Shown here: in pieces, positions 1-25,334 of the stretch
How the letters are laid out: each line of letters begins with the position of its first letter
Numbering within the stretch: position 1 is the stretch's first letter
IMG/VR virus record: IMGVR_UViG_3300009152_000188
Location: 1 to 25,334 of that record
Direction: 5' to 3' (one strand)
DNA: 25,334 bases
From: a virus
Notes under the pieces: model-generated
The model's database searches: none
The model's input: only the letters and a program-made list of their open reading frames with translations
Told to the model about the DNA's origin: nothing
Position numbers and translations under genes: made by a program

Positions 1-171
1 AAGTTCAGCCCAAAACGCAAGCGGTTCCGGCTTGGCGCGGTAGTCAAATGCTTCAAAATCCCATGTAGGTTTTTCAGTTAGTCTCCAAAAATTTCCCTCT
101 GTGGCTTTGTGTTCTACCTTGCCCCCGTTTTTATGGTGCGTAATCACTGCAATCATTTCGTCGTGTGTCAT
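1..171 (-). CDS. Partial small phage protein, 5' end only
   Basis: A reading frame opens with ATG at 171 and stays open for 57 codons to the window edge, so only the N-terminus is visible. Its ATG overlaps the recT stop (ATGA), the same coupling used by most genes here. The protein begins MTHDEMIAVITHHKNGGKVE and later contains an aromatic stretch ending YRAKPEPLAFW. From memory, a short phage family of unknown function shares this layout: an N-terminal helix, a W-x-F-x-x-x-x-Y segment, then RxKPEP. Function is unknown. The overlap with recT suggests it belongs to the recombination operon, but these small proteins are found in many phage contexts. Confidence 0.7.
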   Translation of the reverse strand, partial: MTHDEMIAVITHHKNGGKVEHKATEGNFWRLTEKPTWDFEAFDYRAKPEPLAFWAEL

Positions 172-953
172 GGCTCATTCCCTCCTTCCTGTTCTGTTGC
201 GTCCACGATGACCGTGGCGGCGTTTTCCGTCGTTTCAGGTGTCGATAGCGCAAACGGGTTAATTGCAGGCTGTGGCGGCGGTGTGACGTTGCGATATTCT
301 GTTTCTTCATCGCGCCGGATAACGTCTTGAATTTCCGGTGACAGCGGGAGCCATTTCGATGCACGGCGAAAAACTGTCTTTTTTGCCATTTCGTCGAAGT
401 CCGTCGCCCATGGCCCTGAGTTTCCAGCGCGTGATCTTTTTCGGATCGCCTCGCATTCATCGCGGGTCATCACTTCGGATTTCTCCGTGCCGTCCTTGAA
501 CGTAATCAGAACGTAGTAAGCGTAGCTGTTGCCGCGTGGTGCTTTGTAATCGACAACGTGCTTTTCAATCTTGCCGCGATTGCTGACAAACTGGTCATGT
601 TCGCAAACCTTGTCAGCGTGAATGCTTGATACTGTTCCTGAGCGCATGACAAGCTCGGCAATGCCTTTGTAGTCGAGGATGAGAGTGCATTCTTTACCGT
701 AGGGAATCAAATGCGCCCGTCGTCCGTCTGGTTCAATGCCAAGTGCCGACAGGTCAAGCAGGCACTTCATGAAGCTCTCCGGTGTGCATTCTTGCAGCTT
801 CGGCGTCCTTGTAAGCGCGGTGATTGCTACTCGCGCAAATCGGTCAGCGTTGAGATGTTTCGGCAATGCCAGCGCAAATTGCGCTTTGACGTTTTCTTCC
901 GACAGCAAGCCTTTCAACGTGCGCGGTTTTTTTGTTTCGGTGATTTCGCTCAT
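168..953 (-). CDS. recT: RecT-family single-strand DNA annealing protein
   Basis: This 261-residue protein looks like a RecT/Bet-type recombinase, which anneals complementary single strands in phage recombination and replication. Features typical of the family are the N-terminal stretch LALPKHLNADRFARVAITAL, then a segment with LDLSALGIEPDGRRAHLIPY, then LILDYKGIAELVMRSG, and the late motif AKKTVFRRASKWLPLS. Length is close to the usual 260 to 300 residues. The C-terminal 50 residues are low complexity, rich in P, T and E. It lies 21 bases downstream of the SSB-like gene, as expected for a recombination operon. A RecE-like or other exonuclease partner is not in the window and would lie further left. 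The ATG start at 953 is preceded by A-rich sequence without a Shine-Dalgarno motif. Confidence 0.93.
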   Translation of the reverse strand: MSEITETKKPRTLKGLLSEENVKAQFALALPKHLNADRFARVAITALTRTPKLQECTPESFMKCLLDLSALGIEPDGRRAHLIPYGKECTLILDYKGIAELVMRSGTVSSIHADKVCEHDQFVSNRGKIEKHVVDYKAPRGNSYAYYVLITFKDGTEKSEVMTRDECEAIRKRSRAGNSGPWATDFDEMAKKTVFRRASKWLPLSPEIQDVIRRDEETEYRNVTPPPQPAINPFALSTPETTENAATVIVDATEQEGGNEP

Positions 954-974
954 AGTGTTTGTGTTGTTTGCAGG

Positions 975-1334
975 TTAAAATTGAATGGCCGAATCGTCAT
1001 CATCAGTTGTCGTCCGCTTCGCTGCCGATGATTGCGGCATGTTCCTATCTGGAAAAACGTAGGTCTTTGCATTGCCGACAATAGGCGTTTTCTCCTTTGC
1101 TTCGCGTTGTTGCTTGGTAGGTGACATGACAAGCATGTGAGTGTTTCCGTATTGATCCTCACCGTCGCGGTTTTCCCTCATGTCAATGTCGAGATAAAGC
1201 GCGGTTTTGCCTTGGAATAGCTTGCTTTCTTCAACGTCAATGATCAAGTATGTCCTGCCGTTTTTGCCCGGCTTAATTGCGGCAGATGGTATTTTCAATA
1301 GGTCGATTTTTAGTTTGTGTAGTTGATTGCTCAT
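975..1334 (-). CDS. SSB-like single-stranded DNA binding protein
   Basis: This 119-residue protein has no clear classical SSB signature in the sequence, but its layout fits a phage SSB analogue. A beta-rich N-terminal half (KLKIDLLKI, TYLIIDVEE, ALYLDIDMRE) is followed by a DQYGNTHMLVMS segment and a PIVGNAKTYVF segment, as in small proteins next to recombinases in Bacteroidota phages. The last residues are DDDDSAIQF: an acidic run and a terminal hydrophobic-Phe, like the DDDIPF tip by which bacterial SSB recruits partner proteins. It sits directly upstream of recT. Its ATG overlaps the stop of the preceding gene. I infer single-strand binding in recombination or replication; the fold is not shown by sequence alone. 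Confidence 0.7.
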   Translation of the reverse strand: MSNQLHKLKIDLLKIPSAAIKPGKNGRTYLIIDVEESKLFQGKTALYLDIDMRENRDGEDQYGNTHMLVMSPTKQQREAKEKTPIVGNAKTYVFPDRNMPQSSAAKRTTTDDDDSAIQF

Positions 1335-1630
1335 AGTGTTTTGATTTCGATGTTTTGATAGATGGTTTCGAGTTTACGGATGCAGCAGGTGATTTCCTGC
1401 TTTGCGCTTTGCAGCTTTTCACGGAGTTGGTTGATCTCGTCGGCAGCGGCAATGATAAGCTCGGACGGCAACGTGAGCTTGTAAGGCTCGAGATGCTGCG
1501 CGTCCGCCGCGATGTATAAAAACAATGTCACCGGATTGTTTCCCGTTGCCGCCGTCGCCTGAACATTTGACGACGACAACGGGCCTGTTTCCCGGTCTGC
1601 CACACGGCAGTGAGAGTGTTCTGGAATCAT
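1331..1630 (-). CDS. Hypothetical protein with C-terminal coiled coil
   Basis: I do not recognise this 99-residue protein. Its first 40 residues look disordered. From about residue 55 it becomes helical, and residues 62 to 98 (AADEINQLREKLQSAKQE and onward) have heptad-like hydrophobic spacing that suggests a short coiled coil. Two adjacent cysteines (TCCIRK) lie in the helix. The gene overlaps the SSB-like gene by 4 bases downstream and the 52-residue gene by 4 bases upstream. That tight coupling is the main reason to accept it as real. No function is assigned. Confidence 0.6.
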   Translation of the reverse strand: MIPEHSHCRVADRETGPLSSSNVQATAATGNNPVTLFLYIAADAQHLEPYKLTLPSELIIAAADEINQLREKLQSAKQEITCCIRKLETIYQNIEIKTL

Positions 1631-1785
1631 GACAGCACGATCCCCCTTTGCTTTAGTAAGGATTTGATTGCTGCGATCCTGCCGATGTCCCAGCGGTCGT
1701 GCTGGTGCTTGCGCTGTAAGTCGCGGAGAATCTTGATGAGGCTGTCAGTCGAGTAATCCAGCAATGCGTTTTTGTGGTCGGTCAT
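1627..1785 (-). CDS. Small hypothetical protein, 52 residues
   Basis: A short reading frame runs from ATG at 1785 to TGA at 1627 and exactly fills the gap between its neighbours, with 4-base ATGA overlaps on both sides. The product begins MTDHKNALLDYSTDSLIKIL and continues as a charged, mostly helical sequence ending KSLLKQRGIVLS. The regular spacing of leucines and isoleucines suggests two amphipathic helices. I do not recognise a family. Confidence rests on the double overlap and the protein-like composition. Confidence 0.65.
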   Translation of the reverse strand: MTDHKNALLDYSTDSLIKILRDLQRKHQHDRWDIGRIAAIKSLLKQRGIVLS

Positions 1786-2075
1786 GCGCCCTCCTTTCTT
1801 GCAGCGAGCATTGCATTTGCCAGTTTGTAGCTTTCATCCGCAATAATCGGCATGTGTTCGACTTTGTATTTCTCACGCAATGCTGGGTGTATTTTTGTTA
1901 TATCGTAAGTAGCAAGCAATCCCTGCAAAGCCGCCGCCGCGAAATAGTCGCGAACGGATAATCCTCCGACAGATTTCACTTTTTCTTCTGCAATTACGTT
2001 TTCCGCAACATGCCTCTGGCATATCAAATCAGCGGTGACGCTGCCGCCGTCGTCAATTTGTTTTGGTGTTGTCAT
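1782..2075 (-). CDS. Small phage protein with SVRDYFAAxALQGLL motif
   Basis: This 97-residue protein contains GGLSVRDYFAAAALQGLLA near its middle and YKLANAMLAAR near its end. From memory, many small phage proteins of unknown function share this pair: a G-hydrophobic-S-x-R-D-Y-F-A-A segment followed by a helix with A-D/N-A-M-hydrophobic-x-A-R. The role is unknown. It overlaps the next gene by 4 bases and starts 2 bases after the stop of the Cys-rich 54-residue gene. No Shine-Dalgarno motif is seen. Confidence 0.75.
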   Translation of the reverse strand: MTTPKQIDDGGSVTADLICQRHVAENVIAEEKVKSVGGLSVRDYFAAAALQGLLATYDITKIHPALREKYKVEHMPIIADESYKLANAMLAARKEGA

Positions 2076-2077
2076 AT

Positions 2078-2242
2078 TTAGTCGTTTTCGATTGTTGATT
2101 GCTCGATGTCCTCATTCCAAATTGCGTCCGTAAAGTTTCCCGGCCTGCATGTCGGACAGTCGTCAGCACCGCACAATCCGTCCTTGCAGCGGATGTAGTT
2201 GCGGACTTCCTCGCGGTAGTCGTCGTCTCGGTCATCCCACAT
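2078..2242 (-). CDS. Small acidic Cys-containing protein, 54 residues
   Basis: The frame opening at ATG 2242 gives MWDDRDDDYREEVRNYIRCK and continues with C-x4-C and C-x2-C spacing (CKDGLC, CPTC), ending ENDIEQ-like acidic residues and TAA at 2078. Four cysteines in two close pairs suggest a small metal-binding knuckle. This frame looks much more like a protein than the overlapping longer frame (2053 to 2235), whose product is a run of T, K and S. It overlaps the preceding membrane-protein gene by 11 bases and ends 2 bases before the next ATG. No family is recognised; zinc binding is an inference from cysteine spacing. Confidence 0.65.
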   Translation of the reverse strand: MWDDRDDDYREEVRNYIRCKDGLCGADDCPTCRPGNFTDAIWNEDIEQSTIEND

Positions 2243-2387
2243 AACGCGAAAGGTAATATGTTGCTGCGCCGATTACCAGTGTCGTGGCAATGCGAGTAAG
2301 GATGGTTTTCAAGCGGGTGTGACGCTTCCGGTTTCTGTTGCAGTATTTCAGTGTGTTTTCAGCGTATTTTTCGTTCAGTGTTTTCAT
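2232..2387 (-). CDS. Small membrane protein, 51 residues
   Basis: ATG at 2387 opens a 51-residue frame. The first 28 residues are strongly basic and polar (KYCNRNRKRHTRLK), followed by one hydrophobic stretch, residues about 29 to 46 (ILTRIATTLVIGAATYYL), long enough to cross a membrane. By the positive-inside rule the N-terminus would be cytoplasmic. It begins 2 bases after the stop of the ribbon-helix-helix-like gene and overlaps the next gene by 11 bases. Function is unknown. A small membrane effector among early genes is plausible but not shown. Confidence 0.55.
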   Translation of the reverse strand: MKTLNEKYAENTLKYCNRNRKRHTRLKTILTRIATTLVIGAATYYLSRYVG

Positions 2388-2389
2388 AG

Positions 2390-2563
2390 TTATAGTTTTG
2401 ATTCGATGAATTTAGATGGAGATTTTTCGCCGCGCTTGCGTTCGATCTTTGCCCACGTGTCGCGATGCAACGTGATACTTCGAGCAATCTTGTTGCGTGC
2501 TTTTTTAATGCCAGGCTTTCTGCCTGACCCGATGCGTTTGCCGCCGCGTTGTTTTTGGTTCAT
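2390..2563 (-). CDS. Small basic ribbon-helix-helix-like protein
   Basis: The open frame extends upstream to 2713, but the first 50 codons cover another gene in a different frame, so I choose the internal ATG at 2563, which follows the upstream stop by 7 bases. The 57-residue product begins MNQKQRGGKRIGSGRKPG, a basic AT-hook-like run seen at the start of many small phage DNA-binding proteins. A strand-like ARSITLH, a helix with TWAKIERKR and a second helix PSKFIESKL follow, as in ribbon-helix-helix repressors. DNA binding and a regulatory role are inferred. A 22-base copy of its 5' end recurs at 3119 to 3140. Confidence 0.65.
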   Translation of the reverse strand: MNQKQRGGKRIGSGRKPGIKKARNKIARSITLHRDTWAKIERKRGEKSPSKFIESKL

Positions 2564-2570
2564 TGGGAGA

Positions 2571-2780
2571 TTAGCGTTTGAGAAAATTGACAATGTCGCG
2601 CAGTTCAGTGACGACATGTTCCGCTCTGCCAACGTGTCCCCATTTAAGATAGTCGCTTCCCGGTGCTGGCAAGTCGTAAAAACTATCGCGAATTTGTTGC
2701 ATGACAGCTTCAAAGTCTGCCGCTTGTTTTGTCATTGCGTTGTCGCGCATTTGGTCGTTGATTTCTGCTGCTGTTATCAT
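2571..2780 (-). CDS. Hypothetical protein, 69 residues
   Basis: I do not recognise this 69-residue protein. It is mixed-charge and predicted mostly helical: a first helix about residues 3 to 34 (AAEINDQMRDNAMTKQ and onward), a loop containing DLPAPGSDYLKWGHVG, and a final helix EHVVTELRDIVNFLKR. It opens a short gene run: the ribbon-helix-helix-like gene begins 7 bases after its stop. Upstream lies a hairpin shared with a second locus, so this gene may begin a new unit or receive read-through. Confidence 0.55.
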   Translation of the reverse strand: MITAAEINDQMRDNAMTKQAADFEAVMQQIRDSFYDLPAPGSDYLKWGHVGRAEHVVTELRDIVNFLKR

Positions 2781-2806
2781 GGCTAATATTGGTTGAAATT
2801 GAAAAT

Positions 2807-2823
2807 GCGCGTTACAGTCGCGC
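2807..2823 (-). terminator. Short GC hairpin downstream of the 60-residue gene (copy 1)
   Basis: On the minus strand GCGCG and CGCGC are separated by 7 bases (ACTGTAA) and followed by ATTTTC. A near-identical 27-base stretch (2807 to 2833) recurs at 3368 to 3394, in both cases starting just after a stop codon. The stem is only 5 bp and the T-run is short, so it is a weak intrinsic terminator at best. It could also be a processing or recombination boundary. Confidence 0.35.
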
Positions 2824-2834
2824 CCCTGTTTTGG

Positions 2835-3017
2835 TTACTCAGTAAGTCCGGCCTCAAGCGCGTCGATCATCAGTTTTTGCAAGTGGATAATTTTTGACTC
2901 TTTGTTGTCAGGTATAAGTCCGAGGCAATCGTAATTTGCAAAATCGCTTGCGCTTACGTGGTTGATCTCAATCATGGTAATAAGTGTTTTGATGGTATTG
3001 TATTCGCTGCGTGTCAT
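2835..3017 (-). CDS. Small hypothetical protein, 60 residues (cassette 1)
   Basis: The open frame could start at 3071, but its first 18 codons lie inside a 93-bp promoter-like repeat also found upstream of the 78-residue gene, so I choose ATG at 3017. The product begins MTRSEYNTIKTLITMIEINH and ends IDALEAGLTE. It is a helical, mildly acidic protein with no recognised family. The TACTTTTG element of the repeat lies 24 bases upstream of the ATG, suggesting a short leader. A small hairpin follows the stop. The gene is one of two unlike genes held in the same flanks. Confidence 0.6.
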   Translation of the reverse strand: MTRSEYNTIKTLITMIEINHVSASDFANYDCLGLIPDNKESKIIHLQKLMIDALEAGLTE

Positions 3018-3020
3018 AGT

Positions 3021-3113
3021 GTTGTTATTGGTTGGCGGCGCAAAAGTAGCCCGATGGATGAAAAAACGCAAGAACTTTTTTCAAGTATTTTCATTTTCCT
3101 TTATTCTACAAGG
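3021..3113. repeat. 93-bp promoter-region repeat, copy 1
   Basis: This stretch matches 3635 to 3727 at 90 of 93 positions by eye, ending at the same base (tacaagga). It covers the promoter and leader of the 60-residue gene. The copies are direct repeats on the same strand, each directly upstream of a different small gene. Confidence 0.9.
3041..3073 (-). promoter_or_regulatory. Bacteroidota-type promoter for the 60-residue gene
   Basis: On the minus strand TTG (3071 to 3069) lies 20 bases upstream of TACTTTTG (3048 to 3041). This fits the Bacteroidota primary sigma factor pattern: a -33 TTTG/TTG and a -7 TAnnTTTG element about 19 to 21 bases apart. It can also be read as a poor sigma-70 site (TTGCGT, 17 bases, TACTTT). 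The predicted transcript would begin 15 to 20 bases before the ATG at 3017. The preceding A/T-rich sequence fits an UP-like element. Confidence 0.6.
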
Positions 3114-3139
3114 ATTGCGCCGCGTTGTTTTTGGTTCAT
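3101..3139 (-). pseudogene. Truncated 12-codon copy of the ribbon-helix-helix gene start
   Basis: Bases 3119 to 3140 are identical to 2543 to 2564, which contain the start of the ribbon-helix-helix-like gene. Here the frame reads MNQKQRGAILVE and then stops inside the 93-bp promoter repeat. It looks like a recombination remnant and not a functional gene, though a leader peptide cannot be excluded. Confidence 0.45.
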
Positions 3140-3144
3140 TGTGA

Positions 3145-3309
3145 TTATTTTTCCCATTGATCCGCGACGGTAGCAGATGGCTTGTAGCCATTGTTATTCA
3201 GCCAACGATGCAACTTGCCCTTGTTGGCTGGTTCAGATGTCATTACGATTTCGCCTTGCTCGTTGAGCAGTTCAAATCCGTGGCGTTTAATTTCTACTGT
3301 CATTTTCAT
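3145..3309 (-). CDS. Small hypothetical protein, 54 residues
   Basis: ATG at 3309 opens a frame ending at TAA 3145. The product begins MKMTVEIKRHGFELLNEQGE and continues with a segment VMTSEPANKGKLHRWLNNNGYKP. A beta hairpin followed by an amphipathic helix is likely. I do not recognise a family. The upstream leader (GTCAACCAACACCAACACAATATG on the minus strand, in part) resembles the leader of the duplicated cassette, without its TACTTTTG element. Transcription may therefore come through the upstream hairpin from the 78-residue gene. A second ATG two codons in is an alternative start. Confidence 0.65.
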   Translation of the reverse strand: MKMTVEIKRHGFELLNEQGEIVMTSEPANKGKLHRWLNNNGYKPSATVADQWEK

Positions 3310-3367
3310 ATTGTGTTGGTGTTGGTTGACGGCGCGTTGTTTGTTTTGGTTTATTGTGGTAAAATTA

Positions 3368-3384
3368 GCGCGTTGCAGTCGCGC
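3368..3384 (-). terminator. Short GC hairpin downstream of the 78-residue gene (copy 2)
   Basis: On the minus strand GCGCG, a 7-base loop (ACTGCAA) and CGCGC are followed by TAATTTTACC. The 27 bases 3368 to 3394 match 2807 to 2833 with a single difference, in the loop. Placed 11 bases after the stop codon, it could be a weak terminator or attenuator. Confidence 0.35.
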
Positions 3385-3394
3385 CCCTGTTTTG

Positions 3395-3631
3395 TTATGC
3401 TAATGCGTAACCTAGAACAGTCGTGTTGTTGGTGTCGTAAACATTGCCATCGGGCGAAAACCATTTCATTCCTTTGTCCCATGTAAGGTGAGAGTATTTA
3501 CGAACATAACCCAACTCTCGCAGTTTTTTTCCAGCCAATAAACTGGCTTTGCGCTCGTTGTTGGTGGCTTCGGAAATTGTCATTCCGATTGCTTGTGCTG
3601 CTTTGATTGTGATTGGGAAATTAGAGGTCAT
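3395..3631 (-). CDS. Small hypothetical protein, 78 residues (cassette 2)
   Basis: The open frame extends to 3685, but its first 18 codons are the conserved promoter repeat, so I choose ATG at 3631. The product begins MTSNFPITIKAAQAIGMTIS and has a basic helix KASLLAGKKLRELGYVRKY followed by a strand with KGMKWFSPDG. A helix ending LRELGY, then a basic turn and an aromatic strand, resembles the winged-helix tail of several phage DNA-binding proteins, but the match is loose. The promoter element lies 24 bases upstream and a hairpin follows the stop. Its flanks nearly match those of the unrelated 60-residue gene. Confidence 0.65.
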   Translation of the reverse strand: MTSNFPITIKAAQAIGMTISEATNNERKASLLAGKKLRELGYVRKYSHLTWDKGMKWFSPDGNVYDTNNTTVLGYALA

Positions 3632-3634
3632 ATT

Positions 3635-3727
3635 GTTGTTATTGGTTGACGGCGCAAAAGTAGCCCTGTGGATGAAAAAACGCAAGAACTTTTTTCAAGT
3701 ATTTTCATTTTCCTTTATTCTACAAGG
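3635..3727. repeat. 93-bp promoter-region repeat, copy 2
   Basis: Direct repeat partner of 3021 to 3113, with three mismatches counted by eye. It spans from 4 bases upstream of the 78-residue gene's ATG to just past an A/T-rich stretch. Beyond 3727 the two copies diverge completely. Confidence 0.9.
3655..3687 (-). promoter_or_regulatory. Bacteroidota-type promoter for the 78-residue gene
   Basis: TACTTTTG (3662 to 3655) and TTG (3685 to 3683) are 20 bases apart on the minus strand, as in copy 1. Two of the three differences between copies fall in the spacer and none in the two elements, which supports a promoter function. It is the first promoter downstream of the 11-bp repeat array and probably drives the leftward small-gene region. 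Confidence 0.6.
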
Positions 3728-3825
3728 AAAAATAAGCCTTGAAAATGTGTCGAGTAATCGCCAAGCATGACGAAACAATGCACGTAACGCCGGTAAATCG
3801 TTTTTTTTGCCTACTTGTGGCTAGC
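3728..3825. other. Non-coding spacer with an A/T tract
   Basis: No convincing gene is present. The stretch includes a run of eight T on the plus strand (3801 to 3808) between the repeat array and the promoter repeat. A 17-codon frame on the minus strand (MLGDYSTHFQGLFFLVE) ends inside the promoter repeat and has no support. The A/T tract next to direct repeats is a pattern seen in iteron-type origins. Confidence 0.5.
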
Positions 3826-3951
3826 CTAGTCAAACCTTAGTCAAACCCTAGTCAAACCCTAGTCAAACCCTAGTCAAACCCTAGTCAAACCCTAGTCAAA
3901 CCCTAGTCAAACCATAGTCAAACCCTAGTCAAACCCTATGCAAACCCTATG
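3826..3951. repeat. Eleven tandem 11-bp repeats (iteron-like array)
   Basis: The unit CTAGTCAAACC (GGTTTGACTAG on the minus strand) repeats head to tail 11 times from 3826 to 3946, followed by a partial copy to 3951. Seven internal units (3848 to 3913 and 3925 to 3935) are exact. The units at 3837, 3914 and 3936 vary in their first bases. The 11-bp period is close to one helical turn, so a protein bound to each unit would sit on one face of the DNA. The array lies 5 bases from the phosphoesterase stop and is non-coding. It could be a replication origin, a regulator binding array or a replication-slippage product. It is not CRISPR: units are too short and have no spacers. Confidence 0.92.
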
Positions 3952-3956
3952 TAGGA

Positions 3957-4970
3957 TCAATGCACCTTTCCGTTGATAATCATCAGATTAAACAAGGAAA
4001 AATTGCCGTCGGCTTGCATGTCCTGAATGGCAAATCCATGCGTCCAGTTGTTGCTGATTGCGTATTCTGGTGAGAGGTCGCACAGGCAGCCGGTAGTCCA
4101 GCAGCTTGTCACTTTCTTGTCACCCGCGCTGATGATGCCAATAGCATCCGTGTAGTTTGAATGCTGGTGGAAATGTCCGCAAATGCTGGTAGTCCTGAGT
4201 CGGTCATATAACCGCTTGGCCGCACATACCGGATTGGCAAGTCCTTTCGGCAGTTCATGGCCGTGCAGGACTAGTAAGTTGCCGGATTTGATTACCTGTT
4301 TTGACCTGACAACTTTGATTTTCATCTCGTCCAGTTTCAGCAAGGATTCCAAAGTGCATTCTGGCACATCGAGCAGCAACGGCGCGTTCTTTTTTAGGTA
4401 TTGCTCTAATCGGTCGTCGTGATTGCCGAACTTGAAATAGATGTCAGCCTTCGGAAATGCCGAACGAATCATGGTAAGACCTTCCCGGCACGTTTGTAAT
4501 TCGTGTTGAAGATTGCGCCGGCGTGGATCTGGTTCCCACCTTGAAACGCCGTAGTTTTCGATTGTGTCTCCGTTGAGGATGACGGTATCGCATTCTTCTT
4601 TGTGGCCGTGCTCCAGTGCCACCATAAGCGCGGCCTCATCGTGGAACGGAAAGTGGATGTCGGACAGAATCAGTACTTTGCGCTTTCCGGAAATAACGAC
4701 TGGCTCTGTTACTTCCGCAGTCGATTTCGGCATCAGACTTCGCCAAGGCGTTTCGCGAATGAACCTGGCTACTGGAGTTACGCCTTTCCCGACTGCACTT
4801 TTAGTCCCGACGTTACCCTGCGCTCCACGAATTGCCCGAATCATTGTTCTTGCATTTTCCATTGATGGGAAAATTCCAGGATATGACTTGTGCAGTTTTT
4901 TGGCCATCATATGATTTGACACGTTCGGCATTTTGTCCATTTCATCCATTGCAATTTCTTTTTTTGTCAT
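3957..4970 (-). CDS. Calcineurin-like metallophosphoesterase
   Basis: The full set of metallophosphoesterase motifs is present. Numbered from ATG 4970, they are SDIH (103-106), NGD (133-135), GNHD (182-185), HGHE (236-239) and GHFH (265-268), which together bind two metal ions. The first 90 residues form a helical region, including MEMDKMPNVS-like and NARTMIRAIRG segments, that may be a DNA-binding or partner domain. An upstream ATG at 5012 is possible. I prefer 4970 because it forms an ATGA overlap with the HExxH gene, as elsewhere in this phage, giving 337 residues. The substrate is unknown: nucleic acid, nucleotide and protein phosphates are all possible. The gene lies between lysis genes and the repeat array. 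Confidence 0.88.
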   Translation of the reverse strand: MTKKEIAMDEMDKMPNVSNHMMAKKLHKSYPGIFPSMENARTMIRAIRGAQGNVGTKSAVGKGVTPVARFIRETPWRSLMPKSTAEVTEPVVISGKRKVLILSDIHFPFHDEAALMVALEHGHKEECDTVILNGDTIENYGVSRWEPDPRRRNLQHELQTCREGLTMIRSAFPKADIYFKFGNHDDRLEQYLKKNAPLLLDVPECTLESLLKLDEMKIKVVRSKQVIKSGNLLVLHGHELPKGLANPVCAAKRLYDRLRTTSICGHFHQHSNYTDAIGIISAGDKKVTSCWTTGCLCDLSPEYAISNNWTHGFAIQDMQADGNFSLFNLMIINGKVH

Positions 4971-5269
4971 GGCGATCTTAGGTTGATTGTTTGATTGTTG
5001 ATTGCGTCCCAAGCCGGGAAAAAAAGGTTTTTGATTGCCCTAACAATTGGCTCCTCGTCGTAGCGTCTCATGTGTGAAATGCCTGCGATCTCTAGTGCCG
5101 CGTGAATCATTTCGTGGCGTAGCGTAGTCATGCAAACGCATGAATCTGTTACGTTGCTGCTAATGACAATCTGCCGGTCGTCAAAGCGCATCAGTCCGTA
5201 TTCGTGTATGTTTTCACGGACAATCTCAAATCTTAATCCGCCGATGTATATGTGGGTCATTGGCGGCAT
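4967..5269 (-). CDS. Small HExxH zinc metalloprotease-like protein
   Basis: This 100-residue protein has TLRHEMIHAALEIAGI at residues 49 to 64, an HExxH zinc site (H52, E53, H56). The preceding DRQIVISSNV strand, and an acidic DEEPIVRAI helix after it that could supply a third zinc ligand, match small phage peptidases related to SprT or ImmA. It is much shorter than either full-length family. The target is unknown. The gene starts 11 bases after the lysin stop, with ATG at 5260 as an alternative start, and its stop overlaps the phosphoesterase ATG, so the two are probably co-translated. Confidence 0.75.
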   Translation of the reverse strand: MPPMTHIYIGGLRFEIVRENIHEYGLMRFDDRQIVISSNVTDSCVCMTTLRHEMIHAALEIAGISHMRRYDEEPIVRAIKNLFFPAWDAINNQTINLRSP

Positions 5270-5280
5270 TGTGTATGGTG

Positions 5281-5835
5281 TTAATCGTTAATCGTCAAAA
5301 CGTAAGGGATGACGCTCTGGTCGTAACGATCCATGAGCATGTAAACCGTGCTGCGGAATGAATCCCATTGATCCGGTGGAATTGTCTGGCAGCCTAGTGA
5401 GCTTGTCCCATTCGCTCCTCCCTTGTGAATGTTGATTGCCACGCCGACGCTTGGTTTTCCACTGCGTGTCACTGGCAATTCCTCGTTTGCATTTGCCGGG
5501 CGGAATGCCGGATAGCTAGGCGGACGATTGATCCGGTGCAAACCTTGCTTGTAGATGTGAACGCCCGGGGCCAGCACTGCAACGTCTGGCTTTTGCTTGT
5601 CTGAATAGCTGGGATCGGTGTTAGCATTCCAGCTTCCAAATAAATCAGGAGCAATGACAAACATTGCGTCGTCGTAAATTCCGCGGTCGTTTTTTCCAAC
5701 TTCTCCCATGCTGTCCAGGTAGTAACCACGGATGCCGACTAGAATGACCTGATATTTATGAACAACCCACGTCGGAACCTTCACCACAATTTCACGCCGC
5801 TTTGCCTGTGGCCTGCTGGATGGAATGTTGCTCAT
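5281..5835 (-). CDS. L,D-transpeptidase-like lysin
   Basis: This 184-residue protein carries GVAINIHKGGANGTSSLGCQ, where His137 and Cys149 in an H-x(8-11)-S-x-G-C context match the catalytic pair of YkuD-type L,D-transpeptidase folds. The RGYYLDSMGEVGKNDRGIYD segment at 36 to 55 and PGVHIYKQGLHRI at 90 to 102 fit a phage-associated family with this fold that I recall. No signal peptide is seen, so export would depend on a holin. Its position after a holin-like gene and a lipoprotein gene suggests it acts on the cell wall as the endolysin, though the exact bond is unknown. A virion-associated role is possible. Confidence 0.7.
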   Translation of the reverse strand: MSNIPSSRPQAKRREIVVKVPTWVVHKYQVILVGIRGYYLDSMGEVGKNDRGIYDDAMFVIAPDLFGSWNANTDPSYSDKQKPDVAVLAPGVHIYKQGLHRINRPPSYPAFRPANANEELPVTRSGKPSVGVAINIHKGGANGTSSLGCQTIPPDQWDSFRSTVYMLMDRYDQSVIPYVLTIND

Positions 5836-5915
5836 GATATTTGTGTAAATACTTCCTGATAAGTCGTCTCATCGCCGCTGTCAAAGTCGTCACTGTAATC
5901 TTTTCCCGCAATCAT
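5832..5915 (-). CDS. 27-residue acidic peptide in the lysis module
   Basis: This tiny frame starts at ATG 5915 and stops at TGA 5832. It exactly fills the gap between the lipoprotein and lysin genes with 4-base overlaps on both sides. The product begins MIAGKDYSDDFDSGDETTYQ and ends EVFTQIS, strongly acidic with no hydrophobic segment. It may be a real small protein or a translational coupler that carries ribosomes into the lysin gene. No family is recognised. Confidence 0.45.
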   Translation of the reverse strand: MIAGKDYSDDFDSGDETTYQEVFTQIS

Positions 5916-6049
5916 TTGTTGTCGAGGATTGTAATGATTGCAGGAATGACTTCCTTGTCCATGGTAAAGCTTGCGCCCGGAGTTGCTATGGTGCAGGACG
6001 ATAGAATCAATGCGGCAAGGATGAATGCTAGGCTATGTTTTAGTTTCAT
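5912..6049 (-). CDS. Small lipoprotein, possible outer spanin
   Basis: ATG at 6049 gives a 45-residue product: MKLKHSLAFILAALILSSCT, a basic start, a hydrophobic core and a lipobox (LSSC, Cys19), then a mature part of 27 residues (CTIATPGASFTMDKE and onward). It should be secreted, lipidated and anchored in a membrane. Small lipoproteins beside a holin and a lysin are often o-spanins, which help disrupt the outer membrane. The mature part lacks the proline richness of Rz1, and I see no separate i-spanin, so this is tentative. The gene overlaps the holin-like gene by 17 bases and the 27-codon gene by 4. Confidence 0.65.
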   Translation of the reverse strand: MKLKHSLAFILAALILSSCTIATPGASFTMDKEVIPAIITILDNK

Positions 6050-6350
6050 GATTTTCGTCTTCTGCTTTCTTCGTTGCGCGTTCGTGAAGTTCTTCGATGC
6101 GCTTGTCTTTTAATTCCAGCTTTTCAAAAAGATGCTTAACAGTTTTCCCAAGGATGTAAATCGTTGTCAGGGCGAGTCCCCAGCCTGTCAGACCGGATGC
6201 AAATTTCACAAGCTCAAATTGTGGCGGTGCTTCGTTAGCAATGAAAAGCGTTGCGCCGCTTGCAAACATGGTCCAAACAGCTTTTGTTAGGCCATCGTAA
6301 AAGTCTGGCATTATTTTTCCTATGGCGGCGAGATGGTTTAATTCGTTCAT
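6033..6350 (-). CDS. Holin-like membrane protein
   Basis: This 105-residue protein has two predicted membrane segments, about residues 25 to 41 (VWTMFASGATLFIAN) and 53 to 69 (LTGWGLALTTIYILG), followed by a highly charged helical tail (KHLFEKLELKDKRIEELHER) to the C-terminus. Two segments, small size and a charged tail fit a phage holin. The lipoprotein and lysin genes follow directly. The long coiled tail is unusual for a class II holin and could instead mark a spanin-like or tail-linked membrane protein. Its ATG overlaps the stop of the coiled-coil gene upstream. Confidence 0.65.
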   Translation of the reverse strand: MNELNHLAAIGKIMPDFYDGLTKAVWTMFASGATLFIANEAPPQFELVKFASGLTGWGLALTTIYILGKTVKHLFEKLELKDKRIEELHERATKKAEDENHETKT

Positions 6351-6742
6351 ACGGTAAGAGCTTTGAGTTCAGCTTGTTTGGCAGCGATTTCCGCTTCGAT
6401 TTCCAGCCGTCGTTTTTCGATTGCCGGCAATTCAGCAACGGCGACGACTTGAGCAATGGTTGCGACGGTTGCGGTGTCGTCAAGACTTGCATCCGCAATT
6501 GCGCATTTGATTGCTGTTTTCGCGCTTTCGATCAGCGCGTTACAATCTGCGAGTTCAGCCTTAACCCGTTCAAGTTCTGCCGCGTTTGTGGCAAGTGCCG
6601 CTGCGTTTATTGCTGGAGCAATGGCAGCAAGATCGTCCTGAGTAATCGGCCTTGCGTTGCCGCCTACCGTGTCGATTGCATGACAACCGGACAATGTGCC
6701 GTCTGGATTGCCGCGAATTAGGATTTCGTATGGAATAGTCAT
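6347..6742 (-). CDS. Coiled-coil protein downstream of the tail fibre
   Basis: This 131-residue protein starts with a small beta-like segment (MTIPYEILIRGNPDGTLSGC). It becomes almost wholly helical from about residue 50, with Ala-rich heptads (LERVKAELADCNALIESAK) and a final helix IEKRRLEIEAEIAAKQAELK. It is 7 bases from the fibre gene and overlaps the holin-like gene by 4. That position and the coiled coil suggest a fibre assembly chaperone or a minor tail part. I do not recognise a family. Confidence 0.6.
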   Translation of the reverse strand: MTIPYEILIRGNPDGTLSGCHAIDTVGGNARPITQDDLAAIAPAINAAALATNAAELERVKAELADCNALIESAKTAIKCAIADASLDDTATVATIAQVVAVAELPAIEKRRLEIEAEIAAKQAELKALTV

Positions 6743-6749
6743 GTTTTTG

Positions 6750-9125
6750 TTATAGAACTGCTGTTACAATTTTTGCTGACCCGTTATACATAACTTTGCA
6801 TTTTGCCGATCCGCCTGCCGCTACTGCCACGCCGACTACGGGGGAAAGTGCATCAGTAACAACCGCTTCAAGGTAAGTCGTTGACGGAAAAGTGCCGACT
6901 GTAAATGTTCCGTAAATAAAACCCGCGTTGGATTTTGTTGACCCAGCTACCAATAGATTCGTAGCCCCCGCATCAGTGGTCGCCCCGATTGTAACACCGC
7001 CAGATGTGTTGATGCACATGTGGGTGTTTGGTGCCGATGAAGCAAACACCAAACGTCGTGATGCGCCGTAAAAATAACACTGGTCAGGGTATGCTCCAGC
7101 GGCAGTGTTGCCGTAACCAAAACCGCCGCGTTGTGTACCTCCAGAATCTAATAGCTCCATGCTACTATAACCCGTGCTGAGTGTGCTTTTTAGCCCAAAA
7201 AGTCCATTTGTTCCGCCGCCAGCGATAAGTAATGTCGTTGTCGACGATGGTGTGTTAATCTGCGCGATGGTCGGCGTAGTAATCGTCGGCGAAGTAGTTC
7301 CGACTGGCCCTCCCGTGCCACTTGGAGTGCCAGTGAGCAATGTTGCAACTCCCGTTCCTAGTCCGCTGACTCCTGTGCTGATTGGTAGTCCTGTGCAGGA
7401 CGTTAAAGTTCCCCCAGAAGGAGTGCCAAGTGCCGGGGTCGCGAATACCGGAGACGTGGCGGTCAGCACTCCTGTCGTGGAAATTGTCAGTTGATTGCTG
7501 GTGCCGAATCGTGCCGACTCCGCACCGAGAGCCCACTTGTTTGTCATCGTCACGTTTGTTCCTGCGGTCGGTTCGCGGAAAAAAGCGGTGGTGTAATTGG
7601 TATACGTGGTTGAGCTGGTCGCCGCAATGGTATTACCTCCAAACGCATCGGTATAGGCCGCCGCCACTGTGCCGCTTGAGCTGGTATCAGTCAATGTGGC
7701 CGCAACTCCTTTTATTCTCAACCCGCTTGTAGTCCATGCCGCCGCGCTGATATTGCCTGAAAGCGTCAGACGGTCGGTTGTCAGGTCTGTTACGCTTGGT
7801 GATGTTTTTCCAACTGGCCCAGCGGTTCCTGACGACGCTCCTGATAAAAGCGTAGCAACTTCTGTGCCTAGCCCGGTGACTCCGGTGGAGATTGGCAAGC
7901 CTGTGCAGGATGTTAGCGTTCCTGCATTAGGTGTTCCAAGTGCGCCGTTAAACACCACAAATGATCCAGCTGTTCCGACGTTAATTGCTAACGCGTAAAA
8001 TACATTTGTTCCGAGTCCGCTTACTCCTGTGCTGATTGGTAATCCTGTGCAGTTCGTGAGCGTGCCGCTCGATGGCGTGCCGAGTGGTCCGCCGCTGTAA
8101 ATAAGCGTGATTGCCGAGCTTGTCCCGTTCTTAAATTGTGGCGATCCAGATGAATCAGAAAACCATGCGGACCGTCCAGCGGCAATCGTCGGCGTTGTTC
8201 CGTTTTTGGTTATGAAATGCCCAGCCTCGGCTGTGCTAGGATTGCTGAAAAAATGCCCGGTGCTTGTCGTGTTGACGGTTATGCTAATGTTTCCGGCCGT
8301 TGCGCCCCAAGTCAGGATTGCCGTCCCCGCGCTGTTGCGTAAAGATGCCCCTGCGGTTGCGTCAAGCGCGGCGAAGTTGTACGACCTAACAGATGCGCTT
8401 GCGTGCAGAATTTCGATATTGGAGTCAGCAGCATTTGTATAAATTGATGAGTTTGCTGCTGAAGTAAAAATGGGTGAGTTTGCCGCGAGCGTAGCAATAA
8501 AAGAATCCGTTCCTCCGGTCGTAATATAGGAGCTCACTCCGTTGGTGCCAATACCTGCACCCGTTCCTTCGGTTGTGATTGATGCATTATCTCCGGTGGT
8601 GGATATAAAAGCATTTGCCGCCGTGCTCTGGATTGACCCAGTATAAACCATTGTCGCCGCCGTCAAATCATCAAACGCCGCGCCGCCGGATGCGTCACGA
8701 ACGACCACCTTATTAGCAGTTGCCGCGCTTGTAGCGTCTGAAATATCCGCGCTGACAATTGGGGAATAGTATGGCGTATTTGTCCATGCGCCTGAATGGT
8801 AAACCCTGCGTATTGTCGTTCCTGATCGAGTGTAAGCCGTGCCGCCGATTGTTGCTGTGCCGTTGCGTAGAAATACTTCAAATCCTTTCCCTTGAACTGG
8901 CGACGGGTCTGTGACGGTCAGTGTTGCAACTGCGGTGTATTGCTTGTCATTTGCGGCCGTAAACGATGCGCTTTTTACATCCGACGTCCCGCCATCTGCG
9001 CCTGCTGGCCCTGTTGCTCCGACTGCCGCTTCGTTAAGCGTAATCGTGACCGCATCCTCGTTGAGTGTTGCGCTGACAACCACGTCAGGATCGTTTTCAG
9101 CAACGGTAATGGTGATTGTGTCCAT
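6750..9125 (-). CDS. Tail fibre protein with repeats and collagen-like segment
   Basis: This 791-residue protein is low complexity and rich in T, S, G and A. A short collagen-like run (GATGPAGADGG) lies near residue 37. Three copies of a 26-residue repeat (LGTPSSGTLTNCTGLPISTG and variants) are encoded at 8007-8084, 7863-7940 and 7353-7430. The ISTGVSGLGT linkers are typical of fibre proteins in environmental phages. The C-terminus (residues about 745 to 791) is a beta-rich part that I recall from similar fibres. It probably forms a trimer that binds the host surface. No intramolecular chaperone domain was seen. Confidence 0.88.
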   Translation of the reverse strand: MDTITITVAENDPDVVVSATLNEDAVTITLNEAAVGATGPAGADGGTSDVKSASFTAANDKQYTAVATLTVTDPSPVQGKGFEVFLRNGTATIGGTAYTRSGTTIRRVYHSGAWTNTPYYSPIVSADISDATSAATANKVVVRDASGGAAFDDLTAATMVYTGSIQSTAANAFISTTGDNASITTEGTGAGIGTNGVSSYITTGGTDSFIATLAANSPIFTSAANSSIYTNAADSNIEILHASASVRSYNFAALDATAGASLRNSAGTAILTWGATAGNISITVNTTSTGHFFSNPSTAEAGHFITKNGTTPTIAAGRSAWFSDSSGSPQFKNGTSSAITLIYSGGPLGTPSSGTLTNCTGLPISTGVSGLGTNVFYALAINVGTAGSFVVFNGALGTPNAGTLTSCTGLPISTGVTGLGTEVATLLSGASSGTAGPVGKTSPSVTDLTTDRLTLSGNISAAAWTTSGLRIKGVAATLTDTSSSGTVAAAYTDAFGGNTIAATSSTTYTNYTTAFFREPTAGTNVTMTNKWALGAESARFGTSNQLTISTTGVLTATSPVFATPALGTPSGGTLTSCTGLPISTGVSGLGTGVATLLTGTPSGTGGPVGTTSPTITTPTIAQINTPSSTTTLLIAGGGTNGLFGLKSTLSTGYSSMELLDSGGTQRGGFGYGNTAAGAYPDQCYFYGASRRLVFASSAPNTHMCINTSGGVTIGATTDAGATNLLVAGSTKSNAGFIYGTFTVGTFPSTTYLEAVVTDALSPVVGVAVAAGGSAKCKVMYNGSAKIVTAVL
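7353..8084. repeat. Three 78-bp repeats inside the tail fibre gene
   Basis: Copies occur at 7353-7430, 7863-7940 and 8007-8084, each encoding 26 residues with the core TGLPISTGVxGLGT. They are spaced unevenly (433 and 67 bases apart), so they are not a simple tandem array. They could recombine to change fibre length. Confidence 0.85.
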
Positions 9126-9126
9126 G

Positions 9127-9471
9127 TTATGCTCGTGTGGGGTCGTCCAACACTTCTAGCGTGCCGGCAAGGTAGGTTTTGATAACTCCCGCCGCCGATG
9201 TCGTTTCGATACTCCAATACCAAACGCCAACAGATAACGTCAGCGGAGTAATTGGTGAAACGGTAAAATCGTAGCTGTTGGCATTGTTAATTACAATTCC
9301 TGCCGATGACGTTAGTGACAGTCCTAGCGTCCCGTCAGTGTCTCGAAAATACATTTTTACTGTTGCAAGATCACTGTCAAACGTGTTGCCAGTTGATGAG
9401 TAAACGGCAGAAACTCCGTTCCACGTGTCGCCGTAAACAACGGGTGTTAGGTTGAATTTTCCTGGCCTCAT
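9127..9471 (-). CDS. Small tail or baseplate structural protein
   Basis: This 114-residue protein is beta-rich: KFNLTPVVYGDTWNG, then TVKMYFRDTDGT, SYDFTVSPITPLTLS and VWYWSIETTSAAG. This beta-sandwich pattern, with a repeating WYWSIET-type strand before a short C-terminal tail, is found in small proteins coded just before tail fibres, like the N-terminal domain of baseplate upper proteins. It lies 1 base from the fibre gene and overlaps the preceding gene by 4, so it probably joins fibre to tail tip. The assignment is contextual. Confidence 0.6.
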   Translation of the reverse strand: MRPGKFNLTPVVYGDTWNGVSAVYSSTGNTFDSDLATVKMYFRDTDGTLGLSLTSSAGIVINNANSYDFTVSPITPLTLSVGVWYWSIETTSAAGVIKTYLAGTLEVLDDPTRA

Positions 9472-10322
9472 GTGGATTTACCTATGACGGTTACGGTTGA
9501 GTTAGTTCCTGCCGCTGTGGATGTGATTACAAGGTCGGCGGTCAATAGCGTCCCAGTGTTGCCGCTGCTGTTCCAGAATTTAGATGGCGTTGTTAAAACT
9601 TGCGTGCCGTTGCCAGCCGTAGCTGATCCACTTGTGTTGTTGATTTCCAGCGAATAAAGCGTTGCCATACTGACCAAAGTGACGCCTTCAAAATCCTTGC
9701 CGTCCCCATCGGTAATGCGAACGCCGGACGATACGATGCCAGCGGTCGTGTTTGCGCTTGTTGCGGCCGCTGTGATTCCAAGTCCAGCCGGTATGGCAAG
9801 ATTTGTGTTGGCTTCGTTTGCGTATTTATAGCCGTTCGCATCAGACTTGCGCGTGATGATAATGTCAGATCCTGAACTTGTCACGGTCCAGACGGCAGCG
9901 ATTGCGGTATTTGCCGCTAATCCTGCTGCAAGTGCCGCTGCGACAAGCGTGGAGGTGTTGCTGGCCGTTGTAAGCGCAACAACTACGGTTAGAGGTGATC
10001 CGGTCGTAGCGGTCGAAGTAAATGTCAGCGAACAGTTGCCGTTTGATGTTGCTCCAGATGCCGCGACAACCGTAGCCGTTTCAACCTGCGCCGTCCCAGC
10101 CACGTATGCAGCCGATCCGGTCGCTACGCCTGATTGCAGGTCGATTGTTGCGGTTCCACCTGACGCAACAAATTCAATCCCGATTGCATAGCCGATGTCC
10201 GCTGTTGGAAACTGCACTGCCGTTTGACTTGCGCCAATTTGAACAATTCCCGCGACAAGTGCCGATGTCGCCTGTCCTTGGCAGTTGCTCCCCGTAATCG
10301 TTTGTGCCGCTGAAATTGCCAT
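9468..10322 (-). CDS. Low-complexity tail structural protein
   Basis: This 284-residue protein is rich in A, T, S, G and V with alternating hydrophobic pattern and few charged residues until DANGYKYANEANTNLAIPAG near residue 165. It looks like stacked beta-sandwich domains of a virion surface or tail-tip protein. I recognise no named family. It starts 31 bases after the stop of the 249-residue gene, one of the larger gaps in the tail module, and overlaps the 114-residue gene by 4. Its strong Ala/Thr bias matches the fibre gene and suggests similar origin. Confidence 0.6.
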   Translation of the reverse strand: MAISAAQTITGSNCQGQATSALVAGIVQIGASQTAVQFPTADIGYAIGIEFVASGGTATIDLQSGVATGSAAYVAGTAQVETATVVAASGATSNGNCSLTFTSTATTGSPLTVVVALTTASNTSTLVAAALAAGLAANTAIAAVWTVTSSGSDIIITRKSDANGYKYANEANTNLAIPAGLGITAAATSANTTAGIVSSGVRITDGDGKDFEGVTLVSMATLYSLEINNTSGSATAGNGTQVLTTPSKFWNSSGNTGTLLTADLVITSTAAGTNSTVTVIGKST

Positions 10323-10353
10323 GTCGTCATTTTATGTTAGATTCCATTCATTG

Positions 10354-11103
10354 TCAAGATGCGGTATAGTATGCGCCATTGTCTGATCCTGCCGTGATTG
10401 AATTACCAACGTCCGTTGAAACAAAGTGCAAATCGTCAGGAATTACAACATTTCCAACTGTGATGTCAGATTTACGCCATTGCTTGACGGTTGATTCTCC
10501 GGAAGATCCTGTTTGAATCTGTCCAATGTAAAAAATAGTTTCTCCAACAGTTATTCCACCCATTAAAGTTGATGCGTAGGTTGCCGCATCTGTGTATGAT
10601 GTGTATGTGCTGCTAATTTTAACGGTTGCCCCACCTGCCCGGTAATCGTCTACCTTATCGTAATCATCCTGCGTGCTTCCATAACCGGATGATTTTGCAA
10701 CACCGCTTGTCACCCACACTCCGTATGTTGTGGAGGCTGACAACGCCATTTTTCCAAGCGTGTTTGTATCAAAATCATCGCCGCGAAATGCCCCTGCGCT
10801 GGAATCGTATGACAATGATTGATCTGCCGAAATTAGCGCAAAATTACCGGAAACGCTAATGAGTTTCATTACGGTAAATCGGCCAATCTGCATTTGCATC
10901 GAATAGGCTGAGCCGTCGTAGTTGACGAAAATCTTGTATGGATGGACATAGCCGCCGCCAACTGGAAATGTTTTATCTATTGTTCCGCGATTTTTCAAAC
11001 GGATAACTGCATCTCTCAGTTGATTTGCCCATTCAGCCGTTATTGTGTCACCGCGCTTTTTGACGTTAGGAACTACAATCGGTATGTTGTTAGGTCGTCC
11101 CAT
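10354..11103 (-). CDS. Tail-tip protein, 249 residues
   Basis: This protein starts with a basic segment (MGRPNNIPIVVPNVKKRGDT), then a helix typical of tail-associated proteins (AEWANQLRDAVIRLKNRGTI), then long beta-rich stretches with Tyr, Ser and Asp. The helix with W-x-N-x-L-R-D-A is common near the start of small proteins that attach fibres. I cannot name a family. It overlaps the preceding gene by a single base (11103). Role in the virion is inferred from position between tape measure and fibre. Confidence 0.6.
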   Translation of the reverse strand: MGRPNNIPIVVPNVKKRGDTITAEWANQLRDAVIRLKNRGTIDKTFPVGGGYVHPYKIFVNYDGSAYSMQMQIGRFTVMKLISVSGNFALISADQSLSYDSSAGAFRGDDFDTNTLGKMALSASTTYGVWVTSGVAKSSGYGSTQDDYDKVDDYRAGGATVKISSTYTSYTDAATYASTLMGGITVGETIFYIGQIQTGSSGESTVKQWRKSDITVGNVVIPDDLHFVSTDVGNSITAGSDNGAYYTAS

Positions 11104-11942
11104 TACGTTGGTTTAGTGTATTTTGTAACGTCCCATCCTTGTCCGGGCGGAGACATTAGCCACGTGATAGAATAGTCGCTGGTCGTTTCCGTGCCTTGTT
11201 TTGTTTGACTGTCGGTGATTCCGGTCAACCTCCAATTCCTGCCAGCAATAACCGGAGGATTTCCGTCCGGCTTTGGATCAATCCATCCAAGATAGTCCAG
11301 ATAAATCTGATCGACTCCGCCTTGATTTGTCGCGCTGTGCGTCCATTCAATTTGCGATGTTTCCCACGTTTCTACTTTGTCCCTAACAATAATTTTAAAC
11401 CATTTGATTGAATCAGCATTGGTAATCGTTCCAACCTCATTTCCAAGTAGGTATTTGATGTAGTAGGTGTTGATTGTGGAATTTTTATCGTCTCTTTCAT
11501 ACTTGCCTGATAAACATCCCGCAATCAAAAACTTGTCAACTTCAGCCACTTTAGCGATGAAATCAGGATGTGTCATTATCGGAGCTTCTGACAACGTGGC
11601 ATTGTAAGCGTAAGTGCCGCTGTCGTCGTTTTTGTCAAATTCCCAATCTGCCGAATATCCAGTGTAAGCAACGCGAATTTTTGTTAGTCCTCCCGGCTCA
11701 TGCTCATGGCTAACGGAATCAACAGTTAAGAAATTCCACTTTGCCGACAAGTTAGGATAAATAACAGTTGCCGATTGTCCTTTTTGAAATGCCGTCTGAA
11801 TCGGTGTCGAGTCAAAATCAAACTTGCGGCAAGTGAATGTTTGACTGCCAGTCCACTTTCCCTTGTTGTCAAATGCTGCTTGGAAGTCCGGCCCTGGAAT
11901 CCAAGTGTAAGGTGCTATTCCGTATACGTTGGAAATGCTCAT
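11103..11942 (-). CDS. Tail protein after the tape measure, possible distal tail protein
   Basis: This 279-residue protein follows the tape measure gene with a 4-base overlap, the place of distal tail (Dit-like or M/L-like) proteins. It is beta-rich with many aromatic residues, such as IAPYTWIPGPDFQAAFDNKG, SIKWFKIIVRDKVETWETSQ and GRNWRLTGITDSQ. There is no recognised motif. Length is near the 250 to 300 residues usual for Dit. The identity is positional and the sequence similarity is not clear. Confidence 0.55.
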   Translation of the reverse strand: MSISNVYGIAPYTWIPGPDFQAAFDNKGKWTGSQTFTCRKFDFDSTPIQTAFQKGQSATVIYPNLSAKWNFLTVDSVSHEHEPGGLTKIRVAYTGYSADWEFDKNDDSGTYAYNATLSEAPIMTHPDFIAKVAEVDKFLIAGCLSGKYERDDKNSTINTYYIKYLLGNEVGTITNADSIKWFKIIVRDKVETWETSQIEWTHSATNQGGVDQIYLDYLGWIDPKPDGNPPVIAGRNWRLTGITDSQTKQGTETTSDYSITWLMSPPGQGWDVTKYTKPT

Positions 11943-13117
11943 TTGAAATATATTGGGTTGACGTTTGTTTTGTAAATCAATTTCAAAACATTCAAAATTG
12001 CCTCGTTATATCCTTCTGGAGGGTTGTAGCCAAACGCCCATCCAGGTTTTCTTTCTTCTTGTTTTTTCATTGTGTTTGCGAGATTGGACGGCGGCCCCGC
12101 AAATGCAACTGGCGACGGCTCAAACATGCTTTGCAATGGAGTTCCAGCGACAAGGTTTTTTATCGCGTCTTTTATTGCTTGTCCGATCTTTGCGCCAATG
12201 TCTTCAGCCCATCCGACAAATCCTGATTTTAAATCGTCAAATACTTTTCCAAATCCTACTTGCCCGATGTATTCAAACGTGTTCCTTAATGCCGCGCCTG
12301 CACGTTCTAGCCATTCTGCCGCTTTGCCGATTTCGTCAAAAATTCTTTTCAATGATCCTGCTACAATTTGCCCAGTGTTGCCACCTGTTAGCCCTTTGAC
12401 AAATGCGCTAGATAGTTGCAGTTGCGCATTTTTAAACCTTCCAGTTTCGTCACCGGCAGATTCCAATCCAGCAATATATTCGTCGGTCATTTTCAACAAT
12501 GGCCCAAGATTGTTGATTGCTACTTGTCTACTTTCAGCCATGCCGTCAGCAAATACTTTGCCGTATTTCAAAACTCCTTTTACACCACCAAATAGCTTTT
12601 CAATGTATGCGTTTGCAGTTTCTTTCGGCACGTTATTTGCGCTCATCGCTGAAAAAATAGCTTCGATTTGCGCTGCTGGTTTCATCCGCATCAGATCCGC
12701 TAACGTCAATCCTAGATCATTAAAAATATTCCAAACGTCATCTTTTTCCCCTTTCTTAGCCGCTTCAACTGAGTCGTAAATTGCTTTTTCAAGCGTCAAA
12801 ATCTGTTTTCCTGATTCGCCTCCTTCAACTCCTGCAAGTCTCAATTGCTCATTCAAAATCATTAGTTCTTGCGCCGACTCGCCAGTAAGCGCGGCAAGGT
12901 CTTTTAATTCACCGGCAAAATCAAAAATTGCCGTTCCTCCTTCAACTAGAAATTGTATCGACTTGCCTACCCAATCCGCTCCAAATTCACCCACCTTCCG
13001 AGCCGCCCCGATTCCAACTTCCTTAGAAAACTTGCCAAACATCCCGCCGATGTTTTTCAATCCGGTCTTTACAGCCGTCCCGTCAAATCCTACTTTTACT
13101 GTTGTGTTAATCGACAT
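11939..13117 (-). CDS. Short tape measure protein
   Basis: This 392-residue protein has the LKDLAALTGESAQELMILNE pattern (residues about 71 to 90) found in tape measure proteins, followed by long amphipathic helices and a hydrophobic glycine/alanine-rich section (GAALRNTFEYIGQVGFGKVF). It lies directly after the G/GT chaperone genes, as the tape measure does in lambda. The protein sets tail length. At roughly 0.15 nm per residue, 392 residues imply a tail of about 60 nm, shorter than lambda (853 residues, about 150 nm). Its start overlaps the GT frame by 11 bases. Confidence 0.82.
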   Translation of the reverse strand: MSINTTVKVGFDGTAVKTGLKNIGGMFGKFSKEVGIGAARKVGEFGADWVGKSIQFLVEGGTAIFDFAGELKDLAALTGESAQELMILNEQLRLAGVEGGESGKQILTLEKAIYDSVEAAKKGEKDDVWNIFNDLGLTLADLMRMKPAAQIEAIFSAMSANNVPKETANAYIEKLFGGVKGVLKYGKVFADGMAESRQVAINNLGPLLKMTDEYIAGLESAGDETGRFKNAQLQLSSAFVKGLTGGNTGQIVAGSLKRIFDEIGKAAEWLERAGAALRNTFEYIGQVGFGKVFDDLKSGFVGWAEDIGAKIGQAIKDAIKNLVAGTPLQSMFEPSPVAFAGPPSNLANTMKKQEERKPGWAFGYNPPEGYNEAILNVLKLIYKTNVNPIYFK

Positions 13118-13711
13118 ATTTAAAATCCTTTCTTGCTAGATCATGGTAACGTTTTTCCATCTCCGGATCCAGTTCCATGTTTGCAATCCACCGATACCGA
13201 TTGCCTAAAGATATTCCGTTTGCCATCATGATTTGTAATAGTTTGCTCATGTCTGTTTCCCATATCAAATGTTCCGCGCTGAAGTTGTGCTTCATTGCGA
13301 ACAACTCAACCGACGCTAACCAGTGGGGATTTGCGCTTGGCCCTCCTGCTTTCCCCCTCCCTCGCTTTCTGCCGCGCTTAGTTTTGTCGCTGTAATCCGT
13401 TCTACCAGACCTTCGATCACGCTTGGTAGTTCTTCTTCGAAATCAAGCATAAAGTCCACCACGGCCTTGTGACGGTCATCAGCGGTTATCTTGCGGAGTT
13501 CCACGATCATCGCCGAGCTTGCGTAGCACAATAATGCGACTTCGTGCATCGCGTGGGTTTGTGACTGGTCGCTTTCGCTGTCGCTGAATAGGACATTGCC
13601 CCACGACTTCAAAAGCTCGTAACGTCCTGCCGTCAATACCAATTCCCGCCCTGCCAGTGTTAGCGGTGCTCCTGTCCATGCCGTAGCCAATATGTTGTGT
13701 CGTGTTTTCAT
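13107..13711 (-). CDS. Tail assembly chaperone GT, -1 frameshift fusion
   Basis: Ribosomes that slip back one base on G GGA AAG (13355 to 13349) leave the G frame after codon 121 and continue to TGA at 13107, giving about 201 residues. The extension reads AGGPSANPHWLASVELFAMK and later KLLQIMMANGISLG. This frame stays open from before the slip site to 13107. It has only a TTG at 13304 and internal ATGs as its own starts, as expected for a frame reached by shifting. In lambda the GT product binds the tape measure and tail tube during tail assembly. The heptamer is the same one lambda uses at G/T. Confidence 0.8.
13316..13711 (-). CDS. Tail assembly chaperone G
   Basis: The unshifted product has 131 residues, beginning MKTRHNILATAWTGAPLTLA, with a helical centre (MIVELRKITADDRHKAVVDF) and a Gly/Gln-rich end. 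The position between tail tube-like and tape measure genes, the size and the slip site near its 3' end identify it as the G-type chaperone. It is usually made in large excess over GT. Sequence similarity to named G proteins is not obvious, so this rests on context and frameshift layout. The ATG overlaps the upstream stop by 4 bases. Confidence 0.78.
   Translation of the reverse strand: MKTRHNILATAWTGAPLTLAGRELVLTAGRYELLKSWGNVLFSDSESDQSQTHAMHEVALLCYASSAMIVELRKITADDRHKAVVDFMLDFEEELPSVIEGLVERITATKLSAAESEGGGKQEGQAQIPTG
13349..13355 (-). promoter_or_regulatory. Programmed -1 frameshift site GGGAAAG
   Basis: On the minus strand the heptamer G GGA AAG is in register with the G frame (GGG GGA AAG), fitting the X XXY YYZ rule. 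It lies 10 codons before the G stop. A purine-rich run (GAGGGAGG) directly precedes it and AGGAGGG follows, which could pair with rRNA and stimulate shifting. No clear pseudoknot is seen. Confidence 0.82.
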
Positions 13712-14280
13712 CCTTGGAGTCTGCTTAGAAATTCGTTGCGCTCATGCCGGGGGAGTTTGATGTCGAGCAAAACAGATGCACCTTCATTTTCCATGAAAAC
13801 GCTGCGCTTGGCCGTGTGAAATAGATCGAAGCATGTTTTACGATTTGCCACAAACGCTAGGATGTAGCTTTCTGGATTTAATGGGAAACGTGAAACAAAC
13901 ATTGGAATATCAGAAATTCCACGCAAACCAGGCAATTCGATTCCACGTGCTTTCAGATAGCCAACCGCGTAGTCAAGCCAATCGCTGATTGACATGGAAC
14001 TGACTGGGCGCGCTGAAATGAACGTGCAGATTTCCGCAAACGGATGAGAATCGACTAGCTTCTTAATGCCCGTCCAGTGTTCGACACAAGCCTGTGATGT
14101 GTGCTTGCCGTCGTCACTTGCTGGTTCTAGCGAAAACCTCGCGTATTGCCGCCCGTTCGACTCGCTGTTGATTAGGTCAAGCGGACAATCTTTTTTCAGC
14201 GGTATGGCACACGCCATCAATGCGCTGACAAGATTGATGTCGCCTGATTGCGTTGCGTTGCTGCCGTTGTAATTTTCCAT
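13708..14280 (-). CDS. Hypothetical tail-module protein, 190 residues
   Basis: I do not recognise this protein. An upstream TTG at 14295 is in frame, but I choose ATG at 14280 (MENYNGSNATQSGDINLVSA). The sequence is mixed alpha/beta: SNGRQYARFSLEPASDDGKH, then a helix around CVEHWTGIKKLVDSHPFAEI, then SDIPMFVSRFPLNPESYILA. Its position between tail tube-like and chaperone genes has no lambda counterpart. It may be a tail accessory or an added gene. Its stop overlaps the G gene by 4 bases. Confidence 0.6.
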   Translation of the reverse strand: MENYNGSNATQSGDINLVSALMACAIPLKKDCPLDLINSESNGRQYARFSLEPASDDGKHTSQACVEHWTGIKKLVDSHPFAEICTFISARPVSSMSISDWLDYAVGYLKARGIELPGLRGISDIPMFVSRFPLNPESYILAFVANRKTCFDLFHTAKRSVFMENEGASVLLDIKLPRHERNEFLSRLQG

Positions 14281-14296
14281 TTTCTTAAGTGTCAAA

Positions 14297-14731
14297 TCAG
14301 GTTAGCGCAACAACAGTTCCAGCGGCGACAAACGGACAATAAATACCGGAAAGCGATCCTTCTTCAAATCCCGTTGCCGTGGGCTTGATGCTATTTCCGG
14401 TGATGATGATACTTGCGCCGGTTGCCGACGCGATGCTGTCACCCAGTCCCTCGTTAAGCCGCGTCCGCGAATTGCTCGTAGTGTTCACCAAGGTAATTGC
14501 GCTGCCGATGTAATCGACAAGTCCGGTTCCCTTGGTTTTGATGATGCCGTCAACGGAAATGTCTTTTTTCGGGTTGTAAACGGCAAGGCCTACGTCACAT
14601 CCAATGTGATCGGGAGCCATTGCTGTTTCACTTGTGCCATCGTAGCTGACAGACCCGACGTAAAGTCCGGTTGCTGTCGCGTCATCTGCTAGTCCAAATT
14701 GTGCTGTCCCGTAAACTGTGGCAAGGCTCAT
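14297..14731 (-). CDS. Tail tube-like protein
   Basis: This 144-residue protein is beta-rich, begins MSLATVYGTAQFGLADDATA, and contains YNPKKDISVDGIIKTKGTGL and NSRTRLNEGLGDSIASATGA. The pattern of strands with a central K-rich loop is compatible with a tail tube (gpV-like or TP901 major tail) fold, and it sits in the V position of the lambda order. It ends IYCPFVAAGTVVALT. The overlap with the preceding gene is 4 bases. Identification is mostly by gene order; sequence evidence is modest. Confidence 0.6.
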   Translation of the reverse strand: MSLATVYGTAQFGLADDATATGLYVGSVSYDGTSETAMAPDHIGCDVGLAVYNPKKDISVDGIIKTKGTGLVDYIGSAITLVNTTSNSRTRLNEGLGDSIASATGASIIITGNSIKPTATGFEEGSLSGIYCPFVAAGTVVALT

Positions 14732-15186
14732 GTCGATTGTAATTGCTGATTGTTAAGACAAGCGGTTATGACTAGGTCATAGGATGTAATTCGTCGCTCG
14801 TCTCTAACGGAAATAATACCAGAACTTGTTAGATTGTCAAATACCTGCAAATTGTTGGACGCGTTTAGGAAATCCAAGGATTTACGATTTCCAAGGATTT
14901 CAAACAATCCGGATTCCATTTTCACCGCGTCGGCGTATGGTGTTCCTGATTGCGTGGATTCCTCTGGCACGGTGTAAAGTTCTACCGTCAAACCGACTTC
15001 CATTACGCCATGCAGCCTAACCCCGTTCTGCTCAACTACGTTTGACGACCCGTCGATTACCACAATCAGCGGCATGACTACGTCCTCTTGTTCGCCGTTC
15101 ATGACAACAGGAACGTCCTCAAGCAATGGATAGCTTCGTTTCTGGTCGTCAATCCACGATTTTACAGCTTGTTTTACTTGGTTCAT
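14728..15186 (-). CDS. Tail terminator-like protein
   Basis: I choose ATG at 15186, which overlaps the preceding stop (ATGA), over an upstream start at 15225 that would run into it. The 152-residue product starts MNQVKQAVKSWIDDQKRSYP, followed by alternating strands VVMPLIVVIDGSS, GVMEVGLTVELYTVPE and a helix DAVKMESGLFEILG. This order (N-terminal helix, mixed sheet, helix, strand with RRITSYDLVIT) fits gpU-type tail terminators that cap the tail tube. It occupies the U position. Length is close to the 130 to 150 residues usual for this family. Confidence 0.6.
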   Translation of the reverse strand: MNQVKQAVKSWIDDQKRSYPLLEDVPVVMNGEQEDVVMPLIVVIDGSSNVVEQNGVRLHGVMEVGLTVELYTVPEESTQSGTPYADAVKMESGLFEILGNRKSLDFLNASNNLQVFDNLTSSGIISVRDERRITSYDLVITACLNNQQLQST

Positions 15187-15860
15187 GATTTTTTGTCTGC
15201 TTCTTTTAGTGCTTTGCGATACCACTTGACGGTTGATTTCAACGCTTTTTCGATTGAATCGGTAGTATGTAAAGTAGATAAAACATACTCGTCACCTACC
15301 CATGGAACTGTTGATACTAGCGTGGATTGTGATTTGAAATCAGATGCCCCAGCTTTGCCATTGCCGAGCTTTGCCCATTTTTGCGCGTATGCCAAAAAGT
15401 TTTTGCCGATGCTGATTCGCGCCGTTCCTTTTTGCTTTTTGGAGATGTCCATTGATGCGCCTAACCATGATCCTTTTGCCATGCCTGCGTTTTTGTTTTT
15501 AATTGACATTGCCTTGTCAAATGTTCTACGTCTTGCGCTTTTCCAGTTTTTGATACGCTTGTTTTTGTATTTTAGATTAGAATTGATCCAAACTATAATT
15601 TCTTCTGCCGTGTTCAAATCTACTTTTACTTTTGGATTATCTAATATTCCAACGAATTTAAGGCCGTCCCTGCGTATGTTTTGTATTTGTTTTTTGCGGG
15701 TTCCTGTTTTTCCGTAAATTTGTGTAGAAAATGCAAGTTCCCGCCCAACTTGAACGCCCCAACGTGTGACAGCTTGTCCTGTGTTGTCGCCAAACATCTT
15801 AGAATATTTTTTTAAAGACGCTTGGAGTTTAGCGTTGTCATTTTGTATTTTTAGCTTCAT
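15183..15860 (-). CDS. HK97 gp10/Z-like neck protein
   Basis: This 225-residue, very basic protein fits the gp10/Z class of head-tail proteins: an N-terminal helix (KLQASLKKYSKMFGDNTGQA), then a segment with WGVQVGRELAFSTQIY, then a Lys/Arg-rich centre (KNKRIKNWKSARRRTFDKAM), then an aromatic part FLAYAQKWAKLGNGK. Its C-terminus is a basic helix (KALKSTVKWYRKALKEADKK). It lies between the joining and terminator genes as Z does in lambda. Role: completes the neck or tail end so that head and tail can join. It is larger than the usual 130 to 190 residues. Confidence 0.62.
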   Translation of the reverse strand: MKLKIQNDNAKLQASLKKYSKMFGDNTGQAVTRWGVQVGRELAFSTQIYGKTGTRKKQIQNIRRDGLKFVGILDNPKVKVDLNTAEEIIVWINSNLKYKNKRIKNWKSARRRTFDKAMSIKNKNAGMAKGSWLGASMDISKKQKGTARISIGKNFLAYAQKWAKLGNGKAGASDFKSQSTLVSTVPWVGDEYVLSTLHTTDSIEKALKSTVKWYRKALKEADKKS

Positions 15861-16189
15861 GCCTTCGTCGTGTCTTTAAGTCTAACGGTTACGAATGACG
15901 CGCCAACGTCAACTGATTCGACTCGAAATGACAAACCACGCGCCGTTGCTAGTTTGCCGACGTAAAAAATACCCGCTTCCGTATATGCTGCCGTCCAATC
16001 GGAAAGTCTAACAACGCAATCAAGATTTGTATCCGTGTCCATGCCGATTTCCGCATATTGCCGCGAATTGGCAACGTAGCTCATTACTGCATTTACCGCC
16101 GTCCCGCCATTTACCGTCAACGGCTCATTCCCAATTACCGCAAATCCGGTTTCAGATGCCGATGACAGAAATGCGGTTAGCTGGCTCAT
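15857..16189 (-). CDS. Head-tail joining protein, FII-like position
   Basis: This 110-residue protein is beta-rich: FAVIGNEPLTVNGGTAVNAV, then DCVVRLSDWTAAYTEAGIFY, then SFRVESVDVGASFVTVRLKD. A five-strand small barrel with a long loop would fit a head-tail stopper (gpFII-like). The position just before Z agrees. It begins 2 bases after the stop of the small glycosyltransferase gene and overlaps the next gene by 4. Named family similarity is uncertain, so this is mostly by synteny and fold pattern. Confidence 0.6.
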   Translation of the reverse strand: MSQLTAFLSSASETGFAVIGNEPLTVNGGTAVNAVMSYVANSRQYAEIGMDTDTNLDCVVRLSDWTAAYTEAGIFYVGKLATARGLSFRVESVDVGASFVTVRLKDTTKA

Positions 16190-16191
16190 GG

Positions 16192-16767
16192 CTATACTCT
16201 AACAGGTTCCGGTGCTGTTGTCAATTCTGCGTCGTGGCGATAAGTGCAAAGAACCTTGTCAATGTGGAATCCTAAGCGGATTTTTTTCCGAGCTTGCCGC
16301 GCCCAGATGATGTCCTCTCCGTAGTTGCATTCCCCAAATTGGCAAGATTTGACAAGTTCTCTTTTCCAGACACAAACGTGCCACGGTGCGCGGAGTGTAA
16401 TTGCGTTAGGTTGAAACGGGTGATCCTGATTGTTCAGTCCGAAAACCACCTTGGAAAACGCTCCGTTGTAATAGCTGTTTTGTTCAAACGTGATCACATC
16501 AGCTTCTGATCGGATAGCGTCGAGGATGGATGCGACGTAATCCGGCTCAATGTCGTCATCGTCGTCAACAAACGCGATGTATTCGCCCCGTGCAATGTCT
16601 AGCAACGCCTGACGTTTTGCGCCAATTGTGCGCGTCCGGTTGTCGGAAAATGCCAGATGCTCGACTGGCAAATCACCGATCTGCTTTGTTATCTTTTCTG
16701 ACAGCTTTGCAAGTTGCTCTTTTCTGCTTGGAATCGTCGGCGTTAGGATGCTGAGTTGGATTTTCAT
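16192..16767 (-). CDS. Short family-2 glycosyltransferase
   Basis: This 191-residue protein starts MKIQLSILTPTIPSRKEQLA, a typical GT-A nucleotide-sugar fold opening. It has SDNRTRTIGAKRQALLDIAR (41-60), a metal-binding acidic run FVDDDDDIEPDYV (67-79) and GEDIIWARQARKK (150-162), the usual late motif of family-2 enzymes. It should transfer a sugar from a nucleotide donor; the acceptor is unknown. It is shorter than many GT2 enzymes but all expected motifs are present. It lies inside the head module, so it could glycosylate virion proteins. Its 5' end overlaps the 58-residue gene by 83 bases. Confidence 0.88.
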   Translation of the reverse strand: MKIQLSILTPTIPSRKEQLAKLSEKITKQIGDLPVEHLAFSDNRTRTIGAKRQALLDIARGEYIAFVDDDDDIEPDYVASILDAIRSEADVITFEQNSYYNGAFSKVVFGLNNQDHPFQPNAITLRAPWHVCVWKRELVKSCQFGECNYGEDIIWARQARKKIRLGFHIDKVLCTYRHDAELTTAPEPVRV

Positions 16768-16849
16768 CTTTTCTGAATATTAGATCGTAGTTGTTTCTGT
16801 ATTTTGCGTGATTGACTGGTCGAGGCGTGTCTCCTTTTCCTGCGCTCAT
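16673..16849 (-). CDS. Small phage protein with GKGDTPRPVN motif
   Basis: I choose ATG at 16849, which overlaps the preceding stop (ATGA), giving MSAGKGDTPRPVNHAKYRNN and then YDLIFRKDENPTQ. From memory, many phages carry a very short protein with this GKGDxPRPVxxxxYRxNYDxIF pattern; its function is unknown. The family usually ends soon after the IF motif. Here the frame continues for about 30 more residues over the glycosyltransferase start, in another frame. The extension is Lys/Arg-rich and may be read-through sequence that the gene gained when the downstream gene was added. Confidence 0.72.
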   Translation of the reverse strand: MSAGKGDTPRPVNHAKYRNNYDLIFRKDENPTQHPNADDSKQKRATCKAVRKDNKADR

Positions 16850-19071
16850 TTTCTTTTCCAATAGTTGTTATGCGTTACAATCTCCCATCCGTTAGCGTCG
16901 GAATGTTCCTTGACTGCTTTTGATACTTCGTGCCATGTCCAATCATGACCTGAAAAAATGCCGTCAGGTTTTACTTTTGAATACCACGCCGCCAGGTCTT
17001 TAACAACTGAACTGTAGTCATGCGCCGCGTCGATCCAAACGCCTGCAAGTGACTTGTCGCCGAACGCGCTTTTTGCTTCTGCGCTGTCTTGGCAAAGTGC
17101 CGTAATCATGCCATCCACCTTTGCCGCTTTGATGTTGGCAAGGAATTGTTTTAAAATGCTGCCGCCGTGTGCCGTTACGATTTCAAGGTGTGCCGGTTGA
17201 TTTTTTTCTCCTTCCCATGTATCAATACAAACTAAATTCACGCCGCGCTTGCCGATGTCTTGCAAGCGTTGTGCAAGGTAAATGATCGACTTGCCTAGCC
17301 AACTTCCGATTTCGACAAACGTATCACCGTCGTTTAGTGTTTTTGCCACGTTGTCGTAGTGGTCTCTGTAGTCTAGCCATCCGTGGATGTCTTCGCTGAC
17401 TGCAATTCCGTCGTTGATTCTTTGCATGATTCCTTGTCCCATGCGATAACGGTAATCCTCGTTTGACCTAGCGTAGATTTCATCCATCGGAGCTTTGCCA
17501 AAAATCGGGTGCAGATGTTCGAAAACAATGTCACACGCTTTGATGACAACCCCGTCGTCGTAGGCTTCTTGTGTAAAAAAATCATCGGAATAGACGCTGA
17601 AAAACTCAGGATGAAACATGTAACCTTGCTGCTGGTATCGCTTTCGCGTTAGGATCGCCATGCAAAGCAAATTATCTGTCCTGTGTCCGTCGCTAATGGC
17701 TAACACCTTTGATTCGTTTGTGTCACCGATAGCGTTAAGAATAATTTCATCCCAGTGCATTGGGGGATTCCAATCGTCGGAAAGCTGGATCAATATTTCA
17801 CCTTGCGCTTTTTCTGCCGCCGCGTTCCATGCAGCTACGCTCCCCGCGCTTCCATTTGTGACGACGTGATTGTGGACTGATAACAACGCGCCGTGCATGT
17901 CGTCGCTGTCCAGTCCGAAAATATGCTCGATAGCGTCTGGATTCTTGGCTTTGTTGAACCACAATCGCCGAGCTTCGACTGCCTGTTTGCATCGTCCGCG
18001 TGTGGCGTGAATAAGCGAGATTTTTGCACCATTGCGGATAAAATGGTTTGTTTCCACCGCGTCGGCTTGGTCGTGAAATCCGTTTGCCCGTAGTGCCATG
18101 CCGTGAAGTTGATATCCAAGATAGCCTGCGTATTTCCTGCGGACGTTCCATGCGCCAGAACCGCCGTCTTGCGCCATCATTGCCGTTGTGATGGCTAGTG
18201 CTTCTTTGTCGCGTCCAAGGCCAATGTAGCACAAGCAAAGTTCCCCGTATGCCTCCTTGCGCGACGGATCGACGGACAACGCTTGCAAGTTCATTTGCAA
18301 TCGAATGTCGATATTGTCGGCCATCTGTCCAGCGGCAATGAAAAGCTCGTATTTTTCTGCCGTGCCGATGTCCTCATCATTGCTTTTCAGTAGTTCACAA
18401 ACAACGTTTGCCGCTTCGTTGATTCTGCCGACAGCGCGGAGAGATTGGAATAGGTGGAATCGTTGCGACACTGTAGGATGTTCGATGCTTTCAAGAATGC
18501 GTAGATTCCGTTCGTCGTTGCGTTCGCGTGTGCCTTCTGGCCGGTGCAAGATTACTGCGCCATTGACGGTTGCCAGCTTTGGTTCCTTGTCGAATTGCAA
18601 ATACTCATGGATCGGCGATGTCCATACGGCACGACCTTTGCGGATGATCCTTTCCCGGTTGACAGTCAATTGATCCTCTGGCACGTGGTAAGCAAACTGG
18701 ATACCGTCAAAATCATGTTGCAGTAAATCAATTGTTGCACGAATGCGCTTGATAGACTCCGGATCAATAACATCGTCGGTGTCTGCCCACATGATAAGAT
18801 CATGCGATGCCGCGTTAAACGCCATTTGCCGTGCCGCCGCAAAGTCATCAACGTGCGGCCAGTTATCGTTTTCTGAATTGTTGATATATGGGTTTGCTAT
18901 TTTTGCTCCCATTTCTGCCGCAATAAACGTAGTCATGTCAGGTTCTTGATTACCTACAGCCCTGACAATCACAATCTCATCAGCCAGCGGCTTGAAGGAT
19001 TCAATAAAACGGGCAATGTAGTTCTCCACATTGCCCACGATGACGCACAAACTTAGTTTTTCATTTTTCAT
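16846..19071 (-). CDS. Large multidomain protein: two glycosyltransferase regions plus methyltransferase
   Basis: This 741-residue protein has four parts. Residues 1 to about 180 are a family-2 glycosyltransferase (LSLCVIVGNVENYIARFIES; metal-binding DTDD at 97-100). Residues about 190 to 330 are helical and TPR-like (RFHLFQSLRAVGRINEAANV; LCYIGLGRDKEALAI). Residues about 350 to 530 are a second glycosyltransferase-like domain (ISLIHATRGRC; DSDD 388-391; LSDDWNPPMHW 430-440). Residues about 575 to 741 are a class I methyltransferase (EIGSWLGKS 587-595, CIDTWEG 615-621, WIDAAHDYSS 679-688, GHDW 708-711). It would act in the cytoplasm on an unknown acceptor, adding and perhaps methylating a glycan. 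Position between capsid and neck genes suggests a virion target. Confidence 0.85.
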   Translation of the reverse strand: MKNEKLSLCVIVGNVENYIARFIESFKPLADEIVIVRAVGNQEPDMTTFIAAEMGAKIANPYINNSENDNWPHVDDFAAARQMAFNAASHDLIMWADTDDVIDPESIKRIRATIDLLQHDFDGIQFAYHVPEDQLTVNRERIIRKGRAVWTSPIHEYLQFDKEPKLATVNGAVILHRPEGTRERNDERNLRILESIEHPTVSQRFHLFQSLRAVGRINEAANVVCELLKSNDEDIGTAEKYELFIAAGQMADNIDIRLQMNLQALSVDPSRKEAYGELCLCYIGLGRDKEALAITTAMMAQDGGSGAWNVRRKYAGYLGYQLHGMALRANGFHDQADAVETNHFIRNGAKISLIHATRGRCKQAVEARRLWFNKAKNPDAIEHIFGLDSDDMHGALLSVHNHVVTNGSAGSVAAWNAAAEKAQGEILIQLSDDWNPPMHWDEIILNAIGDTNESKVLAISDGHRTDNLLCMAILTRKRYQQQGYMFHPEFFSVYSDDFFTQEAYDDGVVIKACDIVFEHLHPIFGKAPMDEIYARSNEDYRYRMGQGIMQRINDGIAVSEDIHGWLDYRDHYDNVAKTLNDGDTFVEIGSWLGKSIIYLAQRLQDIGKRGVNLVCIDTWEGEKNQPAHLEIVTAHGGSILKQFLANIKAAKVDGMITALCQDSAEAKSAFGDKSLAGVWIDAAHDYSSVVKDLAAWYSKVKPDGIFSGHDWTWHEVSKAVKEHSDANGWEIVTHNNYWKRK

Positions 19072-19093
19072 TTTTCGATTTTCTAAAGATTAC

Positions 19094-19119
19094 GGGAGCC
19101 GCCAGTTACGACGGCCCCC
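19094..19119 (-). terminator. GC-rich hairpin after the capsid gene
   Basis: On the minus strand GGGGGCCG (19119 to 19112) pairs with CGGCTCCC (19101 to 19094), an 8-bp stem with one G-T pair and a 10-base loop, 25 bases after the capsid stop. The downstream sequence is GTAATCTTTAG, without a strong T-run. It may be a partial terminator, or an RNA stability element that raises capsid mRNA relative to the genes after it. Confidence 0.5.
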
Positions 19120-19143
19120 GATGCTATGAACACAAACAAGAAA

Positions 19144-20040
19144 TCAGGTCGTCGGAGTCGTAAACACTTTCAAAGCGTTTGTCACCGCAACGGAATAGCC
19201 GTAAAGCATGTGCATGTTGGCAAAGTAAGTTCCGGATGCGCGCGAATAATGGCGAGTGTAGAGAGCAGTCAATCCGCTTTCCGGATCGGTCATTTCCTCG
19301 ATTGCTTCAAAATCAGCGTTAGGCAGATATTGACCAAGTGCGCGGGAAGCAAATGCAATACCGTCTTGACCGCAGGCAAAGCCAACAATCGAAGCGGAAT
19401 TAGCGGGAATGATGTCCGATGCGTAGACGTTCATTCCAAACAGTCGGCCAAGATCGCCTTCCTTGATTGCGGAAGCGTCGCCCCGGTTGAAGTAATTCAC
19501 CAGGTTGGTGTCACCAAGCAATGCGCCTTCGATAACCATGTTACCCACAAACGAGTATTCGCCACGTGCGCCAGCCTGTTTCAGCACTTTACGAGCTTCA
19601 ATCAACTGCGTTTTGGTATAATTTGCCGATGCGGTTGTGATAATCGCGCTGCCAAAATTGGAAGTTGTCAGCAAACTCCAGATGTCAGCAAGAACACTTG
19701 TTCCCATTGACTTGCCAAGTTGATAAGCCCACTTGTCCCATCGCCCTGCGTTGCTGGATTCGGCAAGTTGTTGATGCGTTAGGCTGATCGGGGTAATCTT
19801 GCGCTTGTCAAGAGTGACGGTGATCGCGGAAAGCAATCCTCCGGTTTGTTCCATGACAGTCGTGGACTGCGTGAAAGTTGTAGTCGTTGCGTTGCCGAAA
19901 AGTGGGACAACAACGGCTGATCCTTGCGTGTTCACATCCGAGCTGATGTCGGTTGCAAATGCGCGGATAGGTGTGAGAATTTCGACAAGTTGCTGAAAAG
20001 CGGTTTGTGCAAAAATGGTGTCATTGAATACAGTAGCCAT
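19144..20040 (-). CDS. Major capsid protein
   Basis: This 298-residue protein begins MATVFNDTIFAQTAFQQLVE and carries TDISSDVNTQGSAVVVPLFG, typical of capsid proteins in which an N-terminal arm precedes beta strands. KRKITPISLTHQQLAESSN, YSFVGNMVIEGALLGD and GRLFGMNVYASDIIP (the axial-domain strand with xxxVYxSD) follow. These patterns fit the HK97 fold. Its location right after the protease-scaffold gene is the E position. Size matches the usual 290 to 340 residues. The N-terminus has no long delta-domain, consistent with scaffolding by the separate protease-linked coiled coil. No decoration gene is found between protease and capsid. Confidence 0.87.
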   Translation of the reverse strand: MATVFNDTIFAQTAFQQLVEILTPIRAFATDISSDVNTQGSAVVVPLFGNATTTTFTQSTTVMEQTGGLLSAITVTLDKRKITPISLTHQQLAESSNAGRWDKWAYQLGKSMGTSVLADIWSLLTTSNFGSAIITTASANYTKTQLIEARKVLKQAGARGEYSFVGNMVIEGALLGDTNLVNYFNRGDASAIKEGDLGRLFGMNVYASDIIPANSASIVGFACGQDGIAFASRALGQYLPNADFEAIEEMTDPESGLTALYTRHYSRASGTYFANMHMLYGYSVAVTNALKVFTTPTT

Positions 20041-20068
20041 GATGATTAGTTAGTTGATTGTTAAAAAG

Positions 20069-21106
20069 TTATTTGTTGCGTTGAGCTTTGATTTCTTTCT
20101 TGTGCTTGTTGAAATACGCGGTGCGTTCAGCAGGAGAAAGGTTTTTCATGTGTTCAAGGTGGTCAATCGGGCGCGAGCCGTTTTCGATGTCAAGAGGTTT
20201 GGTGATGCCAGCGGTTGCGGCAAGTGCCACGGCCTGCGCTGGAACGGACGTTTCCAGTTCTGTCACCTTGGCTTTAAGAGTTTCAATTTCGCTATTTGCG
20301 TATTTTACAGCGTCAAGCGAGGTAGCAAGCGAGTTTTGAGCAGTCGTCAAATCTTGTTTGACGGTTGCCAGTTCAGTAATTGCGTTTCGCGCTTCAAGCA
20401 ATTCAGCTTGATACGTGCCAAGCTCAGTTTCGTGAGTGGCAATTACATTTTCAAGTGCGGCGATTTTATCAATCGACTCTTGCGCGGATGGATTCGTGAG
20501 GCGGTCAAGCAAGCTCATGGATGAAACCCTAACAGAATTCGTTAGATTGTCAAGAATCCTGTTTGCAAACCCTAACGAAACGCATTTATCAGCGTTCATC
20601 CATGTTTCTTCCATCATCATTGATCGCACTTCATCGGTAGTTTTACCAGTGCGCGATGCGTAAATTCCAGCTATTTCGGTGCTCAATTCTTCGCACATTG
20701 CAGCCGCTTTTGATAGTTCCTTTGCGTTTCCGTGCAGTCCCATTGAAACATCATGGATCATCATGCGTCCGGTAGCTTGCATGATAACCTCGTTACACGC
20801 CATGCCAATCACGCTTGCCATTGACGCGGCAAGGCTAACGGTTGCGGTAACATATACGCCTTTTGCGCGTAGTTGCATGGTTTTAGAGTGAATCAAGTAG
20901 CCATCGAACACGCTGCCGCCTGGAGAATGGATGTCAATGTTCAGCGTATCGACTGCCGTCTCTGCGCTGTTTGTAAATCGTCCTTCCTCGTCAACAATGT
21001 TAAAAGCGTAGTCAATTTCACTCATCAATTGCCGACGCGAGTATTCGTCAATCTGTTCGTCCAGCGTCAGCGATGCCGTTTTGTTTTCAATCGTTAGGAA
21101 TTTCAT
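20069..21106 (-). CDS. Prohead protease fused to scaffold
   Basis: This 345-residue protein has an N-terminal ClpP/S49-like protease (residues about 1 to 185): IDIHSPGGSVFDGYLIH (57-73), a nucleophile Ser95 in SLAASMASVIGMA, and His118 in MMIHD. An acidic residue near 173 (TWMNADKCVSLGFAN) may complete the site. Residues about 205 to 290 form a coiled coil (IAALENVIATHETELG and EIETLKAKVTELE), followed by LSPAERTAYFNKHKK at the end. The protease-scaffold fusion matches lambda C, in which Nu3 scaffold is coded by the 3' part. An in-frame ATG at 20518 could give a separate 150-residue scaffold. It cleaves head proteins during maturation. The start overlaps the portal gene by 20 bases. Confidence 0.86.
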   Translation of the reverse strand: MKFLTIENKTASLTLDEQIDEYSRRQLMSEIDYAFNIVDEEGRFTNSAETAVDTLNIDIHSPGGSVFDGYLIHSKTMQLRAKGVYVTATVSLAASMASVIGMACNEVIMQATGRMMIHDVSMGLHGNAKELSKAAAMCEELSTEIAGIYASRTGKTTDEVRSMMMEETWMNADKCVSLGFANRILDNLTNSVRVSSMSLLDRLTNPSAQESIDKIAALENVIATHETELGTYQAELLEARNAITELATVKQDLTTAQNSLATSLDAVKYANSEIETLKAKVTELETSVPAQAVALAATAGITKPLDIENGSRPIDHLEHMKNLSPAERTAYFNKHKKEIKAQRNK

Positions 21107-22613
21107 TGGTGTTGTTCGTTTGAGTTTCCTCTTGTTTGCTTTCCTTTACTTCGTTTGGCGTAAGCATTGCCATTTCTCGATCTTCGATTTCAATGTCAAA
21201 GCCGGATTCTTTTGATACTTCCTCTGCTACTTGTGCGGCAATCACTTTCCGCATTGCTACGCTGTGAGCGCGACGGGTATAGAACTCTTCTTCGGTCATG
21301 CCATAACGCGCTTCGGTAATGTCTGCCGTGTTGCGTAGTCCGACGCGCCATTCTTCGACTTCCATTCCGCTTTCGCGTCCGTCGTCCACCGATAAACGTG
21401 CCGGCGTGGAAAATGCCCACGCAAACGGATGATCCAGCAATGGGACTCGCCCGACAGCTTGAAAACAAGAATATGCCCACGAAAATGCGTTCAGCGCAGC
21501 GCGTTTTAGCAGTCGTTGACGTTGAGAAATAAAACGACGGCACTTGACAATCTCTGCCCGTGCATCAGTTCCTTGCCCTGATCCTTTCCAGATTTGATAA
21601 CTCCACACTGGAATCAAACTCATGCGGATCATGCGGTCTTGAAAGGATTCCCAAATCTCCCCCGGCGTGTCGTGCTTCAATTGCTCGATCTTGTCACCGC
21701 TGCCGGATTGCATGTAAACGATGCCCGGTGCTGGATTGTTCAACACAAATCCACCGTCCACGCCGTTGCCATTTTGCGCACCGTTTTGATTGCCATACAT
21801 TACGGACGGGTCATCCAAGTCTGGCCCTCCGGTGTCGTTAAAAACAGTTAGGTGAAGGCGTGACACGATTTGTTGCCGAATTCGTTCGTCTTCGGTGCTG
21901 GCAAGCGTGGCGGTGATGTCTAGCAATGCGTGGGAAAATGCAGGAACTCCGCGGGACTGGTCGCAAAAATCCGGGTCGTAAATGTGGATGACATTTGCCG
22001 CGTCAACGTCGTAAAACGTATCCATATTCTCACCAGTCAGGATTCGATATGCCGCTGGTTTGCCGTTGTAGAACTGGATCACACCGTCGTTGATCTTGTA
22101 GCCCTTGTATTCCCCTTCGCTTACTGTCTTGTAATCTCCGCAATTTCCGACGCGATGAGCCGGGACAATTTGCAATTTTGGAAATCCGTCAGCGGATTTC
22201 ACTTTGACCCAAAAAATATCGCCGTCACGGTCTAGTGCAATGCTGGAAAGCTCTAGCAGTTTGTGCCAATCGAACACGCCTCCGCGCTCGGTGCAGTTTG
22301 GAAACCATGCTTTGCGCATAAATGTTGCAATCGACTTGCCGTCTGCAAAGTCAGATTCTCCGACGTAAGCAGGCAAAAACGCATCGCCGACGCTGTAATC
22401 CGCCTTTTGATCGACCGCTCCCTTGATTACTCCGACGTTGCTGTATAGCCGCGATGACAAGCTCCGCAGTCGTTTGTTGTCCAATGGACTGACTAACTTG
22501 TCAAAATCGTCAGTTTTGATCGGATAAACGACCCCACGCGTGCGGTTGTATTCCGCAGCGTGCATGTATCGCTGTGAAGTGAATGGTTGCCCGAACTCGT
22601 TTAGAATTGCCAT
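21087..22613 (-). CDS. Lambda-type portal protein
   Basis: This 508-residue protein fits the lambda-family portal. LVSPLDNKRLRSLSSRLYSN lies near the start, then DRDGDIFWVKV and LQIVPAHRVGN, then AANVIHIYDPDFCDQSRGVP, a family hallmark (HIYxPxxxxQxRGVPxF). Later, WESFQDRMIRMSLIPVWSYQ is followed by a segment for the DNA-channel helices (GTDARAEIVKCRRFISQRQR). Its C-terminus is acidic and Gln/Asn-rich. Twelve copies form the ring through which DNA enters. It starts 4 bases after the stop of the W-position gene. Confidence 0.92.
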   Translation of the reverse strand: MAILNEFGQPFTSQRYMHAAEYNRTRGVVYPIKTDDFDKLVSPLDNKRLRSLSSRLYSNVGVIKGAVDQKADYSVGDAFLPAYVGESDFADGKSIATFMRKAWFPNCTERGGVFDWHKLLELSSIALDRDGDIFWVKVKSADGFPKLQIVPAHRVGNCGDYKTVSEGEYKGYKINDGVIQFYNGKPAAYRILTGENMDTFYDVDAANVIHIYDPDFCDQSRGVPAFSHALLDITATLASTEDERIRQQIVSRLHLTVFNDTGGPDLDDPSVMYGNQNGAQNGNGVDGGFVLNNPAPGIVYMQSGSGDKIEQLKHDTPGEIWESFQDRMIRMSLIPVWSYQIWKGSGQGTDARAEIVKCRRFISQRQRLLKRAALNAFSWAYSCFQAVGRVPLLDHPFAWAFSTPARLSVDDGRESGMEVEEWRVGLRNTADITEARYGMTEEEFYTRRAHSVAMRKVIAAQVAEEVSKESGFDIEIEDREMAMLTPNEVKESKQEETQTNNTNEIPND

Positions 22614-22616
22614 AAG

Positions 22617-22895
22617 TTAAAAAACGGTTGTGTTTGTTGAACGCAATGCGCCGCCGTTGTCGTCAAATTTCACAATTAGACTAAGCAAGGCAAGCCGCTG
22701 ATTTTGCGTCATGCCCCCACCGTCTGCAACAAAGCTGTTTCCGTTGCTGTTGCCTTGGATAATTTTCATCCCGGCGTTAGGATCGGTTGCAATGGCAAGT
22801 GCAAGCGACGTAGCCTCTGCGCGGATTTGCGCTAGGGCTTTTTCATTGCTGGCCAGCAAATTATACGTTCTACGGGCCTGTGCATAAAGGGACAT
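22617..22895 (-). CDS. Small head protein in the W position
   Basis: This 92-residue protein begins MSLYAQARRTYNLLASNEKA, a helical sequence continuing through AQIRAEATSLALAIATD. A Gly/Asn-rich loop (GNSNGNSFVADGGGMTQNQR) and a last helix-strand follow. In lambda the gene between terminase and portal is W, a 68-residue head-completion protein. This one shares place and general size, but I do not see a clear sequence match, so the name is positional. It lies 46 bases after the terminase stop and 3 bases before the portal ATG. Confidence 0.62.
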   Translation of the reverse strand: MSLYAQARRTYNLLASNEKALAQIRAEATSLALAIATDPNAGMKIIQGNSNGNSFVADGGGMTQNQRLALLSLIVKFDDNGGALRSTNTTVF

Positions 22896-22941
22896 GCCGA
22901 ATATGTTAGACCCGTTTCGTTAGATTGTCAATTTCTAGCAG

Positions 22942-24705
22942 TTAGTCGGCCATTTCTAGCTTGAGAATCCCCTTAACCGACGCGCCGACGATGCCCATGA
23001 CTTCGCAGTCCCATAAGTGGTTATGCTTGTGCGCCTTGATTTTCTCCCATCTCCAACGACCAGGACTGATTTCTTTCTTGGCCTCGCTGGTCATCTGTTC
23101 TTGGTAATTCTTTGAAACGTCCTGCGGTATTCCAAACGCCCCGCCATTCATTACCGCCGCTAGCGCATCCTTGGCGCGTAGGTTGCTAAATCCAATCGTC
23201 CGGTATTGCAATCCGTCGCTTGTCTGGCTGTATTGATAACGCGAGTAAATGCGCCACACTTTGCGCGGACGGTTCTTTGTGCCGACGTCGAATTGATATC
23301 CTTTGTCGTTGTCGTGTCCGATTAGGATGTTCCAATGATTGCCAATATCTTTCCCGCAATGCTGGTAAATTTGCCGCACAATTTCATCTGGCCCATATCG
23401 TCCGTCGATAAAAACGTCCCTATTCCCTAACGAAAACCGCTCTTGCAGGTCAAAAAGAGTCTGCCAAGTATCGACAAATCCTTCCCACAATAGCCGCGAC
23501 GATACGCCTTCACCTACTTTCCACGCGCGTATTCTTACCCAAAAGCCGACTTTCTGGTTGTCGATCTGCATGTCCCGCCAGTGTTCGCCGTCCCATTTCT
23601 CCCCGGCGTGGTATTGGTTTTTAAAATAGACTTCCCCGTCCGTGTTCAGCGTCGGCGCGTCGTTCGGTGCTTCCCAAAACTGGCCTAGCTCTTTGTTAAT
23701 AAACTGCCGCAACGGTTCAAGGTTGCCGTGCTTGATCTCATTGTTTGCCATGATCCATAGCTTGACGATATCACTCCATGTCTTTGTCCACACGGTTAAG
23801 AACGTCCACGAATACGTCACTCGATCCTTAAAATGTTTGTTACCATTCCACACTGGCTTGCAAATCGACCACTTCCGGCGGTTGCTATCGGTATCTTCAA
23901 ACTCGGTTTTGCAGTTAGGACAAACTAGCCTAACGGATTCGTTGATTGCTACCCAGTCGAGTTCCCCGTTTAAATCCGTGGTCTTCTCGTAGCTCATCAT
24001 GTTCATTGTCACTGGCTGGTATTCGTGGCACTCAGGGCAAAGATGATGCCCGTCATGCCATTTCCCGTTCCGGCAAAACTCATGCCACTCGGTTCCTTCG
24101 TTGCCTCCCTGCGATTGCAACAGCATCTTTCGGTTTAAGCGGTTATGATGCCGGCGTAAAAACTCGCCAATCATTCCTTCCTCCCATCGCCAGTTTTCGT
24201 CCCCGAAACAATACCGCATCGACGCTTCCTGCGTGTTCGTTTCGTTCGCGCCACCTGTAAAAAGACTCATGTGCTTGAACATGACTTGATCTTTTTTCAT
24301 GTCGTGCCTACGGATGCCGGTAGGAATGAACTCTTTTGTCCATGGTGATTTCTTCAAAACTCGGAGAAAACGAGACTCCATCCATTTTCGCGTTGTCAGG
24401 TTTGTTTGCCCTAGAATCAGCGTGTCCCCTGGGTCTTGCGCGACAACGTAGCTGCCGCAAACCTCGAAAATGGTAGTCTTGCCGAATCCGGTAACGGCGA
24501 CATTGGCAATCTCTTTGACTGTCCCGTCCGTAAACGCGTCGAGGATAAAAGCGTGTGCAGGAATCGCCGTCGGGTCATACTTCGCTCCGTATTGCGATCC
24601 GGCAAGATAGACGTTGCGTCCGGCCAACTCGGACAATGAGAGGCGATCCGGCGGTTTAGTTGCAGTCAGAATGCCCCATAGATACGGTGATTCATTGCGG
24701 GTCAT
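22942..24705 (-). CDS. Terminase large subunit, GpA-type
   Basis: This 587-residue protein has an ATP-binding segment ANVAVTGFGKTTIFEV (68-82), a GxGKT version of the Walker A loop, and a Walker B-like acidic pair in RYCFGDENWRW (164-174). Cys pairs at 223/226 (CPEC) and 262/265 (CPNC) form a zinc site as in GpA enzymes. The C-terminal nuclease half contains DVFIDGRYGPDEIVRQIY, where the Asp pattern fits the RNase H-like metal site. Length is close to the 580 to 640 residues of the GpA family. It cuts and packages DNA into the head. It overlaps the small-subunit gene by 14 bases. Confidence 0.93.
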   Translation of the reverse strand: MTRNESPYLWGILTATKPPDRLSLSELAGRNVYLAGSQYGAKYDPTAIPAHAFILDAFTDGTVKEIANVAVTGFGKTTIFEVCGSYVVAQDPGDTLILGQTNLTTRKWMESRFLRVLKKSPWTKEFIPTGIRRHDMKKDQVMFKHMSLFTGGANETNTQEASMRYCFGDENWRWEEGMIGEFLRRHHNRLNRKMLLQSQGGNEGTEWHEFCRNGKWHDGHHLCPECHEYQPVTMNMMSYEKTTDLNGELDWVAINESVRLVCPNCKTEFEDTDSNRRKWSICKPVWNGNKHFKDRVTYSWTFLTVWTKTWSDIVKLWIMANNEIKHGNLEPLRQFINKELGQFWEAPNDAPTLNTDGEVYFKNQYHAGEKWDGEHWRDMQIDNQKVGFWVRIRAWKVGEGVSSRLLWEGFVDTWQTLFDLQERFSLGNRDVFIDGRYGPDEIVRQIYQHCGKDIGNHWNILIGHDNDKGYQFDVGTKNRPRKVWRIYSRYQYSQTSDGLQYRTIGFSNLRAKDALAAVMNGGAFGIPQDVSKNYQEQMTSEAKKEISPGRWRWEKIKAHKHNHLWDCEVMGIVGASVKGILKLEMAD

Positions 24706-25273
24706 AAGTCGATTCGCTGGAAACTTCCTTCAATATGGCATAAGCATAGTCCTCGCATCGCTTGACAGCTTCGGCGTATTCCAATCCGATTATCATCTGC
24801 GGCAATTCAGCGGGAATCTTCAAAATCATTTGTTTGAAAACGTGGCCGACTCGGAGCGCATCACGTTCGACAGATTCTTTTGTGATGTATTGTCCCATCT
24901 CACAATGGAGACGAAAAGCATTTTTTAATCCTGCCAGTTTTGTTGAGATCGTTCTAGCCGTCTCGAAATCAGGCGCGGCAATCAGCGCGGATTCCAACTT
25001 GCTAATTTCTGCCGGTATTTCTTCGGCTAAAATATCTGTGATGTCAGCGGCAAAGTTTTCATCGTCATCGTTAGTTGTTTCTTTTTTCGGTTGCTGCCGA
25101 CGTTGTCGTAATTTGTGCCGCAATCCTTCAATGTCGTCCAAGTCCCATCCACGTGAAATCCAGTCAGAAACATGGTCACGGTTAATTTTCATGCCTAAAG
25201 CCTCCGACAAACGGACTGCAATCGCAGCTTGCGAATCCGGTTCTTTTGGTCGCCCTCTTTTCTTGGTTGACAT
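24692..25273 (-). CDS. Terminase small subunit, Nu1-like
   Basis: This 193-residue protein has a basic start (MSTKKRGRPKEPDSQAAIAV) and a helix-turn-helix-like N-terminal region (INRDHVSDWISRGWDLDDIE). An acidic linker follows, then helices including EGQYITKESVERDALRVGH-like sequence (residues about 125 to 150; YITKESVERDALRVGHVFKQ) and ILKIPAELPQMI. The last part resembles Nu1-type small subunits and packaging-site proteins. It should bind the packaging site and hand DNA to the large subunit. Position just before GpA is as in lambda. It starts at ATG 25273, and the upstream gene lies outside the window. Confidence 0.8.
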   Translation of the reverse strand: MSTKKRGRPKEPDSQAAIAVRLSEALGMKINRDHVSDWISRGWDLDDIEGLRHKLRQRRQQPKKETTNDDDENFAADITDILAEEIPAEISKLESALIAAPDFETARTISTKLAGLKNAFRLHCEMGQYITKESVERDALRVGHVFKQMILKIPAELPQMIIGLEYAEAVKRCEDYAYAILKEVSSESTYDPQ

Positions 25274-25334
25274 AATTTTCTGTGAAAGTATTGTAACAAG
25301 TGTTTCGTAAATAAATCCCGTTAGTCAGAGAACA
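25274..25334 (-). promoter_or_regulatory. A/T-rich sequence upstream of the packaging genes, possible promoter
   Basis: The 61 bases before the small-subunit ATG contain no gene. TACAAT (minus strand, 19 bases before the ATG) could be a -10 element but has no good -35 at 16 to 18 bases. TACTTTC overlaps it and resembles TAnnTTTG except for the last G. It may be the start of the late operon, or the cos/packaging region boundary, but support is weak. Confidence 0.25.

Follow-up and report, generated by a model that had tools for sequence, protein, structure and literature searches.

A glycosyltransferase–methyltransferase cassette co-inherited with the major capsid protein is a putative capsid-glycosylation module in environmental phages

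The 25,334-nucleotide stretch analyzed here (the window; IMG/VR virus record IMGVR_UViG_3300009152_000188), from a freshwater phage, carries a cassette downstream of its major capsid protein (MCP) gene that probably represents a capsid-glycosylation module, to which we give a probability of about 0.74. Its first enzyme, a glycosyltransferase domain (GT1) joined to a TPR-like helical region, would prime the MCP, the other glycosyltransferases (GTs) would extend the chain, and a methyltransferase would modify the glycan. Sequence comparisons with relatives show the order of the domains, the conservation of putative catalytic motifs, the unchanging position of the cassette and its co-inheritance with the MCP. 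The features discussed below, all on the minus strand, are as follows.

20069..21106, minus strand: head maturation protease, ClpP/SppA-type, 345 aa (Pfam CLP_protease 1.7e-22; phrog_94 1.5e-48)
~20072-20191, minus strand: protease C-terminal ~40 aa, scaffold-type in appearance, weakly tracking MCP class
19144..20040, minus strand: MCP, 298 aa, proposed glycan acceptor (phrog_283 major head protein, 7.9e-21)
19093..19120, minus strand: RNA hairpin between the MCP gene and the cassette, 12-bp stem and weak T tail
16846..19071, minus strand: GT1–TPR–GT2–O-methyltransferase fusion, 741 aa (Pfam, PHROG, AlphaFold, Foldseek)
18517..19071, minus strand: GT1 domain, residues 1-185, GT-A fold, proposed protein-priming glycosyltransferase
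18034..18516, minus strand: TPR-like helical region, residues 186-346, proposed MCP-recognition part
17413..18033, minus strand: second GT-A domain, residues 347-553 (phrog_14945 3.2e-17)
16849..17394, minus strand: class I methyltransferase domain, residues 560-741, sugar O-methyltransferase type (Methyltransf_24 8.9e-20)
16673..16849, minus strand: 58-aa ORF, starting MSAGKGDTPRPVNHAKYRNNYDLIF, kept in some relatives
16192..16767, minus strand: short GT2, 191 aa, proposed chain-extending glycosyltransferase (Glycos_transf_2 2.3e-7; phrog_14775 1.3e-31)
15857..16189, minus strand: 110-aa gene 3’ of the cassette, outside the MCP-linked block
17752..20191, minus strand: capsid-plus-enzyme allele block (protease tail, MCP, GT1, TPR, first part of the second GT domain), with boundaries inferred from relatives

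The three cassette ORFs, encoding the 741-aa fusion, the 58-aa product and the 191-aa GT2 in that order downstream of the MCP gene, agree with the earlier note on this DNA, and Pfam and PHROG matches bear out the GT/GT/methyltransferase composition of the large protein. The fusion matches Glycos_transf_2 (1e-11) in addition to Methyltransf_24, and its PHROG glycosyltransferase matches cover residues 5-300 and 349-538; the Glycos_transf_2 scores of the fusion and the short GT2 (45.5 and 31.3 bits) both exceed the Pfam gathering score of 23.3. The 58-aa ORF overlaps both of its neighbors: its ATG shares bases with the TGA of the fusion gene (ATGA), and its 3’ end lies within the short GT2 gene. 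It has no Pfam or PHROG match and nothing significant in phage records; tblastn relatives are found in many loci, between the fusion gene (GTMT) and short GT2s. Upstream, Pfam identifies the ClpP-type protease, a lambda-family portal (4.3e-24) and a GpA terminase (1.4e-22), and the phage also encodes a 791-aa repeat-rich putative fibre. Scans of the window for Rfam families and tRNA genes gave no matches. Recent foreign acquisition was rejected since the G+C content of the cassette (48.3%) matches that of the window (48.2%). The 110-aa gene 3’ of the cassette, previously called FII-like, has no Pfam or PHROG match, and neither that assignment nor a strict lambda gene order around the cassette could be established. 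A literal replacement of lambda FI was likewise rejected: the downstream gene lacks an FII signature, and cassette-free relatives (e.g., P8625) have a small gene in that place.

The order of a GT-A domain followed by TPR-like helices, as in GmaR and SunS, is found by AlphaFold, Foldseek and a PDB sequence search. The fusion is modeled by AlphaFold at pLDDT 86.4 and pTM 0.72, whereas the MCP model is poor (pLDDT 54), such that surface exposure is not readable from it. GT1 contains an invariant D97-T-D-D100 (27-row alignment A2), a conserved acidic metal-binding motif; its best PDB sequence match is GmaR (3.5e-17), SunS scores 6.5e-10, and with the following helices it has ThuS/SunS as top Foldseek matches (6e-12 to 2e-11). 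The TPR region, an addition to what had been described earlier, is helical in the AlphaFold model and matches TPR_19 at 0.0016, under the Pfam cut-off. GT1-TPR thus resembles, in sequence and predicted structure, the glycosyltransferases of flagellin (GmaR) and of peptides (SunS/ThuS). Invariant acidic motifs of this metal-binding kind are also present in the second GT-A domain (S431-D-D433, 27 sequences) and in the short GT2 (D68-D71, 18 sequences). The modeled methyltransferase domain probably acts on sugar: its best Foldseek matches include MeT1 (1.7e-9), MycF (3.3e-8), SpnH (5.3e-8) and CalS11, and sugar methyltransferases fill ranks 7-23 except for two chondroitin polymerase matches to the GT part.

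The arrangement is highly conserved. Among distinct IMG/VR MCP sequences with at least 700 bp of downstream DNA, the fusion gene follows the MCP gene in 111/111, within 150 nt in 95 of them, and the short GT2 is also present in 76/77 relatives with 3.5 kb of downstream DNA. The cassette-bearing MCPs form one clade, with cassette-free relatives falling outside it; the cassette has a single origin, and no sampled locus has lost it. The arrangement recurs in another lineage, whose MCP belongs to an unrelated family (phrog_1005): GT1-TPR-GT2 follows the MCP gene at 64/64 loci, 57 of them within 120 nt. The earlier note had called for a search of related phages for the cassette at this place, and would have counted these genes at unrelated sites in close relatives, without effect on the virion, against its reading; all 111 and all 64 adjoin an MCP gene, and no displaced copies were found. 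Because the arrangement is kept in more than 100 distinct relatives, chance and a stray or local moron were rejected as explanations. Bacterial genomes mined for the whole cassette yielded mostly stand-alone Verrucomicrobiota enzymes that resemble the second GT domain only, one of which (L091) lies among ordinary chromosomal genes. Only two bacterial-genome matches, L087 and L088, show the arrangement, and these are probably binned phage contigs. The hosts of the cassette-bearing phages are probably Verrucomicrobiota.

Comparisons of relatives provide the main evidence linking the first enzyme to the capsid. MCP identity correlates with that of GT1 (0.82) and TPR (r 0.80), as against 0.26 for the protease, 0.26 for the short GT2, 0.23 for the methyltransferase and 0.13 for the portal; the bootstrap range of the Spearman difference, fusion gene minus protease, is 0.22-0.59. 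MCP class changes twice on the MCP tree and four times each on the GT1 and TPR trees, compared to 11-17 changes on the portal (17), protease (16; shuffled 19.3), methyltransferase, short GT2 (15) and downstream-gene trees, the latter including the 110-aa head gene (15; shuffled 16.5). The second GT domain is divided, with four changes for residues 347-440 and 15 for residues 441-553, placing the 3’ boundary of the linked block near fusion residue 440. Natural swaps (L018/L065 versus L187/L198; L119/L193; L193/L217; L045/L176) involve phages that are near-identical at the flanks (portal 95-98%, next head gene 94-96%) and differ in one block of MCP and GT1/TPR; L065 and L187 share 85% nucleotide identity across 3.8 kb downstream, while their MCP and GT1-TPR differ. 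Protease identity drops to 30-44% in the last sliding window in 5/5 swap pairs, and the protease C-terminal 40 aa predict MCP class with an AUC of 0.69, against 0.46 for the preceding stretch. The coupling is not total, as the extra changes on the GT1 and TPR trees indicate, and a few pairs with MCP identity of 76-78% have TPR identity of 45-54%. Five Ser/Thr positions (T3, T55, T135, S217 and T287) are conserved only in cassette-bearing MCPs; as a route to the acceptor residue this comparison was set aside, since Ser/Thr show no excess relative to other residue classes and ancestry confounds it.

The scheme that we infer, from acceptor, sugar type and linkage to the order of steps and the benefit, would run as follows. 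GT1 with its TPR region would recognize the MCP, whether as a free subunit or already built into the procapsid, and place the first sugar on it, with Ser or Thr as the probable site. Further sugars would come from the second GT domain and the short GT2, and the methyltransferase domain would O-methylate the growing or finished glycan. The outcome would be a virion coat of short oligosaccharides, often methylated, which may shield the particle, alter adsorption or diffusion, or add stability. Since each GT1-TPR would have to fit its own MCP, the pair would pass from phage to phage as a single allele, and the extending and methylating parts would be exchanged freely because these see sugar, not protein. 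The MCP is named as the acceptor because its class is locked to GT1-TPR and not to the portal, protease or downstream head and tail genes, and it can be put forward with fair confidence as the putative modified virion protein. As to the proposal that virion proteins are glycosylated or methylated, modification of a virion protein is well supported and gains a candidate acceptor, and protein methylation appears less likely than sugar methylation because the best structure matches are sugar O-methyltransferases and the methyltransferase domain has been replaced or lost independently of the MCP in relatives.

Expression of the cassette with the capsid, as suggested previously, is plausible, although the hairpin between the two may attenuate it. 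This hairpin, also new relative to the earlier note, lies in a 75-nt intergenic region with an MFE of -24.3 kcal/mol (z -3.17 versus dinucleotide shuffles). It was flagged by a terminator scan whose number of hits in the region is not above chance, and a stem of at least 6 bp is present in 42/42 intergenic regions tested. A role as attenuator or mRNA stabilizer is possible from these predictions.

Some linkage of MCP and GT1 is expected in any case because the genes adjoin, and recombination might simply be favored at the protease-MCP junction and in the second half of the second GT domain, which is conserved, so that all that lies between would travel together with no functional match between capsid and enzyme. 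The 3’ edge of the block does lie where identity peaks (residues ~450-550, 84-96% in swap pairs), so homologous sequence may help to place breakpoints, and a conserved island also occurs in GT1 (86% nucleotide identity over 236 bp in L065/L187). Yet this island, close to the MCP gene, rarely splits MCP from TPR: 0/820 pairs combine TPR identity above 58% with MCP identity below 50%. The protease, which flanks the MCP on the opposite side, parts from it almost randomly, and its tail partly follows the MCP, as expected of an MCP-contacting part. Neutral linkage also leaves the retention of the cassette by all sampled descendants unexplained, and we consider it unlikely. That the enzymes glycosylate another virion protein, such as the major tail protein or fibres, with MCP adjacency incidental, is a more doubtful proposition still: in mycobacteriophages the tail tube is reported to be glycosylated in addition to the capsid (PMC12619734) and the putative fibre offers a candidate, but in the swaps the head and tail genes further downstream remain similar when MCP and GT1-TPR change jointly, and the downstream genes tested are coupled to neither MCP nor GT1 in correlations or tree label counts.

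Modification of a host surface glycan had been offered as another role; such a role, in serotype conversion or superinfection exclusion, now seems very unlikely. Phage glycosyltransferases frequently play this part in lysogens (general knowledge; PMC12619734); however, no membrane-spanning segment is found in the fusion or the short GT2 (maximum 19-residue hydropathy 1.06 and 0.62), and no flippase or lipid-carrier partner was noticed in the window, such that the membrane glycosyltransferase and flippase of serotype-conversion (gtr) systems are both missing by hydropathy and window annotation. The cassette is placed in the late head operon, and it is absent from 12/12 MCP neighborhoods of Verrucomicrobiota prophages, though lysogens would gain most from such a function, which would also leave the MCP lock unexplained. 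Hypermodification of phage DNA is extremely improbable. The PHROG label of the last domain is ‘DNA methyltransferase’ (phrog_2675), and DNA-glycosylating phage enzymes exist, as cited in PMC12619734; against this, a search limited to PF00303 revealed no thymidylate synthase/hydroxymethylase-family gene in eight records of 31-37 kb, possibly fragments, the Foldseek matches are protein and sugar enzymes, and DNA modification would not bind the enzyme to the capsid class.

The capsid-glycosylation reading has partial precedents. SunS and ThuS, the best structural matches of GT1 and its helices, act on a peptide encoded beside them, and SunS is prophage-derived; they differ in modifying cysteines of a bacteriocin, a small-peptide acceptor, and in having no methyltransferase. 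Lambda gpFI, a small assembly factor, is encoded at the equivalent place, after the MCP gene and before the next head gene, but does not resemble the cassette, with its glycosyltransferase and methyltransferase domains in products of 741, 58 and 191 aa. The Listeria flagellin O-GlcNAc transferase GmaR has a GT domain of ~180 residues and, after it, a TPR region proposed to recognize its protein substrate, a subunit of a large assembly; unlike the fusion, it is a cellular enzyme and antirepressor, for which a second GT or methyltransferase domain is not described (PMC9638930). In the Omegavirus LittleE (a Mycobacterium phage), compared by genes alone, glycosyltransferase genes lie between the major head protein and the head-tail connector, an isolate exception to the premise that such genes are not found in this slot. 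The short GT2 is 37.4% identical to LittleE gp15 (E 2e-19), but the LittleE genes are separate and include a kinase, and none matches the GT1-TPR-GT2 profile. Virion glycosylation is reported for the mycobacteriophages Che8 and Rita (Freeman et al. 2023, as cited in PMC11256854 and PMC12619734), with glycans covalently attached to the capsid protein in Che8 (PMC11256854 citing Freeman 2023). Both Che8 and the present phages encode GT2-type glycosyltransferases, and Che8 gp108 is a homologue of the short GT2 (34.5% identity, E 1e-15); a glycan on the MCP is reported for Che8 and proposed here. Che8 genes 108-110 are separate and located at the genome end, whereas here a GT-TPR-GT-methyltransferase fusion adjoins the MCP gene, and the hosts are probably Verrucomicrobiota, not Actinobacteria. 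The position of the Che8 short-GT2 homologue away from its MCP gene counts against a capsid-module reading. Evolution of the first enzyme with the capsid class, found here, is not known as a feature of Che8, and therefore supports a system that works like the Che8 type, not membership in it.

Virion glycosylation by a phage’s own enzymes has been reported in a few mycobacteriophages, and the cassette would be a variant of this known process, with the co-inheritance of MCP and first enzyme as the main new result. The cassette is shared by a large phage group from environmental metagenomes, whose capsid-linked glycosyltransferase goes back to one gain and persists in all sampled descendants, and a second lineage with an unrelated capsid has the same arrangement. 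The natural swaps point, ahead of bench work, to the acceptor (MCP) and the recognizing part (GT1-TPR), and a few recombinant proteins would test this. At a little under even odds, these phages may have a capsid ‘serotype’ system, in which matched alleles of MCP and priming GT are swapped between near-identical genomes while the outer glycan, through the second transferase, the short GT2 and the methyltransferase (including a swap to another methyltransferase family), is varied independently, generating combinatorial particle-surface diversity under natural selection in lakes.

The 25,334-base IMG/VR virus record that makes up the window carries a minus-strand head block in the order small terminase, large terminase, portal, ClpP-type protease, major capsid protein (MCP), a 741-residue gene, a 58-residue open reading frame (ORF) and a 191-residue gene, followed by more head and tail genes. 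Pfam and PHROG matches, together with a confident AlphaFold model (pLDDT 86, pTM 0.72), give the 741-residue protein the domain order GT-A (GT1), TPR-like helices, second GT-A and class I methyltransferase. These results, together with putatively catalytic acidic motifs that are invariant across alignments of 27 and 18 relatives, confirm the cassette of three genes that an earlier note had placed after the MCP gene; its label FII for the gene following the cassette was not upheld. Start and stop codons overlap at the junctions within the cassette, and the 58-residue ORF matches no known family. Features of the window are as follows.

19093-19120, minus strand: strong RNA hairpin between the MCP gene and the cassette (z -3.2)
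16846-19071, minus strand: 741-residue fusion gene
16673-16849, minus strand: 58-residue ORF that overlaps the genes on either side; conserved start SAGKGDTPRPVN..Y.NNYDLIF
16192-16767, minus strand: 191-residue short GT2
6750-9125, minus strand: putative fibre of 791 residues with repeats of the kind GTPSSGTLTNCTGLPISTGVSGLGT and no Pfam or PHROG match
168-953 and 3957-5012, minus strand, at the opposite end from the cassette: RecT-family annealing protein and calcineurin-like phosphoesterase

IMG/VR searches that took the MCP and the enzymes as queries yielded more than 200 loci, and identical MCP sequences were removed before loci with the cassette were counted. The earlier note had proposed looking for the same cassette at this place in related phages; in these peptide-pattern searches, which under-sample very distant relatives and draw mostly on fragmentary records, the fusion gene lies downstream of all 111 distinct MCP sequences with at least 700 bp downstream, at a distance of no more than 150 nt in 95. 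Where at least 3.5 kb follows the MCP gene, the short GT2 is present in 76 of 77 loci and the methyltransferase domain in 66. An MCP-independent search using the short GT2 finds an MCP upstream in 73/74 loci, the remaining one being truncated by the contig end. In distant relatives the fusion gene is more conserved than the MCP (~50% versus ~39% identity). Insertions of 0.8–1.5 kb separate the two genes in three loci (L200:2282-3701, L203:2165-3701 and L070:2858-3697), and a 681 bp stretch past another MCP (L141:6892-7572), which ends before any cassette, holds a gene whose product is basic and highly repetitive (repeats such as REACRKWDEANPEKR). We infer the label 'freshwater' from metagenomic sources and lake-derived MAG titles.

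Across 41 loci, dereplicated at the analyst's choice, MCP pair identity correlates with that of GT1 (0.82) and TPR (0.80), more weakly with that of the second GT domain (0.58), and scarcely with that of the protease (0.26), short GT2 (0.26), methyltransferase (0.23) or portal (0.13). With three MCP classes, set at analyst-chosen thresholds (0.5–0.55 identity), the minimum number of class changes per tree is 2 for the MCP itself and 4 each for GT1, TPR and fusion residues 347-440; it is 15 for residues 441-553, 11 for the methyltransferase, 15 for the short GT2, 15 and 13 for the two genes after the cassette, 16 for the protease and 17 for the portal, shuffled labels giving 15.5–19.5. Loci L018 and L187 are alike in portal (98% in the part compared), protease (89%) and the gene after the cassette (96%), and divergent in MCP (39%), GT1 (48%) and TPR (36%), with identity regained near fusion residue 450. 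Comparable swaps occur in the pairs L119/L193, L193/L217 and L045/L176, and none of 820 pairs combines MCP identity below 50% with TPR identity above 58%. Some linkage is expected between neighbouring genes anyway, and the 3' edge of the linked block falls on a highly conserved segment where recombination might be favoured; what chiefly speaks against a neutral origin of the pattern is asymmetry, as protease and MCP are separated almost at random whereas MCP and GT1-TPR hardly ever are. The last 40 protease residues, which are scaffold-tail-like, do follow MCP class (AUC 0.69, versus 0.46 just before them) and provide a partial internal control. The MCP and the first enzyme, GT1-TPR, behave as one allele.

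The same arrangement recurs with an unrelated capsid protein. L087, a contig binned as Betaproteobacteria, encodes a GT1-TPR-GT2 gene (35% identical) directly after an MCP that belongs to another family, phrog_1005; here the methyltransferase has a gene of its own. Among 80 relatives, the phrog_1005 MCP precedes the enzyme in 64 of 64 loci with enough upstream DNA, within 120 nt in 57, and a third contig, L088, agrees.

L261-L340, L087 and L088: members of this second lineage, in the order MCP, GT1-TPR-GT2

In Mycobacterium phage LittleE, glycosyltransferase genes, one of them for a short GT2 homologue, lie between those for the major head protein and the head-tail connector.

Homologous MCPs without the cassette are found in Verrucomicrobia phage P8625 and 33 related loci. 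In the MCP tree, the MCPs with a cassette group together (support 95/89) and those without it fall outside, a pattern of one gain and zero losses among the sampled loci. Relatives of the MCP were found in 22 of 388 genomes of Verrucomicrobiota versus 1 of 398 genomes of the L087 phylum (titled Betaproteobacteria), which points to Verrucomicrobiota as hosts. Prophage-like MCP relatives in Verrucomicrobiota genomes (L341-L352; 25–34% identity) are without the cassette, which was found beside prophage MCPs in 0 of 12 neighbourhoods checked. Verrucomicrobiota chromosomes (L089-L096) also encode enzymes 43–48% identical to just the second GT domain, which may have come from hosts or gone to them.

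All 42 intergenic regions tested have a stem of 6 bp or more at the place equivalent to the window's hairpin. The hairpin may reduce the amount of enzyme made per capsid protein or make the capsid message more stable; both roles are tentative, because only 8/42 have a clear T run and a terminator scan over the whole region was not above chance.

The nearest relatives of GT1 with TPR are GmaR, an enzyme that transfers N-acetylglucosamine to flagellin, and the peptide glycosyltransferases SunS and ThuS; the GmaR TPR has been proposed as the part that recognises the substrate protein (PMC9638930). Sugar O-methyltransferases are the best matches of the methyltransferase domain. The short GT2 has a homologue in phage Che8, gp108, and covalently attached glycans have been reported on the Che8 capsid (PMC11256854). 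These enzyme relatives and the MCP lock suggest that, most likely, GT1-TPR would prime the MCP, the other transferases would extend the glycan and the methyltransferase would modify the sugar, a chemistry predicted only. The methyltransferase is replaced by another family, Methyltransf_23-like with a match just below the Pfam cut-off, in L016 (L016:5634-7916) and L085, and is absent from 11 of 77 loci (L050, at L050:8998-10683, and ten others), in keeping with an outer decoration that varies. Free recombination of the outer parts fits this model, because these would see sugar, not protein.
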